From Asanoa hainanensis (GTDB taxonomy: Bacteria > Actinomycetota > Actinomycetes > Mycobacteriales > Micromonosporaceae), in assembly GCF_900188485.1 (NCBI RefSeq), contig NZ_FZPH01000013.1, positions 124,001 to 188,000 of the forward strand: 64,000 bases of DNA, in the 5' to 3' direction. The position numbers and the translations under genes were made by a program. The notes under the pieces were generated by a model. That model was not told the DNA's origin. It did not search any database and was given only the letters and a program-made list of their open reading frames with translations. Shown here piece by piece: positions 1-64,000 of this stretch (position 1 is the stretch's first letter; each line of letters begins with the position of its first letter).

Positions 1-380
1 GACCAGCCGAACCAGCGCCGGACGGCGAGGAAGGTGGCCCGGGCCTCGTCGGCGCCGGAGAGCACCTGGAGCCGCACGCCGGTCTCCTTGCGTACCCGGG
101 CCAGCACCTCTTGCGAGTTCGTCGCGTCCCGGACCGCGGACGTGGCGAACGCCAGCAGGTCGTCGGCCTTCAGCCGGCGTGCGCTGGCCTGCGCGTCGTG
201 CGCGGCCTTGACCAGCGCGTCCGCGCCCGCCTTGGTGAGCGCGCCGTCGGGGCCGATCTGCTCGGCCAGCCGCAGCACCGCCTTCTCCGAGTGCGCCGGC
301 CACGGGTGCGCACCGTGGTGCGCGTCGACCAACAGCAGGTGAACGGTGTTGGAACCGACGTCGAGAACGCCCAACCTCAT
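1..380 (-). CDS. ppx: Exopolyphosphatase Ppx/GppA, N-terminal part
   Basis: This is the first ~126 residues of a Ppx/GppA phosphatase; the rest lies beyond the left edge. The protein opens with [19 protein letters not shown], the phosphate-1 motif of the acetate kinase/Hsp70-type ATPase fold, and continues with a segment like [15 protein letters not shown], typical of Ppx. The family releases phosphate from polyphosphate or acts on (p)ppGpp. The ATG at 378-380 has TAAGGT six bases upstream, so the mRNA is probably leaderless. It is divergent from the 469 gene, as ppx1/Rv0495c are in M. tuberculosis (from memory), and belongs with the phosphate genes nearby. Confidence 0.9.
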
Positions 381-468
381 GTCCGAACCTTATGGCCCAA
401 CGCTTATCGCCACCGCGTTGCCGTGCGGCAACGCGGGTGGGCAGCCTATTCGGGCGTAGTCTTGTCGG

Positions 469-1356
469 GTGCCAGCACGCAACCAGCTACGCGTTCTCGT
501 CGATTCGGCCGACGATCCCCGCAGCCGCGAGGTCGACCTGGACTTCCCGCGGGAATGGGTCGAATTCTTCGATCCCGAGGACCCCAAGCACCTCATCCGT
601 GCCGACCTGACCTGGTTGCTGTCCCGCTGGACGTGCATCTTCGGCAAGGGTTGCCACGGCATCATCGAGGGCCGGGCCGCCGACGGTTGTTGCTCACACG
701 GCGCGTTCTTCACCGACTCCGACGACGAGTCCCGGGTCCGCGCGGCGGCCAAGAAGCTCACGCCGGAGACCTGGCAGCACTACCGCCGCGGGTTCAAGAA
801 CTACACCGAGATGGACACCGTCGACGGCAAGACGCCGGCCCGGCGCACCGCCACCCAGAGCGCCGACGGCCCGTGCGTGTTCCTCAACGACGCGGACTTC
901 CCGGCCGGCGGCGGCTGCGCGCTGCACGCCCAGGCCCTGCGCGACGGGGTGCACCCGCTGGAATACAAGCCGGACGTGTGCTGGCAGCTCCCGGTGCGCC
1001 GCGACCAGGACTGGAACAAGCGCCCCGACGGCACCAAGATCCTGATCACCACGCTGACCGAGTTCGACCGACGCGGCTGGGGCTCGGGCGGCCACGACCT
1101 GCACTGGTGGTGCACGTCGTCCCCGGAGGCCCACGTCGGCAGCGAGGCCATGTGGCAGTCCTACGAGCCGGAGCTGACGGCCCTGATCGGCAAGGCGGCC
1201 TACGCCAAGCTGGCCGAGATGTGCGCCGCCCGCGCCCGCCGCGGCATGGTCGCCCCACACCCCGCGGACCCGAAGCGCCGCCTCCCCCTGACCCGCACGA
1301 AGGACCTCAACGGCGCCGCGGAGCCCGCCGCCCCACCAGCGCCGAAGAAGCGCTAA
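469..1356 (+). CDS. Conserved actinobacterial protein, Rv0495c-like
   Basis: A 295-residue soluble protein without signal peptide. Cysteines cluster near residues 55-75 (CIFGKGCHG, then DGCCSHG), with another pair in GGGCALH, which suggests metal or Fe-S binding, or redox activity. Its length and its position divergent to ppx match Rv0495c of M. tuberculosis (from memory). The GTG start at 469 has TAGTCT six bases upstream, consistent with a leaderless transcript. The C-terminus is basic and proline/alanine rich. Biochemical role unknown; any redox role is inference. Confidence 0.8.
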
Positions 1357-1727
1357 CCGATGCAGCTGCGGAGTCCTGCGGCGATTTCGGGAACTTCACG
1401 GATCTTGCCGGAGGCGATTCCGATCGTCAGCTCGTAGGCAAGGTCCTCGTCCAAGGGCTCCGTCGCGATCCCGTTTCGCTCGAGGAAAGCCAGCGCCGCG
1501 ACAAGTCCCGTACGTTTGTTGCCGTCGACAAAGGGATGGTTGGCGACCAGCGAGTGCATGAACGCCGCAGCCTTGTCCCAGATGTCGGTGTAAGCCTCGA
1601 CCCCGAACATCGCTGACTGAGGGCGCACCACAGCCGAACTCAACAGACCAGGATCGCGAAGATCGCCGCCGGCTCCGATCTCGTCCGCGATCGCCAGGAC
1701 ATCCGCAACCGTCAGGTAGTGGATCAT
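1353..1727 (-). CDS. doc: Doc-like Fic-domain toxin
   Basis: A 124-residue death-on-curing protein. The Fic core is visible as [11 protein letters not shown] around residues 65-75, which holds the catalytic/regulatory His and the phosphate-binding NKR. Doc toxins phosphorylate EF-Tu and halt translation. The start overlaps the stop of the Phd-like antitoxin by 4 bp (ATGA), the usual coupled arrangement. Its 3' end overlaps the convergent gene at 469-1356 by a few bases. All core motif residues are present, so it appears intact. Confidence 0.88.
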
Positions 1728-1972
1728 TCGGCCAACCGATCGAGCAGCGGCCCATGCCGATCGGCGAACCGCCGCGCGAACGCGCGAGCCTGGTCGCTGG
1801 CCACCTGTTCCGGCAGGTCCGCCGGGACGAGCGCGGCCGCACGCCGACCGTGCCGGCTCAGATAGATCACCTTGCCGGCCTCAGCCTCGTCGACAAGCTC
1901 CGCAAGTCGGGCGCGGGCGTCACTGACGGAGATCTCTAGGTCTTCCGCGGGAGGTAGCGGCTCAGCGCTCAT
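1724..1972 (-). CDS. Phd/YefM-type antitoxin
   Basis: An 82-residue Phd-family antitoxin. The N-terminal half (ISVSDARARLAELVDEAEAG, then VIYLSRHGRRAAALVP) is the DNA-binding dimer fold. The C-terminal half is the charged toxin-binding tail. It precedes and overlaps doc. TACAGT lies seven bases before the ATG, and a perfect palindrome covers that hexamer, so the pair is probably leaderless and self-repressed. Confidence 0.87.
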   Translation of the reverse strand: MSAEPLPPAEDLEISVSDARARLAELVDEAEAGKVIYLSRHGRRAAALVPADLPEQVASDQARAFARRFADRHGPLLDRLAE

Positions 1973-1980
1973 ACCGCAAA

Positions 1981-1999
1981 CTGTACAACGATTGTACAG
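1981..1999. promoter_or_regulatory. Operator of the phd-doc pair
   Basis: Perfect inverted repeat CTGTACAA-CGA-TTGTACAG. The arm nearest the gene overlaps the putative -10 TACAGT of the antitoxin, so binding of the Phd-Doc complex would block initiation. The site is seen directly; autoregulation is inferred from the family. Confidence 0.75.
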
Positions 2000-2075
2000 A
2001 TCGCGCCGCGCAGTTGCCGTTCGGCCCCGGGTCCTTGTTTGGGTTCAGGAGCTCGAGGGCGACCCGGCGCGGAGG

Positions 2076-2143
2076 TGGCAGCGGAGCGCAGCGCAGCGGT
2101 CTCTGGAGCGACGGTCGCGCCCACCGCGAGCCCGAGTCATGAA
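2076..2143 (-). repeat. Dispersed 3'-flank element, copy 1
   Basis: Read on the minus strand, about 13 bp after the regX3 stop, is ATTCATGACTCGGGCTCGCG followed by a less conserved stretch and CGCTGCGCTCCGCTGCCA. A second copy lies after the pit stop (51430-51504). The core matches at 22 of 23 positions. Function unknown. Confidence 0.6.
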
Positions 2144-2155
2144 TCCGGGCTTGAT

Positions 2156-2839
2156 CTACGGCTCGAACTTGTAGCCGAGGCCGCGGACGGTGACGATGAA
2201 GCGCGGCGTCGACGGTTCCGGCTCGACCTTCGAGCGCAGGCGCTTGACGTGCACGTCGAGGGTCTTGGTGTCGCCCACGTAGTCGGCGCCCCAGACGCGG
2301 TCGATGAGCTGGCCTCGGGTGAGCACCCGGCCGGCGTTGCGGAGCAGCAGCTCCAGCAGCTCGAACTCCTTCAACGGCAGCTGCACCGACGAGCCGTCGA
2401 CGGTCACCACGTGCCGCTCGACGTCCATCCGGACCGGGCCGGCGGCCAAGGTCGGTGCGTCCGGCTCGGTGACCTCGGTGCCCTGGCGGCGCAGCACCGC
2501 GCGGATGCGGGCGACCAGTTCGCGCGGCGAGTACGGCTTGGTGACGTAGTCGTCGGCGCCGATCTCCAGGCCGACCACCTTGTCGATCTCGCTGTCCCGG
2601 GCGGTGACCATGATGATCGGCACGCGGGAGCGCTGGCGGAGCTGGCGGCAGACCTCGGTGCCGGACATCTCCGGCAGCATGAGGTCCAGCAGCACGATGT
2701 CGGCGCCGGTCCGGTCGAACTCGGTCAGCGCCAAGGTGCCGGTCGGTGCGACCGAGACCTCGAAGCCCTCCTTGCGGAGCATGTACGAGAGGGCATCGGA
2801 GAACGACTCTTCGTCCTCGACCACGAGCACGCGGGCCAC
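2156..2839 (-). CDS. regX3: OmpR/PhoB-type response regulator RegX3
   Basis: A 227-residue regulator. The receiver domain (about 1-120) has the acidic pair at E8-D9, the phosphoacceptor at D52 (LLDLMLPEMSG) and the conserved Lys in TKPYS. The C-terminal winged helix ends in TVRGLGYKF. It is the partner of SenX3, 13 bp upstream in the same operon, and with PhoU across the intergenic region it forms the phosphate-starvation control unit (PhoP-PhoR in Streptomyces). GTTCACC repeats at phoU and pstS are its likely targets. Confidence 0.95.
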   Translation of the reverse strand: MARVLVVEDEESFSDALSYMLRKEGFEVSVAPTGTLALTEFDRTGADIVLLDLMLPEMSGTEVCRQLRQRSRVPIIMVTARDSEIDKVVGLEIGADDYVTKPYSPRELVARIRAVLRRQGTEVTEPDAPTLAAGPVRMDVERHVVTVDGSSVQLPLKEFELLELLLRNAGRVLTRGQLIDRVWGADYVGDTKTLDVHVKRLRSKVEPEPSTPRFIVTVRGLGYKFEP

Positions 2840-2852
2840 GGACTTTCCTTCC

Positions 2853-4142
2853 TTACCGCTCGGATCGGCTCGACTCGGCCGATCCGGTCACGATCTCAAT
2901 AGAGGGGGGTAGCGGGAGGGCGGCGTCCGGCGGACTGGCCGGAAACCGGAGGGTGAACGTCGAACCCTCCCCCAGTGTGCTGACTACATCGATGCGACCG
3001 CCATGGTTGGTGGCGATGTGCTTGACGATGGCCAGGCCGAGCCCGGTGCCGCCGGTGGCCCGGGAGCGGGCGCGGTCGGCACGGTAGAACCGCTCGAAGA
3101 TCCGGTCGACCTCGTCCGGCGCGATGCCGATGCCCTGGTCGGCCACCGAGAGCACGACCGACGACTCCTCGAGGGCGGTCGTGATCGTGATCCGGGTCTC
3201 TTCCTTCGAGTACGCGATCGCGTTCTCCACCAGGTTGGACAGCGCGGTGGCGAACTGGCTGTCGCTGCCGTAGACGGTCAGCCCGCGCTTGCCCTCGACC
3301 ACGACCTCGATCTCGCGGGCGGCGGCCGTCGTGCGGGTGCGGTCGATCACCTCGGCGACCACCCAGTCGACCGGCACCGGCTCGGGGTCGGGCAGCGGGT
3401 CGGCGCCCTGGAGCCGGGTCAGCTCCAGAAGCTCGTTGACCAGCCGGCCCAGCCGCGTCGACTCGTGCTGGATCCGCACGGCGAACCGGCGGGCGGCGGC
3501 CACGTCCTCCTCCGGGCCGGCGCCGGGCTGCGGGCCGACGTTGGTCGGGTCGGTGGCGTCGAGCAGGGCCTCGGCGAGCAGTTGGAGCGCGCCGATCGGG
3601 GTCTTCAGCTCGTGGCTGACGTTGGCGACGAAGTCCCGGCGCACCCGGCTGACCCGGTGCGACTCGGTGACGTCGGCGGCCTCCACGGCGACGAAGTTGC
3701 CGCCGAGGCCGACCGCGCGCAGGTGCACGCCGAGGGGGTCGGAGAGGCCGTCGCCGCGCGGCAGGTCCATCTCGACCTCGCGGCGGACGCCGGAGCGGCG
3801 GACCTGGCCGGCCAGGGTACGGATGATCGGGTGCGCGACCAGGCTGCCCGGCGTGCCCGCCGAGCGGAGCAGACCCATCGCCCGGGCCGCCGGGTTGACC
3901 AGCACCACGGTGTCGTCGCTGTCGAGCACCACGACGCCGACCCGCAGCGAGTCGAGGCTCTTGCGACCCAATCCGGGCTGCGGATCGTGCCGGTCGATGG
4001 TGATCGCCTGCCTTCCCTCGCCAGCCGCGCGGGTAGGTGCGACGGTCGCTGACCCCCGCCGCCTGAAGCGCGGGATCAGCGATCCGGCGGCGAAGCCCGC
4101 CAACAGACTGACGCACACGCCAGTCACGATCGCCCATTCCAC
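2853..4142 (-). CDS. senX3: Phosphate-sensing histidine kinase SenX3
   Basis: A 429-residue membrane kinase with an N-terminal hydrophobic segment, a PAS-like region around residues 60-150, an H-box FVANVSHELKTPIGALQLL, and N, G1 (DQGIGI) and G2 (GGTGLGLAIVKHI) boxes. It phosphorylates RegX3 under phosphate limitation; PhoU and the Pst transporter normally restrain it. The start is GTG at 4140-4142. It shares a 164-bp divergent intergenic region with phoU that carries PHO-box-like repeats. Confidence 0.95.
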   Translation of the reverse strand: MEWAIVTGVCVSLLAGFAAGSLIPRFRRRGSATVAPTRAAGEGRQAITIDRHDPQPGLGRKSLDSLRVGVVVLDSDDTVVLVNPAARAMGLLRSAGTPGSLVAHPIIRTLAGQVRRSGVRREVEMDLPRGDGLSDPLGVHLRAVGLGGNFVAVEAADVTESHRVSRVRRDFVANVSHELKTPIGALQLLAEALLDATDPTNVGPQPGAGPEEDVAAARRFAVRIQHESTRLGRLVNELLELTRLQGADPLPDPEPVPVDWVVAEVIDRTRTTAAAREIEVVVEGKRGLTVYGSDSQFATALSNLVENAIAYSKEETRITITTALEESSVVLSVADQGIGIAPDEVDRIFERFYRADRARSRATGGTGLGLAIVKHIATNHGGRIDVVSTLGEGSTFTLRFPASPPDAALPLPPSIEIVTGSAESSRSER

Positions 4143-4213
4143 GAGGCGATCGTAGGGTCATTCTTAACGAAAAGCCTGGTCGGGCCGGAGCGAGCGGGCG
4201 CAGATCGCACAAT

Positions 4214-4252
4214 GTTCACCGGCCGGCAGAGCGCCGTTCACTAGCGTTCTGT
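4214..4252 (+). promoter_or_regulatory. PHO-box-like repeats upstream of phoU/senX3
   Basis: GTTCACC at 4214 and GTTCACT at 4236 are 22 bp apart, two turns of the 11-bp unit. A weaker GTTCTGT lies at 4246 and an inverted GGTGAACC at 4266. Actinobacterial PhoP/RegX3 boxes are 11-bp direct repeats beginning GTTCACC. Autoregulation of this locus is inferred. Confidence 0.6.
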
Positions 4253-4306
4253 GGCGTACACCTACGGTGAACCGGACATATGTCAATCGTTCCCCAGGAG
4301 CACCAA

Positions 4307-4954
4307 ATGGCCTTGCGCGAAGAGTTCCGCGCTGACCTGCACATCGTGAGTCAGCTGTTGGTCGACATGGCCGAGGCGGTCCGCACCGCCATGGGTGAGG
4401 CGACCACCGCACTGCTGCGTGCCGACAAGGCCGCCGCCGAGGACGTGATCTCCCGGGACGCCGAGGTCGACTCGCTCTACCGCCAGGTCGAGGAGCGGGT
4501 GACCGATCTCATGGCCCGCCAGGCCCCGGTGGCCAGCGACCTGCGGGTGCTGATCACCGCCCTGCAGACCGCCGCCGACCTGGAGCGGATGGGCGACCTC
4601 GCCGACCACGTGGCGAAGACCGCCCTCCGCCGGCACCCCTCACCGGCGGTCCCGGCCGAGCTCCGCCCGGTCTTCCAGGCCAAGGCCGCCGTCGCCGACA
4701 AGATGGCGGCCAAGATCGCGACAGTCATCTCGAAGCTCGACACGGTCGGCGCCGCGGAGCTGGATACCGACGACGACGCGATGGACGCGCTGCACGTCGA
4801 GCTGTTCAAGGTCATGCTCAGCCCGGACTGGCCGTACGGTGCGGAAACCGCGATCGACGGCGCCCTCTTGGGCCGTTTCTACGAGCGCTTCGCGGACCAC
4901 GCCGTGAACGCCGGCCACCACGTCATCTATTTGGTGACCGGCGAACAGGTTTGA
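4307..4954 (+). CDS. phoU: Phosphate signalling protein PhoU
   Basis: A 215-residue all-helical protein with two PhoU repeats; the metal-binding motif is seen in AADLERMGDLADHVAK and again in ERFADHAVNAGHHV. It links the Pst transporter to SenX3 and dampens signalling when phosphate is plentiful. I prefer the ATG at 4307 (MALREEFRADL) because CAGGAG lies six bases upstream; an in-frame ATG at 4280 would add nine residues. It is divergent from senX3. Confidence 0.93.
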   Translation: MALREEFRADLHIVSQLLVDMAEAVRTAMGEATTALLRADKAAAEDVISRDAEVDSLYRQVEERVTDLMARQAPVASDLRVLITALQTAADLERMGDLADHVAKTALRRHPSPAVPAELRPVFQAKAAVADKMAAKIATVISKLDTVGAAELDTDDDAMDALHVELFKVMLSPDWPYGAETAIDGALLGRFYERFADHAVNAGHHVIYLVTGEQV

Positions 4955-4958
4955 TCTT

Positions 4959-5708
4959 TCAGCGTCCCTGGTTGGCCACGGCGGCCGCGGCTTCGGCGGC
5001 GGCCGCCGGGTCCAGGTAGGCGCCGCCCGGGGCGATCGGGCGCAGGTTGGCGTCCAGGTCGTAGCGCAGCGGGATGCCGGTCGGGATGTTGAGCTTGGCG
5101 ATCGCCTCGTCGGAGATGCCGTCGAGGTGCTTGACCACGGCGCGCAGCGAGTTGCCGTGTGCGGCGACCAGCACGGTCTTGCCGGCCAGCAGGTCCGGGA
5201 CGATCGCGTCGTACCAGTACGGCAGGGTGCGCACGAGCACGTCCTTGAGGCACTCGGTGCGCGGCATCAGCTCCGGCGGCAGGGCCGCGTAGCGCGGGTC
5301 GTCGGTCTGCGCCCACTCGTCGCCCGGGTCGATCGGCGGCGGCGGCACGTCGTACGACCGGCGCCAGAGCATGAACTGCTCCTCGCCGTACTCCTCGAGC
5401 GTCTGCTTCTTGTTCTTGCCCTGGAGCGCTCCGTAGTGGCGCTCGTTGAGCCGCCACGACCGGTTGACCGGAATCCAGGAGCGGCCGGCCTCGCCCAGCG
5501 CGAGCTCGCTGGTGCGGATCGCGCGCCGCAGCACGCTGGTGTGCAGCACGTCGGGCAGCAGGTCGTGCTCCCGCAGCAGCGCGCCTCCGCGGCGGGCCTC
5601 GGTCTCGCCCTTGTCGGTCAGGTCGACGTCGACCCATCCGGTGAACAGGTTCTTCGCGTTCCACTCACTCTCGCCGTGCCGGAGCAGCACCAACGTCCCC
5701 ACAGTCAT
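4959..5708 (-). CDS. gpmA: 2,3-bisphosphoglycerate-dependent phosphoglycerate mutase
   Basis: A 249-residue cofactor-dependent mutase that interconverts 3- and 2-phosphoglycerate in glycolysis. The catalytic RHGESEWN is at residues 10-17 (phospho-His 11), with [10 protein letters not shown], and the second catalytic His in AAHGNSLRA. The start is ATG at 5706-5708 with GAGGA upstream; the open frame runs further but lacks family similarity there. Convergent with phoU. Gene order gpm-senX3-regX3 near mshA matches mycobacteria. Confidence 0.95.
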
Positions 5709-5860
5709 GCCGCCATCCTCGCGCAGCCGGTGAACCGGCCTGCGACCCACCCGGCGTGACGACCGCCATGCGGTAATCCTGATGACTTCCTGGGTGCCCA
5801 CCCCCTAGGTTGCGTAAGGCCGCTGTGGATTGGCGGTCGTTACAAAAGGGGGGCCTGGGA

Positions 5861-7165
5861 GTGGTACGAGGCTGGTTGCGCGAGACAACGGGTGGACTGC
5901 CCAGGACGTTCTGGTACCTCTGGTGCGGCACCCTGGTCAACCGGCTCGGCGGCTTCGTACTGATCTTCTTGACGGTCTACCTGACCAAGGAGCGCGGCTT
6001 CAGCGACATCCAGGCCGGCCTCGTGGTCGGCCTGTGGAGCGCCGGCGGTGGCATCGGCACGATGGTCGGCGGCATCCTCGCCGACCGCTGGGGCCGGCGG
6101 CCGACGCTGCTGATCGCCCACGTCGGCGGCGCGAGCATGATGCTGCTGCTCGGCTTCTCGCGGCCGTTCGCGATGATCGCCGGCGTCGCGTTCGCGCTCG
6201 GCACGTTCGCCGAGGCGGCCCGGCCGGCGTTCGCCGCGATGATGGTCGACGTCGTGCCCGACCGCGACCGGGTACGCGCGTTCTCGCTGAACTACTGGGC
6301 GATCAACCTGGGCTTCGCGTCGGCGGCGATCCTCGGCGGTTTCGCGGCCCACCTCGACTACCTGCTGCTCTTCGTGCTCGACGCGTCGGCGACGCTGGTC
6401 ACCGCGGCGATCGTGTTCGTCAAGATCAAGGAGACGCGACCGACCGGTGCGCACGTGCCATCGGGTGCCGGGTCGGGCCGCGGCGGGCTGGGCATGGTCC
6501 TGCGCGACCGGGTGTTCCTGATCTTCACGGGCGCCAACCTGCTGGGCGCGATGGTCTTCCTCCAGCACGTCTCGATGCTGCCGATCGCGATGAGCGACGA
6601 CGGCCTCTCCTCGTCGACCTTCGGCTGGGTGATCGCGCTCAACGGCCTGCTGATCGTGCTCGGCCAGCTCTTCATCCCCAAGCTCATCGCCGGGCACGGC
6701 CGGGCCCGGGTGCTCGCGGTCGGCACGATCGTGCAGGGCGTCGGCTTCGGCCTGACGGCCCTGGCCGGAAGCGCCTGGCTGTACGCGATGACAGTGCTGA
6801 TCTGGACCGTCGGCGAGATGGTCTACTCGCCGGCCAACGCGGCCACCATCGCCGACCTCGCCCCCGCCTCGGTGCGCGGCCGCTACCAGGGCGTCTTCGC
6901 GCTCTCCTGGTCGATCGCCGGTTTCACCGCACCGGTGGCCGGCGGGTTCGTCCGGGATCTGCTCGGCAACAGTGCACTGTGGATCGGCTGCGCCCTGATC
7001 GCCTTCGTGGCGGCGGCGATCAACCTGTCCGCCGGACCGGCCCGTGAGCGGCGGGCCGCGGTGATCGCGGCGGCGGCCCGGGTGCCTTCGCCGCGCGCGG
7101 CCGTCGCGCCGGCGCCGCCCGGAGTGATCAGCGACACGCTGGCGCCCACCTCGTCGGCTTCGTAG
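5861..7165 (+). CDS. MFS transporter, paralogue 1
   Basis: A 434-residue, 12-helix major facilitator protein. The N-terminus VVRGWLRETTGGLPRTFWYL closely parallels the next gene. Motif A appears as GGILADRWGRRP between helices 2 and 3. I start at GTG 5861, with an AAGGGGGG ribosome site about ten bases upstream; the open frame begins at a TTG 51 bp earlier. The C-terminal tail is alanine/proline rich. Substrate unknown; drug or sugar-derivative efflux is possible. Confidence 0.85.
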   Translation: MVRGWLRETTGGLPRTFWYLWCGTLVNRLGGFVLIFLTVYLTKERGFSDIQAGLVVGLWSAGGGIGTMVGGILADRWGRRPTLLIAHVGGASMMLLLGFSRPFAMIAGVAFALGTFAEAARPAFAAMMVDVVPDRDRVRAFSLNYWAINLGFASAAILGGFAAHLDYLLLFVLDASATLVTAAIVFVKIKETRPTGAHVPSGAGSGRGGLGMVLRDRVFLIFTGANLLGAMVFLQHVSMLPIAMSDDGLSSSTFGWVIALNGLLIVLGQLFIPKLIAGHGRARVLAVGTIVQGVGFGLTALAGSAWLYAMTVLIWTVGEMVYSPANAATIADLAPASVRGRYQGVFALSWSIAGFTAPVAGGFVRDLLGNSALWIGCALIAFVAAAINLSAGPARERRAAVIAAAARVPSPRAAVAPAPPGVISDTLAPTSSAS

Positions 7166-7207
7166 CGTCCCTTCGGTAAGGCTTCTTAACTGAAGGAGGG
7201 ACCGGGG

Positions 7208-8425
7208 TTGCGGGCCTGGTTGCGGAACACCGCGGGCGGCCTGCCCGGCACGTACTGGTACCTCTGGACCGGCATGCTGATCAACCGGGTCGGCGCGTTC
7301 GCCATGCTGATCATGTCGGTCTACCTGACCGACGAGCGCGGCGCCTCGGCCAGCCTGGCCGGCCTGGTCGTCGGCGGCTACGGGATCGGCGGCGTCGCCG
7401 GCACGCTGCTCGGCGGCGTCCTGGCCGACCACTGGGGCCGGCGGGCGACGCTGTTCTGGGCGCACACGGTGGCGGCCGGGCTGATGGCCGCGCTGGCCTT
7501 CACCACGCACCTGGGCGCGATCGCGGCCCTGACCGTCGCACTCGGGCTCGTGCACTCGATGCCGATGCCGGCGTTCGTCGCCGCGATCGTCGACGTCGTG
7601 CCGGCCGAGCGCCGGTCACGCGCCTTCAACCTGCAGTTCTGGTCGTTCAACCTCGGCATGGCTGCGGCCGGCCTGCTCGCGGGACTGCTGGCCCAGGTGA
7701 GCTACCTGGCACTCTTCCTCGCCGACGCGGGCGCCACCGCGGTGACGGCGGCGGTGATCGCGTGGAAGGTGCCGGAGACGTTCCAGCGCCACCGCCGGGC
7801 AGAAGCGACTGGCGGCCTGCTCACCGCCCTGACCGACCGCACGTACCTGGTCTTCGTCGGGCTGACCTTCCTGCTGGCCGCGCTGTCCACCCAGACCTCG
7901 ACGATCATGCCGCTGGCGATGCGGGCCGACGGGCTGAGCCCCGCCGCGTACGGGACGGTGGTCGCGATCAGCGCGGCCCTGATCGTGGTCGGCCAGCTCT
8001 TCGTGCCCCCGCTGATCGACGGACACCGCAAGCACACCGTGCTGGCCACCGCCCTCGGCCTGATCGGCCTGGGCTTCGGCGCGCTGGCCTTCGCCGACCA
8101 CCTGGCCGTCTACCTGCTCGCCTCGGTGATCTGGACGATCGGCTCGATGCTGGCCGCACCGCCCAATGCCGAGGTCAACGCGGAGCTGTCCCCGGAGGAA
8201 CTGCGGGGCCGCTACCAGTCGGTGTTCAGCCTGACCTTCCCTGCGGCGGCCTTCATCACCCCGGCCCTGGGCGGCCTCAGCCTCGACCACCTGGGCAGCT
8301 GGCACTGGATCGCGGTCGGCACGGTCGGCCTGGTCGCAGCCGCCGGCCACCTGCTGACGGGCCCGGCCCGCGACCGCGAAGCCGCCCGCCGGGCGCTACG
8401 GGTCCGCGAGCTGGAGCGGGTCTAA
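7208..8425 (+). CDS. MFS transporter, paralogue 2
   Basis: A 405-residue, 12-helix MFS permease, paralogue of the preceding gene (shared GGLPGTYWYLW, INRVGAF and GGVLADHWGRRA). It starts at TTG 7208 behind a strong GAAGGAGG. The 42-bp gap to paralogue 1 suggests one operon. The end overlaps the convergent LacI-family gene by 4 bp. Substrate unknown; the LacI neighbour makes a carbohydrate ligand plausible. Confidence 0.87.
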   Translation: MRAWLRNTAGGLPGTYWYLWTGMLINRVGAFAMLIMSVYLTDERGASASLAGLVVGGYGIGGVAGTLLGGVLADHWGRRATLFWAHTVAAGLMAALAFTTHLGAIAALTVALGLVHSMPMPAFVAAIVDVVPAERRSRAFNLQFWSFNLGMAAAGLLAGLLAQVSYLALFLADAGATAVTAAVIAWKVPETFQRHRRAEATGGLLTALTDRTYLVFVGLTFLLAALSTQTSTIMPLAMRADGLSPAAYGTVVAISAALIVVGQLFVPPLIDGHRKHTVLATALGLIGLGFGALAFADHLAVYLLASVIWTIGSMLAAPPNAEVNAELSPEELRGRYQSVFSLTFPAAAFITPALGGLSLDHLGSWHWIAVGTVGLVAAAGHLLTGPARDREAARRALRVRELERV

Positions 8426-9450
8426 GCCGACTCTCTGATGATGAGCTCTGTGGGGAGCATCGTGATCGGTTCGATCTCTTCGCCTGCTACCAGGCGCATG
8501 AGTTGGCGGGCCATTTCGCGGCCGATCTGTTGGATCGGCTGCCGGACCGTGGTCAGCGGCGGCTCGGTGTAGCGGGCCATCTCGATGTCGTCGAAGCCGA
8601 TCACGGCGACGTCGTCCGGCACCCGCCGCCCGGCCTCCCGCAGCGCCCGCAGCGCGCCGTGGGCCATCAGGTCCGAGGCCGCGAACACCGCGTCCAGCTT
8701 GGGGTCGTCGTCGAGGAGCTGGCGCATCGCGACGGTGCCGGACTCCCTGGTGAAGTCGCCGATCGCGACGATCGAGCGCCGGTCGGAGTCGCGCAGCGCC
8801 TGCCGGTAGCCGGTCAGCCGGTCGATGCCGGCCACCATGTCCTGCGGGCCGGAGATGGTCGCGATCCGCTTGCGGCCCGATTCGAGCAGGTGCCGGACGG
8901 CCGAGACCACGCCGCCGATCTGGTCGACGTCGACGTAGGGCACCTCGACCGTCGTGCGCCCGAGTGGCCGGCCGCTGCAGACGACCGGGATGCCCATCCG
9001 GATCAGCGCGGCGGGCAGCGGGTCGGCGCCGTGCATCGAGGCGAACATGACGCCGTCGACGTGGCGGCCCATCGTGTAGCGCTCGACCCGGTCGTGCCCG
9101 GCGGTGGAACCGGCGATCAACAGCACGAGCTGCTTGTCGGCGGCGTCGAGCTCCATCGAGACGCCGCGGATGACGCCGTGGAAGAACGGGTCGTCGGAGA
9201 ACACCCGGGTCGGCGTCTCCGGCAGGATCAGTGCGGCGGAGTCGGTGCGCTGGGTGACCAGGCTCCGGGCGGCGAGGTTGGGCACGTAGCCGAGCTCGCG
9301 TACCGCCCGCCGAACCGCCTCCTGGATCGGTTCGGCGACCGTGGTCGAGCCGTTGACCACGCGCGACACGGTGGCCCGGGACACGCCTGCCCGCTTGGCC
9401 ACCGCCTCGAGCGTCGGCCGCTCGCGCGTTCCGTTCTTCGCCCTGGTCAA
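8422..9450 (-). CDS. LacI-family transcriptional regulator
   Basis: A 342-residue regulator. The N-terminal helix-turn-helix and hinge are clear (LEAVAKRAGVSRATVSRVVN, residues ~14-33), followed by a periplasmic-binding-protein-like effector domain ending in TTVRQPIQQIGREMA and LPTELIIRES. The family usually represses sugar genes. It is convergent with, and overlaps, the tandem MFS genes, so it may control them or itself. Ligand unknown. Confidence 0.9.
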   Translation of the reverse strand: MTRAKNGTRERPTLEAVAKRAGVSRATVSRVVNGSTTVAEPIQEAVRRAVRELGYVPNLAARSLVTQRTDSAALILPETPTRVFSDDPFFHGVIRGVSMELDAADKQLVLLIAGSTAGHDRVERYTMGRHVDGVMFASMHGADPLPAALIRMGIPVVCSGRPLGRTTVEVPYVDVDQIGGVVSAVRHLLESGRKRIATISGPQDMVAGIDRLTGYRQALRDSDRRSIVAIGDFTRESGTVAMRQLLDDDPKLDAVFAASDLMAHGALRALREAGRRVPDDVAVIGFDDIEMARYTEPPLTTVRQPIQQIGREMARQLMRLVAGEEIEPITMLPTELIIRESA

Positions 9451-9454
9451 GGAA

Positions 9455-10216
9455 TCACCCCGTGCGTAACGCCGTCAGCAGGGTCGGGTCGCCGCTGACC
9501 ACCAGGACATCGAAACCCACCCGGCCGTAGAGCGCCAGCAGCAGATCACTCGCGGTGCCCTCGGCCTGCACCCGGGCCGGCGGCTCGTCGGTGTCGAGGA
9601 TCGTGTCGGTGTCGAGCAGCGCGACGCCCTCGCCGCGCAGTCGGACCAGCCATTCCTGGTCGGCATCGGCCGCGAAGAGCTGCACGACGCCGTGCGGGCG
9701 CTCGCCGCTCTGCCGGCGCCCGGCCGGCAGCCACGTGTCGAGCACCTCGGAGATCCCGTCGGCGGCCAGCTTCGCCTCGATCGGCTCGCTCGCCGCCAGC
9801 GACATCTGCGCGTCCCACCGGTGCACGGCGGTCTCGTGCGCCATGCGGCGGCTCCAGAACCCGGCCTTCTTGGACTGCGGCGCCCAGTTCCACAGCGGCG
9901 TCTCGGGATCGGTCGCGTCCAGAGTGGAGATCAGGGTGTCGTAGCGCATCTGCCACCAGGCCAGCGACGCTTCGCCGCCGGGCGCGTCGACGGGGTGCTC
10001 CCGGAGGTCGGGGCGCTCGGTGCCGCCCCGCTCGACCAGGGCGGTCACCCACTCGTAGCAGCTGCCCAGGTGGTGCACCAGGTCGGTGACGGTCCAGCCG
10101 GGGCAGGACGGCACCGGCGCGTCCGGCGGAGCCTGGGCCACCGCGGCGGCGAAGGCGGCCGCCTCCGCCCGCACGCCGCCGAGCCAGAAGTCCTTGGTGC
10201 CGTGCAGTCTGGTCAT
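9455..10216 (-). CDS. MDMPI/DinB-fold protein (maleylpyruvate isomerase family)
   Basis: A 253-residue protein of the mycothiol-dependent maleylpyruvate isomerase group. The N-terminal DinB-like helical domain carries the metal-site pattern CPGWTVTDLVHHLG and MAHETAVHRWDA; a C-terminal MDMPI domain follows. The start is ATG 10214-10216 with AAGGAG upstream. Such enzymes often use mycothiol, which fits mshA and mshD in this window. The actual substrate is unknown. Confidence 0.82.
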   Translation of the reverse strand: MTRLHGTKDFWLGGVRAEAAAFAAAVAQAPPDAPVPSCPGWTVTDLVHHLGSCYEWVTALVERGGTERPDLREHPVDAPGGEASLAWWQMRYDTLISTLDATDPETPLWNWAPQSKKAGFWSRRMAHETAVHRWDAQMSLAASEPIEAKLAADGISEVLDTWLPAGRRQSGERPHGVVQLFAADADQEWLVRLRGEGVALLDTDTILDTDEPPARVQAEGTASDLLLALYGRVGFDVLVVSGDPTLLTALRTG

Positions 10217-10286
10217 CGGATGCTCCTTCGGTGCGGGCCGGACCGTCGCCACTGATGCCGGAGCACCCCAGCCTAGGGTGAACAAC

Positions 10287-11375
10287 GTGCCAGACGTTAG
10301 CGCCGAACCCCCGACCGCCACCGGCCCGCTCGATCCACGGGCGTTGGCCGACTTCACCACGCTGCGATTGGGCGGCCCGGCCAGTCAGGTGCAAACGGCG
10401 GAAAACAGCGATCAAATCGTGCAAATGGTACGCGCAGCCGCGCGCGACGATGCACCCGCCATGATCCTGGCCGGTGGCAGCAACGTGGTGATCGCCGACG
10501 CGGGCGTACCCGGACCGGTGATCCTGGTTCGGTCCCGCGGTTTCGAGGTCGTCGGGTCCGACGACGACCACGTCGTGGTCCGGGTCGCGGCCGGCGAGCC
10601 CTGGGACGAGTTCGTCGCCGCCACCGTCGACGCCGGCTGGTCCGGGGTCGAGTGCCTCTCCGGGATCCCCGGCTCGGCCGGCGCGACGCCGATCCAGAAC
10701 GTCGGCGCCTACGGCCAGGAGGTCACCGAGACGATCGTCGGCGTCGAGGTCTACGACCGGCTCGACGACACCGTCCGCCGGATGGCACCGGACGAGTGCC
10801 GCTTCGCCTACCGGACCAGCGTCTTCAAGCACAGCGACCGCTGGGTGGTGCTCTCCGTCGACTTCCGGCTGGCCGTCGACCCGCGGTCGGCGCCGGTGCG
10901 CTACGCGGAGCTGGCCCGGGCGCTCGCGGTGGCGCCGGGCGAACGGGTGCCGCTGGCCGAGGCGCGGGCGGCGGTGCGCGCCCTGCGGGCCGGCAAGGGC
11001 ATGGTGCTCGACCCGGCCGACCACGACACCTGGTCCGTCGGATCGTTCTTCACGAACCCGGTGCTCGACGCCGGCGCCTTCGAGTTCCTGCGCGCCCGGG
11101 CCGGCGGCGTCGGTGACCCGCCCTCGTGGCCGGCCGCGGGCGGCACGGTCAAGGTCAGCGCCGCCTGGCTGATCGACAAGTCCGGGTTCACCAAGGGCTA
11201 CGGCGGGCGGGGTGGCGTGGCCATCTCCGGCAAGCACACGCTGGCGTTGACCAACCGCGGCCAGGGCAGCACGGCCGCCCTGCTCGACCTGGCCCGGGAG
11301 ATCCGCGACGGCGTACACGAGCGGTTCGGCGCGACCCTGCACCCCGAGCCCGTCCTGGTCAACTGCGCTCTCTAG
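10287..11375 (+). CDS. murB: UDP-N-acetylenolpyruvoylglucosamine reductase MurB
   Basis: A 362-residue flavoenzyme that reduces enolpyruvyl-UDP-GlcNAc to UDP-MurNAc in peptidoglycan synthesis. It has the FAD-binding start TTLRLGGPA and VLAGGSNVV, then GIPGSAGATPIQNVGAYGQE, the catalytic Ser in SVGSFFTNP, and SAAWLIDKSGFTKG. GTG 10287 has TAGGGT seven bases upstream (leaderless); the open frame extends upstream over the opposite gene, but that part is not MurB-like. A terminator follows. Confidence 0.95.
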   Translation: MPDVSAEPPTATGPLDPRALADFTTLRLGGPASQVQTAENSDQIVQMVRAAARDDAPAMILAGGSNVVIADAGVPGPVILVRSRGFEVVGSDDDHVVVRVAAGEPWDEFVAATVDAGWSGVECLSGIPGSAGATPIQNVGAYGQEVTETIVGVEVYDRLDDTVRRMAPDECRFAYRTSVFKHSDRWVVLSVDFRLAVDPRSAPVRYAELARALAVAPGERVPLAEARAAVRALRAGKGMVLDPADHDTWSVGSFFTNPVLDAGAFEFLRARAGGVGDPPSWPAAGGTVKVSAAWLIDKSGFTKGYGGRGGVAISGKHTLALTNRGQGSTAALLDLAREIRDGVHERFGATLHPEPVLVNCAL

Positions 11376-11382
11376 CGCATGG

Positions 11383-11413
11383 GAAGGGGGCCCGCGGCGA
11401 GCGGACCCCCTTC
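11383..11413. terminator. Bidirectional terminator after murB
   Basis: Stem GAAGGGGGCCCGC / GCGGACCCCCTTC with one mismatch and loop GGCGA, directly after murB and facing the convergent LPQTG gene. Confidence 0.75.
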
Positions 11414-11466
11414 GGTAACCCCCACTGGACCCCCGGGTACGCACCGGGCTGGGGGTGTTGCAGAGC

Positions 11467-11808
11467 TCAGGCCTCGAAACGGTGGCGGCGGCGGAAAGCG
11501 GTCGCCCACAGCGCGATGACCACACCGACCAGCAGCACGCCACCGCCGATCCCGGCCACGACCCCGGCGTCCGCACCGGTCTGCGGGAGCATCGGCGTCG
11601 GCTGCGGCTCGGGCTCCTCCGTGACCGCCGGCGGCGTCGTCGGAGTGTCGGTCGGCACGCAGTAGTAGTCCTGCTTGACCGAGCCGGGCGGACACGGCGC
11701 GGCAGCCACGTGCGCGGCCGGAGCGGCCTGGGCGGCCACACTGGTCAGCGCGATCGCCGGCACCAGCAGCGCGAACGCGGCGAGAATGAGGGACAGCCGG
11801 TTACGCAC
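11467..11808 (-). CDS. Small LPQTG-type cell-wall-anchored protein
   Basis: A 113-residue exported protein with a signal peptide (residues 1-29, cleavage near AQA/AP), a short Cys-containing segment (CPPGSVKQDYYC), a Pro/Thr/Glu-rich linker, the sortase motif LPQTG (about 74-78), a transmembrane helix and a basic tail RRRHRFEA. Sortase would link it to peptidoglycan. The GTG start follows GGAGGACAG. The mature part is only about 45 residues, so it may be a wall spacer or a ligand rather than an enzyme. No sortase gene is in the window. Confidence 0.85.
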   Translation of the reverse strand: MRNRLSLILAAFALLVPAIALTSVAAQAAPAAHVAAAPCPPGSVKQDYYCVPTDTPTTPPAVTEEPEPQPTPMLPQTGADAGVVAGIGGGVLLVGVVIALWATAFRRRHRFEA

Positions 11809-11887
11809 AGCCTGTCCTCCCCGTCTGTGTGATGGGTTGTTGTCGAACGGCCCAACGAGGCTGCAGCGATTTAGGTGGCGTGTCCGG

Positions 11888-12685
11888 TTAAGGGAATTTT
11901 GTCGGCATGATCGCCGACCAGGCGACCGTCAGCTCCCCCAGGCGCCAGCGGGCCGGCCGATCCAGCACCGGCCAGCCGCCGGCCTTGACCGCGGCCACCG
12001 CGCGCTGCCAGCGCTGCCGGGCGCCGAACGTCGCGTACGGCGCCGCGTCCCGCCATCCGTCGTCCAGCGCGCGCAGCAGGTCGTACACCGGCTCGCCCGG
12101 CACGTTGTGGTGGATCAGTGCCTTGGGCAGCCGTTCGGCCAGCGTGGCCGGGGTGTCGAGGGTGGACAGCCGGGCGGCCAGGGTGAGCGAGCGCGGACCG
12201 GTCCGGTCGAGGCAGACCCAGGCGGCCAGCCGGCCGAGCTCGTCGCAGGTGCCCTCGACCACGATCCCGTCCGGCGCCAGCGCATCGGTCATCGTCGCCC
12301 AGGCGCCGGCCACCGCGTCCTCGTCGTACTGGCGCAGCACGTTGAACACCCGCACCACCACCGGGCACAGGCCGGCCAGCTCGAAGCCGCCACGAGCGAA
12401 GGTCAGCCGGGGCGGGTCGGCGGCGGGCGCGGCGGCGGCCACGCGCGCCGGGTCGATCTCCAGCCCGACCACCCGCACCTCGGGCCGCACGCGGGCCAGC
12501 CGCGACCGGAGCTCGACCGCGGTCACGGGGGTGGCGCCGTAGCCGAGGTCGACCACCAGCGGGTCGACGGCATCCCTCAACGCGGAGCCCGCGTACGCCG
12601 CGATCCAGTTGTCGATCCGGCGCAGCCGGTTGGGGTTCGTCGTCCCTCTGGTGACGAACCCCTGCGGTCGCTGCGACCTGGTCAG
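11888..12685 (-). CDS. SAM-dependent class I methyltransferase
   Basis: About 265 residues with the Rossmann glycine motif VVDLGYGATPVTAVEL and the acidic VVGLEIDP. Meaningful coding (RGTTNPNRLRRIDNWI) extends upstream of the first standard start, a TTG at 12580, without any ATG, GTG or TTG. The likely start is CTG at 12683-12685, which overlaps the SDR stop as CTGA behind a GGGAAG ribosome site. Substrate unknown; coupled to the SDR gene. Confidence 0.75.
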   Translation of the reverse strand: MTRSQRPQGFVTRGTTNPNRLRRIDNWIAAYAGSALRDAVDPLVVDLGYGATPVTAVELRSRLARVRPEVRVVGLEIDPARVAAAAPAADPPRLTFARGGFELAGLCPVVVRVFNVLRQYDEDAVAGAWATMTDALAPDGIVVEGTCDELGRLAAWVCLDRTGPRSLTLAARLSTLDTPATLAERLPKALIHHNVPGEPVYDLLRALDDGWRDAAPYATFGARQRWQRAVAAVKAGGWPVLDRPARWRLGELTVAWSAIMPTKFP

Positions 12686-13491
12686 CTCTGCTTCCCGATG
12701 GGACCTTTAGCGACCTTGTGCTGAGCCGCCTGGGCCAGGGGCCGGACCACGATCCGGTCGATGTTGACGTGCTGGGGCCGGGTCGCCGTCCAGGCGATGC
12801 AGTCGGCGACGTCGTCCGCGGTCAGCGGCATCTCGACACCGGCGTAGACCGCGTCGGCCCGCTCCGTGTCGCCGCGGAACCGCTTGGTCGCGAACTCGTC
12901 GGTGCGGACCATGCCGGGGTCGACCTCGACCACCCGCACCGGACGGCCGGCCAGCTCGAGCCGCAACGTGCCGGTCATCGCCGTCATGCCGTGCTTGGCG
13001 GCGCTGTAGCCGCCTCCGCCCTCGTACACGATGAAGCCCGCGGTCGAGCTGACCATCACGATCGTGCCGGCCTCGGACGCCTCCAACAGCGGCAGCAGGG
13101 CCTTGGTCACCCGCAGGGTGCCGAGCACGTTGACCTCGAACATCCACTGCCAGTCGTCGACGGAGCCGTGCTCGACGGGGTCGAGGCCGAGCGCGCCGCC
13201 GGCGTTGTTGACCAGCAGGGTGACCGGCTCGTCAGGGCCGCCGGCCTCGCGGCCGTAGGACTCGGCGAGGTCGGCGACCGCCTCGGCCAGGCCCGCCACC
13301 GACTCGTCGGACGTGACGTCGCAGGGCACCGCGACCGCGCTGCCGCCGGCGTCAGTGATCTGCGTCACCAGCTCGGCCAGGCGGTCAGCCCGGCGGGCGG
13401 CGACAACGACGGTGAACCCCTCGGCGGCCAGGCGGCGGGCGGTGGCCGCCCCGATCCCGCTGGACGCGCCGGTGACGATGGCGATCGGCAT
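12682..13491 (-). CDS. Short-chain dehydrogenase/reductase
   Basis: A 269-residue classical SDR with the cofactor motif TGASSGIGAAT (residues 8-18), NNAGG, and the catalytic Ser (VMVSSTAGF) and YSAAK. An acidic or basic selector after AARRADRL suggests NADP(H). The start is ATG 13489-13491 with GAGAGGA upstream; the long upstream extension of the frame is not SDR-like. It overlaps the downstream methyltransferase and is divergent from mshA. Substrate unknown. Confidence 0.88.
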   Translation of the reverse strand: MPIAIVTGASSGIGAATARRLAAEGFTVVVAARRADRLAELVTQITDAGGSAVAVPCDVTSDESVAGLAEAVADLAESYGREAGGPDEPVTLLVNNAGGALGLDPVEHGSVDDWQWMFEVNVLGTLRVTKALLPLLEASEAGTIVMVSSTAGFIVYEGGGGYSAAKHGMTAMTGTLRLELAGRPVRVVEVDPGMVRTDEFATKRFRGDTERADAVYAGVEMPLTADDVADCIAWTATRPQHVNIDRIVVRPLAQAAQHKVAKGPIGKQS

Positions 13492-13661
13492 GCCCACAAT
13501 CCTCTCCCATCCCGTGGCGCGCCTCACTGCCGGATGAAGTCCGTCACGTCTGAACGCCGCCGGGTAGGCGTAGCCACTCGTCCGTGGGGAAGATGTCGCC
13601 TGGGGGAGAGGTTTATACATGGGCGCCCGGCGATGTCGGGCCCGGCTTGGAAGGAGCAGAT

Positions 13662-15020
13662 GTGGTGCAGGCGCCGTTCGGCGTCGGCCGGCAGCGAGGA
13701 CCCAAGCCCTGGCCGCTCCCCCGACGCATCGCCACGCTGTCCGTACACACGTCACCGCTCGACCAGCCCGGCACCGGTGACGCGGGCGGCATGAACGTCT
13801 ACGTCACCGAGGTCGCCCGCCGGCTCGCCGAGGCCGGTGTCGAGACCGAGATCTTCACCCGGGCCACCTCCAGCGACCTGCCGAACACCGTCGAGATGGC
13901 GCCGGGCGTGCTGGTCCGGCACGTGATCTCCGGTCCGTTCGAGGGCCTCGCCAAGGAAGACCTCCCGGCGCAGATGTGCGCCTTCGCCACCGGCGTGCTG
14001 CGGGCCGAGGCGGCCCACGCCCCCGGCTACTACGACCTGGTGCACTCCCACTACTGGATCTCCGGACAGGTCGGCTGGCTGGCCCGGGAGCGCTGGGGCG
14101 TGCCGCTGGTGCACTCCGCGCACACCCTCGCCAAGGTCAAGAACGCCCAGCTCGCCGCCGGCGACCGCCCCGAGCCGCTGGCCCGGGTGGTCGGCGAGGA
14201 GCAGGTGGTGGCCGAGGCCGACCGGCTGGTGGCCAACACGACGTTCGAGGCCCGCGACCTGATCGACCGGTACGGTGCCGACTCCGACCTGGTCAGTGTC
14301 GTCGAGCCCGGTGTCGACCTGGACCGCTTCACCCCCGGCGACCAGGGTGCCGCCCGCCGCCGGCTGGGGCTGCCCGAGCGCGGCCACATCGTCGCGTTCG
14401 TCGGCCGGATCCAGCCGCTCAAGGCGCCCGACGTGCTGCTGGCCGCGGCCGCCGCGCTGCACGCCCGCGACCCGGAGCTCGCACGGGACCTGACCGTGGT
14501 GATCGTCGGTGGGCCGAGCGGCACCGGCCTGGCCCGGCCGGCCGCGCTGATCGAGCTCGCCGCGTCGCTCGGCATCAGCCACGCCGTGCGCTTCCTGCCG
14601 CCGCAGACCGGCAGCGACCTCGCCGACGTCTACCGCGCCGCCGACCTGGTGGCCGTGCCGTCGTACAACGAGTCGTTCGGGCTGGTCGCGGTCGAGGCGC
14701 AGGCCTGTGGCACCCCGGTGGTCGCCGCGGCGGTCGGCGGCCTGGTCACCGCGGTCCGCGACAACATCAGCGGCGTCCTCGTCGACGGGCACGACCCGGA
14801 CGACTGGGCCCGGGCGCTGGGTGGGCTGCTGGCCGCGCCGGGCCTGCGGGTCGAGCTCTCCCGGGGTGCGGTCGCGCACGCCAGCGAGTTCTCCTGGTCG
14901 CGCACGGCGAGCGGGCTGCTGGCGGTTTACGGTGGTGCGGTGACGGAGCATCGGGAGCGGCTGACAGCCCGGCTCGAGGGCGAAGCGGCGGCGTTGGGCG
15001 CGGGCACGGCCGCGTGGTGA
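13662..15020 (+). CDS. mshA: D-inositol-3-phosphate glycosyltransferase MshA
   Basis: A 452-residue GT4 enzyme that joins UDP-GlcNAc to 1L-inositol-1-phosphate, the first step of mycothiol synthesis. Evidence is [25 protein letters not shown] at the N-terminus, given here by its key [10 protein letters not shown] loop, then [16 protein letters not shown] and the EX7E motif in [20 protein letters not shown] at 13651 favours GTG 13662 (or 13665). It overlaps the ybjN-like gene, and mshD lies 25 kb away. Confidence 0.95.
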
Positions 15021-15532
15021 GCGGCCCTTCGCCGGCCGAGGTCGCCGCGCTGATCGAGCGGGTCTGCGCCGAACGGGAGCTCGCGATCGAGCCGACCGGC
15101 GAGCTGTCCTACGTGGTGACGCTGCCCGGCACCCACAAGCTCAAGACGACCTGCAACCTGATCGTCGGCGAGCACGCGCTGCGGGTCGAGGCGTTCGTGA
15201 TGCGCCAGCCGGACGAGCGGCGCGAGGAGCTGTGGGCCTGGCTGCTCCAGCGCAACGCCCGCATGTACGGGGTCGCCTTCTCCATCGACCAGGTCGGTGA
15301 CGTCTATCTGACCGGCCGCACCGGGCTGGCCGCGGTCACCGAGGACGAGCTCGACCGACTGCTCGGCGCGGTGCTCAGCTACGCCGACGACTCATTCGAC
15401 ACGATGCTCGAAATCGGCTTCGGCACAGCGATCCGGCGCGAGTGGGAGTGGCGCGTCAAGCGCGGCGAGTCCACGGCGAACCTCCAGGCATTCACGCATC
15501 TGTTCCCACCGACGTCCCCTACTGAACGGTAA
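15017..15532 (+). CDS. YbjN-domain protein (Rv0487-like)
   Basis: A 171-residue protein whose GTG overlaps the mshA stop (GTGA), so translation is coupled. The middle ([20 protein letters not shown], then [25 protein letters not shown]) is typical of the YbjN/type III chaperone-like fold. In mycobacteria the same gene follows mshA. YbjN proteins are thought to aid protein stability or stress responses; no specific partner is known. Confidence 0.85.
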
Positions 15533-15793
15533 GGACCGATGTGATGGGCGAGACAGGCATTCTCGCTTGTCCACTGATCTCGCCTCGAACTACCGTTCTC
15601 CTTAGCGCCACGCTCGAAGGGGTTTTGGGGGTAGCCGCAGGCCGCGAGGCCCGGCAACGACGAGCGCAAGCGTTGGGGGTACGGTGGCCCACCCGTTGGG
15701 GGACGGTCGGTCACCTGAAACCGGCGGGCGAGCGGGCGACGCTTACGGGGGTGGGCGTCGTTCGCCCCGCTGGTTGGCCCATCCGCTTCTGAC
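15533..15793. other. Non-coding gap before peptidase E
   Basis: About 260 bp with no supported gene. It holds several G-rich runs and an imperfect hairpin (GCGGGCGAGCGGGCGACGC near 15722 against GCGTCGTTCGCCCCGC near 15757). The hairpin could be a terminator for mshA-ybjN or part of the 5' leader of the next gene. Confidence 0.4.
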
Positions 15794-16531
15794 ATGATCA
15801 AGGGCGTGTCCCGCCCGCCGCAGATCTTCGCCGTCTCGCCCGCTGCCCGTCCGGCCGGCACGCCGCCTGACCAGCGCAGCGCCCTGCTCAATCACGCGAT
15901 CTCGCTGACCGGCGTACCCCGGGCCAAGGTCTGCTTCGTCACCACCGCGGTCGGCGACGACCCGGCGGCGATCGCCAGCCTCTACACCGTGCTGCGGGAC
16001 TCCACCGACGCCGAGCCGAGCCACTTACAGCTCTTCCCCCAGCCGAACGTCCGTGACGTGCGATCCTTCCTGCTCTCACGCGACCTGATCTGGGTCAGCG
16101 GCGGCAGCGTGGTCAACCTGCTGGCGGTCTGGCGTGCGCACCGGCTCGACGAGATCATGCGGGACTGCTGGGAGGCCGGCGTCCTGCTCGGCGGCGGCAG
16201 CGCGGGCAGCATCTGCTGGCACACCGGCGGCACCACCGACTCGTTCTCCGACGACCTCGACCCGGTGACCGACGCGCTGGGCTTCCTGCCGCACAGCAAC
16301 GGTGTGCACCACGACTACGCGCACCAGCCCCGGCGGGCGCTGTTCCAGCGGTTGGTCGACGACGGGACCCTGCCACCGGGCTACGCCACCGACGACGGGG
16401 TCGGGCTGCACTACGTGGGCACCGAGCTCGTCGAGGCGGTCACCTCCGCTCCCGGGGGCGACGCGTACCGGGTCGAGCCCGGGACGCACCAGCCGCTGCA
16501 CGCTCGGGTGATCGCGCAGCGGCCGGTCTAG
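15794..16531 (+). CDS. Peptidase E (family S51)
   Basis: A 245-residue protein of the dipeptidase E/cyanophycinase-like S51 family. The nucleophile Ser sits in GGGSAGSICW, the preceding strand is IWVSGGSVVNLL, and a His (NGVHHDY) follows. S51 enzymes cleave Asp-X dipeptides and are cytosolic. ATG 15794 is used; GTG 15806 (VSRPPQIF) is an equally possible start. Convergent with the permease gene, overlapping by 4 bp. Confidence 0.85.
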   Translation: MIKGVSRPPQIFAVSPAARPAGTPPDQRSALLNHAISLTGVPRAKVCFVTTAVGDDPAAIASLYTVLRDSTDAEPSHLQLFPQPNVRDVRSFLLSRDLIWVSGGSVVNLLAVWRAHRLDEIMRDCWEAGVLLGGGSAGSICWHTGGTTDSFSDDLDPVTDALGFLPHSNGVHHDYAHQPRRALFQRLVDDGTLPPGYATDDGVGLHYVGTELVEAVTSAPGGDAYRVEPGTHQPLHARVIAQRPV

Positions 16532-17394
16532 TCGGTCTGGAGCTCTGCCTTTCCAGTGGCTCCCGACGGCTCCCCCGGCTCCTCCAGGCTGCCGTACTTG
16601 GCCAGCATCAGGCTGGACGCGATCGCCAGCGCGAAGCCGACCGCCGCGACGGGGATGAAGCCGCGCCGCGTGGTGTCACCCAACGCGAGCACGCCGACCA
16701 CCGACGGAAGCACGGTCTCGCCAATCACCAGGCCGGCGGTCACGGTCGTCACCGAGGCCTTCTGGAGGCCGATCGTGTAGAAGACGAAGGCCAGGCCGCC
16801 GGCGACGACCAGGGTGTAGATCTCCGGACCGCTGAACCAGTCGACGAAGTCGACGTCCGAGATCGACCGCGCGGCCAGGGCCACGATCCCGAAGAACAGG
16901 CCGCCGACCAGACCGAGGGTCGCCGCCCGCAGCGGGTCCTTGAGCTTGATCGCCGCCAGACCGAGCAGGGCCAGCACGGGTACGGCGATCGTCAGGCCGA
17001 TCCGGAACGTCCAGGAAGGCTGGTCGGCGTTCTCGCTCCCGGCCGAGACGCCGAGCAGCGCGAGACCGACGCAGACGCCGCCGACCGCCAGCCATTGGAT
17101 GGTGCCGAGCCGCAGCTTGAGCAGCGGGATGGCGAGCACGGCGGTCACCGCGAGGCTGGCCGCCAGGGCCGCCTGCACCAGGAAGATGGGCAGGCTGCGC
17201 AGGGCGATGAACTGGAACACGAAGCCGGCGCCGTCGAGGGCCAGGCCGAGCAGGTACCGCCACTGCGCGAACACCCCCATCAGCGACTTCGCGCTGACGG
17301 TGTCCGAGCTCGGCGCCCGGCGGGCGGCTATCGCCTGGAACACCGACGCCGAGCCGTAGCAGATCGCCGAAACGATCGCCAGGATCAGGCCCAT
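16528..17394 (-). CDS. DMT/EamA-like membrane permease
   Basis: A 288-residue integral membrane protein with about nine hydrophobic helices, including MGLILAIVSAICYGSASVFQ and two similar halves as in drug/metabolite transporters and NIPA-type proteins. TACGGT lies six bases before the ATG, indicating a leaderless transcript. A short hydrophilic C-terminal tail follows. Substrate unknown. Confidence 0.8.
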   Translation of the reverse strand: MGLILAIVSAICYGSASVFQAIAARRAPSSDTVSAKSLMGVFAQWRYLLGLALDGAGFVFQFIALRSLPIFLVQAALAASLAVTAVLAIPLLKLRLGTIQWLAVGGVCVGLALLGVSAGSENADQPSWTFRIGLTIAVPVLALLGLAAIKLKDPLRAATLGLVGGLFFGIVALAARSISDVDFVDWFSGPEIYTLVVAGGLAFVFYTIGLQKASVTTVTAGLVIGETVLPSVVGVLALGDTTRRGFIPVAAVGFALAIASSLMLAKYGSLEEPGEPSGATGKAELQTD

Positions 17395-17443
17395 GAGCTG
17401 ACCGTACGGGCGACGGCTTCGTTTATGGGCGGTTTAGCCGGTT

Positions 17444-17899
17444 TTATCCCTGCGGCTCCGGACTGGGCTCTTCCGGGCTCGGGCTCGTGTCCGCGGGGCT
17501 CGGTTCCGGGCTCGGCGTCTGGTCCTCGGGCACGACGGTCGGCTGGACGGCCGGCTCCGGTGCTTCGGTCGGCTTCGGCCGCTTGGGTTTTGGCGACGGT
17601 GCCGCCAAGGTGGTGGCCATCGGCACCAGCGTGGGCGCGTCGTCGTAGACGTCGTACTGGGCTGCCGGCGAGGGCACCCGCTCGTGCGGCGCGGTGCCCA
17701 TCGCCCCCGAGCCGTCGGCCGGGGTGCCGGTGGCCTGGCGCTGACCGAGCACCCAGCCGGCCGCGACGACGACGGGCAGGCCGAGCCCGAGGATCAGCGC
17801 GAGGGTCTTCTTCGGCGTGAGCTGCACACCGGTTACACCGTTCGGGGCGGGCGCGAGGTTACGGCCCGTGACGTCGCCGGTCGTCGGTTCTTCGGTCAT
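17444..17899 (-). CDS. Single-pass membrane protein with Pro/Glu-rich tail
   Basis: A 151-residue protein with a cytoplasmic N-terminus of ~30 residues, one transmembrane helix (about 32-52) and an extracellular low-complexity region rich in Pro, Ser, Glu and Thr (PSPEPSPADTSPSPEEPSPE). It overlaps the FnIII-like gene by 4 bp and is the last gene of the exported-protein operon read from 20624 to 17444. Perhaps a wall-spanning stalk; no family recognised. Confidence 0.7.
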   Translation of the reverse strand: MTEEPTTGDVTGRNLAPAPNGVTGVQLTPKKTLALILGLGLPVVVAAGWVLGQRQATGTPADGSGAMGTAPHERVPSPAAQYDVYDDAPTLVPMATTLAAPSPKPKRPKPTEAPEPAVQPTVVPEDQTPSPEPSPADTSPSPEEPSPEPQG

Positions 17900-19113
17900 G
17901 TGGCGACGAGCACGACGGCCGCGTCGCTGGTGGCCGTCGATGGGCTCACCTCGGCCGCCGGCTCGCTGGTCGCGGCGGCGTCGGTGGCGGGGGCGTCGGG
18001 CTCACCCTCGGTGCCCGCCGTGCTGGTGTCACCGGTCGCCGGCTCGTCGCCGCCGGCCGACTCGGTCGTACTCGGCGTGCCGCCGGGTTCGGCCGTCTCG
18101 GTGGTCTCCGTGCCCGGCGTGGGCGCTGCGGGGGTCTCCGGGGTGCCCGTGCCCGGGTCGGTGCCTGGGTTCGTGCCTAGGTCCGTGCCGCCGGTCGTCG
18201 GGTCGGCACCGGCGGTCGGATCGGCCGGCGCGGTGGCCGCCTCGTCCGGTGCCGGTGCGACGCGCGGCGCGCCGAGCGTGACCACGATCCGGCCCTGCAC
18301 CTCGGCCAGCGTCGCGTCGAAGGTGGCGTTGGCGGGCACCGTCGCGGGCGGCACCGCGAGGGGTCCGAAGACCCGGGTGGCGCCGTCGTCGACCGTCAGC
18401 ACCGGCTGCGCTCCGGCCTCGGCCACCACGGTGACCGGGCGGGCTTTGCCGTCCCAGCCGGTGACGACGTCGCCGGGTGCGACCGGTGCCCCGCCCGCGT
18501 AGGTCAGCGTGTCGTCCGTGCCGAGCACCCCGTCGGTGCCGGGCTGCACGGTCCAGGCCGGCGGACTGCCCGGCGCGGGGGTGGCCGCCGGCTGGGCGGG
18601 GTCGCCGATCGCGACGACGGCGGGACCCGCGGCCGGACCGGCCGGCTTCTCCACCGCCGGGTCGGGGACCACCACGGCCTTGCCGTCGGCAGCGACGATC
18701 ACGGCGTCGCTCTTGGCACTCTCGGGCCCGGTCCAGCCGCCCTTGACCGGCACCACCGTGTAGCGCCACGAGCCGGTCGGCACGCCCGAGTCGGCACAGG
18801 ACTCCTTGGCGACGTTCTCCTCACAGGTCCCCTGTGGCTGCTGCACAGAGCCGGCCAGGTCGTACCGCTGTATGCGGTAGCTGTCGACCTTGCGCTCGCC
18901 GAACGTGTTGGGCGTCCACGACACGGTGACCACGTTGCCGGCCGCGCTGACGACCGGCTTGTTGCCGGGCGAGAGCGTCGCGGTCTCCGCGGTCAACACG
19001 ACCTCGTCACTCTGCACCCGCCACGCGGCGATCGCCGCCCCGGCGCCGGCAACCAACGTGACAGCGGCAATGCCACCGAGCACGGCGGGGGACGTGGCGA
19101 TCAGTCTCTTCAC
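17896..19113 (-). CDS. Exported FnIII-like protein with Ala/Thr/Pro tail
   Basis: A 405-residue exported protein. Its signal region ends AAIAAWRVQSDE, resembling the A-x-A-x-W junction of its neighbours. Residues ~40-140 look like a fibronectin type III domain (VVTVSWTPN, YRIQRYDLAG, SWRYTVVPVKG) with one Cys pair. A second beta-rich region follows, and the last ~130 residues are Thr/Pro/Ala/Glu-rich. GTG 19113 overlaps the upstream stop (GTGA). Likely displayed on the surface as a structural or adhesive protein; no catalytic motif seen. Confidence 0.75.
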   Translation of the reverse strand: MKRLIATSPAVLGGIAAVTLVAGAGAAIAAWRVQSDEVVLTAETATLSPGNKPVVSAAGNVVTVSWTPNTFGERKVDSYRIQRYDLAGSVQQPQGTCEENVAKESCADSGVPTGSWRYTVVPVKGGWTGPESAKSDAVIVAADGKAVVVPDPAVEKPAGPAAGPAVVAIGDPAQPAATPAPGSPPAWTVQPGTDGVLGTDDTLTYAGGAPVAPGDVVTGWDGKARPVTVVAEAGAQPVLTVDDGATRVFGPLAVPPATVPANATFDATLAEVQGRIVVTLGAPRVAPAPDEAATAPADPTAGADPTTGGTDLGTNPGTDPGTGTPETPAAPTPGTETTETAEPGGTPSTTESAGGDEPATGDTSTAGTEGEPDAPATDAAATSEPAAEVSPSTATSDAAVVLVAT

Positions 19114-19607
19114 TTGTTCACCTTCGTGGCTACACCGGTGATCCGGATGGTGAAGGTGACCCCCGAGCATTCGTTGGTCACCGAGGCGGGCATCCGGATC
19201 GGAATCGAACCGGCATCACGCGACTGACGGGCGCGCACCGTTATCGGCAGCCGGCCGTCGTGCGAACCAGCGATGAGGTTGCCCGGGTGGGCGGGGCAGG
19301 CCCGGCGGGAGCTCTTGACCACCTCGCCGCTGATGCGGCTGATGCTCAGATCGAAGTGGTACGGGTTGCGCACCCGCACCGCCATCGATCGCTGCGCCCC
19401 TGGGTAGAGGCCGGCGACCGAGGTGCCCTCGATCGTGAAGCTGTGCGCGCCGGGCGCAGGCGAGTGCGGCTTCTGCCACGGCCAGCGGAGCGTGGAGAAG
19501 TTCGAGAGCTTCAGCTCGGACTCGTTGGGGACGGCGACCGAACCGGTCGCCGCCCCCGCCAGGCTGAGCACCATCGCGACGGCGGCCAGCGCCGTAGTCA
19601 GTTTCAC
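19110..19607 (-). CDS. Exported TasA/camelysin-like family protein A
   Basis: A 165-residue exported protein with a signal peptide at residues 1-25. It shares with its neighbours GLYPGAQRSMAVRVRNPYHF (P69-G70) and a late ECSGVTFTIRI motif. Two Cys probably form a disulphide. The start is GTG 19605-19607; the longer open frame upstream overlaps the neighbouring gene and is spurious. It lies 11 bp after the previous gene. Fold and role are inferred from shared motifs only. Confidence 0.72.
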   Translation of the reverse strand: MKLTTALAAVAMVLSLAGAATGSVAVPNESELKLSNFSTLRWPWQKPHSPAPGAHSFTIEGTSVAGLYPGAQRSMAVRVRNPYHFDLSISRISGEVVKSSRRACPAHPGNLIAGSHDGRLPITVRARQSRDAGSIPIRMPASVTNECSGVTFTIRITGVATKVNK

Positions 19608-19618
19608 GGCGTCTTCTC

Positions 19619-20095
19619 TCAGTCCGGCAGCGTCACGCCGGCGAGCGCCAGCGTGATCTCGAATGACGCGCCCTGGCACGCCTCCGGGGCGTTCTTCTTC
19701 ATCACGACGGCGTCGGGCACCGTGAACTGCTCCGTGTCGCCGGCATCTACGCGTTGCGCCAACGCGTTCTGGTCGATCACGACGACGCTGCTGGCCGTGC
19801 ATCCGTCGGCAAGGTGCTCCGCGTCCACCTGCACCGCCGCGCCCGAGGTGAAGGACTGCACCTCGACGGCGAAGTCGTTGGGGTTGGTGACGCTGACCAC
19901 GATCGTGGCCTTGGCGCCTGGGTAGAGGTCGGACTGTGGAGCGGCCTTCGCCTGGAGCGCCGTCACGCTCCCCGCTTTGGCGGTGCCCGTGGCGGTGCCC
20001 GTGACGCTCCATGCCGCCCAGGCCACGCTCGCGATCCCCGCCACGATGACGGCGACGAGCGTGATCACCGCAGTTCGCTGGGACACGTTACGCAT
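19619..20095 (-). CDS. Exported TasA/camelysin-like family protein B
   Basis: A 158-residue protein with an N-terminal hydrophobic segment ending VAWAAWSVTGTATG. Its beta-rich body includes LYPGAKATIVVSVTNPNDF (P59-G60) and ACQGASFEITL near the C-terminus. The junction A-W-A-x-W and the following TGTATG resemble the signal region of SipW-dependent proteins such as TasA (TWAAFND). One intramolecular Cys pair is possible. Paralogue of the 20175, 19110 and 21285 products. Confidence 0.75.
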   Translation of the reverse strand: MRNVSQRTAVITLVAVIVAGIASVAWAAWSVTGTATGTAKAGSVTALQAKAAPQSDLYPGAKATIVVSVTNPNDFAVEVQSFTSGAAVQVDAEHLADGCTASSVVVIDQNALAQRVDAGDTEQFTVPDAVVMKKNAPEACQGASFEITLALAGVTLPD

Positions 20096-20174
20096 CGAGG
20101 TTCGCTCCTACGGAGAAGGCTTGGAAAGTGCCGCGGTGGGGCAGCTGAACCAGCCGCCCCACCGCACGTTCGGA

Positions 20175-20624
20175 TCACGGTTGGGTGCTGAGGCCTGACA
20201 CCGTCGTCGTGAGCGTGAAGGTCGCGCCCTGGCACGCATCCGGGGTGCTGAGGGCCATCTGAGCGCCGTTGACCACCGTCTGCTCGTGGTAACCCTTCTG
20301 CAGGATCACCGGGTTCGTCGGCGGCGTGAAGGACACATTGCTTCCGGCACAGTTCGCCTTGTCGGAAACGATCGTGGGCGAACCCCACGACGTGATCTGC
20401 ACCGGGAAGTCGTTGGGGTTGTTCGACTTGACCAGGAGGTCCTTCGCGCCACCGGGGACCAGGTTGTAGGCCTCGCCGGTGACGGTGATCGTCTGGGCCG
20501 TGGCAGCCGTCGCGGTCGCGGTCGCGGTGCCGGTGATCGACCACACCGCCCAGGCAACTCCGCCGCTGATGCCGAGGGCGGCGACGCCGATGATTACGCC
20601 GGCGCGCTTGGTGATCTTCCGCAT
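20175..20624 (-). CDS. Exported TasA/camelysin-like family protein C
   Basis: A 149-residue protein, first gene of the minus-strand operon. The hydrophobic N-terminus ends GGVAWAVWSITGTATA (A24-W28). Then come NLVPGGAKDLLVKSNNPNDF (P58-G59) and ACQGATFTLTT. AAAGGGAA precedes the ATG. Like its paralogues it has no catalytic motif and looks like a small beta-sandwich for the surface. A 79-bp gap separates it from protein B. Confidence 0.75.
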   Translation of the reverse strand: MRKITKRAGVIIGVAALGISGGVAWAVWSITGTATATATAATAQTITVTGEAYNLVPGGAKDLLVKSNNPNDFPVQITSWGSPTIVSDKANCAGSNVSFTPPTNPVILQKGYHEQTVVNGAQMALSTPDACQGATFTLTTTVSGLSTQP

Positions 20625-21284
20625 GATGATTCCCTTTCATAAAGCCGAACAGGCGGGAGTGGGCGAAAAGAATTCGGTGTTGGCGCCGGTCCGGTGGAGG
20701 CGGTCCGGCGCCGAGGACTACTTTGCCGCAGTTAGCGCTTTTCGCTCAACAAGCAACCGTCCGACCTTTGCTGTGCACAAATAGCGCCAGTCAACCCCGA
20801 CGGCTTAACTCTTTTGAGTGGTCCGATATGCCCGTTTGGTCGACTTCATCAACGCCCGGCGATCCGCCATCACCGCCCTGACCTGCTAAAACGCCGCCGT
20901 AGCACATCGGTTAAGCGAATCGATATCGGTGTCATCCGAAACAGTGACCGAATCTCCAATTCGCGAGGTGCCTTCATTTCGCCATTGCGCGCAGCACGCG
21001 AACCAAACGCACAAATAACGGCGGCCTTCTTCCACCGGAATTGCAGCATTGGGGTCCGTCACCTATTCGCGGTCACCCGAGCTGTCAGCCCAACAATCTG
21101 ATTCGGCCGGGTGGATCACTTGTCGGCGAACAACCACGAACCATGTTCTCTATGCCGCGATCTCACCAGTTCGGGAAGAGTCTTCTGGGTCGCCGCAACC
21201 GACGGAAACACTCCGGATTGTCCGCGACACCCGCCATGAACACCGCGCCGGTCTGGAACGCCGGCACCCTCTAGGAGACCTCCC
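20625..21284. other. AT-richer divergent control region of the exported-protein locus
   Basis: About 660 bp without a supported gene, visibly poorer in G+C than its surroundings (for example around 20700-20960 and 21000-21180). It separates the divergent paralogues at 20624 and 21285 and presumably holds both promoters and regulatory sites. Open frames inside it (such as 20814-21101) look non-coding. No clear palindromic operator was identified. Confidence 0.5.
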
Positions 21285-21836
21285 TTGCAGAAGCGTTCGA
21301 AGCGCATCCTCGCCGCCACCCTCGCCGCCGCAGGCGTCCTCGTCGCGAGCGGCATCGCATACGCGACCTGGGTCCAGGCGGACGACGTCGCGGTCAACGG
21401 ATCCAGCGAGACCTTCAAGCCCATCACCCTGTCCGGCGAGTGGCTTGGCCGCGACAAGGTGCAGACCGGTGACGCTGGTCTGCTTCCCGGGGAGTCCGGC
21501 GTCGTCAAGCTGACCCTCCCGGTCTCCGCGAACAACACCATCAACGCGCGGATCGCGACCATCATCGGAACGAACATCACCGCCGACCACATCTCCGGCA
21601 CCGACAACGACCACTGTGCCCAGTACCTGTCGGAGGGCACCTACACGCCGACAGCCATCCTCGCTCCCGGCACGACGAACGAGATCTACCTTCTGAGGGC
21701 GGTCAAGCTGATCGACGCTGCACCGGTGACCTGCCAAGGCATGACGTTCCAGACCGAGTGGACCGTTTCCCTCGAGCCGGATCGGACCGCACCGACCGGC
21801 GGCACAAGCTTCGACCTGTCGCCGTCCAACAACTGA
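21285..21836 (+). CDS. Exported TasA/camelysin-like family protein D
   Basis: A 183-residue exported protein, divergent paralogue of the operon's proteins. The N-terminus ends SGIAYATWVQADD (A25-W29), then GLLPGESGVVKLTLP (P68-G69) and a late TCQGMTFQTEW. Two Cys (DNDHC, VTC) could pair. It starts at TTG 21285 behind TAGGAG. A terminator follows. It is the most divergent of the four; a separate promoter may let it be expressed differently. Confidence 0.72.
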   Translation: MQKRSKRILAATLAAAGVLVASGIAYATWVQADDVAVNGSSETFKPITLSGEWLGRDKVQTGDAGLLPGESGVVKLTLPVSANNTINARIATIIGTNITADHISGTDNDHCAQYLSEGTYTPTAILAPGTTNEIYLLRAVKLIDAAPVTCQGMTFQTEWTVSLEPDRTAPTGGTSFDLSPSNN

Positions 21837-21850
21837 CCCTGGCGGGTTCG

Positions 21851-21882
21851 GCGCCCCCCACTTCTTCGGAGGTGCGGGGCGC
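21851..21882 (+). terminator. Terminator after protein D
   Basis: Stem GCGCCCCCCAC / GTGCGGGGCGC with one mismatch, about 15 bp after the stop codon. Confidence 0.65.
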
Positions 21883-21890
21883 TCCGGCGC

Positions 21891-22276
21891 CTAGACGAGT
21901 AGGTCCGAAGCACCCGCCGAGTTGGATGGTCCGTCGCATGCGAGCCGGACCACCAGATCCTGACCCGTCCCGCGCCATGCCCCCGGGACCGCGTCACTCA
22001 GATCGTGTGCGCCCCAATCGAGAACCGGCACCCCAGACCGCATGATCGAGTGCATGTGCTCTGGTCGCCGCACGGCGTGTCGACCAGACCAGACACACCC
22101 GATCAACCAGCACACCGCTGATCTCCCAGACGTCGCACACCCGATCACAGCCAGGCTCGACACCCACCGGAAACCGGTCCAACCTCCACCGGCATCCCCG
22201 AGCCGCAGTACCGCCGGCAAACGCGACACGATCAGCCTGCTCGCCGCGGACACCGACTCCGGACCTACTCGTCTAG
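21891..22276. mobile_element. MITE-like element with CTAG target duplication
   Basis: A perfect 20-bp inverted repeat flanks the segment: 21888-21907 (CGCCTAGACGAGTAGGTCCG) and its complement at 22260-22279. The likely structure is CTAG target copies at 21891-21894 and 22273-22276 bounding 13-bp terminal repeats ACGAGTAGGTCCG. The ~350-bp interior has no credible gene and a somewhat different base composition. The right CTAG supplies the TAG stop of the GNAT gene, so insertion did not break it. A CTAG target recalls IS701- or IS5-type elements (inference). Confidence 0.7.
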
Positions 22277-22755
22277 GCGACGGCCTTGACGTAGCGGTGG
22301 CAGGGGACCGGGATCGGGCCGTCGGCGGTGCTGGCCAGGTAGTCGAAGAGGCCTGCGTCTGACCAGCCGCTGCGTTCGTAGAAGCGGCGCGCTCGGGCGT
22401 TGCCTGCCGCCACCGCTAGCCAGGCCTCCGCGTAGCCCTCGGCCGCTACCTGGCGCTCGGCCTCGCCCAGCAGGACCCCGGCTACGCCGGAGCCGCGGTG
22501 GGTGGCGGAGACGTAGACCTGCTCCACCTCTTCGTCGACCACCTTGACGAAGCCGGCGATCGACTCGCCGACCAGGGCCACCGTGGTGTGCGGGAGGCCG
22601 TCGGCGGTGCGGGAGCGGAACGTATCCGGGGTGCGGACCGCCACCAGCGCGTCGGGCACGTTGCCGAGATGGCCGTCGGCCCAGCCGCGGTGCCAGATCT
22701 CGGTGAGCGCCTCGATGTCGGCCTCGCGGGCCGGGCGGAGGGTCACCTGGGGCAT
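22273..22755 (-). CDS. GNAT N-acetyltransferase
   Basis: A 160-residue acetyltransferase with the acetyl-CoA motif VYVSATHRGSGVAGVLLGEAE (key R/Q-x-x-G-x-G/A) and RRFYERSGW. Substrate unknown; related proteins acetylate small amines or protein termini. TAGCCT lies six bases before the ATG (leaderless). Its stop codon lies within the CTAG boundary of the MITE-like element. Divergent from the YjbR-like gene with 46 bp between starts. Confidence 0.85.
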   Translation of the reverse strand: MPQVTLRPAREADIEALTEIWHRGWADGHLGNVPDALVAVRTPDTFRSRTADGLPHTTVALVGESIAGFVKVVDEEVEQVYVSATHRGSGVAGVLLGEAERQVAAEGYAEAWLAVAAGNARARRFYERSGWSDAGLFDYLASTADGPIPVPCHRYVKAVA

Positions 22756-22801
22756 GCGCCGAGGCTACGGAACTGTCGTACCCCGGCGCTACGGTCCTGT
22801 C

Positions 22802-23176
22802 ATGTCCGCACCCGGCGACGTCCCACCCGCGATCCTCACCCGGCTCCGGGCGATCTGCCGCGGGCTGCCGGAGGCCTACGAGGAGCCCGCCTGGATCGGC
22901 GTGCGCTGGCGCATCCGGCAGCGCACCATCGCCCACGTCTACACCCGCGACGACGACCCTGTCGTGCGGATGACCTTCCGCGCGCCCGACGACGAGGTCG
23001 CCGCGTTCGCCGCCGCGGGTCCGCCGTTCTTCCAGGCCGACTGGGGCGGCAACGTGGTCGGCATCACCTTCAGCCGGCGCACCGACTGGGAGGAGGTGAG
23101 CGAGCTACTGACCGAGAGCTACCGGCTCCTGGCGCCGAAGCGACTGGCGGCGCTGTTGCCCGAGCCGTCCGGATAG
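22802..23176 (+). CDS. MmcQ/YjbR family protein
   Basis: A 124-residue protein with the family pattern RAICRGLPEAYEEPAWIGVRWRI and VRMTFRAPDDE, ending with SYRLLAPKRLAALL. The fold is a double-wing DNA-binding-like domain; biochemical function unknown. TACGGT lies six bases before ATG 22802, so it is likely leaderless. The open frame extends upstream over the GNAT gene but is not conserved-looking there. Confidence 0.8.
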   Translation: MSAPGDVPPAILTRLRAICRGLPEAYEEPAWIGVRWRIRQRTIAHVYTRDDDPVVRMTFRAPDDEVAAFAAAGPPFFQADWGGNVVGITFSRRTDWEEVSELLTESYRLLAPKRLAALLPEPSG

Positions 23177-23222
23177 CGCGATTCGCCGCACGCCCGACAA
23201 TCGCCCGCGCGATGATCTGGGC

Positions 23223-23429
23223 ATGGCAAACGCGTGGATTCCGGTCATCGGCGGCCCGCAGGACGGCACCCAGGTCGAGGTACCCATCACCGACGGCCTG
23301 CCACCGAGCCCGCTCACCCACGAATGGCGCTGGACCGGCCCGGGCGGCGACAAGAAGGTCACAGAAACATATGTGGCCGACGACGCACCCGGCAGCGACC
23401 CACCGTGGCGCTACGTGCCGGAGCACTGA
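23223..23429 (+). CDS. Small hypothetical protein
   Basis: A 68-residue acidic protein (IPVIGGPQDGTQVEVPI, HEWRWTGPGGDKK). The start of the protein resembles short actinobacterial proteins beginning GGPxDGxxVxVP, seen near phage or secretion genes, but I cannot assign it. GATGAT lies six bases before the ATG, a weak leaderless -10. No signal peptide. Confidence 0.55.
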   Translation: MANAWIPVIGGPQDGTQVEVPITDGLPPSPLTHEWRWTGPGGDKKVTETYVADDAPGSDPPWRYVPEH

Positions 23430-23876
23430 GGCACCGAGCCGCCGCGCGGCAGAGTAGGCCCGCCGCTCCGACAACCCGCCAGGGCGAAGTCGCCGCCACG
23501 CGGCAACTGCCGCAAGCGGCCTGCCCGCAGGACGACGGGCCGAGACGGCCGCCGCCCGGCGGCAGCCGCATCGAACGCGGCCGGGCCCGGGGTGTGAGCA
23601 GGCCCAGCAGCAGCTCAGGGAGGCCGCCGAGGCCGAGTTGCGGGCCGGGCTCGCCGAGGCGACCCGGCAAAGCCGGGCCATGCCCGGGGCGCGAAGGCGA
23701 CACCGCCGCCGCGCAGCAACCGCCCCAAGCCGACACGCACGCAGGTAGGCAGAACGAGACGGCCGCTGCGCGGCAACGTCGTCTGGGTGGTGCGGGCGAC
23801 CGCGCTGGCCATGATCAGGTGGGTGCCCTAAAGCTCCCGGCACCCGTGTGGCCGACACGGAAGTACGCTTAGGGGC
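23430..23876 (+). other. Degenerate repeat-bearing interval
   Basis: About 450 bp without a credible intact gene. GCCGCNGCGCGGCAAC-like units recur near 23440, 23490, 23707 and 23760. In one frame three of them read [GE]-x-[TV]-A-A-x-[RQ]-Q, and another stretch reads EQAQQQLREAAEAEL, like a helical coiled coil in a different frame. This suggests a decayed Ala/Gln/Arg-rich gene, but it may be simple repeat DNA. Confidence 0.4.
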
Positions 23877-24191
23877 ATGTCCACGAGCGCGCCCATTTTC
23901 TACGACAATGTCCTGTGGGGCATCAACATCGCGAGCCTGATCCTGGCGCTGGTGCTGATCGGTGTCGCGTTCGTGCACTGCCTGACCCAGCGCGGCGACG
24001 CGTTCGCGGCGATCGGGTCGCTGCCCAAGGGCGGCTGGCTGGCGATTCTCGGCATCTGCTTGCTCTTGTCGTTGCTCCTCAACGACTCACTGAGTATCTT
24101 CCGCCTCATCGGCATCGGTGCGGCCCTGGTCTACCTGCTGGACGTGCGACCAGGGCTGAAGGACCTCACTGACGGCAAAGGCTTCTGGTGA
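23877..24191 (+). CDS. DUF2516 membrane protein (Rv0476-like)
   Basis: A 104-residue membrane protein with three hydrophobic helices (about 14-34, 53-70, 74-90) and the family ending LLDVRPGLKDLTDGKG. DUF2516 has no known function. TACGCT lies seven bases before ATG (leaderless). It overlaps the hydrolase gene (GTGA). In mycobacteria the homologue sits beside hbhA, and an HbhA-like gene is 1.7 kb away here. Confidence 0.85.
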   Translation: MSTSAPIFYDNVLWGINIASLILALVLIGVAFVHCLTQRGDAFAAIGSLPKGGWLAILGICLLLSLLLNDSLSIFRLIGIGAALVYLLDVRPGLKDLTDGKGFW

Positions 24192-25081
24192 GGGATTTCC
24201 GCTGGCCCCCACCGCCCGACGGGGGCCCGCGGACCTACGGGCCCGGCCCGAGCGCCCCGCGCAGCGGGCGGCCGACGCTGCCCGAGCCCGAGACCGAGGT
24301 CGTCGCCACACCCCACGGCGTGCGGCTGGAACGCCTGACCACCGGCACCGGCAGCCCGACCACCGTGTTCGCCCACGGCCTGGCCAGCGGCATCGCGGTG
24401 ACGCGGCCCTACGGCAGCGCGGTCGGCGGGCGCAAGGTGTTCTTCCAGTTCCGCGGCCACGGCCGGTCCGACGCGCCCCCGGGACCCTGGTCGTACGCCG
24501 ATCTGGCCCGTGACCTGCGCGCCATCGCCGACCTGTCCGGGGCGACGCGGGCGTTCGGCGTCAGCCTCGGCGCCGCCGCGCTGACCCGGCTCGTCGCCGA
24601 CAGCCCGGACCGGTTCGACCGCCTCGTCTTCTTCCTCCCGGCGGTGCTCGACCAGCAACGCTCGGCCGCGGTCAAGGCCCGCCTGACCACCCTGGCCGCC
24701 GCCGTCGCCTCGGGTGACGTCGCCGCGGTCGCCGACGCGATCTCCGTCGAGTTCCCGCCCACGCTGCGGGGCACGCCGGCGGTCTGGGCGTACCTGCGGC
24801 AGCGGATCGACCAGCTCATGCGCGACGGCCTGGCCAAAGACCTGGACTCGCTCGCCGAGCAGGTGGCGATCCCCGACCCGGCGCGGCTGAGCGACGTCAC
24901 CGCCAAGGCGTTGGTGATCGCCTGCGCCGGCGACGACCTGCACCCCGTGCCGACCGCCGAACGGCTCGCGGAGGCACTGCCCAACGCCACCCTGCACGTC
25001 TACGACCGACCCGGCGTGGTCTGGACCGATCGCGCGGACCTGCGTACCCGGATCTCCGACTTCCTCAACGCTCCGGAGTAG
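24188..25081 (+). CDS. Alpha/beta-hydrolase
   Basis: A 297-residue hydrolase. The nucleophile elbow is FGVSLGAAAL (Ser in G-x-S-x-G), the oxyanion strand is TVFAHGLASG, the acid follows ALVIACAGDDLHPV, and the last His is probably in LHVYDRPG/ASVW region. Some lid sequence in the middle. It is coupled to the DUF2516 gene. Substrate unknown (esterase, or lipase-like). Confidence 0.82.
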   Translation: MRDFRWPPPPDGGPRTYGPGPSAPRSGRPTLPEPETEVVATPHGVRLERLTTGTGSPTTVFAHGLASGIAVTRPYGSAVGGRKVFFQFRGHGRSDAPPGPWSYADLARDLRAIADLSGATRAFGVSLGAAALTRLVADSPDRFDRLVFFLPAVLDQQRSAAVKARLTTLAAAVASGDVAAVADAISVEFPPTLRGTPAVWAYLRQRIDQLMRDGLAKDLDSLAEQVAIPDPARLSDVTAKALVIACAGDDLHPVPTAERLAEALPNATLHVYDRPGVVWTDRADLRTRISDFLNAPE

Positions 25082-25092
25082 TCTGCCCGGTC

Positions 25093-25830
25093 ATGGGCGT
25101 TTCCGAGCACGGCCGCACACACCGCCTCGACCTGATCGACCCGACGCTGCGCGAGTGGGAGTGCACGGTGCTGCACTCGTCGCCCGACGACGGCATCGTC
25201 CTGGACCGGTCGGCCTTCTACCCGGGCGGCGGTGGCCAGCCGCCGGACCACGGCACGCTGCTCTGGCAGGGCACCCAGACCCGGATCGTCGGCACGCGCA
25301 AGGGTGACGACCTCTACCTGCTGCCCGCCGTGGGTGACCCGCTGCCGCCGGTCGGCACCGCGGTGACCGGCGCGGTCGAGGATGCCCGCCGCACGATGCT
25401 CATGCGTACCCATTCAGGCCTGCACGTGCTCTGTGGTGTGGTGTTCCGCGACTTCGGCGCGCTGGTCACCGGCGGCAACATGGAGCCCGGCGAGGCCCGG
25501 ATGGACTTCAACCTCCCCGAGGTGCCGCCGGACTTCAAGCTGAAGCTCGAGGAGTTGGTCAACACCGAGGTGACCGCGGACCGGGCCGTCGCGGTGAAGG
25601 TCCTCCCCCGCACCGAGGCGCTGGCGCTGCCCGACATCATCCGCACCCAGTCCAACCTGATCCCCGCCGACGAGCAGGAGATCCGGATCGTCGACATCGT
25701 GGGCCTCGACGTGCAGGCCGACGGCGGCACCCACGTGGCCTCGACGCGCCAGATCGGCCGGGTGCAGGTCGTCAAGGTCGAGAGCAAGGGCAAGGCGAAC
25801 CGGCGGGTACGGGTCCGGATCGCGGACTGA
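25093..25830 (+). CDS. Alanyl-tRNA editing protein AlaX
   Basis: A 245-residue stand-alone editing domain related to AlaRS, which hydrolyses Ser- or Gly-mischarged tRNA-Ala. Zinc ligands are in THSGLH (HxxxH) and in QADGGTHVAST, where the usual Cys-Gly-Gly-Thr-His has Asp instead of Cys. FYPGGGGQPPD is the N-terminal beta element. TAGTCT lies eight bases before the ATG. A perfect terminator follows. Confidence 0.88.
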   Translation: MGVSEHGRTHRLDLIDPTLREWECTVLHSSPDDGIVLDRSAFYPGGGGQPPDHGTLLWQGTQTRIVGTRKGDDLYLLPAVGDPLPPVGTAVTGAVEDARRTMLMRTHSGLHVLCGVVFRDFGALVTGGNMEPGEARMDFNLPEVPPDFKLKLEELVNTEVTADRAVAVKVLPRTEALALPDIIRTQSNLIPADEQEIRIVDIVGLDVQADGGTHVASTRQIGRVQVVKVESKGKANRRVRVRIAD

Positions 25831-25845
25831 CGCCCAAGCAACGCG

Positions 25846-25877
25846 AAAGGGGACCGACCAGGTGGTCGGTCCCCTTT
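25846..25877. terminator. Bidirectional terminator between alaX and hbhA-like
   Basis: Perfect 14-bp stem AAAGGGGACCGACC / GGTCGGTCCCCTTT with loop AGGT, between two convergent genes. Confidence 0.9.
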
Positions 25878-25889
25878 TCGGTGTGGCGC

Positions 25890-26453
25890 TTACTGCTTGG
25901 CGGTCTTCTTCGGGGGCGTGGTCGGCGCGGCCTTCTTGGCGGCAGCAGGGGCGGCGGCCGGCTTGGCCTCGTTGCCGTGCAGGGTGCCGTGCCCGTTGCT
26001 CTCCGACTTCGGCTGGATCGGCTTGCCGGTCGAGACCATGTCGGCCTGCACGACGTCGGCGGCCTCCACGACGCCGGTGCCGACGACCTTCTCGCCGCGC
26101 GCGACGAGCTCGCCGTAGAACGCGATCGCGCGCTCCTGCATCTCCTGGGCGGTCACGATGAACTGGCCGGCGTTGCGCATGGCCAGGTCACGCAGGCGGT
26201 CCATGTCGAGGTCCTCGCGACGCAGCTTGACCGCGCGCTCGTTGGCCTGCCGGTAGGCCGCGGTGGCCCGCTGGCGCAGACCGGTGGTCGTGGTGATCAC
26301 CGACTGGCGCAGCTCCGCGCCGTTGTTGGCGGCCTTGTCGCCCAGGTCGTTGGCGTACGTCGGCAGCTTGAGCAGCTGACGGTAGGCCATCTCCCCGGCG
26401 CCGGCGGCCGCGTACAACGGAGCCGGAATGCGGGTCGTCTTCGGCTGGGACAT
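25890..26453 (-). CDS. HbhA-like heparin-binding protein
   Basis: A 187-residue protein. A helical, coiled-coil body (residues ~20-130, including AAYRQANERAVKLRREDLDMDRLRDLA) is followed by a basic Lys/Ala/Pro tail (AAAKKAAPTTPPKKTAKQ), the pattern of mycobacterial heparin-binding haemagglutinin HbhA, where the tail binds glycosaminoglycans. Gene order XRE-hbhA with DUF2516 nearby matches Rv0474-Rv0476 (from memory). In non-pathogens the tail may bind DNA or envelope polymers. Its ATG overlaps the XRE stop. Confidence 0.75.
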   Translation of the reverse strand: MSQPKTTRIPAPLYAAAGAGEMAYRQLLKLPTYANDLGDKAANNGAELRQSVITTTTGLRQRATAAYRQANERAVKLRREDLDMDRLRDLAMRNAGQFIVTAQEMQERAIAFYGELVARGEKVVGTGVVEAADVVQADMVSTGKPIQPKSESNGHGTLHGNEAKPAAAPAAAKKAAPTTPPKKTAKQ

Positions 26454-27055
26454 CAGTTCTCCTCCTCGGCGGCCCTTGGTGCCGCCTTCTTCACGGCCTT
26501 CTTGGCCGTTTTCTTGACCACCGGCTTGGCGGGCTCCGCCGCCGGTGTTGGGGTGGCTTCTGTGTCGTCGGGCCAGCCGGTCGGGGCCTTCGTGGGCCCA
26601 CCGGCGGCGCGACCGGCCGCGGCAGCGGCGGCATCAGCGGCGCGCGCGGCCTCGGCGGCCGCCTCGCTGGCGGCCTCGGCCTGCTTGGCCGTCTCCGCCT
26701 CCGCCTCGGCGTGCCGCGCGTTCTCGCGGCGGAACGTCTCGTAGATCTGGCTGAGCGACTGCTTCTGGGCGATGGTCAGCTCGGAGTCGGCGGCGATGGC
26801 GGTCAGCACGCCGTGGCCTTCCTTCTCCTCCAGCAGGCCGGCGCGCAGGTACATCACCGGCGTCGACACCCGCAGGGCGTTGGCCAGCTGCTGGAGCACC
26901 TCGGCGCTGGGCTTGCGCAGCCCGCGCTCGACCTGGCTCAGATAAGGGTTGCTGACGCCCGCCTGCTCGGCGAGCTGGCGGAGCGAGATCTGCGCGTTGC
27001 GCCGCAGGTCTCGGATGAAGCCCCCCACGTCGCGGGGCAGATCTTTCGAGGGCAT
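26453..27055 (-). CDS. XRE-family regulator upstream of hbhA-like (Rv0474-like)
   Basis: A 200-residue protein. The helix-turn-helix is at residues ~15-60 (ISLRQLAEQAGVSNPYLSQVERG). A long Ala/Glu helix and a Lys/Ala/Pro tail (KKTAKKAVKKAAPRAAEEEN) follow, similar to the HbhA tail. ATG 27055 has TAACGT seven bases upstream (leaderless); the frame extends 36 bp further. Repeated TTAGC motifs at its promoter suggest autoregulation. It overlaps the next gene, so both are one operon. Confidence 0.85.
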   Translation of the reverse strand: MPSKDLPRDVGGFIRDLRRNAQISLRQLAEQAGVSNPYLSQVERGLRKPSAEVLQQLANALRVSTPVMYLRAGLLEEKEGHGVLTAIAADSELTIAQKQSLSQIYETFRRENARHAEAEAETAKQAEAASEAAAEAARAADAAAAAAGRAAGGPTKAPTGWPDDTEATPTPAAEPAKPVVKKTAKKAVKKAAPRAAEEEN

Positions 27056-27062
27056 GCGAACC

Positions 27063-27114
27063 ACGTTAGCGCCGTTTGCTAGCTCCTGCAAGCGAAACGC
27101 TAACAGCAGTTAGC
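27063..27114. promoter_or_regulatory. Putative operator of the XRE-hbhA operon
   Basis: GTTAGC at 27065, GCTAG near 27078 and the perfect palindrome GCTAAC-AGCA-GTTAGC at 27099-27114 surround the -10 TAACGT (27063-27068 on the minus strand). A dimeric XRE regulator could occupy them cooperatively. Confidence 0.55.
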
Positions 27115-27142
27115 AGAGTCACGAAGTATCAAAAACGGACAC

Positions 27143-28102
27143 CTACCAGGTGCTATGCAGTTCTCCGACCGTTTCGCCGCCACCCAGGACGAGCTCTTGC
27201 GCGGCCTGCTCCAGCGCCGGCCCGGTCACGCCGATCCGGCGCAACGCCGACACGAGCACCGGCCGGTTGCCCCGGTGGGCGCCGTCATCCATCTTGATCG
27301 CGACCGCGCCGGCTCCAGGCACGGCGACGGCCATGACGCCTTCGGCGCCGCCTTTGAGGAGCATTCCGGGTACGGCCGCCATCAGCTTCCGCTCCACGGT
27401 GTCGGTGCCGGAGACCAACTCCGGGTACGCGCGCATCGCGTCGGCGACGGACCGCTCCGCCCCGCCCGGTGCGGCCTCCACGAGCGTGCCGAACGCCCGG
27501 GCCAGCCCGGTCAGCGAGATGCCGAGCAGCGGCGCGCCGCAACCGTCGACGGCCGTGGCCACGATCTCCTCGCCGGCGAGGTCGGCCACCGCCGCGGTGA
27601 GTGCCTGCTGCAGCGGGTGCTCGGGCGACAGGTAGCCCTCGGTCGGCCAGCCGGCGGCCACGCAGGTCAGCAGCATGCCGGTGTGCTTGCCGGAGCAGTT
27701 CATCTGGATCCGCGACGGCTCACCGCCCGCCCGGATCGCGTCGGCGCGGGCCGCGGGGTCCAGCGGCAGGTCCGGTGGGCAGCGCAGCGCCGACTGGTCC
27801 AGCCCCACGGAGCGCAGCATCGCCGCGGCCCGGTTGACGTGGATGTCCTGGCCCCAGTGGCTGGCGCAGGCCAGCGCCAGGTCGGCCGGGTCGGTCAGCC
27901 GCAGCCCCGCGCGCAGCATGCCGACGGCCTGCATCGGCTTGTTGGACGAGCGCGGGAACATCGGCGACTCGACGTCACCGGTGGCGGCGACGGTGGTGCC
28001 GGACGCGTCGAGCACCACCACGGATCCGTGGTGGTAACCCTCCGAGAAGCCGGAACGGACGACCTCGGTGAGGCGTACGCCGCCTTCGTAGAACTTGCCC
28101 AT
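27143..28102 (-). CDS. Rhizobial-type L-asparaginase (AnsA/Asparaginase_II)
   Basis: A 319-residue asparaginase of the thermolabile Rhizobium etli-type family, unrelated to the E. coli enzyme. Key motifs are YEGGVRLTEVVRSGF at the N-terminus, FPRSSNKPMQA and NCSGKHTGML with the catalytic Ser/Lys region, and VDGCGAP. It hydrolyses Asn to Asp and ammonia in the cytosol. It follows the BKACE gene by 24 bp on the same strand. No terminator is evident before the XRE operator. Confidence 0.9.
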   Translation of the reverse strand: MGKFYEGGVRLTEVVRSGFSEGYHHGSVVVLDASGTTVAATGDVESPMFPRSSNKPMQAVGMLRAGLRLTDPADLALACASHWGQDIHVNRAAAMLRSVGLDQSALRCPPDLPLDPAARADAIRAGGEPSRIQMNCSGKHTGMLLTCVAAGWPTEGYLSPEHPLQQALTAAVADLAGEEIVATAVDGCGAPLLGISLTGLARAFGTLVEAAPGGAERSVADAMRAYPELVSGTDTVERKLMAAVPGMLLKGGAEGVMAVAVPGAGAVAIKMDDGAHRGNRPVLVSALRRIGVTGPALEQAAQELVLGGGETVGELHSTW

Positions 28103-28126
28103 GGCTGCGACCGTACCCCGCCTCGA

Positions 28127-28966
28127 TCAGGAGTTGGTCTTGAGCCCGAGCAGCTCACGCGCGTCGGCCGGCGTCATCGGCGGGCGCTGGGCGAGCTGCG
28201 CGAAGCCGACCGCGCGGGCGACGAGCTGCATGTTGGACTCGACCGGACGGCCCTTGGCGTACGTCACGGTGTCTTCCATGCCGACCCGCAGGTGCCCGCC
28301 GGCCGACAGCGACGCGAGCATGACCGGGATCGTCGTGCGCCCGATGCCCGTGGCCGAGAACGTCGTGCCCGCCGGCAGGTTGCGCACCTCGTTGGCGCAG
28401 GCGACCAGGGCCGCCGTCGTGCCCGGCATCCCGCCCGGCACGCCCATGACGAAGTCGACGTGCACGTGCCCGCCCGCCGGCAGCCCGTGCTTGCTCAGCA
28501 GCCGCTCCAGCGCGGCGAGATGGCCGAGGTCGAAGATCTCGTACTCGGGGACGATGCCCCGCTCCTGCATCCGGGTGTGCAGGTCGACGACGAACTCCCA
28601 GCGGTTCATGAAGACGTCGTCGCCGAAGTTGACCGTGCCCATCGTGCAGGAGGCCATGTCGGGCTCGGCGTCGAGCACCCGCAGCCGGTCGGCCTCGGGG
28701 TCGGTCACCGCGCCGCCGCTGGAGAGCTGCACGATCAGGTCCGTCGACTCGCGCAGCGCGGCCACGGTCTCCCGTAGCCGGCCGAAGTCGAGCGTCGGCC
28801 GCGCGTCCTCGCCGCGGATGTGCACGTGGATCACCGAGGCACCGAGCGCCGCGCACTCCTTGGCGGTCACCACCAGCTCGTCGAGCGTGACAGGCAGGGC
28901 GGGCACGTCGGACTTGGCCGACTCGGCCCCGGTCGGCGCCACCGTGATCAACGTCGTTGTTGTCAT
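28127..28966 (-). CDS. Beta-keto acid cleavage enzyme (BKACE, DUF849)
   Basis: A 279-residue TIM-barrel Claisen-type enzyme that condenses a beta-keto acid with acetyl-CoA, giving acetoacetate and an acyl-CoA. The zinc site VIHVHIRGE, GTVNFGDDVF, and the substrate loop in HVDFVMGVPGGMPG are present. The natural substrate varies (3-keto-5-aminohexanoate, dehydrocarnitine and others) and cannot be told here. TAGGAT lies six bases before the ATG (leaderless). Confidence 0.85.
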   Translation of the reverse strand: MTTTTLITVAPTGAESAKSDVPALPVTLDELVVTAKECAALGASVIHVHIRGEDARPTLDFGRLRETVAALRESTDLIVQLSSGGAVTDPEADRLRVLDAEPDMASCTMGTVNFGDDVFMNRWEFVVDLHTRMQERGIVPEYEIFDLGHLAALERLLSKHGLPAGGHVHVDFVMGVPGGMPGTTAALVACANEVRNLPAGTTFSATGIGRTTIPVMLASLSAGGHLRVGMEDTVTYAKGRPVESNMQLVARAVGFAQLAQRPPMTPADARELLGLKTNS

Positions 28967-29003
28967 AGGCGGATCCTAAGGCGGGCTCGGCCTGAACGGC
29001 CGC

Positions 29004-30089
29004 TCAGGTCGGGTCGATCGCCGCGGTGGACTCGCCGACGCGCAGCGTGGCGTCGTCGGGGACGTTGCGCTTGAGGACGGCCAGGGCGACCGCGCCGAGC
29101 TCGTGGTGGCGCACGGCGGTGCCGACGAAGCCGACCGTGCGGCCGTCGGAGATGACCTCGGTGCCCTTGGCCGGCGGCTGGTCGGTGGTGACGCCGTCGA
29201 GGTGCAGCAGCACCAGCCGGCGCGGCGGCCGGCCGAGGTGGTGCACCCGGGCCACCGTCTCCTGACCCCGGTAGCAGCCCTTGTCGAGGTGCACGGCCGG
29301 GCCGATCAGGTCGACCTCCGCCGGGATGGTGCGGTGGTCGGTCTCCCAGCCGAGCCGCGGCAGGCGGGCGGCCACCCGGGTCGCCTCGTACGCCCAGAGA
29401 CCGGCCGGCGCGATGCCGGCGTCGAGGAGCTTGCGGGTCGTCTCGGCGAACTGCTCGCGCGGCACCAGGACGTCGACACCGAGCGTGGTGCGCCGGGCCC
29501 AGCCGCCACCGGGCAGGGGGCGGACGTCGTAGATCGTCGTCGGCCGCGGCGGCGCGTCACCCGCGGAGAACTTGGCGCCCGGCACCGCGACGGCGTCCGG
29601 CGGGGCCAACGTGCCCAGGCTCTCGTCGAGCTTGGTCGCGGCCTGGACCGCGTTGGGGCCGACCAGGGCGAACATGGCGTATTCAGCGGTGGCGTCGCGC
29701 GGGTCGACCTTGGTGAAGAACCGCATCATCTCGAGGTATTTGAGCAGCCCCGCGGTCGCGCCCGGCTCGGTGTCGAGCCAGGTGGTCTCGCCGTCCTCGG
29801 CGACCAGCGCGTGCTGCTCGACGTGCCCGTGCGGCGAGAGCACCAGCAGCTCGCTGCCCTGCCCGGCGCGCAGGTCGGCCAGGTGCTGGGTGGTCAGGGT
29901 GTGCAGCCAGGAAGCGCGTTCCTCGCCGGGCACGGCGATCACGCCCCGGTTGGACCGGTCGACCAGTGCGACGTCGTCGGCCAGCAGCCGCTGCTCGCGT
30001 ACCGGGTCGCCGTAGTGCGCGGCCACCCCCCGGTCAGCGCTCTCCTCGTCGATCGCCTCGATGGCCACCGCGCCCGGTGCGTCGATCAT
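29004..30089 (-). CDS. ygfZ: Folate-binding protein YgfZ (GcvT-like)
   Basis: A 361-residue folate-dependent protein that assists Fe-S cluster assembly or repair of enzymes such as MiaB. The signature KGCYRGQETVARVHHLG is near residue 265; the aminomethyltransferase-like domains surround it. No GcvT catalytic residues for glycine cleavage are expected. It overlaps the fur-like gene by 4 bp, so iron or metal control of this gene is plausible. Confidence 0.88.
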   Translation of the reverse strand: MIDAPGAVAIEAIDEESADRGVAAHYGDPVREQRLLADDVALVDRSNRGVIAVPGEERASWLHTLTTQHLADLRAGQGSELLVLSPHGHVEQHALVAEDGETTWLDTEPGATAGLLKYLEMMRFFTKVDPRDATAEYAMFALVGPNAVQAATKLDESLGTLAPPDAVAVPGAKFSAGDAPPRPTTIYDVRPLPGGGWARRTTLGVDVLVPREQFAETTRKLLDAGIAPAGLWAYEATRVAARLPRLGWETDHRTIPAEVDLIGPAVHLDKGCYRGQETVARVHHLGRPPRRLVLLHLDGVTTDQPPAKGTEVISDGRTVGFVGTAVRHHELGAVALAVLKRNVPDDATLRVGESTAAIDPT

Positions 30090-30517
30090 CCCTGCTCCCG
30101 CCCCTCACAGCTCCCGCAGTCGCCGAACAGCGCCACGTGCCCGACGTCGACCCGGAACCCGCGCTCCGCGGCGAGCTGGTCCACCAGTGGTTGGAGGACC
30201 GACGGTTCGATCTCGGTCACCTCGCCGCACGACCGGCACACCAGGTGGACGTGCTGGTGGTTCCCAGCCGCGTGGTACGTCGGTGACCCGTGCGAGAGGT
30301 GCGTATGGGTAACCAGCCCGAGGTCCTCGAGCAGTTCCAAGGTGCGGTAGATGGTGGTGATGTTCACACCGGCGGCCGTCTCGCGGACCGCGCTGTGCAG
30401 CTGCTCCGGTGTCGCGTGACCAAGCTCGTAGACGGCTTCCAGGACGAGTTGGCGCTGCGCGGTCAGCCGCAGCCCGCGCGCCCGGAGCACTTCAGCAAGC
30501 GAGGAATCCGACACCAT
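30086..30517 (-). CDS. Fur-family metalloregulator (Nur/Zur/Fur type)
   Basis: A 143-residue regulator with the winged helix (LRLTAQRQLVLEAVYEL, ITTIYRTLELLEDLGLV), the metal-binding HQHVHLVCRSCGEV and C-terminal CGSC, so two Cys pairs for structural zinc. Metal specificity cannot be read. The Streptomyces Nur gene has a ygfZ neighbour from memory, which favours Nur. TATTAT lies six bases before the GTG codon at 30514, so translation may start there rather than at ATG 30517. Confidence 0.85.
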   Translation of the reverse strand: MVSDSSLAEVLRARGLRLTAQRQLVLEAVYELGHATPEQLHSAVRETAAGVNITTIYRTLELLEDLGLVTHTHLSHGSPTYHAAGNHQHVHLVCRSCGEVTEIEPSVLQPLVDQLAAERGFRVDVGHVALFGDCGSCEGREQG

Positions 30518-30536
30518 CGAATAATAGTTCGCTGGT

Positions 30537-31181
30537 CTACGTCGCCTTGGCCCAGCGGTTGGCGAACTCGCCGGCGTACGGCGGCGGGCCGGGCAGCGGT
30601 GTCGCGTCGGGCTGGAACAGGCCGGCCATCAGCAGCCCGAGATAGCGGCGGCGGAGCTGGCCCCGGCGTTCGTCGTCGCCGAACCGGATGGCAGCGATCA
30701 TCTCGAAGAGCTGACCGAGGTCGGCCAGCTCGAGGTCGGGGCGCACCACCCGGGCCGCGTGCAGGCTCTCGACCAGCCGCTTGTTGAGCTCGCCGGCCCG
30801 GATCGCGTTGGTGGTGTGCTCCTCGGTCGGCTCGAACGTCCCGGCCAGCTTCTGCGTGAGCGAGTGCGTGTCGGCGTCGACGACCCGCACCATGAACGTC
30901 TCGAAGGTCTCCGCCGGGTCGGCGCCCGCGTCCAGAGCCGCGTTGGCCTCCTCGGCGAGCTCGACGTAGAGCAGCAAGCCGTCGAGGCAGAGCTTGGCCA
31001 GCAGCTCCTCCTTGCTCGGGTAGCGGCGGTAGAGCGCGCTGATGCCGACGCCGGCCTTGTGCGCCACAGCGGCGATCGGGGCGCTGGGATCGGCGATGAA
31101 GACCTCGCGCGCGGCGTCGAGGATCACCGAGTCGTTGCGGGCGGCCTGGGCGCGGCGGCCGCTCAGCGGGAGGGTCGTCAT
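30537..31181 (-). CDS. TetR-family repressor of the adjacent exporter
   Basis: A 214-residue regulator. The helix-turn-helix occupies residues ~20-60 (SVILDAAREVFIADPSAPIA, AGVGISALYRRYPSKEEL). The rest is the helical ligand domain. ATG 31181 has TAGGGT seven bases upstream (leaderless). It is divergent from a 14-helix drug exporter; GGAACG repeats between them suggest it represses both, the usual TetR/efflux arrangement. Ligand unknown. Confidence 0.88.
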   Translation of the reverse strand: MTTLPLSGRRAQAARNDSVILDAAREVFIADPSAPIAAVAHKAGVGISALYRRYPSKEELLAKLCLDGLLLYVELAEEANAALDAGADPAETFETFMVRVVDADTHSLTQKLAGTFEPTEEHTTNAIRAGELNKRLVESLHAARVVRPDLELADLGQLFEMIAAIRFGDDERRGQLRRRYLGLLMAGLFQPDATPLPGPPPYAGEFANRWAKAT

Positions 31182-31199
31182 ACCCACCACCCTACCACC

Positions 31200-31293
31200 G
31201 GAACGGAACGAAAAATTCTGTTCTGTTTTCCGTTCCAGGACTGGAACGGATCGTTCCGCTCTGCTAGCCTGAAGGCGGAACAGTTCATTCCGC
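31200..31293. promoter_or_regulatory. TetR operator cluster between regulator and exporter
   Basis: GGAACG at 31200 with CGTTCC at 31231, the perfect palindrome GGAACG-GAT-CGTTCC at 31243-31257, and GCGGAA-CAGTTCA-TTCCGC at 31275-31293 lie in the 130-bp divergent region. At least three GGAAC-type sites are seen; which are bound is unknown. Confidence 0.7.
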
Positions 31294-31311
31294 TCCGCTT
31301 CGGAGGTCGCC

Positions 31312-32739
31312 GTGAGCACCGTCGTTCTTGACCCAGTCGCCATCGCTTCTCCGGCCCCCGTGGCGGCGCCGGTCCGTTCCCGCCGCTGGCTCGGCCTCTT
31401 CGCGATCCTGGCCGCGACGATCATGAACCTGCTGGACACCACGGTGGTCAACGTCGGCGCGCCGGCGATCCAGGCCTCGCTGGGCGGCAGCTACACGAGC
31501 CTGCAGTGGGTCGCCGCCTCGTACACGCTGGCCCTGGCCGTCGGTCTGCTCACCGGCGGGCGGCTCGGCGACATGTTCGGCCGGCGCCGCGTGCTGCTGG
31601 TCGGCGTGGTCGGCTTCGTCGCGGCGTCACTGCTGTGCGCGGTCGCGTGGTCGCCGGAGAGCCTGATCGCCGCGCGGGTGGTGCAGGGCCTGTTCGCGGC
31701 CATCATGGTGCCGCAGGGCTTCGGCCTGATCCGCGACCTGTTCCCGCCGCACGAGATCGGCAAGGCGTTCGGCACCTTCGGCCCGATCATCGGCTTCTCG
31801 ACGATCCTCGGCCCGGTCGTGGCCGGCGCGCTGATCGACGCCGACCTGTTCGGCACCGGGTGGCGGATGGTCTTCGCGATCAACCTGCCGCTGGGCCTGT
31901 TCGCCCTGCTGGCCGGCCGGGCCGCACTGCCCGCGGCAACCGCACCGCGGACCCGCACCCGCCTGGACGTGACCGGAGCGCTGACCGCCGCGATCGGCCT
32001 GCTGCTGCTGGTCTTCCCGCTGATGCAGGGCCGCGAGGCGGGCTGGCCGGTGTGGACGTTCGCGATGATGGCGGCGGCGGTGCCGGTGCTGGTGGCGTTC
32101 GCGCTGCGGCAGATCCGCCGATCGGGCTCGGGTCGCGACCCGCTGGTGGAGCTCCGGGTGTTCACGCGCCGCTCGTACGCGTCGGGCGTGCTCTTCGTGA
32201 TCTTCTTCTTCGGCGCCATCGCCGGTTTCTCGCTGGCGGTCGGAATGTTCCTGCAGCTGGTGCTCGGCTACAGCCCGATGAAGGCCAGCCTGACCATGGC
32301 GGCGTGGGCGGTGGGCGCGTTCGTCGGCTCGGGCTTCGGCAGCACGATGATGAACCGCCTGGGCCGGCACATCCTGCACATCGGACTGGCGCTGATGCTG
32401 GTCGGCACCGCCGCCCTGTACCCGGTGTTCCAGCTGGACGGCCTCGGCTTCCGGCAGTTGCTGGTGCCGCTGCTGGTCTACGGCATCGGAATGGGCATGA
32501 TCTTCGTGCCGCTGTTCGACATCATCATGGGCGAGGTCCGCGACGACGAGGTCGGCTCGGCGGCAGGCATCCTGGAATCACTGCAGCAGCTGGGCGCGGT
32601 CCTGGGCGTGGCGGTCCTGGGCACGGTCTTCTTCAGCCGCATCGACGTGGGAGTGGAGCGGGTGACCCTGATCGCCCTGGCCCTGACGGCGATCACCTTC
32701 GCCCTGGGCTTCCTACTCCCCTGCAAGGCCCGCGCCTGA
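31312..32739 (+). CDS. DHA2-family (EmrB/QacA-type) drug:H+ antiporter
   Basis: A 475-residue membrane protein with 14 predicted helices. The DHA2 signature in helix 1 (IMNLLDTTVVNVGAPAIQ), motif A GGRLGDMFGRRR and motif C (GPIIGFSTILGPVVAGAL) are visible. It exports hydrophobic drugs. GTG 31312 has GGAGG upstream. The divergent TetR regulator and GGAACG operators suggest drug-inducible expression. A terminator follows. Confidence 0.92.
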   Translation: MSTVVLDPVAIASPAPVAAPVRSRRWLGLFAILAATIMNLLDTTVVNVGAPAIQASLGGSYTSLQWVAASYTLALAVGLLTGGRLGDMFGRRRVLLVGVVGFVAASLLCAVAWSPESLIAARVVQGLFAAIMVPQGFGLIRDLFPPHEIGKAFGTFGPIIGFSTILGPVVAGALIDADLFGTGWRMVFAINLPLGLFALLAGRAALPAATAPRTRTRLDVTGALTAAIGLLLLVFPLMQGREAGWPVWTFAMMAAAVPVLVAFALRQIRRSGSGRDPLVELRVFTRRSYASGVLFVIFFFGAIAGFSLAVGMFLQLVLGYSPMKASLTMAAWAVGAFVGSGFGSTMMNRLGRHILHIGLALMLVGTAALYPVFQLDGLGFRQLLVPLLVYGIGMGMIFVPLFDIIMGEVRDDEVGSAAGILESLQQLGAVLGVAVLGTVFFSRIDVGVERVTLIALALTAITFALGFLLPCKARA

Positions 32740-32755
32740 CAAATCCCCGCAAATA

Positions 32756-32792
32756 AGCGCCCTCTCCACTCCAGGAGGGGGCGCTGCTTTTT
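32756..32792 (+). terminator. Terminator of the drug exporter gene
   Basis: Stem AGCGCCCTCTCC / GGAGGGGGCGCT with one mismatch, loop ACTCCA, followed by GCTTTTT. Confidence 0.85.
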
Positions 32793-32794
32793 GG

Positions 32795-32868
32795 AGGCTT
32801 TGCTCTGCACCCATATACGCACCGCAGGTCAGCGGGGGTGTTGCGTATATGGGTGCAGAGCAAAGCCT
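32795..32868. repeat. Large perfect hairpin, 27-bp arms
   Basis: Left arm 32795-32821 (AGGCTTTGCTCTGCACCCAT and seven more bases) pairs perfectly with 32842-32868; the loop is 20 nt. The arms are AT-richer than the genome average (they include CCCATATACG). It lies between the terminator and the convergent methyltransferase gene. It could be a miniature mobile element, a structured RNA or a chromosomal signal. Confidence 0.85.
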
Positions 32869-32900
32869 GGCGAACACCCCGGGGCGGGGTGTCCGATTTG

Positions 32901-33527
32901 TCAGCGCTGGAAGGTGAAGAGGCTGCGGCCCGGGGTGAGTGGGCGGCTCGGGCCCGTGTTGCGGTGCGCGCCGACTCCGTAGTCGACGTCCGGTGGTGAG
33001 ACCGAGAGCGGTTCGAAGCCGGCCGCGGCGAACCAGGCCAGGAGTTGGGGCACCAGGTCGGGTTCGCGGCGGTGGCGGGTCCAGATCACGATGCCGCCCG
33101 GCGCCGTGAACTCCGGGGCTGCCGCGATCGTGGCCGCGATGTCCGCGTCCGAGATGTTGCCGAAGATTCCGCAGAACAGGACCACCTGCGCCGGGACCGC
33201 TCCCGTGTACGAGTCGGTGAGTGCCGCGTCCGCCTGGAGCACTTCGACTCGTGCCGGCAGTGTCGCGGCCGCGGCGCGTGCCCTGTCGGCCAGGATCGGG
33301 TCGAGCTCCACCAGTCGCGCGTCCACGTCTGCCGCCCGGGGGTGGTCTTCGAGGACGCCGAGGAGGTCGCGGCCCTCGCCCGCGCACAGGCTGACGACGC
33401 TCATGCGGCCGGGTGGGGCCGTGTCCAGGGCCAGGCGGATCTGCTCCTGCACCGCTACCAGTCGGCGGGAGATCGTGGAGGTCGGGTCCGCGTAGCCCGT
33501 GTGCCAGTCGACCCAGTCGCGGGCCAT
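32901..33527 (-). CDS. SAM-dependent methyltransferase
   Basis: A 208-residue class I methyltransferase. Motif I is VVSLCAGEGRDLLGVL, with the acidic ARLVELDP of motif II and an ADAALTDSYTG loop. The start ATG 33525-33527 overlaps the stop of the DsrE-like gene (TGATG), so the two are coupled. Substrate unknown; a role with the DsrE neighbour in sulfur or tRNA modification is possible but unproven. Confidence 0.82.
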   Translation of the reverse strand: MARDWVDWHTGYADPTSTISRRLVAVQEQIRLALDTAPPGRMSVVSLCAGEGRDLLGVLEDHPRAADVDARLVELDPILADRARAAAATLPARVEVLQADAALTDSYTGAVPAQVVLFCGIFGNISDADIAATIAAAPEFTAPGGIVIWTRHRREPDLVPQLLAWFAAAGFEPLSVSPPDVDYGVGAHRNTGPSRPLTPGRSLFTFQR

Positions 33528-33889
33528 CAGTAGACCAGCGCCTGCGCGCCGTCGGTCAGGGCCTCTTCCACGAAAGCCGCCGCGCCCGCGATGCGTACGC
33601 CTGGGATCACGTCGGCTTCGGTGATCTCTCGGCGGGCCGCGCACTGGGTGCAGAGGGTGACGCGGCCGGCGGCCAGGACCGCGGCGAGTAGGTCTTCGAG
33701 CGGGGCCGAGTGGGGCAGTTCGAAGGTGGCCGCGCGGTCGGGGAGCGCGAACCAGGACGATTCACCGGTCAGCCACAATGAGACGTCGGCCCCGGCGGCA
33801 ACTGCTGTCGCGGCGACGGTGAAGGCCTGGGCACACCGCTCCGGCGCGTCCGCCCCGGCGGTGACCTTGACGATCAGGGTACGAGCCAT
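33527..33889 (-). CDS. DsrE-family protein
   Basis: A 120-residue DsrE/TusD-like protein (LIVKVTAGADAPERCAQAFTVA, GADVSLWLTGESSW). A conserved CTQCAARREIT near residue 80 provides a Cys pair; DsrE proteins carry persulfides in sulfur relay. TATTCT lies six bases before the ATG (leaderless) and overlaps the -10 of the divergent small gene. The methyltransferase start overlaps its stop. Confidence 0.8.
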   Translation of the reverse strand: MARTLIVKVTAGADAPERCAQAFTVAATAVAAGADVSLWLTGESSWFALPDRAATFELPHSAPLEDLLAAVLAAGRVTLCTQCAARREITEADVIPGVRIAGAAAFVEEALTDGAQALVY

Positions 33890-33895
33890 CGGCTC

Positions 33896-33905
33896 AGAAT
33901 AGGAT
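33896..33905. promoter_or_regulatory. Bidirectional leaderless promoter core AGAATAGGAT
   Basis: The 10-bp core holds TATTCT (minus, toward dsrE at 33889, 6-nt spacer) and TAGGAT (plus, toward the 33913 start, 7-nt spacer), which share the central TA. The start codons are 23 bp apart. The same 6-10-7 geometry occurs at 61937-61959. Confidence 0.6.
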
Positions 33906-33912
33906 CGTTCAC

Positions 33913-34017
33913 GTGGTGACCGAGATCGGGTTCGTGAGCCTGCTCGTGGCAGGCTTCGGCGCGTTGGCGGGTGGTCTGGTCTACCTGGCAGCACGCGTAG
34001 CAAGGGGCAGATGGTGA
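33913..34017 (+). CDS. 34-residue single-helix membrane protein
   Basis: A very short gene: V/M-VTEIGFVSLLVAGFGALAGG followed by LVYLAARVARGRW, one transmembrane helix with a basic C-terminus. TAGGAT lies seven bases before GTG 33913. Its end overlaps the nitrobindin-like start (ATGGTGA), so it is translationally coupled to that gene. It is probably a small membrane protein, or a leader controlling translation. Too short for certainty. Confidence 0.6.
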   Translation: MVTEIGFVSLLVAGFGALAGGLVYLAARVARGRW

Positions 34018-34607
34018 CCGACGAGAACCCGATCGAACCCCCGCCGTGGCTCAACGCCCCGCCGGTCGATCCGTATCCGTTCGTGGAGACGTACGACCTG
34101 CGCGAGGGGCCTGACCTGCACCCGGCACTCCAGCCGCTGCTGCCGTACATCGGGTTGTGGCGCGGCCGCGGGCGCGGTGGTTTCCCGACGATCGAGGACT
34201 TCGACTACGGCCAGGAAATCAAGATCACGCACGACGGCCGGCCGTTCCTCTACTACGAGTCGCGCGCTTGGGTGATCAACGAGGAGAACCTGCCGGTCAA
34301 GCCAGCCGGTCGGGAGACCGGCTGGTGGCGCCCGGTCATGGTCGACGGCAAGGGCACCGGCGAGCTCGAGGTCCTGATCACCACGCCGAGCGGCATCATG
34401 GAGATGCACATCGGCAAGATCGAGGGCACCCGCGTCGAGATGGCGACCGACCTGGTCCTGCGCACCCCGACCGCCAAAGAGGTGACCGCCGGTCACCGCC
34501 TCTACGGCATCGTCGAAGGAGCCTTGCTGTACGCGCAGGACATGGCGGCCCTGGGCCAGCCGATGTCTCCGCACCTGTCGGCCCGCCTCATCCGCGTCGG
34601 CGGCTGA
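34011..34607 (+). CDS. Nitrobindin-like heme/FABP-fold protein
   Basis: A 198-residue beta-barrel with the nitrobindin/THAP4 signature PYIGLWRGRGRGGFPTIEDF, YGQEIKITHDGRPFLYYESR and a late GALLYAQDMAALGQP. M. tuberculosis Rv2717c-type nitrobindins bind heme and isomerise peroxynitrite; Rv0813c is an FABP-fold relative at the same type of locus (from memory). The proximal His of nitrobindins may be the one in EMHIGKIEG or GHRLYG. It follows the 34-residue gene and precedes a terminator. Confidence 0.85.
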   Translation: MVTDENPIEPPPWLNAPPVDPYPFVETYDLREGPDLHPALQPLLPYIGLWRGRGRGGFPTIEDFDYGQEIKITHDGRPFLYYESRAWVINEENLPVKPAGRETGWWRPVMVDGKGTGELEVLITTPSGIMEMHIGKIEGTRVEMATDLVLRTPTAKEVTAGHRLYGIVEGALLYAQDMAALGQPMSPHLSARLIRVGG

Positions 34608-34619
34608 CCCCAAACGCGA

Positions 34620-34653
34620 TTCGGCCCGCGACCGAGCACGGTCGCGGGCCGAA
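34620..34653. terminator. Bidirectional terminator nitrobindin/pstB
   Basis: Perfect 15-bp stem TTCGGCCCGCGACCG / CGGTCGCGGGCCGAA with loop AGCA, between convergent genes. Confidence 0.92.
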
Positions 34654-34664
34654 AGAGCGAGCGC

Positions 34665-35441
34665 TCAGCCGAAGCGACCGGTGATGTAGTCCTCGGTCTT
34701 CTTCTGGCTCGGGTTGCTGAAGATCTTCTGGGTCGAGTCGTGCTCGATCAGGCGGCCCGGGTCGCCGGTGCGCTCGATCGAGAAGAAAGCCGTGCGGTCG
34801 CTCACGCGGGCTGCCTGCTGCATGTTGTGCGTGACGATGATGATCGTGTACTTGTCCTTCAGCTTGAACATCAGGTCTTCGATCGCCAGCGTCGAGATCG
34901 GGTCGAGGGCCGAGCACGGCTCGTCCATCAGCACGACCTGCGGCTCCACCGCGATCGTCCGCGCGATGCACAACCGCTGCTGCTGACCACCCGACAGACC
35001 CGCACCCGGCTTGCCGAGCCGGTCCTTGACCTCGTCCCACAAGTTCGCCGACCGCAACGCCTTCTCCGCCGCGTCCTGCAACACCGACTTGCGCCGCACG
35101 CCGTTGAGCTTCAAACCCGCCACCACGTTGTCGAAAATCGACATCGTCGGGAACGGGTTCGGCCGCTGGAACACCATGCCGATCATCCGGCGCACGGCCG
35201 TGACGTCGACGTCCTTGTCGTAGATGTTCTCGTCGTCGACCGTCAGCGAGCCTTCGACCCGGGCACCCGGCAGCACCTCGTGCATGCGGTTGATCGAGCG
35301 CAGGAACGTCGACTTGCCGCAACCGGACGGACCGATCAACGCGGTGACCGTCTTGGGCTCGACACGCAGGTTGATGTTGTCGATCGCCTTGAACGAACCG
35401 TAGTAGGCGGTGACCCCGGTCGCCTCGACACGCTTGGCCAT
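34665..35441 (-). CDS. pstB: Phosphate ABC transporter ATPase PstB
   Basis: A 258-residue ATPase with Walker [11 protein letters not shown], signature LSGGQQQR, Walker [14 protein letters not shown] and switch His in IVTHNMQQA. It powers the PstCA channel for high-affinity phosphate import. Last gene of pstSCAB, 18 bp after pstA. Full family length. The neighbouring phoU is not in this operon but near senX3. Confidence 0.96.
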
Positions 35442-35459
35442 TTGTCAGTCCTTCGGTTG

Positions 35460-36536
35460 CTAGCGGGGAATGCGGTTGCGGCGGGCAAGCAGCTTCGCCG
35501 CGATCGTGAGGATGAGGACCAGCGCCACCAGGGTGAGCGCGGCTGTCCAGGCGCGCGCCGGTGCGAAGCGCGAGGCGTCGCCGGCCTGCTGGAAGACGAA
35601 CAGCGACAACGAGCCCTGCTGTGCGCTGAACGGGTTGAAGTTGATCGCGGCGCTGCCGCCCGCGACCAGCAGCACCGGGGCGGTCTCGCCTGCGGCGCGG
35701 GCGATCGACAGCATGATGCCGGTGACGATGCCGGGCAGGGCCGTCGGGATGACGATCTTCATGATCGTCTTCCACTTCGGCACGCCCAGGGCGTACGACC
35801 CTTCGCGCAGCGGTGCCGGCACGAGGCGCAGCATCTCCTCCGTCGACCGGACGATCGTCGGCAGCATCAGCACGCTCAGTGCCAGCGCGGCCGCGAAGCC
35901 CGAGAACACCGGAGCGCCGTCGTTGAACCACGGCGAGACGATGAGCACCCAGAACGCCAGCACGAACAGGCCGGCGACGATCGACGGGATGCCCGTCATG
36001 ACGTCGACGAAGAACCGGATGACGAAGGTGAACCGGCCGCGGCCGTATTCCACGATGTAGATCGCACCGAGTACGCCCAGCGGGATGGTGATCAGAGCGG
36101 CGATGCCGACCTGCTCCAGCGTGCCGATGATCGCGTGGTAGGCGCCACCGTTGGGGTCCCGCGCGCCGATGTTGTTCATCGACGTCAGGAAGAAGTCGCC
36201 GTCGAGGCGGTCGAGGCCGTTGGAGACCAGCGTCCACACGACCGAGGCGAGCGGCAGGATCGCGAGGACGAACGCCGAGTGGATCAGCGCGCTCCAGGTG
36301 CGGTTGCGCGCGGAGCGCCGGCCCTCGACCGCGTTGACCGCGACGAAGATGCCGACCAGGTAGAGGACGAGCCCGACGACCAGGGTGAGCACCCAGCCGC
36401 CGATGCCGGTGCCGTAGCAGATCGCGGCCGACAGGCCGAGCGCGACGACGGCCACGCCGAGGAACGCGACCGACGGCAGCTTCTTGGTGTGCAGCTTGGG
36501 GCTCTGCCCCGGAGCCGGGAGCGTGGTGGCGGTCAT
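35460..36536 (-). CDS. pstA: Phosphate ABC transporter permease PstA
   Basis: A 358-residue permease with a ~60-residue N-terminal extension and eight or so helices. The EAA-type loop is REGSYALGVPKWKTIMKIVIP, and GIVTGIMLSIARAAGETAPVLL is typical of PstA. With PstC it forms the inner-membrane channel. ATG 36536 overlaps the pstC stop by 4 bp; the longer open frame upstream is inside pstC and is not used. Confidence 0.94.
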   Translation of the reverse strand: MTATTLPAPGQSPKLHTKKLPSVAFLGVAVVALGLSAAICYGTGIGGWVLTLVVGLVLYLVGIFVAVNAVEGRRSARNRTWSALIHSAFVLAILPLASVVWTLVSNGLDRLDGDFFLTSMNNIGARDPNGGAYHAIIGTLEQVGIAALITIPLGVLGAIYIVEYGRGRFTFVIRFFVDVMTGIPSIVAGLFVLAFWVLIVSPWFNDGAPVFSGFAAALALSVLMLPTIVRSTEEMLRLVPAPLREGSYALGVPKWKTIMKIVIPTALPGIVTGIMLSIARAAGETAPVLLVAGGSAAINFNPFSAQQGSLSLFVFQQAGDASRFAPARAWTAALTLVALVLILTIAAKLLARRNRIPR

Positions 36537-37651
36537 GCGGCGGACTCCGTGAACTCGCGACGCCGGTAGATGATCGCGCGGGCGATCATGTTGACGACGA
36601 GGGTGATCGTGAAGAGCACGAGACCCGACGCGATGAGGGCGCCGCGGCCGATCTCGCCGGCTTCGCCGAAGCCGTTGGCGATGTTGGCGGCGATCGTGTT
36701 GCCGCCGTTCTTGATGATGTTCGGGCTGATCTCGTTGATGAAGCCGAGCGTCATCGCGAGCGCGATGGTCTCGCCGAGCGCGCGGCCGAGGCCGAGCATC
36801 ACGGAGGCGATCACGCCGGGCCGGCCGTAGGGCAGGACCGCGGTGCGGATCATCTCCCACTTGGTGGAGCCGAGGGCCAGCGCCGCCTCTTCGTTGGCGG
36901 TCGGCGTCTGCATGAACACCTCGCGGGACAGCGAGGTGATGATCGGCAGCACCATGATGGCGAGCACCAGGCCACCGAGCATCAGCGAGCGGCCGAACGG
37001 GCCGTCACCGCCGAAGAGCGGGATCCAGCTGAAGTATTTGTTGAGCCAGACCGAGAAGTCCCGGACGGGCTCGACGAAGACGATCACGCCCCAGAGACCG
37101 AAGACCACACTCGGCACGGCGGCCAGCAGGTCGATCAGGAAGCCGAGCGTCGTCGCGATCCGCTGGTGCGCGTAGTGCGACAGGTAAAGCGCGATGCCCA
37201 GCGCGATCGGCACCGCCACGACCAGGGCGATCACGGCGCTGACGACCGTGCCGAAGGCCAGCGCCGCGATGCCGAAGCGGGGCGGGCTGTCGTTGGCGAA
37301 CCAGTCGGTCTCGGTGAGGAAGTTGGCGTCGTCGGCGCGCAGGGCGGGCACCGCCTTGGCGATCAGGAAGACCGTGATCGCCACGATGATGACCAGGACC
37401 ATCGTGCCGGCGGCCAGGGTGAGTCCGCGGAACATCGACTCCGCGCCGAACCCCTTGCGGCGCGGCAATGACCCGCCGCCGCCCAGCCCGCCACCGTTGA
37501 TGCGGAAGTCTGGCGGCACCGGGGCGTTTCCACCCGGTTGCCCGTCGAGAACGCCGGTCGACGCGGTTGCGCCGGCGGGCCGGGCGTGACTGGAAGTCAC
37601 ACCCGGCCCCCCGGTGCTGACGTCGGCCGAGCGGGAGTGCCTGTCGGCCAT
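36533..37651 (-). CDS. pstC: Phosphate ABC transporter permease PstC
   Basis: A 372-residue permease. Residues 1-70 are a low-complexity cytoplasmic head (Gly/Pro-rich), then six or more helices. Hallmarks are LLAAVPSVVFGLWG, the EAA loop NEEAALALGSTKWEMIRTAVLP and LGLGRALGETIALAM. It overlaps pstA. The basic-residue-poor N-terminal extension is common in actinobacterial PstC. Confidence 0.94.
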   Translation of the reverse strand: MADRHSRSADVSTGGPGVTSSHARPAGATASTGVLDGQPGGNAPVPPDFRINGGGLGGGGSLPRRKGFGAESMFRGLTLAAGTMVLVIIVAITVFLIAKAVPALRADDANFLTETDWFANDSPPRFGIAALAFGTVVSAVIALVVAVPIALGIALYLSHYAHQRIATTLGFLIDLLAAVPSVVFGLWGVIVFVEPVRDFSVWLNKYFSWIPLFGGDGPFGRSLMLGGLVLAIMVLPIITSLSREVFMQTPTANEEAALALGSTKWEMIRTAVLPYGRPGVIASVMLGLGRALGETIALAMTLGFINEISPNIIKNGGNTIAANIANGFGEAGEIGRGALIASGLVLFTITLVVNMIARAIIYRRREFTESAA

Positions 37652-37692
37652 CTGCTCGCTCGTTTCGTCTTCGTTCGGTTCCTAGGACTTGC

Positions 37693-38802
37693 TCAGGCGA
37701 GGGACTTGATAGCGGCGGCGACCTTGGTCTGGACCTCGGTCGGCAGCGGCGCGTAGCCGAGCTCGGTCAGCGAACCCTGGCCCTCCGCGCTGGCGGCGTA
37801 GCTCAGGAAGCCCTTGACCAGCGCGAGCTTGTCGGCCGGGGTGCCCTTGCTGCAGACGATCTCGTAGGTCACCAGGACGATCGGGTAGGCACCCGGGGTC
37901 TTGGTGGCGTAGTCGATCTTCATCTTGAGGTCGTCGCCGGTGCCGGTGACCTCGGCGCCCGCGATGGTCTTGCCGGCCGCCTCGGCGGTCAGCTCGGTGA
38001 ACTCACCGGCGCCGTTCGCGATCTTGGCCTTGGACAGGCCGCCGTTCTCCGCGTACGACCACTCCATGTAGGCGATCGAGCCCTCGGTCGACTTCACCGA
38101 GCCGGCAACGCCGTCGGAGCCCTTGGAACCGGTGCCGCCCGGGGCCTTCCACGCCTTGGCGTTGCTGAAGGCCCAGCTGCCCGGGGCGACGGTGCTCAGG
38201 TACTTGGTGAAGTTGTCGGTCGTGCCCGACTCGTCCGACCGGTGCACGGTCTGGATGTTGGTCGACGGGAGCGTGGCGCTCGCGTTGTCGGCCTTGATCG
38301 CCGGGTCGTCCCACTTCTTGATGGCGCCGGAGAAGATCTTCGCCAGGGTGTCGGGCTTGAGCTGCAGGCCGTCGACGCCGGGCAGGTTGTAGGCGACCGC
38401 GACCGGGCCGATCACCATGGGCAGGTGGATGGCCGGGCCGGAGCCACACCGGGCGTCGGCCTGCGGCTGCTCTTCTTCCTTGAGCGCCGAGTCCGAGCCC
38501 GCGAAGTCGGCGGTCTTGGCGATGAACGACTGGATGCCGGCGCCGGAGCCGTTGGGCTCGTAGTTGATGGTCACGCCGGTGCAGAGCTGCTGGTAGGCCT
38601 TGCGCCACTCGTCAACGGCGTTCTTCTGCGCGGACGAGCCGAACGCGTTGAGCGTGCCCGTAGCGCAGTCGGCCGCCGCGGTGGAGGCGCCGCCGGTCGC
38701 ACCAGGCGTGCTGGGCGCCTCGTTGTCCGAGCCACACGCGCTGAGCGCGAGCGCCGCCGTCAGAGCAAGGCAGGCGATGGTGCCGTGCCGCTGGAGCTTC
38801 AC
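37693..38802 (-). CDS. pstS: Phosphate-binding lipoprotein PstS
   Basis: A 369-residue lipoprotein with signal peptide and lipobox LSAC (Cys ~23). The phosphate site residues appear as FGSSAQKNAV, GSGAGIQSF, DFAGSDSALK and RSDESGTTDNFTKYL. It delivers phosphate to PstCA. The start is GTG 38800-38802 with an AAGGGA box further upstream. A GTTCACC direct repeat lies 110 bp upstream and is the probable RegX3 box. Confidence 0.96.
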   Translation of the reverse strand: MKLQRHGTIACLALTAALALSACGSDNEAPSTPGATGGASTAAADCATGTLNAFGSSAQKNAVDEWRKAYQQLCTGVTINYEPNGSGAGIQSFIAKTADFAGSDSALKEEEQPQADARCGSGPAIHLPMVIGPVAVAYNLPGVDGLQLKPDTLAKIFSGAIKKWDDPAIKADNASATLPSTNIQTVHRSDESGTTDNFTKYLSTVAPGSWAFSNAKAWKAPGGTGSKGSDGVAGSVKSTEGSIAYMEWSYAENGGLSKAKIANGAGEFTELTAEAAGKTIAGAEVTGTGDDLKMKIDYATKTPGAYPIVLVTYEIVCSKGTPADKLALVKGFLSYAASAEGQGSLTELGYAPLPTEVQTKVAAAIKSLA

Positions 38803-38911
38803 CTGAGGGATATCCCTTCGAAACGAGGTTTCTCGGTAAGGCCCGGAAGCGTGCTGCCCCCGGTGCTACCAGCGAAGTTAAGAGGGGTAGGTAGCCGACT
38901 CCCCGGGCCCG

Positions 38912-38934
38912 AGTGAACGTGGGGTGAACAGCTC
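38912..38934 (-). promoter_or_regulatory. PHO box upstream of pstS
   Basis: On the minus strand GTTCACCCCAC is followed at once by GTTCACTCGGG, two 11-bp direct units in the gene's orientation. This matches the PhoP/RegX3 box of actinobacteria. It lies ~110 bp before the pstS start codon, so expected to be upstream of -35. Confidence 0.8.
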
Positions 38935-39055
38935 CGGCCGCGCGGATGGCCACCTGCTGAGCCATGGATGTCGATCCCGTTAACCGGCCGCAGACGACGG
39001 CGTATGCGCGCGAGCGTTTGAGCGATGGTTCGATGTCCGCCAACCGAACAGACTC

Positions 39056-39559
39056 ATGGGTATGACTGACGTGCTGACCGTCCGTGGCGGCTTTCTCGCG
39101 CTGGCGGTGCTGGCCACCGGGCTGGCCGCCGGCCTCTTCTACACGTTCAGCGTCGCGGTGATGCGCGGCCTCGCGAGCACCGACGACCGTACCTTCGTCA
39201 TCGCCATGCGGGAGATCAACATCAAGATCCTGAATGGCCTGTTCGCGTTCTCGTTCGGCGGCGCGCTGCCCTTCACGCTGGTCGCGCTCGGTCTGAACGC
39301 GGGTGAACGGACGGTGTGGTGGATCGTCGCCGCCGCCGTCCTCTACGCGATCCAGCTCGGCATCACCTTCGGGGTCAACGTCCCGCTCAACAACGCCCTG
39401 GTCGCCGACGGCGATCCGGAGAAGCTGACCGACCCGCACGCGGTACGGGTCGCGTTCGAGGCGAAGTGGGTGCGCTGGAACCACGTGCGCACGTGGCTGT
39501 GCCTGGCGGCGTTCGTCAGCCTGATCGGCGCGGTGGCCGAGTATGGCCGCTCACTCTGA
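39056..39559 (+). CDS. DUF1772 membrane protein
   Basis: A 167-residue membrane protein with four hydrophobic helices and family residues LATGLAAGLFYTFSVAVMRGL and NVPLNNAL. DUF1772 (anthrone oxygenase-like) proteins have no settled function in actinobacteria. ATG 39056 or 39062. Its end overlaps the convergent mshD by 9 bp. pstS lies divergent upstream across a PHO box, but a link is not evident. Confidence 0.8.
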   Translation: MGMTDVLTVRGGFLALAVLATGLAAGLFYTFSVAVMRGLASTDDRTFVIAMREINIKILNGLFAFSFGGALPFTLVALGLNAGERTVWWIVAAAVLYAIQLGITFGVNVPLNNALVADGDPEKLTDPHAVRVAFEAKWVRWNHVRTWLCLAAFVSLIGAVAEYGRSL

Positions 39560-40474
39560 GCGGCGGTAGCTCACGTCCGTCGACCACACGGCGAAGCCGA
39601 GCCCGGTGTACAGCCGGAACGCGGCGGTGTTGGACTCGTCGACGTAGAGCATCGCCTGGTCCAGGCCGGCACCGCGCAGGTGGCGCAGCCCGGCGACGGT
39701 CAGCGCGCCGCCCAGCTTGCGACCCTGCGCGTCCGGGTCGACGCCGACGACGTACACCTCGCCGATCGGGTCGTGCTGGTGTGCGCCCTGCCCGTGCACC
39801 TTGGTCCAGTGGAAGCCGAGCAGCTCACCTGAGTCCGCGTCGACCGCCAGCAGGAAGCCGGCCGGGTCGAACCACGGCTCCGCCATCCGGATCCGCAGGT
39901 CGTCGATGGTCCACCGGCCCTGGTCCGGGTGGTGGGCGAAGGCGCGGGCGTTGACCCGCACCCAGTCCTGCTCGTCGCGGCCCGGCTCGAAGGCGCGCAG
40001 GGTGACCCCGGGCGGCAGCTCCCGTTCGGGCAGCGGCGCGAAGAGCGAGCGGCGCATCTGGAACAGCACGCGGGCCCGGGTGAAGCCGAGCTCGACGGCC
40101 AGCGCGCCGGCCGACGGGTGGTCGCCGTGCGCCCAGAGCCGCAGCGACCGTGACCCGGCCGCGGCCGCGGCGTCGATGGCGGCGTTGACCAGCTCCCGTC
40201 CGAGGCCGTGCCGGCGGCGCAGCGGGTGCACGACGAGCTCGGCGGCGGCACCCTCCACCTCGTCGGTCGTGTCGACGTGCGCGTAGCCGGCCAGCGTCCC
40301 GTCCGGATCCTGGACCAGCAGGTGTACGGCCGCCTGCTCGCCGCCGTGGCGGATGTGCAGCACCACGTGCTCGGAGAACGGGTAGGCGCCGTCGGTGTCG
40401 CCCGCCTGGGAGGCCAGGTCGAGCACCGCGGCGACCTCCGCCGGGTCGAGACGGTCGAGCCGGATCACAGTCAC
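39551..40474 (-). CDS. mshD: Mycothiol synthase MshD
   Basis: A 307-residue double GNAT protein that acetylates Cys-GlcN-Ins in the last step of mycothiol synthesis. The C-terminal domain has FHWTKVHGQGAH and IGEVYVVGVDPDAQGRKLGGA; the N-terminal domain is degenerate (RRRHGLGRELVNAAI). TAACGT lies six bases before GTG 40474 (leaderless). As in M. tuberculosis it is near glnR and pst genes. Confidence 0.94.
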   Translation of the reverse strand: MTVIRLDRLDPAEVAAVLDLASQAGDTDGAYPFSEHVVLHIRHGGEQAAVHLLVQDPDGTLAGYAHVDTTDEVEGAAAELVVHPLRRRHGLGRELVNAAIDAAAAAGSRSLRLWAHGDHPSAGALAVELGFTRARVLFQMRRSLFAPLPERELPPGVTLRAFEPGRDEQDWVRVNARAFAHHPDQGRWTIDDLRIRMAEPWFDPAGFLLAVDADSGELLGFHWTKVHGQGAHQHDPIGEVYVVGVDPDAQGRKLGGALTVAGLRHLRGAGLDQAMLYVDESNTAAFRLYTGLGFAVWSTDVSYRRSE

Positions 40475-40490
40475 GTGATCACGTTAGCCG

Positions 40491-41546
40491 TCACCTCTGT
40501 CCGGCATGGATGGGCAGTTCGATGCCGTGGCGCTTCGGTGGGTCGATGCCCGGCGGCAGCGCGGCGAGCGCGAACCGCTTCTCCAGGTCCGGCAGGATCG
40601 TCTTGAGGGCGGTGACGGTGCCCTCCCGCTCGCCGCCGGCGTCGTGCATCAGCACGATCGAACCGATCGCCGTGCCGGTGTTGACGACGCTCTCGATGCT
40701 CTTCGCACCCGGTTTGGTCCAGTCCTGCGGGTCGACCGTCCAGTGCAGCGACGACATGCCGAACTCCTTGGCCACGTCGACCGCCGCCTGGGTCCAGGCG
40801 CCACCGGGGTGTCGGAAGTACGAGATCTTGGCGCCCGGCACCGCCTGGTGGATCGCGTCGTTCGTGCGCTTCATGTCGGCCCGGATCACCGCCTTGCTCT
40901 TCTTGCCGAGCTCCACGTCGTGGTTCCAGGTGTGGTTGCAGAGCGTGTGACCCTCGTCGACGATCTGCCGCACCAGCGCGGGGAACTGCACGACCATCTC
41001 GCCGACCAGGCAGAACGTCGCCTTGATCTGGTACTCGTCGAGCAGCGCCAGCACCTCAGGCGTGTACTTCGGATCAGGCCCGTCGTCGAAGGTCAGCGCG
41101 ACCTGGAGCGTGCCGGTGGTCATCCGGCTGCCGAAGGGCCCGTCCTTGTCGGGCAGCAGCGGCGGCTGGCCGGGGCCGACGACGACCCGCTGGTTGAACA
41201 CGGCGGGGATCGGCGGCATCGCTGGCACGCCCTGTTGGACCGGTCCAGGACCACCGGGCGCGGCCGTGGACGGCGGCGGAGTGTCCGGCTTCGGTGGTGG
41301 CTTGTTGGCCGCGCTCTGCTTCGCCCGATCGCGGCCCGACGGAGACGTCGCCAGGCCGCGACCGTCGTCGGCGGCGCCGCGGTGACGTTGGCCTCGGGCG
41401 GCGTCGCTGTCGTAGCTCCCGGCCGCCGCCCTGCCCTGCTCGGGCTCGTCCTGGGAGGAGTCCCCGATGAGGTGCGAGCTGCCGATGATCGCCGAGACGA
41501 TGACCGTGACGATCGCGATGGTCCTGGTGGTGGGTCCGATCTTCAC
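40491..41546 (-). CDS. Membrane-anchored polysaccharide deacetylase
   Basis: A 351-residue protein. A membrane segment near residues 8-27 is followed by a Pro/Gly linker to ~130 and a NodB domain. NodB motifs: TFDDGPD (motif 1), HTWNH (metal His), RHPGG (motif 3), DPQDW, and LMHDAGG (motif 5), so the metal-dependent site is intact. It probably deacetylates peptidoglycan or another GlcNAc polymer outside the membrane. TACGCT lies six bases before GTG 41546. Confidence 0.9.
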   Translation of the reverse strand: MKIGPTTRTIAIVTVIVSAIIGSSHLIGDSSQDEPEQGRAAAGSYDSDAARGQRHRGAADDGRGLATSPSGRDRAKQSAANKPPPKPDTPPPSTAAPGGPGPVQQGVPAMPPIPAVFNQRVVVGPGQPPLLPDKDGPFGSRMTTGTLQVALTFDDGPDPKYTPEVLALLDEYQIKATFCLVGEMVVQFPALVRQIVDEGHTLCNHTWNHDVELGKKSKAVIRADMKRTNDAIHQAVPGAKISYFRHPGGAWTQAAVDVAKEFGMSSLHWTVDPQDWTKPGAKSIESVVNTGTAIGSIVLMHDAGGEREGTVTALKTILPDLEKRFALAALPPGIDPPKRHGIELPIHAGQR

Positions 41547-41600
41547 GAAGTCAGCGTATGGATTTTTCGTGTTTTACGTGCCCAAACCCGGACAAACGAC

Positions 41601-41632
41601 AAAGGCCGCCCCGAAGTTACGGGGCGGCCTTT
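41601..41632. terminator. Terminator after glnR
   Basis: Perfect 13-bp stem AAAGGCCGCCCCG / CGGGGCGGCCTTT with loop AAGTTA, between glnR and the deacetylase gene, both minus strand. Confidence 0.9.
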
Positions 41633-41647
41633 ACGGAACTCGGAGAA

Positions 41648-42355
41648 TCACACCGACAGCAGCTCGTTGTCGGGCAGGGAACGCGTGGGCGGCACGACGA
41701 ACTTGTAGCCGACCTGGCGGACGGTGCCGATCATCGACTCGTATTCGGAGCCGAGCTTGGCCCGCAGCCGCCGCACGTGGACGTCGACCGTGCGGGTGCC
41801 ACCGAAGTAGTCGTAGCCCCAGACCTCGCGCAGCAACTGGTCGCGGGTGAACACCCGGCCGGGGTGCTGGGCGAGGAACTTGAGCAGCTCGAACTCCTTG
41901 TAGGTGAGGTCGAGCGGGCGGCCCTTGAGCTTGGCCGCGTAGGTGTCCGGGTCGATCGCCAGCTCGCCCGCCCGGATCAGCCCGTTGGCGGCGTTGGTGG
42001 CGTTGGTCAGCCGGCCGACCGCCAGCCGCAGCCGGGCCTCGACCTCGGCGGGGCCGGCGCTGGCCAGGATCACGTCGTCGACACCCCAGTCGGCGTTGAG
42101 CGCGATCAGCCCGGCCTCGGTGACCACGGCGATCAGCGGGACGCCCAGGCCGGTCGCGTGCAGCATCCGGCAGGTCGCCCGGGCTTCGGAGAGCTCGGAG
42201 CGCGCGTCGACCAGGACGGCGTCGGGGCTCGGGCCATTGACCAGCGTGCGCACGTCGCGGGGCGCGGTGCGAACCGAGTGCGGGAGCAGGTCGAGCGCGG
42301 ACAACACGCTGGCCGGCTCGCCGGCGCGAGCGGTCACCAGTAGCAGGATCTCCAC
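41648..42355 (-). CDS. glnR: Nitrogen regulator GlnR (orphan OmpR-type)
   Basis: A 235-residue regulator with a divergent receiver domain ([17 protein letters not shown], lacking the acidic-pocket residues) and a normal winged helix ([42 protein letters not shown]). GlnR controls glutamine synthetase, ammonium and nitrate genes in actinobacteria, and no partner kinase is nearby. It sits beside mshD, as Rv0818 does beside Rv0819. GTG 42355 has GGAGGTGA upstream. Confidence 0.9.
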
Positions 42356-42445
42356 GCGTCAGTCACCTCCGTCTTATCGCGGCGTTGGGGCCGCGGCGGG
42401 GAACCCGGCTTCGCTGACGGGGTGGTGCCAGCCTCGCTCAGCCGT

Positions 42446-42462
42446 GTTACGCCTGCGTAAAC
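42446..42462. promoter_or_regulatory. GlnR-box-like site upstream of glnR
   Basis: GTTAC-GCCTGC-GTAAAC resembles the a/b half-site of the GlnR box (gTnAc-n6-GaAAc). It lies in the 243-bp region between glnR and the 42599 gene. A single half-site, so weak. Confidence 0.35.
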
Positions 42463-42598
42463 GCCCTCCACGAGTCGAACCGAGCTTAACCGATGAGGCG
42501 GCTGTAACCGCCCGGTGTCCGTCCGTTCATCTCCGGCGTTCGGTGGAGATGACCCGGCGAAGTGTCCGTGGTTGGGGCGGGTCTGGCACGATCGGTGC

Positions 42599-43501
42599 GT
42601 GTTCCCCTCGACTTCCCCGGCGACCTCGGCCGACGCCGGCGCTCCCGACGACGAAGATCTCGAAGAGATAGAGATCACGCCGGTCCGGCCCGCGCTGTCC
42701 GTGGCGATCGCGGTCTTCTCCGGGTTGGTCGGGATCGGTCTGATCTTCGGCGCCCAGTCCTCGAGCCCGGGCGCCCGCGTGCCGTTCGCCCTCATGCTGG
42801 CCGGCGTCCAGGCGCTCTTCGTGCTCGCCTGGCTGATGGCCACCCGCCCGCCGGCGCCGCTGGTCGTCGGCGGCGTCTGCCTGGTCGTGGCGGGCTGGAG
42901 CGACCTGCACACGGTGCGCGCGGCGGAGCCCGGGCTGGGCACGCTGGGCCTGATCGGGCTGGCCGGGGTGGCGGTCGCGGTGGCCGGCCAGGCGATCCGC
43001 CCGGACGACCGGCGGCGGATCAGCGAGTCGCTGCGGTCCACCCTCGTGCTGGTCCTCGGCATGGTCGCGTTCGCGTCGCTGGTCATGCTGAGCCGGATCC
43101 CGCTCGGCACCCAGGTGATCCTGCTGTGCGTCACGGCGAGCGCGGTCGCGCTGATGGTCGCCCGGATCGCCGACGCGGTCTACCCGAAGCCGAGGCTGGC
43201 GCCCCAGGTGCCGCGCGGCGCCAGCGGCGTGATCTTCGGTGCGATGGCCGGCACCCTGCTCAGCGCCGTCCTCGGGTCCTACCTCTTCACCTTCAGCCCC
43301 AGCAGCGCGGCCGTCGTCGGCCTGGTGGCCGCCGTCTTCGCCGTGCTCGCCGACCTGGCGGCCGACTACTCCGAGGCCGGGCGGCAGATGGCCGGCGACC
43401 GGCCCACGCTCTGGGTGGCGCGGCACATGCAGGGCCCGCTGGGCGGCTTCGCCCTCGCCGCGCCGGCCGCGTACGCCATGACGGTGTTGTTCCTGACTTG
43501 A
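42599..43501 (+). CDS. Conserved integral membrane protein
   Basis: A 300-residue membrane protein: an acidic cytoplasmic head (residues 1-30) then eight or nine helices. No catalytic motif. Helices are Ala/Val/Leu-rich with Arg/Asp-containing loops (IRPDDRRRISESL, ADYSEAGRQMAGDRPTLWVARH). GTG 42599 follows CACGAT six bases upstream, a weak leaderless -10; the open frame extends 84 bp further. It precedes the LmeA-like gene by 56 bp. Confidence 0.7.
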   Translation: MFPSTSPATSADAGAPDDEDLEEIEITPVRPALSVAIAVFSGLVGIGLIFGAQSSSPGARVPFALMLAGVQALFVLAWLMATRPPAPLVVGGVCLVVAGWSDLHTVRAAEPGLGTLGLIGLAGVAVAVAGQAIRPDDRRRISESLRSTLVLVLGMVAFASLVMLSRIPLGTQVILLCVTASAVALMVARIADAVYPKPRLAPQVPRGASGVIFGAMAGTLLSAVLGSYLFTFSPSSAAVVGLVAAVFAVLADLAADYSEAGRQMAGDRPTLWVARHMQGPLGGFALAAPAAYAMTVLFLT

Positions 43502-43557
43502 CCCGGCTGGGTAAGAAGCCGCGTAAGTAAGGAGGAAGACAACAACGAGGAGGAACG

Positions 43558-44340
43558 GTGACGACCACCTACTACGCGGAGGAAACCCGTCCACGACGCC
43601 GCCGCGGGCGACGCGTGTTGATCACGTTGCTCGTGATGCTCATCGTGATCGCCGGGATCCTGGTCGCGGGTGACCGGGTGGCCGCCAACTTCGCCGAGAA
43701 GAAGATCGCCGAGCAGGTCAGCCGGGAGGTGGCCGCGCAGAAGGTGCAGTCGGCCCCGCCGGAGGTGTCGGTCGGCGGCTTCCCGTTCCTGACCCAGGTG
43801 CTGGCCGGCAACTACAAGGAGATCTCGATCGTCATGCGCGACGTCAAGGGCGACGTCGACGGCAACGCGGTCAACCTGCCGCGGCTCGACGTGGTGGCCC
43901 GCGACGTGGCCGCCACGCTGAACACCCTGCGCAGCGGCCAGGGTGACGTGATCGCCAAGACCGTCGACGGCACCGGGACGGTCACGTACGAGAGCGTCAC
44001 CGCCCTGATCGACCAGCCGGGCCTGAAGCTCTCCGAGCGCGACGGCAAGCTGCTCGCCAGCGCGCCGGTCGAGGTGCTCGGCCAGCGGTTCACGGTCAAC
44101 GGCGCCGCGGAGCTCGCGGTCGAGGGCCGGAAGATCAAGATCAACCTCAAAGACGCGACGGCGGACGGGCTGCCGGCGGTGCCGCTCGCACAGGAAGTGG
44201 TCGCCAACTTCGTCCAGCGGATCTCGATCAGCGTGGATGTGCCGGCGCTGCCCTTCAACATGGAGCTCAAGCGGGTCGAGGCCACCACCGACGGGCTGGC
44301 CGTGACCGCGACGGCCAAGGACGTGCCGCTGAACGGGTGA
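43558..44340 (+). CDS. DUF2993 / LmeA-like phospholipid-binding protein
   Basis: A 260-residue protein with a basic cytoplasmic tail, one signal-anchor helix (about 20-42) and a DUF2993 lipid-binding domain (VSVGGFPFLTQVLAGNYKEI, LNTLRSGQG). Mycobacterial LmeA (Rv0817c) binds phospholipids and is needed for lipomannan elongation. Its spot near glnR/mshD matches that locus. AGGAGGAAC precedes the GTG. The next gene is a cysteine-leader-controlled operon. Confidence 0.8.
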   Translation: MTTTYYAEETRPRRRRGRRVLITLLVMLIVIAGILVAGDRVAANFAEKKIAEQVSREVAAQKVQSAPPEVSVGGFPFLTQVLAGNYKEISIVMRDVKGDVDGNAVNLPRLDVVARDVAATLNTLRSGQGDVIAKTVDGTGTVTYESVTALIDQPGLKLSERDGKLLASAPVEVLGQRFTVNGAAELAVEGRKIKINLKDATADGLPAVPLAQEVVANFVQRISISVDVPALPFNMELKRVEATTDGLAVTATAKDVPLNG

Positions 44341-44382
44341 CCCGGCTCACCCGGTCGGCACTCCCGGATGGTGGTCAGCCCG

Positions 44383-44411
44383 GTGACCACGCAGTGCACT
44401 GCTGGTAGCCT
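44383..44411 (+). promoter_or_regulatory. Promoter of the cysteine-rich leader
   Basis: GTGACC (44383) and TAGCCT (44406) are separated by 17 bp, and the ATG of the leader begins eight bases after the -10 box, so the transcript is leaderless. Confidence 0.55.
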
Positions 44412-44419
44412 TCATCCCC

Positions 44420-44497
44420 ATGGGGACGTTCCTCACCAAACGGCGCGCGGTCGACCTGTGCCGCGTGGCCACCTGCCTGTGTCGCCCCGTCAGCTGA
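44420..44497 (+). CDS. Cysteine-rich leader peptide
   Basis: A 25-residue peptide ending in VDLCRVATCLCRPVS: three Cys codons within ten, and no downstream function expected. Leaderless polycysteine ORFs ahead of cysA-type operons in mycobacteria act as cysteine-sensitive attenuators (established for that group). Ribosome stalling at Cys codons when Cys-tRNA is low would open the RNA downstream. The gene lies 162 bp before the sulfurtransferase gene. Confidence 0.85.
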   Translation: MGTFLTKRRAVDLCRVATCLCRPVS

Positions 44498-44659
44498 CGG
44501 CGGCGCGCTGAGGTCTGCTCTTTCCCTTTCCCGCCCGGCAGTGCCGCCGTCGCTCTACCCGTGATCCCTAATCCTGGGTCACGCGCGTGAGCGGCGATAA
44601 CCACCTTCCCCGCGCGCGTTGACTCACCACCACCTCCGTCCACACACAGGAGTGAACTG
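44498..44659 (+). promoter_or_regulatory. Attenuator region of the cysA-sseC operon
   Basis: The 162 bp contain the repeat TCACGCGCG (about 44578) against CGCGCGTTGA (about 44613), and a CACCTCC (44628-44640) facing the GGAG ribosome site near 44650, which could hide it. This is the expected place for cysteine-responsive structure. Pairing is proposed from sequence alone. Confidence 0.5.
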
Positions 44660-45508
44660 ATGAGTCGCGACACCGCACTCGTTTCGGCCGACTGGGCCGA
44701 GAAGAACCTCGGCGCCTCCGGCGTGGTCTTCGTCGAGGTCGACGAGGACACCAACGCCTACGACGGTGGCCACCTGCCCGGCGCCATCAAGCTCGACTGG
44801 AAGACCGACCTCCAGGACCCGGTCCGCCGGGACTTCGTCAACAAGGAGCAGTTCGAGGCGCTGCTCTCCGCCCGGGGCATCGGCAACGACGACACCGTGG
44901 TCCTCTACGGCGGCAACAACAACTGGTTCGCGGCCTACGCGTACTGGTACTTCAAGCTCTACGGCCACGGCGACGTCAAGCTGCTCGACGGTGGCCGCAA
45001 GAAGTGGGAGCTCGACGCCCGGCCGCTGGTCAAGGACCTGCCGAGCCGCGAGCAGACCACCTACTCGGCGCAGGAGCCGGACACCACGATCCGCGCCTTC
45101 CGCGACGAGGTGGTCAAGGCGATCGGCACCCAGAACCTGGTCGACGTCCGCTCCCCCGACGAGTACGCCGGCCGCCTGCTGGCCCCGGCGCACCTTCCGC
45201 AGGAGCAGGCGCAGCGCGGTGGCCACATCCCGACCGCGGTGTCCGTGCCGTGGTCCAAGGCCGCCAACGAGGACGGCACGTTCAAGACCGATGACGAGCT
45301 CCGCGCCATCTACTCGGCCGCCGGTCTCGACGAGGGCAAGGACACCATCGCGTACTGCCGGATCGGCGAGCGTTCCTCGCACACCTGGTTCGTGCTCAAG
45401 GAGCTGCTCGGGCACGCCAACGTGAAGAACTACGACGGTTCCTGGACCGAGTACGGCTCCCTCGTCGGCGTGCCCGTCGCGCTCGGCGACGAGCCGGGGA
45501 AGGCGTGA
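44660..45508 (+). CDS. cysA: Thiosulfate sulfurtransferase (rhodanese)
   Basis: A 282-residue tandem rhodanese that moves sulfane sulfur from thiosulfate to an acceptor, forming a persulfide at the Cys in YCRIGERSSHTWF. The N-terminal rhodanese domain is inactive, as usual. M. tuberculosis CysA2/CysA3 are close in length. AGGAG precedes ATG 44660. It is coupled to the sseC-like gene by GTGA overlap and is probably under cysteine control through the leader. Confidence 0.93.
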   Translation: MSRDTALVSADWAEKNLGASGVVFVEVDEDTNAYDGGHLPGAIKLDWKTDLQDPVRRDFVNKEQFEALLSARGIGNDDTVVLYGGNNNWFAAYAYWYFKLYGHGDVKLLDGGRKKWELDARPLVKDLPSREQTTYSAQEPDTTIRAFRDEVVKAIGTQNLVDVRSPDEYAGRLLAPAHLPQEQAQRGGHIPTAVSVPWSKAANEDGTFKTDDELRAIYSAAGLDEGKDTIAYCRIGERSSHTWFVLKELLGHANVKNYDGSWTEYGSLVGVPVALGDEPGKA

Positions 45509-45837
45509 CCACGATGACGACCGTTCCCGTCGACGCCAGTTGCGCGGCGCCCGACCAGTCGGCGCCGCTGCCGGCCAGCGTCGACCTCGAGAAGGAAACC
45601 GTGATCACGGGCGTCGTGACGGCGGCGGACGGTTCCGCCGTCGGCGGCGCGTACGTCCGGCTGCTCGACGCGACCGGTGAGTTCGCCGCCGAGGTGGTCA
45701 CCTCGCCGGCCGGGCAGTTCCGGTTCTTCGCCGCACCGGGCACGTGGACGCTGCGCGCCCTGTCCCGGCACGGCAACGGCGACACGACGGTCACCGCCGC
45801 GCGTGGCGTGACCGAGACCGGTGTCCAGGTCGGCTGA
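45505..45837 (+). CDS. sseC: DUF1416 protein SseC-like
   Basis: A 110-residue protein (VITGVVTAADGSAVGGAYVRLL, GQFRFFAAPGTWTLRALS) of the DUF1416 family, always paired with rhodanese genes in actinobacteria (SseC1/SseC2). The fold is a small beta-sandwich like carboxypeptidase regulatory domains. Its exact role is unknown. It overlaps the stop of cysA and is followed by a terminator. Confidence 0.9.
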   Translation: MTTMTTVPVDASCAAPDQSAPLPASVDLEKETVITGVVTAADGSAVGGAYVRLLDATGEFAAEVVTSPAGQFRFFAAPGTWTLRALSRHGNGDTTVTAARGVTETGVQVG

Positions 45838-45852
45838 CACTTCGCTTCACCA

Positions 45853-45883
45853 ACGGCGCCCCGGCCATCGGTCGGGGCGCCGT
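45853..45883 (+). terminator. Terminator after sseC
   Basis: Perfect 11-bp stem ACGGCGCCCCG / CGGGGCGCCGT with a nine-base loop, right after the operon. Confidence 0.8.
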
Positions 45884-45900
45884 CGTGTCACCATGGCCCG

Positions 45901-46686
45901 GTGACACGACGGCGCCGCTGGGTGGTCGGCGGCCTGGCCGCCTGGGCTCTGGTCCTCGGCGTGCTCGCCGTGGTGTCGCACCGCACCGACGAGCCGACCG
46001 TGCGCGAGCAGCGCGACCTGGCCGCGGCGTTGCGCGTGGTCGACGGGGCGGTGGGCCTCAGCCTCGCCCAGGCCGGTGCTGACGTCGTGCCGGTGCTCAT
46101 GCCGGTCACGGTCGAAGAGGGTTGCCGCATCACCCCGTTCCGCGCTGGCGCGACCGCGACCAGCGTGGTCCGGTTCTTCACGCCGGACGCCGCGGCCTTC
46201 CTGGGCCGGCTCGGCACCGGCTACCCGCCGGCCTACCAGGTCGAGGTCAGCACCGACGGCAAGGCACTGCGGGCCGACGCCGGGGAGTTCGTGGCCGTGC
46301 GCGGCAAGGTGATCACGCCGAGCGAGGTGCAGGTGACCATCACGACGGGCTGCCGGCCCAGCGACGGCGTCGTGTCGGCCGACCTGCTTCCGGAGACCGA
46401 GCAGCACGCCAAGCCGGGCGAGGTCCTGTCGGTGCTGGGCGCGGCGTCGGTCGAGGAGCCGAGAGTCGCGTTCGCCCGATGCCCGTCCGGCCGGCCCGCC
46501 GCGACGGCGTCCGCCGTCGGCTACCAGGTGTCCGTCGACCCGGCCGTCGCGCGGCAGCACGACCAGGGCGTCGTGGTCGTCGACAGCGCCAAGGTCTACG
46601 CGTACCGGCGCGGTGCGAACGAGGCGGTCGTGGTGCTGCCCACCTCGGACCGGGACGCCCGGGTCTACGTGACGGAACTCTGTTGA
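45901..46686 (+). CDS. Membrane-anchored exported protein, unknown family
   Basis: A 261-residue protein with a basic N-terminus, one helix (residues 7-25) and an exported body with four Cys (GCRIT, TTGCRP, FARCPSG, VTELC at the very end), likely two disulphides. No known family recognised. GTG 45901 lies 17 bp after the terminator. It may be a periplasmic binding or sensing protein. No partner is evident. Confidence 0.65.
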   Translation: MTRRRRWVVGGLAAWALVLGVLAVVSHRTDEPTVREQRDLAAALRVVDGAVGLSLAQAGADVVPVLMPVTVEEGCRITPFRAGATATSVVRFFTPDAAAFLGRLGTGYPPAYQVEVSTDGKALRADAGEFVAVRGKVITPSEVQVTITTGCRPSDGVVSADLLPETEQHAKPGEVLSVLGAASVEEPRVAFARCPSGRPAATASAVGYQVSVDPAVARQHDQGVVVVDSAKVYAYRRGANEAVVVLPTSDRDARVYVTELC

Positions 46687-46692
46687 CGCGTT

Positions 46693-46707
46693 CCGTACAG
46701 TGTACGG
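46693..46707. promoter_or_regulatory. Operator at the uvrA-like start codon
   Basis: Perfect palindrome CCGTACA-G-TGTACGG abuts the GTG start. It contains TACAGT (46696-46701), six bases before GTG, so the gene is leaderless and the operator overlaps its -10. Confidence 0.7.
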
Positions 46708-48984
46708 GTGCTGACTGACCACATCGAGATCGTCGGAGCCCGCGAAAACAACCTCAAGGACGTCACCGTCCAGATCCCGAAGGGCCGGATCACCGTGTTC
46801 ACCGGTGTCTCCGGTTCCGGCAAGTCGTCACTGGTGTTCGACACCGTCGCCGCGGAGGCACAGCGGCAGCTCAACGAGACCTTCACCGCGTTCGCCCGCA
46901 ACTTCCTGCCGAGCTACGGCCAGCCCGACGTCGACTCGATCGCCAACCTGTCGGCCGCGATCGTGGTCGACCAGAAGCGGCTCGGCGGCAGCTCACGCTC
47001 GACCGTCGGCACCATCACCGACATCAACCCGCTGGTCCGGCTGCTGTTCTCGCGGGTCGGCACCCCGCACGTCGGCTACTCGAACGCGTTCTCCTTCAAC
47101 GACCCGCAGGGCATGTGCCCCGAGTGCGAGGGACTCGGCCGGGTGACCACGCTCGACCTCGACAAGCTGCTCGACCGGTCGAAGTCGCTGGGCGAGGGCG
47201 CCGTGCTGCACCCCGACTTCGCGGTCGGCGGTTGGTACCTGAGCACGTACCTGGTGTCCGGCTGGTTCGACGCCGACAAGCCGCTGAGCGACTACTCCGA
47301 CCAGGAATGGGAGGTGCTGCTGCACGGCACCGGCAAGGTTCCGGTCGAGTGGCAGGGCGGCAAGATAAACACGACGTACGAAGGCCTGGTCGACAAGTTC
47401 ACTCGGCTCTACATCAAGAAGGACATCGGCGCGATGTCCGACCGCAACCGCGAGAGCCTCCTCCGCTTCGTCACCACCGGCACGTGCCCGCTCTGCAAGG
47501 GCGGCCGGCTGTCTCCGGCGGCGTTGTCGGTCGAGGTCGCCGGCTACCACATCACCGACCTGCTGGCGATGGAGGCGACGTCGCTGCTGGCCACGTTGGT
47601 CGAGCTGGCCGGCTCGGTCGAGGGCGCGGGCCGACCCATCGTCGAGAGCCTCACCGACCGGGTGCGCAACCTGGTGACCATCGGGCTCGGCTACATCCGG
47701 CTCGACCGCGAGACGACCAGCCTGTCCGGCGGCGAGTCGCAGCGGATCAAGATGGTCCGGCACCTGAGCAGCAGCCTGACCGACATGATGTACGTCTTCG
47801 ACGAGCCCAGCATCGGCCTGCACGCGCACGACGTGCAGCGCCTCAACGAGCTGCTGGTCAAGCTGCGCGACAAGGGCAACACGGTGCTGGTCGTCGAGCA
47901 CGACCGCGACGTGATCGCGGTGGCCGACCACGTGGTCGACATGGGTCCGAAGGCCGGTGCGCACGGCGGTGAGGTGGTCTTCGAAGGCAGCTTCGCGGAC
48001 CTGGCGTCGGCGCCGACCCTGACCGGCCGGTTCATCCGGCACGCGCTGCCGCTCAAGGAGCGGGCCCGCACACCGACCGGCGCGTTGACCATCCGCGGCG
48101 CGACGCTCAACAACCTGCGCAACGTGACGGTCGACATCCCGACGGGCGTGCTCACGGTGGTCACGGGCGTCGCCGGGTCCGGCAAGAGCACGCTGGTCAA
48201 CGAGGTGTTCCTCAGCCAGTTCCCGGACGCGATCAACATCGACCAGTCGGCGGTGGGTGCCTCGATCCGCTCGAACCCGGCCACGTACACGGGCCTGATG
48301 GACGACATCCGGCGGCTGTTCGCCAAGGCCAACGGCGTCAACGCCGGGCTGTTCAGCTTCAACTCCAAGGGCGCCTGCGCCAACTGCCAGGGCCTCGGGG
48401 TGATCTACACGGACCTCGGGTTCATGGACGGTTTCAAGTCACCGTGCGAGATCTGCCGGGGCCGGCGGTTCTCGCAGGAGGTGCTCGACTACCACCTGCG
48501 GGGCAGGTCGATCGCCGACGTGCTGGAGCTGACGGCGGCCGAGGCGGCGGAGTTCTTCACCGAGAAGAAGCTGCGCACGATCCTGTCGGCGGTCAACGAC
48601 GTGGGACTCGACTATCTGCGACTGGGCCAGCCGTTGTCGACCTTGTCGGGCGGCGAGTGCCAGCGCATCAAGCTCGCCACCGAGTTGCACAAGACCGGCA
48701 CGGTGTACGTGATGGACGAGCCGACCACCGGCCTCCACATGTCTGACATCTCGCATCTGTTGGCGATCATCGACCGGCTCGTCAACCAGGGCAACTCGGT
48801 GGTCGTGATCGAGCACAACCTCGACGTCATCAAGAACGCCGACTGGATCGTCGACCTCGGGCCGGAGGGCGGCACCAAGGGCGGCGAGGTGCTCTTCACT
48901 GGCCCGCCGGCCGAGCTCGTCAAGGCCGACACCCACACGGCTTCGGCGGTGCGGCGCGACCTGGCGTCGTTCGCGGCGTCCTGA
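46708..48984 (+). CDS. UvrA-like ABC ATPase (drug-resistance/UvrA2 type)
   Basis: A 758-residue dual ABC protein, shorter than UvrA (~950), with two ATP sites (GVSGSGKSSL and GVAGSGKST, LSGGESQR and LSGGECQR), two zinc modules (CPECEGLG, CPLC; CANCQGLG, CEIC). The UvrB-binding insertion and part of the DNA-binding region appear missing. Related short UvrA proteins are found beside antibiotic genes (DrrC-like) and may protect DNA from intercalators. The promoter is a palindrome of TetR/MarR type; no such gene is adjacent. Confidence 0.88.
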   Translation: MLTDHIEIVGARENNLKDVTVQIPKGRITVFTGVSGSGKSSLVFDTVAAEAQRQLNETFTAFARNFLPSYGQPDVDSIANLSAAIVVDQKRLGGSSRSTVGTITDINPLVRLLFSRVGTPHVGYSNAFSFNDPQGMCPECEGLGRVTTLDLDKLLDRSKSLGEGAVLHPDFAVGGWYLSTYLVSGWFDADKPLSDYSDQEWEVLLHGTGKVPVEWQGGKINTTYEGLVDKFTRLYIKKDIGAMSDRNRESLLRFVTTGTCPLCKGGRLSPAALSVEVAGYHITDLLAMEATSLLATLVELAGSVEGAGRPIVESLTDRVRNLVTIGLGYIRLDRETTSLSGGESQRIKMVRHLSSSLTDMMYVFDEPSIGLHAHDVQRLNELLVKLRDKGNTVLVVEHDRDVIAVADHVVDMGPKAGAHGGEVVFEGSFADLASAPTLTGRFIRHALPLKERARTPTGALTIRGATLNNLRNVTVDIPTGVLTVVTGVAGSGKSTLVNEVFLSQFPDAINIDQSAVGASIRSNPATYTGLMDDIRRLFAKANGVNAGLFSFNSKGACANCQGLGVIYTDLGFMDGFKSPCEICRGRRFSQEVLDYHLRGRSIADVLELTAAEAAEFFTEKKLRTILSAVNDVGLDYLRLGQPLSTLSGGECQRIKLATELHKTGTVYVMDEPTTGLHMSDISHLLAIIDRLVNQGNSVVVIEHNLDVIKNADWIVDLGPEGGTKGGEVLFTGPPAELVKADTHTASAVRRDLASFAAS

Positions 48985-48990
48985 CCGCGG

Positions 48991-49809
48991 TCAGCCGTAC
49001 CTGAAGCGCGGGCCGCCGTCCGCGGTGAGGTCGATCGTCGGCATCGTGCCGGCGGCCGGCTCGCGGCGGGCGGCGGCCGCGAACACCGACGGGATGTCCG
49101 CGCACTCGGCGACCTGCCGGAGCGTCATGATCGTCGGTGGCAGCATGGCCACATCGCCACGCTGGGCCTGGGCCACCGCGTCCGCCGGGCGGATCCACAT
49201 GGTGTGGTCGGCCTCGCCCGAGACGTCCCGGGTGACCTGCCCGCCGGGCAGCGCCGCGACGAAGAAGTAGGCGTCGAAGCGGCGCGGCTCGAACTCCGGC
49301 GTGATCCAGCGGCTCCACGGCGCCAGCAGGTCGGCCCGCAACGTCAGGTCGCGGGTCTTGAGGAAGTCGGCGAAGCCGAGGTCCCGGCCGACCAGCGCGT
49401 GCCGGGCGGCCTCCCAGTCGTCGCCGCTGACGTCGCCGACCACGGTGTCGCCGGTCGGGCCGGCGAGCAGGACGCCGGCCTCCTCGAAGACCTCGCGGGC
49501 GGCGGCGCAGACGATCGCCTGGGCGCGCTGCGGGTCGGTGGCCAGCCGGGCGGCCAGCCCGGTCGGGTCGATGCCGAGGTCGGCCTGGGAGTCGGTGGGG
49601 TCGACACCGCCGCCGGGGAACGCGTACATCCCGCCGAAGGCCATCGCCGCGACCCGGCGGATCAGGTAGACCTCGAACCCGCTGTCTCCTGCCGGTCGCA
49701 ACAGGAGAACGGTCGCCGCCAACCGCGGCGTCGCCGGTGTCTTGCCCTCGGCCACGAACCGCCGCGCGTGGTCGGCGATCTGGGGTGGCACTGCGAACTC
49801 CTCGACCAC
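48991..49809 (-). CDS. NUDIX hydrolase with split Nudix box
   Basis: A 272-residue Nudix protein. The box is split: the GGG of FPGGGVDPTDS is separated by ~40 residues from the AAAREVFEEAGV helix, as in NUDT19-like proteins. It probably hydrolyses a nucleotide-linked diphosphate such as CoA. TAGGCT lies six bases before GTG 49809 (leaderless). Divergent from the oxidoreductase gene with 42 bp between starts. Confidence 0.82.
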   Translation of the reverse strand: MVEEFAVPPQIADHARRFVAEGKTPATPRLAATVLLLRPAGDSGFEVYLIRRVAAMAFGGMYAFPGGGVDPTDSQADLGIDPTGLAARLATDPQRAQAIVCAAAREVFEEAGVLLAGPTGDTVVGDVSGDDWEAARHALVGRDLGFADFLKTRDLTLRADLLAPWSRWITPEFEPRRFDAYFFVAALPGGQVTRDVSGEADHTMWIRPADAVAQAQRGDVAMLPPTIMTLRQVAECADIPSVFAAAARREPAAGTMPTIDLTADGGPRFRYG

Positions 49810-49851
49810 CGGCCGAGCCTATCCGCAGCGAGGTGGACTAGCGTGCGGGCC

Positions 49852-50814
49852 ATGACGAGATGGGGAATCCTCGCGACCGGCGGGATCGCCGCCAAGTTCG
49901 CCGGCGACCTGCGCTACGCGCCCGGCGCCGAGCTGGTCGCGGTCGGCTCGCGGTCGATCGACTCGGCGAAGTCGTTCGCGGCCCGGTTCGACGCACCCCG
50001 GGCGTACGGGTCGTGGGCGGAGCTGGCCGCCGACCCCGAGGTCGACGCGATCTACGTGGCCACCCCGCACTCGGCACACCACGAGGCGGCCCTGGAGTGC
50101 CTGCGGGCCGGCAAGCCGGTGCTCTGCGAGAAGCCGGTCACCCTTGACCGGGCCAGCGCGGCCGAGCTCGTCGACACGGCACGGGCGGCCGGCGTGTTCT
50201 TCATGGAAGCCATGTGGACCCGGGTCAACCCGACCGTACGCGCGGTCCTGGACCTGATCGCCGACGGCGCGATCGGCGAGGTGACCACCGTGGCGGCCGA
50301 CTTCGGCATCTACGGCCCGTTCCCGCCGTCGCACCGGCTGCGCGCCAAGGAGCTGGGCGGCGGCGCGCTGCTCGACCTGGGCGTCTACCCGGTCACGATG
50401 GCGCACCTGGTGCTCGGCGCCCCGGACCACGTCCGGTCGTGGGCCAAGATCGGACCGGAAGGCACCGACGAGAACACCGCGATCGTGTTCGGCTACGACT
50501 CGGGCGCGATGGCCACGCTGACCTGCGGCCTACTGGGCACGACACCCACCCGGGCCACGATCTCGGGCACCGGCGGGCGGATCGAAATGCCGTCGTTCTT
50601 CAACACGACCAGCTACACCCTGCACCGCCCGGGCGCGGACCCATCGACGGTGACGCGGGCCCAGGACGGCTCGGGCTACCAGTTCGAGGCGATCGAGGTG
50701 CAGCGCTGCCTGGAAGCAGGCCTGATCGAAAGCCCCCTGATCCCCCACGCCACCACCCTCGAGGTGATGGGCCTGCTCGACGAGGTCCGCACCCAGATCG
50801 GCGTCACCTACTAG
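49852..50814 (+). CDS. Gfo/Idh/MocA-family oxidoreductase
   Basis: A 320-residue NAD(P)-dependent dehydrogenase. N-terminal Rossmann domain (GILATGGIAAKFAGDL, VDAIYVATPHSAHHEAALECL), the catalytic-type CEKPVTLD Lys and a C-terminal GGGALLDLGVYPV. Likely oxidises or isomerises a sugar or diol. TAGCGT lies seven bases before ATG 49852. The long open frame upstream is antisense to the Nudix gene. Substrate unknown. Confidence 0.87.
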   Translation: MTRWGILATGGIAAKFAGDLRYAPGAELVAVGSRSIDSAKSFAARFDAPRAYGSWAELAADPEVDAIYVATPHSAHHEAALECLRAGKPVLCEKPVTLDRASAAELVDTARAAGVFFMEAMWTRVNPTVRAVLDLIADGAIGEVTTVAADFGIYGPFPPSHRLRAKELGGGALLDLGVYPVTMAHLVLGAPDHVRSWAKIGPEGTDENTAIVFGYDSGAMATLTCGLLGTTPTRATISGTGGRIEMPSFFNTTSYTLHRPGADPSTVTRAQDGSGYQFEAIEVQRCLEAGLIESPLIPHATTLEVMGLLDEVRTQIGVTY

Positions 50815-50885
50815 CGGAAACCGGCCCATAGGCCCTCCCCCACGGCGAAGATAAGGGAAATCTTCGCTTCCCCAGGGGGTCGGCC

Positions 50886-51389
50886 ATGCAGGCGCTTGTC
50901 GGAACGCTGACGGAGACCGAACAGGGCCTGGTCCGCGAGACGTCGGCCGACCAGCTCGCCCCGCTCGACGAGGACGAACTGGTCGCACTGCACACCCGGG
51001 TGCGCCGGGCCCGCGACAAGTACGTGAAGCTCTACCGCCGCCAGTCAGCGACCCGGGTGCGGTCAACGGGCGCACGCGGCAAGGCCCACCCACGCGGCAG
51101 CCGCGACCGCGACAAGGCCGAGGTCTTCGAAGAGGCCCTGGCCCGGGTCAGCCGCCGCCTGGCCACCGCCGCGCGCGCCGCCGCCCGCGCCTTCAAGGCG
51201 GAACGCATCGCCGAAGCCCGAGCGGCAACCTTCACCCCGCCGCCGGTTCCGCCATCGTCAGGCGGCCGCCGCAACCCACGCGGCGACCAGGTAGCCGACC
51301 GCAGCCAGCGCACCCCGGACCGCCTGAAACGCCACGCCACCACCCGAGCTGCGACAAAGCGAGCCCAGTCCCGCAAGGACTCCCGCTAG
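50886..51389 (+). CDS. Conserved basic actinobacterial protein
   Basis: A 167-residue hydrophilic protein. The N-terminal part (ETSADQLAPLDEDELVALHTRVRRARDKYVKLYRRQ) forms two helices, and the rest is Arg/Ala/Lys-rich and disordered. The pattern suggests nucleic-acid or ribosome binding, but no family was recognised. A GGGGGTCGG stretch precedes the ATG. A perfect terminator follows. Confidence 0.65.
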   Translation: MQALVGTLTETEQGLVRETSADQLAPLDEDELVALHTRVRRARDKYVKLYRRQSATRVRSTGARGKAHPRGSRDRDKAEVFEEALARVSRRLATAARAAARAFKAERIAEARAATFTPPPVPPSSGGRRNPRGDQVADRSQRTPDRLKRHATTRAATKRAQSRKDSR

Positions 51390-51397
51390 CGACAGGC

Positions 51398-51426
51398 CCG
51401 CGGTTGGTTCTGGAAACCAACCGCGG
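51398..51426. terminator. Bidirectional terminator basic protein/pit
   Basis: Perfect 12-bp stem CCGCGGTTGGTT / AACCAACCGCGG, five-base loop. Confidence 0.9.
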
Positions 51427-51429
51427 ACC

Positions 51430-51504
51430 TGGCAAGCGGAGCGCTAGCGGAGCGATCCCTCGCGGGAGGAACGGTCCGGACCACCGCGAACCCGAGTCAT
51501 GAAT
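51430..51504 (-). repeat. Dispersed 3'-flank element, copy 2
   Basis: About nine bases after the pit stop (minus strand): ATTCATGACTCGGGTTCGCG, then CGCTCCGCTAGCGCTCCGCT and TTGCCA. Matches copy 1 (2076-2143); the core is 22/23 identical. Confidence 0.6.
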
Positions 51505-51512
51505 TGGATCTT

Positions 51513-52514
51513 CTAGAACATCGGGCGGACCGCGTAGTAGGTCAGGGCGGCCATTGCGCCGGCGGCCGGGAACGTCAACACCCATGCTCCGACGATGTTG
51601 CCGGCTACGCCCCAGCGGACCGCGGAGAGCTTCTTGGTCGCGCCCACGCCCATGATCGCTGAGGTGATCGTGTGGGTGGTCGAGATCGGGGCGCCCAGGA
51701 CCAGGGCGTTGAAGTAGAGCACGCCGCTGGCCACCGTCTCCGCCGCGAAGCCCTCCGGCGGGCCCAGGTGGATGATGCGGCGGCCCAGGGTGCGGATGAT
51801 CCGCCAACCACCCGCGTACGTGCCGAGCGCCAGCACCGACGCCGATGTCCAGAACGCCCACTCCGGGATCGTGCCCGGGTCGCTCTGGTGCCCGCCGACG
51901 TAGAGCGCCAGCACGATGATGCCGATCGTCTTCGCGGCGTCCTGCATGCCGTGGCCGACGGACATCGCCGCGGCCGACGCGGTCTGCGCCCAGCGGAAGC
52001 CGCGGTTGAGCTTGCTCGGTTGCCCGTTGCGGAAGAAGAACCGGATCAGCCGCATCACGATGTAGCCGAGTGCGAAGCCGACCAGCGGCGACAGGACCAT
52101 CGGGAGCACGACGCTGTCCAGGACCTTGGCCCAGAGCACCGTGCCGGACGCGGCGAGGGTGGCGCCGACCAGGCCGCCGATCAGCGCGTGCGACGACGAG
52201 GAGGGCAGGCCGAAGTACCAGGTGATCAGGTTCCAGACGATCGCGCCGGCTACGCCGGCGAAGACCACGCCCAGGCTGCCGGAGCCGGTGGGCAGGTTGA
52301 CCAGCCCGCTGCCGACGGTCTTGGCGACCTTCTCGCCGAAGTGGGCACCGATGAAGTTGCCGATGGCGGCCATCAGCAGGGCCACGCCGGGGGTCAGGGC
52401 CCGGGTGGAGACGCTGGTGGCGATGGCGTTGGCCGCGTCGTGGAAGCCGTTCGTGTAGTCGAAGGCCAGCGCGACGAGGATCACCGCGAGAACGGCGATA
52501 AGCGGAGCGTCCAA
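51513..52514 (-). CDS. pit: Low-affinity inorganic phosphate transporter Pit
   Basis: A 333-residue permease of the PiT family with two homologous halves (FDYTNGFHDAANAIATSVSTR and WAQTASAAAMSVGHGMQDAAKT). Each half has the signature GFxDxAN or GxxD. It imports metal-phosphate driven by protons. It follows the DUF47 gene by 4 bp. A PHO-box-like repeat lies upstream of the operon. Confidence 0.94.
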   Translation of the reverse strand: MDAPLIAVLAVILVALAFDYTNGFHDAANAIATSVSTRALTPGVALLMAAIGNFIGAHFGEKVAKTVGSGLVNLPTGSGSLGVVFAGVAGAIVWNLITWYFGLPSSSSHALIGGLVGATLAASGTVLWAKVLDSVVLPMVLSPLVGFALGYIVMRLIRFFFRNGQPSKLNRGFRWAQTASAAAMSVGHGMQDAAKTIGIIVLALYVGGHQSDPGTIPEWAFWTSASVLALGTYAGGWRIIRTLGRRIIHLGPPEGFAAETVASGVLYFNALVLGAPISTTHTITSAIMGVGATKKLSAVRWGVAGNIVGAWVLTFPAAGAMAALTYYAVRPMF

Positions 52515-52518
52515 CGGT

Positions 52519-53145
52519 TCAGGATTCCTTGACAGCGATCGTCTGGACCGTGTTGGCCACGTGCTCGAAGGCGTCGCAGGCCGCTTCGAGCTCGTCGGCG
52601 ACCTCCTTCATCTTGAGCACGGTCAACGCGTCGTACTCGCCGGAGAAGAGCCGGACGAGCAGCATCCGGTACGCCCGGTCGCCCTCGTTCTCGAGCCGGT
52701 TGCACTCGATCCAGTAGTCCTCGAGGTCCTTCATCGACTTGAGCCGCGGCATCGCCTCGGCGGTCAGCTTGGCCTGCTGGTCCAGCACCTCGACGAGCTC
52801 GTGCATCTCCCGCGGCAGCGCCGGCAGCTTGGTCAGCCCGTAGAGGTAGAGCAGGCTGCCGACCGCTTCGAGGTGGTCCATCACGTCGTCGAGCAGCGAG
52901 CCGAGCCGGTAGATGTCCTCGCGGTCGAACGGGGTCACGAACGTCGAGTTGATCTTTTGGTACAGCTCGTGCGTGATCTGGTCGCTGTCGTGCTCGACCT
53001 CGGTGAGCCGCTCGCTGACCGACTGCACGTCGACGCCGGGCAGCGCCAGTTCCTGCAGGAGCTCGGTGCCGCGGACGTGGTTGTCAGCGGCTCTGGTGAA
53101 GAGCTCGTAAAAAGCGCCGTCGTTTGGACGGAAGGTGAACTTCAC
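52519..53145 (-). CDS. DUF47 protein (PhoU-like Pit accessory)
   Basis: A 208-residue helical protein distantly related to PhoU (EHDSDQITHELYQKINSTFVTPFDREDI, the metal-binding acidic patch; LDDVMDHLEAVGS). It partners Pit transporters and probably gates them. GTG 53145 gives the family's usual length; the frame runs 60 bp further. It overlaps none of its neighbours but precedes pit closely. Confidence 0.88.
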   Translation of the reverse strand: MKFTFRPNDGAFYELFTRAADNHVRGTELLQELALPGVDVQSVSERLTEVEHDSDQITHELYQKINSTFVTPFDREDIYRLGSLLDDVMDHLEAVGSLLYLYGLTKLPALPREMHELVEVLDQQAKLTAEAMPRLKSMKDLEDYWIECNRLENEGDRAYRMLLVRLFSGEYDALTVLKMKEVADELEAACDAFEHVANTVQTIAVKES

Positions 53146-53273
53146 GGCACGGACCTCGTCGCGTCGAAGGGGGTGTCCGGACGCGCCGCCGGGGAACGCG
53201 TTCAACGAATGCTAGGAAACCTCGGATCGCGTTTTTCGTGGGGCTACCAGGGTCTATCCGAACGCAACCTCTG

Positions 53274-53295
53274 GTTCACCTGTTGTTCATCTAGA
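53274..53295 (+). promoter_or_regulatory. PHO-box-like repeat between DUF47-pit and ppk2
   Basis: GTTCACC at 53274 and GTTCATC at 53285 are spaced 11 bp, as in PHO boxes. The motif is in the opposite orientation to the DUF47-pit operon and lies ~130 bp upstream of its start, next to the end of ppk2. Binding could repress rather than activate. Confidence 0.55.
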
Positions 53296-54174
53296 TCAAC
53301 CGTCCGCTTCCAACCGACGCCGCTGCGCTGCCAAGTCGTAGTCCGGCTGGGGGTAGCTGAGCTTCAGGTCGGCGAACGTCTGGCGGAGCAGATGGGACAG
53401 GGCCCAGTCGCGGTACCACTTGCGGTCGGCCGGCAGCACGTACCAGGGAGCGGCGTCGGAGTCGCACCTGGCCAGGGCCTCGGCGTACGCCGCGTGGTAG
53501 TCGTCCCAGCGCGCCCGCGAGTCGAGGTCGGACGGGTTGAACTTCCAGTGCTTGGCCGGGTCGATCAGCCGCTGCATCAACCGCTCCCGCTGTTCCTCGC
53601 GCGAGATGTGCAACATCACCTTGACCACCGTGGTGCCGCCGTCGACGACCTCGCGCTCGAAGTCGTTGATCTTCTCGTAGCGGGGCCGCCAGACCGACTC
53701 CGGCGCGAGCCCGTTGACCCGCACGATCAGCACGTCCTCGTAGTGCGACCGGTTGAACACCCCGACATAGCCGCCTGGCGGCAGGGCCTTGCGGATCCGC
53801 CAGAGGAAGCCACCCCGGCGCTCCTGCGCCGTCGGCGGGCCGAACGCCTTGATGTGCATGCCCAGCGGGTTCATCGCGCCGGCGACCCGCTTGACCGCCC
53901 CGTCCTTGCCGCCACAGTCCATCGCCTGGAGCACCAGCAGCACCGACCGGCCCTGGCCGTCGTCCACGGCGGCCTGGGCGAACAGCATCTCCTGCTGCGT
54001 GGCCAGCTCTGCGCCGATCCGCTCGACCTCGGCCCGGGCCCACAGCTTCGGGTCCTTGCCGGTGACCTTGCGGCCCGGCAGGCCCGGGGTCGACTTGGGG
54101 TCGATCGCGTCGAGGTCGATCGGGACGTCCGGACTCTCGGATCGCACGCGCAACAAGCTCCGCATATCAGGCAT
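53296..54174 (-). CDS. ppk2: Polyphosphate kinase 2 (PPK2)-type enzyme
   Basis: A 292-residue PPK2 protein that transfers phosphate between polyphosphate and nucleotides. The Walker-A-like LQAMDCGGKDGAVK, the VFNRSHYEDV and the lid region DAAPWYVLPADRKWYRDW are clear. The direction (AMP or ADP/GDP) cannot be told. ATG 54174. It shares the neighbourhood with pit and ppx. It is divergent from the ECF41 gene. Confidence 0.9.
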   Translation of the reverse strand: MPDMRSLLRVRSESPDVPIDLDAIDPKSTPGLPGRKVTGKDPKLWARAEVERIGAELATQQEMLFAQAAVDDGQGRSVLLVLQAMDCGGKDGAVKRVAGAMNPLGMHIKAFGPPTAQERRGGFLWRIRKALPPGGYVGVFNRSHYEDVLIVRVNGLAPESVWRPRYEKINDFEREVVDGGTTVVKVMLHISREEQRERLMQRLIDPAKHWKFNPSDLDSRARWDDYHAAYAEALARCDSDAAPWYVLPADRKWYRDWALSHLLRQTFADLKLSYPQPDYDLAAQRRRLEADG

Positions 54175-54252
54175 ATCGGTCACTCCACGTGCGCTAGGCG
54201 GCGGCCGGCGGCAATGCCGACGCTGGCAGAATGCCCACAAGGGGAGGCCGGC

Positions 54253-55170
54253 ATGCAAGACCTGGCAAGCGAGTTCGAAGCCGAGCGGGACCATCTGACC
54301 GCGGTCGCCTACCGCATGCTGGGCAGCCGGGCCGAGGCCGAAGACGCCGTGCAGGAGACCTGGCTGCGCTGCTCAGGGGCCCTGTCCGACCCGGCCGCCC
54401 GCGCCGAGATCCGCGATCTGCGGGGCTGGCTGACCACGGCCACCGCCCGGATCTGCCTCGACGTGCTGCGCTCGGCCCGCGTGCGCCGCGAGGCGTACCC
54501 CGGTCAGTGGTTGCCGGAGCCCGTGGTGACCCGCCTCGGCCCCGACGGTTTCGCCCCCGACCCCGCCGACCGCGCCGTGCTCGGCGAAGAGCTGGGCACG
54601 GCCCTGATGGTCGTGCTGGAGCGGCTCACCCCGGAGCAGCGGGTGGCGTTCGTGCTGCACGACGCGTTCGGTGTGCCGTTCGACGAGATCGCCACCGCGA
54701 TGGGCAGCACGGTGCCGGCCGCCCGCCAGTTGGCGTCGCGGGCCCGGCGCGCGGTCACCGACGGCGCGCCGCGCAACACCGCCTCGCGGGCCGAACAGCG
54801 GCGCGTGGTCGAGGCGTTCCTCGGCGCGACCGAGACCGGCGACCTGGACGCGCTCATGGCGGTGCTGGCACCGGACGTGGTCTTCGTCGGCGACTCCGGC
54901 GGCTACTTCCCGGCGGCCCGCCAGCCGATCGTCGGCGCCGAGCGGGTGGCCACGTTCGTGCTCGGGCTGCTGCGCCTCCTGCCGAGCGAGACCGCCGACC
55001 TGCGGTTCGAGATCGTCGAGGTCGACGGCGCGATCGGGGTGCTGGCCGACGCGACCTACAAGGACGGCCGGCCGTTCCGGTCGGTGCTCTCGTTCGCGAT
55101 CCACGACGGGCGCGTGACGGCCGCGTACAACCAGCTCAACCCGGAGAAGATCGCCCGCGTGCTCTCCTAG
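54253..55170 (+). CDS. ECF41-type sigma factor with SnoaL-like domain
   Basis: A 305-residue sigma factor. Region 2 (LTAVAYRMLGSRAEAEDAVQETWLR) and region 4 (LTPEQRVAFVLHDAFGVPFDEIATAMG) are followed by a SnoaL-like C-terminal domain (VEAFLGATETGDLDALMAVLA ... DGRPFRSV), which in ECF41 factors modulates activity in place of an anti-sigma factor. The typical partner (carboxymuconolactone decarboxylase-like) is not adjacent. GGGGAGG precedes ATG 54253. Confidence 0.9.
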   Translation: MQDLASEFEAERDHLTAVAYRMLGSRAEAEDAVQETWLRCSGALSDPAARAEIRDLRGWLTTATARICLDVLRSARVRREAYPGQWLPEPVVTRLGPDGFAPDPADRAVLGEELGTALMVVLERLTPEQRVAFVLHDAFGVPFDEIATAMGSTVPAARQLASRARRAVTDGAPRNTASRAEQRRVVEAFLGATETGDLDALMAVLAPDVVFVGDSGGYFPAARQPIVGAERVATFVLGLLRLLPSETADLRFEIVEVDGAIGVLADATYKDGRPFRSVLSFAIHDGRVTAAYNQLNPEKIARVLS

Positions 55171-55173
55171 GTC

Positions 55174-55677
55174 TCAGACGACCAGGGCCAACCACTTGCG
55201 GTACGCCGTGGCGAACGGCTCGGTGCCGTCGCCCAAGGCCTGGAAGAGCAGCTTGGCCGCGGCTTCGGCGTGGGCGACCAGGTCGTCGGGGTAGCCGAAG
55301 CGGGCCCGGTGGTCGGCGAACTCGTCCTCGTCGCGCAGCTCGACCGTGCCGGTCGCCCTTCTGCGGACCACGTCGAGGTCGAGGTCGATCAGGTGCACGG
55401 TGTCGCCCCGCCACTGGGCGGGCGTGGTGATGTCGCAGTAGACCTCGCTGGTGCGCGGCGGCGGGTTGAACATGCCGCTCCACCAGGCGTCGTGCGGCAC
55501 GAGCACGACAAACGGGATCTTCTCGACGGAGGGCCGACCGTGGTAGACGGATTCGGTGCCACGAGTCACGCCAAGCCAGACGCCCAGGTCGTCTTCGGCT
55601 AGGCGACGAGCGGGATAGTCCCTGTGGGCGGATCCGTCATATTTGCGGTAGACCACCCGGACGTTGTCGCTCGACAC
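55174..55677 (-). CDS. DUF402 protein (FomD-like)
   Basis: A 167-residue DUF402 protein. The family pattern VWLGVTRGTESVYHGR, MFNPPPRTSEVYCDI and the acidic LIDLDLDVV / DEDEFADHRARFGYPDDLV fits nucleotide-phosphate hydrolases such as FomD and tRNA-modifying relatives. Metal-binding Asp/Glu are present. TAGGGT lies six bases before GTG 55677 (leaderless). Divergent from dinG-like gene. Confidence 0.83.
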   Translation of the reverse strand: MSSDNVRVVYRKYDGSAHRDYPARRLAEDDLGVWLGVTRGTESVYHGRPSVEKIPFVVLVPHDAWWSGMFNPPPRTSEVYCDITTPAQWRGDTVHLIDLDLDVVRRRATGTVELRDEDEFADHRARFGYPDDLVAHAEAAAKLLFQALGDGTEPFATAYRKWLALVV

Positions 55678-55779
55678 GCAAATACCCTAACCGATCCGTG
55701 GGTTACCACTCTCGCGTCCGCGGGTTAACGGCACGTGGCGCGGGCGGGGATCGTCGGGGGGTACGGGTACGGTCGCACG

Positions 55780-57876
55780 GTGACCTCGTCAGCGCGCACC
55801 CGTCCGTCCGCCGAGGCACTGCTCGCCGCCGCGGTGGGCGCGGTTCCCGGCGGCTCGGCCCGCGAGGGCCAACAGCGGATGACGGCCGCGATCGCCGAGA
55901 GCCTGGCCGACCGCGAGCACCTGCTGGTGCAGGCCGGCACGGGCACGGGCAAGTCGCTCGGCTACCTGGCGCCGGCGCTGACCGTCGACGGCCCGGTGGT
56001 CATCTCGACGGCGACGTTGGCGCTGCAGTCGCAACTGGTCGACCACGACATGCCCCGGCTCGCCGACGCGGTCGAGCCGGTGCTGGGCCGCCGACCGACC
56101 TTCGCCGTCCTCAAGGGACGCCACCACTATCTCTGCCTGGCCCGGTTGGAGAACTCGGCCGAGGAGGAGCCGGAAGACACGCTGTTCGACGCGCCCGCCG
56201 CCTCCCCTGCCGCTCCCGCTCCCGTCAAGTGGCTCGGCGAGGCCGGCAAGCTGGGCAAGCAGATCCTCCGCCTGCAGGAGTGGGCGATGGAGACCGCGAC
56301 CGGCGACCGCGACGAGCTCGACCCGGGCGTCGACGACCTGGCCTGGAAGCAGGTCTCGATGCCGGCCCGCGAGTGCGTCGGCGCGCAGCGCTGCCCCTAT
56401 GGCACGGAGTGCTTCGCCGAGGCGTCCCGGGCCCGGGCCCGCGAGGCCGACGTCGTCATCACCAACCACAGCCTGCTGGCCGTCGACATGCTCGCCGGGC
56501 GCCACATCGTGCCGCCGCACAAGCTGCTGGTCATCGACGAGGCGCACGAGCTGGCCGACCGGGTCTCCTCGGCGTCCCAGGAAGAGCTGACCCCGGAGGT
56601 GGTCGACCGGGCCGCCCGCCGGTCCCGCCCGCTGATCCAGCCCGAGCTGGCCGAGACGCTGCTCGAGGCCGGCGACGCGCTGGCCGTCGGGCTCGCCGAG
56701 GCCCCCGCCGGCCGCATCGTCGACGGGCTGCCCGACGCGCTGCGCGAGGCCTGCACGCTGCTCGACGCGGCCACCCGGCGGGCGCTCGAGAAGATCGGCG
56801 ACATCAAGGCCGACGATCCCGACCCGGTGCGCAAGCAGCAGGCCAAAGCGGTGATCGGCGACATCTCCAAGACCGCGCAGCGGCTGCTCGAAGAGAACGA
56901 CCACGACGTGGCCTGGGTCGAGAAGCCCGACCGCCCGGGCTCGGGCCGGCGGGCGCTGGTGGTGGCGCCGCTGTCGGTGGCCGGCACGCTGGCCACCCAC
57001 CTCTACGAGGAGCGCACCGTGGTGGCGACCTCGGCGACGCTGGCCCTCGGGGGCCGCTTCGACACGGTGGCCCGCGCACTCGGCCTGCCCGGCCCGGCGC
57101 CCGCGCCCCGCACGCCGGCCGCCGCGGCCGCCGCCACGAAGACTGCCGCCCGCTCGCCCAACCTGTCGACCGCGGCCGGCGAGGTGGCCGAGATCGGCGG
57201 CCCCGGGTGGCGTTCGCTCGACGTGGGCTCGCCGTTCGAATACGCCAAGCAGGGCATCCTCTACGTCGCCGCGCACCTGCCCCGGCCGGCCGCGTCCGGT
57301 CTGCCCGCCCAGGCCGGCGAGGAGCTGATCACCCTGGTCGAGTCGCTCGGCGGCCGCACGCTGGGGTTGTTCTCGTCGCGCCGGGCCGCTCAGCAGGCCG
57401 CCGAGCTCGTCCGGGCCCGCACCGACCTGCCGGTGCTCCTCCAGGGCGACGAGGCGCTGCCGCTGCTGGTCCGCCGCTTCCGCGAAGACAAGGCCAGCTG
57501 CCTGTTCGGCGTGATGTCCCTCTGGCAGGGCGTCGACGTCCCGGGCGACGCCTGTCAGCTCGTCGTCATCGACCGGCTGCCGTTCCCCCGCCCCGACGAG
57601 CCGTTGGCCGCGGCCCGCGCGGCGGCGGTCGACGCCAGCGGCGGCTCGGGCTTCGCCGCGGTCAGCGTGCCGATCGCCGCGATCCGCCTGGCCCAGGGCG
57701 CCGGCCGCCTGATCCGCTCCCACGGCGACAAGGGCGTGGTAGCGGTCCTCGACTCCCGCCTGGAAACCGCCCGGGGTTACGGCGCCTTCCTCCGCAACTC
57801 CCTACCCCCGTTCTGGTACACGACGAAGCAGGACGTGGCGGTAGGCGCCTTGAAACGCCTGGCAGCAACGAAATAG
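55780..57876 (+). CDS. DinG/XPD-family ATP-dependent helicase
   Basis: A 698-residue superfamily 2 helicase. Walker A is GTGTGKS, the DEAH box is VIDEAHELA, and four Cys (HYLC, RECVGAQRC, GTEC) form the Fe-S domain. It has late motifs LGLFSSRRAAQ and QGAGRLIR. It probably unwinds DNA in repair. GTG 55780 has TACGGT six bases upstream; the open frame from 55735 adds only 15 residues. No exonuclease domain. Confidence 0.9.
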   Translation: MTSSARTRPSAEALLAAAVGAVPGGSAREGQQRMTAAIAESLADREHLLVQAGTGTGKSLGYLAPALTVDGPVVISTATLALQSQLVDHDMPRLADAVEPVLGRRPTFAVLKGRHHYLCLARLENSAEEEPEDTLFDAPAASPAAPAPVKWLGEAGKLGKQILRLQEWAMETATGDRDELDPGVDDLAWKQVSMPARECVGAQRCPYGTECFAEASRARAREADVVITNHSLLAVDMLAGRHIVPPHKLLVIDEAHELADRVSSASQEELTPEVVDRAARRSRPLIQPELAETLLEAGDALAVGLAEAPAGRIVDGLPDALREACTLLDAATRRALEKIGDIKADDPDPVRKQQAKAVIGDISKTAQRLLEENDHDVAWVEKPDRPGSGRRALVVAPLSVAGTLATHLYEERTVVATSATLALGGRFDTVARALGLPGPAPAPRTPAAAAAATKTAARSPNLSTAAGEVAEIGGPGWRSLDVGSPFEYAKQGILYVAAHLPRPAASGLPAQAGEELITLVESLGGRTLGLFSSRRAAQQAAELVRARTDLPVLLQGDEALPLLVRRFREDKASCLFGVMSLWQGVDVPGDACQLVVIDRLPFPRPDEPLAAARAAAVDASGGSGFAAVSVPIAAIRLAQGAGRLIRSHGDKGVVAVLDSRLETARGYGAFLRNSLPPFWYTTKQDVAVGALKRLAATK

Positions 57877-57886
57877 CCGGTTCGCG

Positions 57887-59164
57887 CTACCCCTTGGTGC
57901 TGACTACTTCCATGCCTGGCGGGATGCTCGGGGGGCGGCGTTTGTTGAGGCGGCGGACGGCGGCGTTGAGGACGGCGATCAGTGGCACCGCGATCAGCGC
58001 GCCCACGATGCCCGCGATGACCACGCCCGAGGCGATGCTGACGATCACCGCGAGCGGGTGCAGGGCCACCGCGCGCCCCATGATCAGGGGTTGCAGGACG
58101 TGGCCTTCGAGTTGCTGCACGCCGATCACCGCGCCCAGGATGATCAAGGCGACGATCGGGCCCTGGGCTACCAGGGCTACCAGCACCGCTACCGCTCCGG
58201 AGAGGGTGGCGCCGACGATCGGGATGAAGGCGCCCAGGAACACCAGGGCGGCCAGGGCGAACGAGAACGGGATCCGGCAGATCACCAGGGCGATGCCGAT
58301 GCCCACCGCGTCGATGAACGCGACCAGCACCGTCGCCCGCACGTAGTTGCCCAGCGCCGACCACGACGCCTGGCCCGCGTCGTCGACTCGCCAGCGGGCG
58401 CCCAGCGGGAAGAGCCGCACGATGAAGCGCCAGATCTTGCGGCCGTCGCGGAGGAAGAAGAACGTCGAGAAGAGCACCAGCAGCGCGCCGGTCGCGAGCT
58501 CGGCCACCGTCGCCGCCGTCGCTATCGCGCCGCTGGTGAAGCGCGACGAGTTGTCGGTGATCCACGACTGGGCCTCGTCGATGTAGCGGGTGATCTGCGC
58601 GTCGCTCAGGTGCAGCGGGCCGGTCTGCAGCCAGTTCTGGATCTGTTTGACGCCCTTGGCGGCGTCGGCGCCCAGCTGCGGCGCGCCGGAGACGAACTCG
58701 TTGACCACCAGCGTCAGCGTGCCCGCCACCGCCGCCAGGCCGCAGATCATCACCACGACCACCGCGAACGTGCGGTGCAGCCGGGCCCGCAGCAGCCAGC
58801 CGACGGCCGGCGACAGGAAAGCGGTCAGCAGCAGCGCGATGGCCAGCGGGATGACCACGAAGCGCAGGATCCCGATCACCCGGACCACGCCGTAGACCGC
58901 GATCGCCAGCACCAGCAGGCGCCAGGACCAGGCGGCCGAGATGCGCAAGCTGTACGGCACGTCGGCGTCGTCGCGGCTCGTCGTCGAGGGATGCGTCGCC
59001 GCGGTCGGTGGCGGTGGCGGCGGCTCGGCCTCGGGCACGACCGGCTGGAAGTGCTCGCCGCCGCCGCCGCTGGTCAGCTCCCGGGTGCGGGCGGACCGCA
59101 CCGAGTCGCGGCCGAGCCGGTACGCGCGCCCGACGCTCGCCCTGACGTGCTGGAAACGACCCAA
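57887..59164 (-). CDS. AI-2E/PerM-family membrane permease
   Basis: A 425-residue protein with an N-terminal disordered head (~90 residues with PPPPPP) and about eight helices in the family pattern (IPLAIALLLTAFLSPAVGWL, GAFIPIVGATLSGAVAVLVALV, QLEGHVLQPLIMGRAVALHPL). These proteins move small molecules or protons. Start TTG 59164 behind GGGGGAG. The large open frame further upstream is antisense to the PrsW and GroES-like genes. Substrate unknown. Confidence 0.85.
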   Translation of the reverse strand: MGRFQHVRASVGRAYRLGRDSVRSARTRELTSGGGGEHFQPVVPEAEPPPPPPTAATHPSTTSRDDADVPYSLRISAAWSWRLLVLAIAVYGVVRVIGILRFVVIPLAIALLLTAFLSPAVGWLLRARLHRTFAVVVVMICGLAAVAGTLTLVVNEFVSGAPQLGADAAKGVKQIQNWLQTGPLHLSDAQITRYIDEAQSWITDNSSRFTSGAIATAATVAELATGALLVLFSTFFFLRDGRKIWRFIVRLFPLGARWRVDDAGQASWSALGNYVRATVLVAFIDAVGIGIALVICRIPFSFALAALVFLGAFIPIVGATLSGAVAVLVALVAQGPIVALIILGAVIGVQQLEGHVLQPLIMGRAVALHPLAVIVSIASGVVIAGIVGALIAVPLIAVLNAAVRRLNKRRPPSIPPGMEVVSTKG

Positions 59165-59287
59165 GACTCCCCCTGACTCGTGAATCGCCCTCCCACCGTA
59201 GCGGGAACGCGAGCCCGCCTTTGGCCCATCGCACCGTGATTCGCCCTGCGGGTCAGGCTGGTCCGGCCGCGCGGTAGCGTTCCCGGC

Positions 59288-59623
59288 GTGATGGCCGACT
59301 CTGAGACCGAGAAGCTGCCCATCCGGATGCTCCACGACCGCGTGCTCGTCAAGCTTGACGGTGCCGAGGGCGAGCGCCGTTCCACCGCCGGCATCGTGAT
59401 CCCGGCCACCGCGTCCATGGGCCGGCGGCTGGCGTGGGCGACGGCTGTCGGCGTCGGCCCGCACGTCCGCTCGATCGTGATCGGCGACCGGGTGCTCTTC
59501 GACCCCGAGGACCGCTCCGAGGTCGAACTGCAGGGCCGGGAGTACGTGCTGCTCCGCGAGCGCGACGTGCACGCCGTGGCCGCGCAGCGGGTGGAGGACG
59601 GCTCCACCGGGCTCTACCTGTAG
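59288..59623 (+). CDS. GroES-like co-chaperonin paralogue
   Basis: A 111-residue protein with the GroES fold pattern MLHDRVLVKLDGAEGERRSTAG, GVGPHVRSIVIGDRVLF and EYVLLRERDVHAV. It differs from standard GroES in the mobile loop, with RRSTAGIVIPATASMGR. A second, non-operonic GroES-like gene is common in this group. TAGCGT lies seven bases before GTG 59288 (leaderless). Its end overlaps the convergent PrsW gene. Confidence 0.83.
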   Translation: MMADSETEKLPIRMLHDRVLVKLDGAEGERRSTAGIVIPATASMGRRLAWATAVGVGPHVRSIVIGDRVLFDPEDRSEVELQGREYVLLRERDVHAVAAQRVEDGSTGLYL

Positions 59624-60984
59624 GTCGGGCCCCAGTAGGGCGCCGGCGGCCCGTAGTAGGGCACCGGCGGCGCGAGCACCACCGGGATCGGCACCACCGG
59701 ATCCTCCGGCGCGGCCAGCGGCCGCTGGACCCCGTCCGGGAACATCACCTGGTAGCCGGCGCCGTCCCAGACGGCCGGCGGCACCTGCGGATCGCGGCCG
59801 ACGAACACCTGGCGATATGCCGAGATCTCGGCCAGCAGCCGCTGCTCGTCCTCGGCGGCGCGGGCCCGGTCGGCCGGGCGGCTGTCCAGGCCCCGGTCGA
59901 GCCCGTCGCGCAGCAGCGCGAGCCGAGTGGCGGCGAACTGGAAGTCGCGCATCGCCTTGACCCCGGGCGGTCCGGCGACGCGGCGGGCCCACTGCCGGGC
60001 CGAGTGCCGGCGGGCCAGCGAGCCGAGGGCGGCCACCTCGGGCGGGCTGAGCCACCCGGCCCGCACGTAGACCGGCAGCGCCCGCTCGGTGAGCCGACCC
60101 TCCCAACCGCGCAGCCAGATGGTCAGGCCGACCACGGCGAAGAACACCGGCACCATCACGGCGATGTAGCCGTACAGCAGGATCAGGCCCTCGCCCGTGC
60201 TCAGGGCCAGCGTCGGCACCAGGTTCCAGGTGCCGTGCAGCATCATCGCGACCAGCAGGCCGGCCAGCGGGGCGCAGACGCGCACCCAGCGGTCGGCGGA
60301 GCGGGCCGCGATGCCCAGCCCGATGCCGGTCATCGAGGTGAACAGCGGGTGGGCGAAACCGGTCAGGAAGATCCGGACGATGAAGGTCAGGATCAGCATC
60401 TGCGCGCCGAACGCCGGACCGTACTGCTCCGCGCCCGCGGCGTACCCGTGGCCGCCGAGGTAGAGGATGTTCTCCACCATCGCGAAGCCGACCGCGGACA
60501 GCCCGCAGTACACGATGCCGTCGGTGATGCCGGAGAACTCCCGCCGGAACAGCAGCAGGATCAGCAACGGGCCGAGGGCCTTGGTCGTCTCCTCGATGAA
60601 CGGTGCCACCAGCACCGCGACCAGGCTGTCGGGCAGGCCCAGGTTGGCGAAGAGGTGCACGGCCCCGGTGTTGACGCCGTACGAGACCAGGGTCGCGACG
60701 AACGCGCCCCAGGCGAACGCGACGGCGAGCAGCACAGCCGGCTCCGGCTCGTAGCGGTCGAGCCACAGGAAGCAGGCGACCAGCACGGGCACCGGCAGGA
60801 TCGCCGCGGCCAGGCCGATCACGGTGGCCTGGATGCCGATGTTCCAGCCGAGGACGACCGACATGGCGATGGCGCAGAGCGCGATGAAGCCGATCACGCA
60901 GAACAGCACGACTACGCGCCAGCCTTGGCCGCCGCGCTGCTTGAGCCCGGTCGCGGGCCCGGGCGTGATCATGGCCGGCGTCAT
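59614..60984 (-). CDS. PrsW-family intramembrane metalloprotease
   Basis: A 456-residue membrane protein with ~9 helices. The PrsW motifs are VAPFIEETTKALG (EExxK), FAMVENILYL (E), FLTGFAHPLFTSMTGIGLG (H) and AMMLHGTWN (H). In Bacillus PrsW cleaves an anti-sigma factor; here the target is unknown. A long C-terminal cytoplasmic tail ends in Pro/Tyr repeats. TACGCT lies six bases before ATG 60984 (leaderless). Confidence 0.88.
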   Translation of the reverse strand: MTPAMITPGPATGLKQRGGQGWRVVVLFCVIGFIALCAIAMSVVLGWNIGIQATVIGLAAAILPVPVLVACFLWLDRYEPEPAVLLAVAFAWGAFVATLVSYGVNTGAVHLFANLGLPDSLVAVLVAPFIEETTKALGPLLILLLFRREFSGITDGIVYCGLSAVGFAMVENILYLGGHGYAAGAEQYGPAFGAQMLILTFIVRIFLTGFAHPLFTSMTGIGLGIAARSADRWVRVCAPLAGLLVAMMLHGTWNLVPTLALSTGEGLILLYGYIAVMVPVFFAVVGLTIWLRGWEGRLTERALPVYVRAGWLSPPEVAALGSLARRHSARQWARRVAGPPGVKAMRDFQFAATRLALLRDGLDRGLDSRPADRARAAEDEQRLLAEISAYRQVFVGRDPQVPPAVWDGAGYQVMFPDGVQRPLAAPEDPVVPIPVVLAPPVPYYGPPAPYWGPTYR

Positions 60985-61041
60985 GGGGACAGCGTAGCGA
61001 CGCTGGCCACGCCGCCGTCGATCACGAGCGAGAATGGACGG

Positions 61042-61683
61042 GTGAGGGATCTTGCGAGCGCCTGGCGGTCCGCCGCCCGAGGCGCCGGTGCGACCGCCGA
61101 CGACCAGGCCGTCGATGCCGAGGGCTCCGCGCTGCTGGCCCGCTGGGCCGAGCCGCACCGGCACTACCACACGCTGGAGCACCTGGCGACCGTGCTCTCC
61201 ATCGTGGACGAGGAGGCCGACCGGGCCGAGCAACCCGACCTCGTGCGCCTGGCCGCGTGGTTCCACGACGCCGTATACGACCCGCACACGCCGGGTGACG
61301 GGAACGAGCGGGCCTCCGCCGAGCTCGCGGTGGTCTCGCTGGTCACCCTGGGTGTGCCGACGGCGGCGATCGACGCGGTACGCCGGCTCGTGCTGCTCAC
61401 GGCCGGCCACGCGGTGCAGGTCGGCGACGCCGACGGCGCACTGCTCTGCGACGCGGACCTGGCCGTGCTGGCCAGCCACCCGGCGGCCTACGACGCGTAC
61501 GCCGCCGCCGTCCGGAGCGAGTACGAGTTCGTGCCGGACGCCGAGTTCCGCGCCGGCCGGGCGGCGATCCTGCGCCGGCTGCTGGAGCTGCCCGCGCTCT
61601 ACCGCGACCCGGACCTGGCGGAGCGGTGGACCGAGCCGGCCCGGGCCAACCTCATCCGCGAGCTGGGTGCCCTCGACCATTGA
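61042..61683 (+). CDS. HD-domain phosphohydrolase
   Basis: A 213-residue HD-type protein with the metal motif HYHTLEHL and WFHDAVYDPHTPG (HD), D in LCDADLAVL, so likely a metal-dependent phosphohydrolase on nucleotides. Start GTG 61042 has GAGAAT six bases upstream, a weak leaderless -10. The longer open frame is antisense to PrsW. Overlaps the convergent DUF4031 gene by 32 bp. Confidence 0.82.
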   Translation: MRDLASAWRSAARGAGATADDQAVDAEGSALLARWAEPHRHYHTLEHLATVLSIVDEEADRAEQPDLVRLAAWFHDAVYDPHTPGDGNERASAELAVVSLVTLGVPTAAIDAVRRLVLLTAGHAVQVGDADGALLCDADLAVLASHPAAYDAYAAAVRSEYEFVPDAEFRAGRAAILRRLLELPALYRDPDLAERWTEPARANLIRELGALDH

Positions 61684-61936
61684 GGTGCTTGGGGCGGCGC
61701 AGGCCGGACTCCCGCAGCACCCGCGCGATCTCCCGGCTCGGCACCACGGTGGCGCCCAGCCAGACCGCCATCGCGAAGCGGTTCGCCGGCAGGTCGTAGT
61801 GGTCGCGGTCGAACGCCCTGGGCGGCGAGCCGAGCATCTCGGCGAAGACGTGGAGCTCGGCGTACGAGACGTCGCTGACCAGGTGCGACCAGAGTCGCCC
61901 ACGGTGCGGCCACGCGGGCGGATCGAGATAGACCAC
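61652..61936 (-). CDS. DUF4031 protein
   Basis: A 94-residue protein with the DUF4031 pattern VYLDPPAWPHRGRLWSHLVSD and FDRDHYDLPANRFAMAV. Function unknown; it may be a small enzyme accessory (W/H/D-rich). TAGCCT lies six bases before GTG 61936 and overlaps the -10 of the divergent oxidase gene. Its C-terminus overlaps the HD gene by 32 bp on the other strand. Confidence 0.8.
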   Translation of the reverse strand: MVYLDPPAWPHRGRLWSHLVSDVSYAELHVFAEMLGSPPRAFDRDHYDLPANRFAMAVWLGATVVPSREIARVLRESGLRRPKHLNGRGHPARG

Positions 61937-61942
61937 GAGAGA

Positions 61943-61952
61943 AGGCTAACGT
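61943..61952. promoter_or_regulatory. Bidirectional leaderless promoter core AGGCTAACGT
   Basis: TAGCCT (minus, to DUF4031) and TAACGT (plus, to the oxidase) share the central TA. Spacers to the start codons are 6 and 7 nt, the same 6-10-7 design as at 33896-33905. Confidence 0.6.
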
Positions 61953-61959
61953 CGCGGGT

Positions 61960-63354
61960 ATGGCTGACCTCGTGACGCGGTTGACCGCGGTGCTGCCCGA
62001 CGGCGCCGTCCTGACCGATCCCGACCTGCTCCGGGTGCACCAGCGCGACGAGGCCGACCTGGTGCCGTACGGTACGCCGGCCGTGGTGGTCCGGCCCAGG
62101 ACGACCGCCGAGGTGGTCGCGGTGGTGCGCGCGGCAGCCGAGGCGGGTGTGCCGATCGTGCCGCAGGGCGCGCGGACGGGACTGGCCGGCGCGGCCAACG
62201 CGATCGACGGTGCCGTGGTGCTCTCGACGGTCGCGATGGACCGGATCGTCGAGATCGACCCGATCAACCGGTACGCCGTGGTGCAACCGGGCGTCGTCAA
62301 CGCCTCGCTGGCCGCCGCCGTCGCCGCTGCGGGGCTGCGCTACCCGCCCGACCCGGGCTCGTGGGAGTCGTCGACCATCGGCGGCAACGTGGCCACCAAC
62401 GCGGGCGGCATGTGCTGCGTGAAATACGGGGTCACCGCCGAGTACGTGCTGGGCCTCGAGGTCGTGCTGGCCTCCGGCGAGGTGTTGCGCACGGGCCGGC
62501 GTACCGCCAAGGGTGTCGCCGGTTATGACCTGACCAAGCTGTTCGTGGGCTCGGAGGGCACGCTCGGGGTGATCACGGAGGTCGTGGTCGGGTTGCGCCC
62601 GGCCGCCGACACCTCACTGACGCTGATCGCCCTGTTCCCGACCACCGCCGCGGCCGGTGCCGCCGTCGCCGCCATCTCCTCCGGCGGCTACGCGCCGAGC
62701 CTGCTGGAGCTGCTCGACCAGACCCACCTGAAGGCGATCGAGGCGCTGCGGCCGATGGGCCTGCGCACCGATGCCAAGGCGCTGCTGCTGGCCGCCGTCG
62801 ACACCGGTTCGCGGGCCGCCGGAGACCTGGCCGAGATCGAGGCGGTCTGTACGGCGGCCGGCGCGCTGGAGGTGTTCGCGGCCACCGACGAGGTCGAGGC
62901 GGCCGAGCTCCTGCGGGCCCGCCGGCTGGCGCACCCGGCGATGGAGAAGTTCGCCGCCGACACCTACCCGGAGGGCAGCGGCGGGATCATCGTCGACGAC
63001 ATCGCCGTGCCCCGGACCGCGCTGGCCGCGATGCTCGACGGCATCGAGAAGATCGCGGCCGAGTACGCGTTGCCGATCGGCGTCGTCGGGCACGCCGGCG
63101 ACGGCAACCTGCACCCCAACATCGTGGTCGACCGGCTCGACCCGGACTCGGTCGCGCGGGGCCGTGGCGCCTTCGACGAGATCATGCGGCTCGGCCTCGG
63201 CATGGGCGGCACCTGCACCGGTGAGCACGGCGTCGGCCTGCTGAAGAAGGACTGGCTGGAGCAGGAGATCGGCCCGGTCGGCATGGCGGTGCACCGGGCC
63301 ATCAAGGGTGCGCTCGATCCGACCAGGCTGCTGAACCCGGGCAAGGTGGTCTAG
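61960..63354 (+). CDS. GlcD/FAD-linked oxidase
   Basis: A 464-residue FAD-binding oxidoreductase of the glycolate/D-lactate dehydrogenase group. The N-terminal FAD domain has VVVRPRTTAEVVAVVRAA, VPQGARTGLAG and SSTIGGNVATNAGG; the C-terminal part has GHAGDGNLHPNI and TGEHGVGLLKK, which bind the hydroxy acid. It probably oxidises D-lactate or glycolate and passes electrons to quinone. TAACGT lies seven bases before ATG 61960. Convergent with glpD. Confidence 0.9.
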   Translation: MADLVTRLTAVLPDGAVLTDPDLLRVHQRDEADLVPYGTPAVVVRPRTTAEVVAVVRAAAEAGVPIVPQGARTGLAGAANAIDGAVVLSTVAMDRIVEIDPINRYAVVQPGVVNASLAAAVAAAGLRYPPDPGSWESSTIGGNVATNAGGMCCVKYGVTAEYVLGLEVVLASGEVLRTGRRTAKGVAGYDLTKLFVGSEGTLGVITEVVVGLRPAADTSLTLIALFPTTAAAGAAVAAISSGGYAPSLLELLDQTHLKAIEALRPMGLRTDAKALLLAAVDTGSRAAGDLAEIEAVCTAAGALEVFAATDEVEAAELLRARRLAHPAMEKFAADTYPEGSGGIIVDDIAVPRTALAAMLDGIEKIAAEYALPIGVVGHAGDGNLHPNIVVDRLDPDSVARGRGAFDEIMRLGLGMGGTCTGEHGVGLLKKDWLEQEIGPVGMAVHRAIKGALDPTRLLNPGKVV

Positions 63355-63358
63355 GGCT

Positions 63359-64000
63359 TTACAGGGCCGCGCTGGTCGGGATCTCCAGGCCCCGGTCGGC
63401 GGCCAGGCCGCGGACGTCGGCCGCGCCCATCCGGGCCGCGTCGGCGGTGGCGTCGTCGGGCATCCGCTGCGACTCCCGCTCGGCGTCGACCCGGGCCAGG
63501 TAGTGCTCGACCTCGCGATCCTGGACCGCCTGGTCCCAGCCGAGCACCCCGCCCAGCACCTCGGCCGCGTGCCGCGCTGACTCGCTGCCGCGGTGGGCGG
63601 TCTCGAACGAGATCCGGGTGCGCCGGGTGAGCACGTCGTCGAGATGCAGGGCGCCTTCCGCGTACGCCGCGTAGGCCACCTCGGCCGCCAGGTATTCGGG
63701 GGCACCGGCCAGCGGGGCCGCCAACGTGGGGTCGGTCTCGACCAGTGCCAGCAGCTCGCCGGTCAGCGTGCCGTAGCGCTCCAGCAGGTGCTCGACCACG
63801 CCGGCCGGCACACCCCGGCGCCGGGCCAGGTCGGCCCGGTCCCGCCAGGTGGCCGCGAACCCGTCGGCGCCGAGCAGCGGCAGGTCGGCGGTGGTCGACG
63901 GTTGACCGCCGCCGAGGCGCCGGACCGCCCGGTCGACCACGTCGGCGGCCATCACGCGGTACGTCGTGTATTTCCCGCCGGCGACCAGCAGCAGGCCCAG
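63359..64000 (-). CDS. glpD: Glycerol-3-phosphate dehydrogenase GlpD, C-terminal part
   Basis: This is the C-terminal ~213 residues; the N-terminal FAD domain lies beyond the right edge. GGKYTTYRVMAADVVDRAV near the right edge and the DAO_C helical domain (VEHLLERYGTLTGELLALVE, LDDVLTRRTRISFETAHRG) identify it. GlpD oxidises glycerol-3-phosphate to dihydroxyacetone phosphate at the membrane. It ends in the 4-bp gap before the oxidase stop. Confidence 0.9.
   Translation of the reverse strand: MGLLLVAGGKYTTYRVMAADVVDRAVRRLGGGQPSTTADLPLLGADGFAATWRDRADLARRRGVPAGVVEHLLERYGTLTGELLALVETDPTLAAPLAGAPEYLAAEVAYAAYAEGALHLDDVLTRRTRISFETAHRGSESARHAAEVLGGVLGWDQAVQDREVEHYLARVDAERESQRMPDDATADAARMGAADVRGLAADRGLEIPTSAAL

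Follow-up and report, generated by a model that had tools for sequence, protein, structure and literature searches.

Organization of the locus

The window analysed here, a stretch of 64,000 nucleotides from the soil actinobacterium Asanoa hainanensis, contains a locus that was originally predicted to encode exported TasA/camelysin-like paralogues together with FnIII-type and stalk proteins. All six of its genes, named A to F, were present in the gene calls of the window, with revised starts for C and D. On the minus strand, gene A (20175..20624, 149 aa; signal end VAWA-VW, two conserved cysteines) and gene B (19619..20095, 158 aa; signal end VAWA-AW) encode members of a TasA-like family. They are accompanied by gene C (19110..19607, 165 aa, revised GTG start), a family member without the AWAxW junction located immediately before gene D. 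The latter (17896..19113, minus strand, 405 aa, revised GTG start) encodes an FnIII-type protein with an AIA-AW junction, a second domain and a Pro/Thr-rich tail, while the product of gene E (17444..17899, minus strand, 151 aa) shows a single hydrophobic segment followed by a Pro/Ser/Thr-rich tail and is restricted to the genus. The predicted close array of A to E is borne out by the revised coordinates, with gaps of 79 nt (A-B) and 11 nt (B-C) and overlaps of 4 nt for both C-D and D-E. Gene F (21285..21836, plus strand, 183 aa, TTG start) is a divergent paralogue with the signal end IAYA-TW and a highly variable body.

Genes F and A are separated by an intergenic control region of 660 bp (20625..21284), which shows conserved blocks in the alignment of six genus members. 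It is indeed AT-richer as predicted, because its GC content is 58.5% and it falls into the two lowest of the 1-kb bins, which range from 63 to 76% GC over the window. Neither an Rfam family nor a tRNA was found in the window. A gene for an EamA/NIPA-like transporter (16528..17394, minus strand) lies 49 nt downstream of E; its scores of 33.0 bits for EamA and 27.5 bits for NIPA are both above the Pfam cut-offs, it is found in all six genus members, and it probably stands outside the system.

A, B, C and F form one protein family

The sequence observation behind the original prediction, i.e. motifs common to small exported proteins, is confirmed at the level of the protein sequences. Of the 71 gene calls for the window, only A, B, C and F carry the late motif [AET]C[QS]Gx[TS]F, and A, B, D and F share the junction A[WYI]AxW with one further gene (44660-45508). 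The PG...N motif could only partly be reproduced: the re-coded pattern matched A, B and C but missed F due to a longer spacing, and it also matched D and two other genes, hence this motif is unspecific when taken alone. Moreover, a profile was trained on 27 A/B-type relatives with the window sequences excluded and E-values calculated as for 8000 proteins. It matched B (9.6e-52), A (1.8e-39), C (2.1e-12) and F (4.9e-12), and C (1.5e-13) and F (3.6e-8) were also matched when it was trained without the first 34 residues. With A as query in the own genome, B was found at 2.5e-17 and C at just 0.037. Judged by their sequences, A, B, C and F are thus one protein family with two near-invariant cysteines. 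F represents a distinct subfamily that is present in 24 of 300 family genomes, and C-like copies immediately before D exist also in four other genomes (G028, G032, G033 and G122).

In total, 43 loci of the A/B/C/F family from 37 genomes were collected. Two weak matches of the family profile in the phylum sample (G222, G260) were excluded from this count, because on rescoring they proved to be camelysin-type proteins beside a SipW-like peptidase; the sequences of two further weak positives (G021, G042) were left out.

Relation to TasA and camelysin

TasA is the fibre protein of Bacillus biofilms. The family profile (A1, 38 members) was compared with a second profile (A6), built from SipW-linked proteins of the TasA/camelysin type in related genomes; A6 itself matches solved TasA structures (8aur, E 7.7e-12; 5of1, E 1.5e-11). 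With the signal included, hhalign aligned both profiles with a probability of 93.2 (E 2.9e-7) over 132 columns, and the alignment is collinear with common LxPG, N and QG positions. After removal of the signal, deep profiles still gave probabilities of 64-74% and scores of 32-34, whereas 60 column shuffles did not exceed 14.4 and the reversed control reached 17.7. Shallow signal-free profiles gave 26%, and 3% once three camelysin-type rows were removed. The signal-free scores exceed the shuffled and reversed controls in those comparisons that had such controls, with probabilities from 3 to 74% that vary with profile depth and choice of sequences.

In contrast to A6, no TasA was found at E up to 1 when A1 was compared with solved structures. 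Membership in the known families did not hold, because no window protein scored above the cut-offs of PF12389 and TIGR04088; PF12389 gave no match in the own genome or among the window proteins, and none at E up to 0.1 among the 38 A1 members, and no window protein was among the matches to the TIGR04088 signal class. TIGR04090 grazed B at E 0.078, which is under the cut-off, and single relatives out of 38 were grazed by TIGR04089 (5.7e-5) and TIGR04088 (0.0035) and two by the TasA model NF046066 (best 0.0065), all far below the cut-off where shown. The family was therefore not assigned to PF12389, TIGR04088 or TIGR04090. An AlphaFold2 model of B predicts a beta-sandwich for residues 47-158 with pLDDT mostly between 70 and 90; its fold comparison returned generic beta-sandwiches, and TasA, CalY and camelysin were absent among the 50 matches listed, which does not speak against a TasA-like fold.

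Collectively, the TasA/camelysin interpretation is partly supported by these sequence comparisons: it survives as probable remote homology beyond the signal peptide, not as membership by cut-off. Like TasA of Bacillus subtilis and camelysin/CalY (PF12389), the window family appears to consist of exported beta-sandwich proteins with an aromatic residue just past the junction, an LxPG followed by an N, and a C-terminal QG before a beta-strand, and the probable remote profile homology runs via camelysin-type proteins of related genomes. It differs from them by scores under the PF12389 cut-off, the lack of a SipW gene, the AxA junction, two near-invariant cysteines, a shorter domain and an FnIII partner.

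Signal junction and SipW-type peptidases

Known systems of TasA-like fibres are tied to SipW, the dedicated peptidase that is normally encoded alongside. The prediction that no such peptidase is present held: the top-scoring hit of TIGR02228 in this genome reached 25.8 bits (cut-off 51.85) and covered model positions 14-73 only, and the scan of 22 kb around the locus found no SipW-type peptidase by this model. A SipW-like peptidase occurs beside its substrate in 30 of 30 camelysin-type loci (the best 30 matches out of 107 positive genomes), and in 12 of 12 genomes with a PF12389 match one lies no more than 2.5 kb away from it, whereas only one of the 43 A/B/C/F-family loci contains one. The SipW-type signal junction had to be given up, since the family has AxA (43 of 48 proteins) and not the TxG/TxA of the SipW-linked camelysin types (25 of 26). 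Such a junction suits ordinary signal peptidase I. The family keeps the aromatic residue at the second position past the junction, and the final Q of the TasA-type ATQ is not conserved in it. The SipW-linked camelysin-type operons of Actinomycetota (e.g. G037, G059, G075) come from the same bacterial order and differ from the window family in the adjoining peptidase and the junction.

The partner proteins D and E

The FnIII gene D is the usual partner of the family: of the 43 loci, 26 have a D homologue next to it, and where D is present the two are neighbours in 14 of 15 relatives and in all 11 genomes of the phylum sample. In the remaining 17 loci no D was found by the same scan, though one of these genomes, G073, has D by another search. 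Co-occurrence of the genes is valid for the paralogues and the FnIII gene, which are adjacent across the phylum sample, but not for the whole set, because E is confined to the genus and A and C are present in just five and three of its six members, respectively. E was detected in all six members, gave no other match among 728 called proteins and belongs to no Pfam family. The FnIII label of D stands only weakly, as its match to Pfam fn3 (PF00041) is sub-threshold (E 0.08, 13.6 bits versus a cut-off of 25). The D homologue in G037 reaches 17.0 bits; in this genome camelysin-type genes, SipW and D are found side by side without the A/B/C/F family, which indicates that D is common to both kinds of loci.

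In its accessory position beside putative subunits, D can be compared with TapA of B. subtilis and CapP of B. cereus, the comparison being one of position and layout. TapA is described as a TasA accessory protein with a folded part and a long low-complexity tail (PMC10151520), a layout also seen in D, and CapP is presented as the accessory protein of CalY (PMC13082335). By this analogy, one might guess that D functions like TapA or CapP.

Variation within the genus

The family proteins differ strikingly among closely related species, as judged from their sequences. In all 15 pairs of F from the six genus members, the first 27 residues are 74-93% identical and the remainder 21-38%. Gene A of the window is merely 33-35% identical at the protein level to the gene at the same place in four genus members, despite flanking genes that are 85-100% identical to those of the relative G001. 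Similarly, the stretches of the intergenic region beside F and A show 0.82-0.91 nucleotide identity to G001, which drops to 0.4-0.7 in the adjoining genes. In comparison with G001, A, B and F gave dS values of 0.65-0.96 and dN values of 0.38-0.73, with dS near saturation and poor alignments, while 13 flanking genes gave dS of 0.07-0.31 and dN up to 0.06.

Possible function and alternative explanations

We give about an even chance to the explanation that A, B, C and F form a hypervariable branch within the TasA/camelysin-like superfamily, whose members are extracellular beta-sandwich proteins, and that this branch does without SipW; we infer fibre assembly for it. The precursors would be exported via Sec, with ordinary signal peptidase I making the cut. 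Once released, the N-terminal segment (W-S-x-T-G...) could serve as donor strand as in TasA, in which F29 near the mature N-terminus is described to sit in a conserved strand-binding site (PMC10151520). Subunits might assemble into a thin fibre or a coat at the surface of cells or spores; D, plus E in the genus Asanoa, could act as anchor, initiator or cap. A precedent for a SipW-free route is the archaeal thread Saci_0406, described as a donor-strand filament for whose subunit cleavage by ordinary signal peptidase I has been predicted (PMC9715654); this archaeal protein is likened here by assembly and processing, not by sequence. Exposure to phages or rivals could drive the exchange or fast divergence of the F, A and B bodies, and would account for their change under constant promoters and signal peptides.

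A plausible competitor, although it would seem somewhat improbable on balance, is that each of these beta-sandwich proteins works on its own at the surface or after secretion and does not polymerise, for example as an adhesin, coat or ligand-binding protein; with TasA they would share the export signal and an old common fold and not the assembly. However, the match to the camelysin-type profile runs collinearly through the entire mature domain and scores higher than the controls, and tandem paralogues with one constant partner resemble fibre operons, for example calY1/calY2 as described for Bacillus cereus (PMC10151520). The variation within the genus would also be expected from a polymorphic system for recognition or antagonism, in which constant signal peptides carry exchangeable bodies for kin recognition, phage decoy or competition; the conserved start of F before its divergent remainder, the divergence of A between conserved flanks and the sharp fall of nucleotide identity beside conserved promoters all fit this idea. 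It is nevertheless quite unlikely, because no immunity-like partner gene was seen at the locus, the variable bodies all retain the cysteines and the fold of a single family, and variability is common to any exposed surface protein.

We regard it as very unlikely that the proteins are ordinary SipW substrates, with the peptidase encoded elsewhere or too divergent for recognition. In this regard, the distant member G078 exceeds the TIGR04088 cut-off in the genome search (21.0 bits; 17.5 and under the cut-off by hmmscan), ten of 25 family-bearing relatives have a TIGR02228 match above cut-off elsewhere in the genome, and in G059 a SipW-like gene and a family gene are 2,056 nt apart. Yet the G059 peptidase adjoins its own camelysin-type gene, the other 15 relatives, own genus included, lack a TIGR02228 match above cut-off, and the junction is AxA.

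Returning to the SipW-independent branch, its most far-reaching version would be a second kind of TasA-like fibre in Actinomycetota, made SipW-free by a change from T to A at junction position -3, with a constant FnIII partner and, in Asanoa, subunit bodies swapped between species on constant promoters and signals, i.e. a hypervariable surface filament. This is put forward tentatively, since taken as a whole it is rather unlikely. In the open-access literature, at the level of index entries, no account of Micromonosporaceae TasA-like proteins or of a SipW-free branch was found. If SipW-free processing were true, the dedicated peptidase would be dispensable and the critical residue revealed. 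Mycelial actinobacteria would then have a matrix or coat protein class that is unnamed in the families searched, and the subunits, with constant signals and swapped bodies, would offer a natural set in which the causes of surface variation could be studied.

Other identities considered

The A1 profile grazed a flagellin chain among the solved structures at 0.11 and one of its 38 members grazed PF01917 at 0.023; an archaeal flagellin/pilin identity was set aside, because by eye the N-terminus has no prepilin site. LEA_2 grazed six of the 38 members (best 0.025), which was taken as a sign of a common Ig-like fold only. A phage or plasmid origin was rejected: tblastn with B as query retrieved nothing from phages and, from plasmids, one partial match, to an Arthrobacter megaplasmid with 36.6% identity over 62%.

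A SipW-free family of exported proteins

The locus represents a real, phylum-wide SipW-free branch beside the TasA/camelysin kind of proteins; fibre formation by this branch is putative. It is situated in an 8.6-Mb assembly, and the genes flanking it are also found in Asanoa iriomotensis. As originally predicted, five genes follow each other in a row on the minus strand, namely A (20175-20624), B (19619-20095, 79 nt after A), C (19110-19607, 11 nt after B), D (17896-19113, 4-nt overlap with C) and E (17444-17899, 4-nt overlap with D), while the sixth gene F (21285-21836, plus strand, TTG start) is divergent from A across 660 bp. Genes A, B, C and F encode small exported TasA-like paralogues, D an FnIII-type exported protein and E a stalk protein. 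The best test of the proposed relatedness of the four small proteins was a leave-out profile, which was trained with 27 A/B-type relatives and excluded the window sequences. It matched C (2.1e-12) as well as F (4.9e-12), also when the training rows were stripped of their first 34 residues (1.5e-13 and 3.6e-8, respectively), hence the four proteins are one family at the sequence level. In an alignment of 38 members, the second Cys never varies, and conservation reaches at least 90% for each of the first Cys, L, P, G and N.

The predicted lack of a SipW-like peptidase was verified. In the own genome, no match to the SipW-type model TIGR02228 exceeded the cut-off (best partial match 25.8 versus 51.85 bits). 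Among 101 relatives, the family was found in 25, TIGR02228 over cut-off in 27 and both in 10; 15 of the 25 family-bearing relatives have no such match over cut-off. A six-frame scan covering 43 family loci in 37 genomes revealed a SipW-like gene at only one of them (G059), 2,056 nt from the family gene and adjoining its own camelysin-type gene. Such a gene occurred within about 3.6 kb at all 30 camelysin-type control loci, which were the best 30 matches of 107 positive genomes among 397. In this G059 locus (L060, 13993-15128), the peptidase scores 48.5 bits, below the TIGR02228 cut-off, and its SAAFT-type camelysin-like neighbor was named by no Pfam or NCBIfam model.

The junction at the end of the signal segment differs accordingly. 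Counting only sequences with an aromatic residue at -2 (48 of 69 family members, 26 of 42 camelysin types), 43 of these 48 family sequences carry AxA, the classical site of ordinary signal peptidase I, and 25 of the 26 camelysin-type ones carry TxG or TxA. An A[WYI]AxW string (AYAYW) also appears, probably by chance, in an unrelated called gene (44660-45508).

Relation to TasA and camelysin

The suggested likeness to TasA/camelysin stood in profile comparisons but not at library cut-offs, because A, B, C and F all remained under those of Pfam and NCBIfam. The TasA/camelysin model PF12389 gave no match in the own genome; the Bacillus subtilis control did match. Twelve of the 101 relatives matched PF12389, eight over cut-off, and all 12 had a TIGR02228 match at most 2.5 kb away. 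The profile A6, built from these matches and G037, retrieved the solved TasA structures 8aur (7.7e-12) and 5of1 (1.5e-11), and its alignment to them brings the LKPGD, N and YQG positions into register. It matched the family profile A1 with a probability of 93.2 (E 2.9e-7, 132 columns), whereby LYPG/PGD, N/N and CQG/NxxQG were paired. The junction contributes much to this match, because a comparison restricted to the mature parts reached 26.3% (score 26.5; maximum of 60 shuffles 13.4, reversed 14.8) and, without three SAAFT-type rows, 3.2% (score 20.4). Deeper profiles of the mature parts, made from 69 family and 42 camelysin-type members, yielded 74.0% (score 33.6; maximum of 60 shuffles 14.4, reversed 17.7), and another cut of the same sequences 64.0% (score 32.1), the 60 shuffles belonging to the first cut. 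The match of the family to an FnIII profile (88.4% over 33 columns) was all signal and dropped to 0.2% without it. Collectively, these scores suggest, rather than prove, that both types are remote homologues.

The partner gene D and putative fibre formation

Of the 43 family loci, 26 contain a D homologue, at a distance of 3-222 nt from a family gene. D was found in 15 of the 101 relatives, 14 of which carry the family (Fisher p 1.1e-9), and according to the listed coordinates both are adjacent in all 14. In the phylum sample, all 11 D-positive genomes among 296 belong to the 17 family-positive ones. Within the genus, C and A are present in three and five of six members, respectively; E occurs in all six. 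The exception is G037, a member of the Micromonosporaceae, in which two camelysin-type genes (one with 22.9 bits, PF12389 cut-off 22.5), a SipW-like gene (100.4 bits) and a D homologue stand side by side without the family (L145, 9698-13175). This arrangement corresponds to the locus in the window, but in a SipW-bound form, and D is therefore common to SipW-bound and SipW-free kinds.

The sequences show a common family with export-type N-termini, the AxA junction, the missing SipW and the constant D. The precursors might be exported via Sec and cut at the junction by signal peptidase I. Cleavage would free an N-terminal strand starting x-W-S, which could be donated between subunits as in TasA, and the subunits may then assemble into a thin fibre or coat, with D and E keeping it in place. 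The conserved strand-binding-site residues of TasA include an aromatic one, F29, close to the N-terminus of the mature protein (PMC10151520), and the family likewise has an aromatic residue at this place. An archaeal thread, described in PMC9715654 as a donor-strand filament for which a signal peptidase I site is predicted, provides a precedent for such filaments.

Variation within the genus

Compared with the genus member G001, 16 flanking genes are 85-100% identical, whereas A, B, C and F show only 35%, 63%, 65% and 42% identity. At the nucleotide level, identity declines from about 0.9 to only 0.4-0.7 over F, A, B and the beginning of C, and is again 0.98 where C ends; the stretches beside F and A keep 0.82-0.91. 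The dS values are raised in B (0.72), A (0.65) and F (0.96) relative to 13 flanking genes (0.07-0.31), which, with the caveat of dS saturation, speaks for replacement of these gene bodies rather than for amino-acid selection alone. For F, each of the 15 pairs among the six genus members shows 74-93% identity within the first 27 residues and 21-38% in the remainder. Partial F-type copies were also observed outside the locus on two contigs of G005 (C45, C158).

The A-F intergenic region (20625-21284) contains several blocks nearly invariant in six species, for example around GCATAGAGAACACGGT and GGCGCCGGACCGCCTCCACCGGGCCGGCGCC, which are better conserved than the flanking genes and possibly represent promoters or regulator sites. 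In G003 this region comprises 836 bp (L054, 7334-8169) with about 200 extra bases at its end; gene A looks decayed there, because these bases open like the gene A start (ATGCGCGCGTTCACGAAGCGG...).
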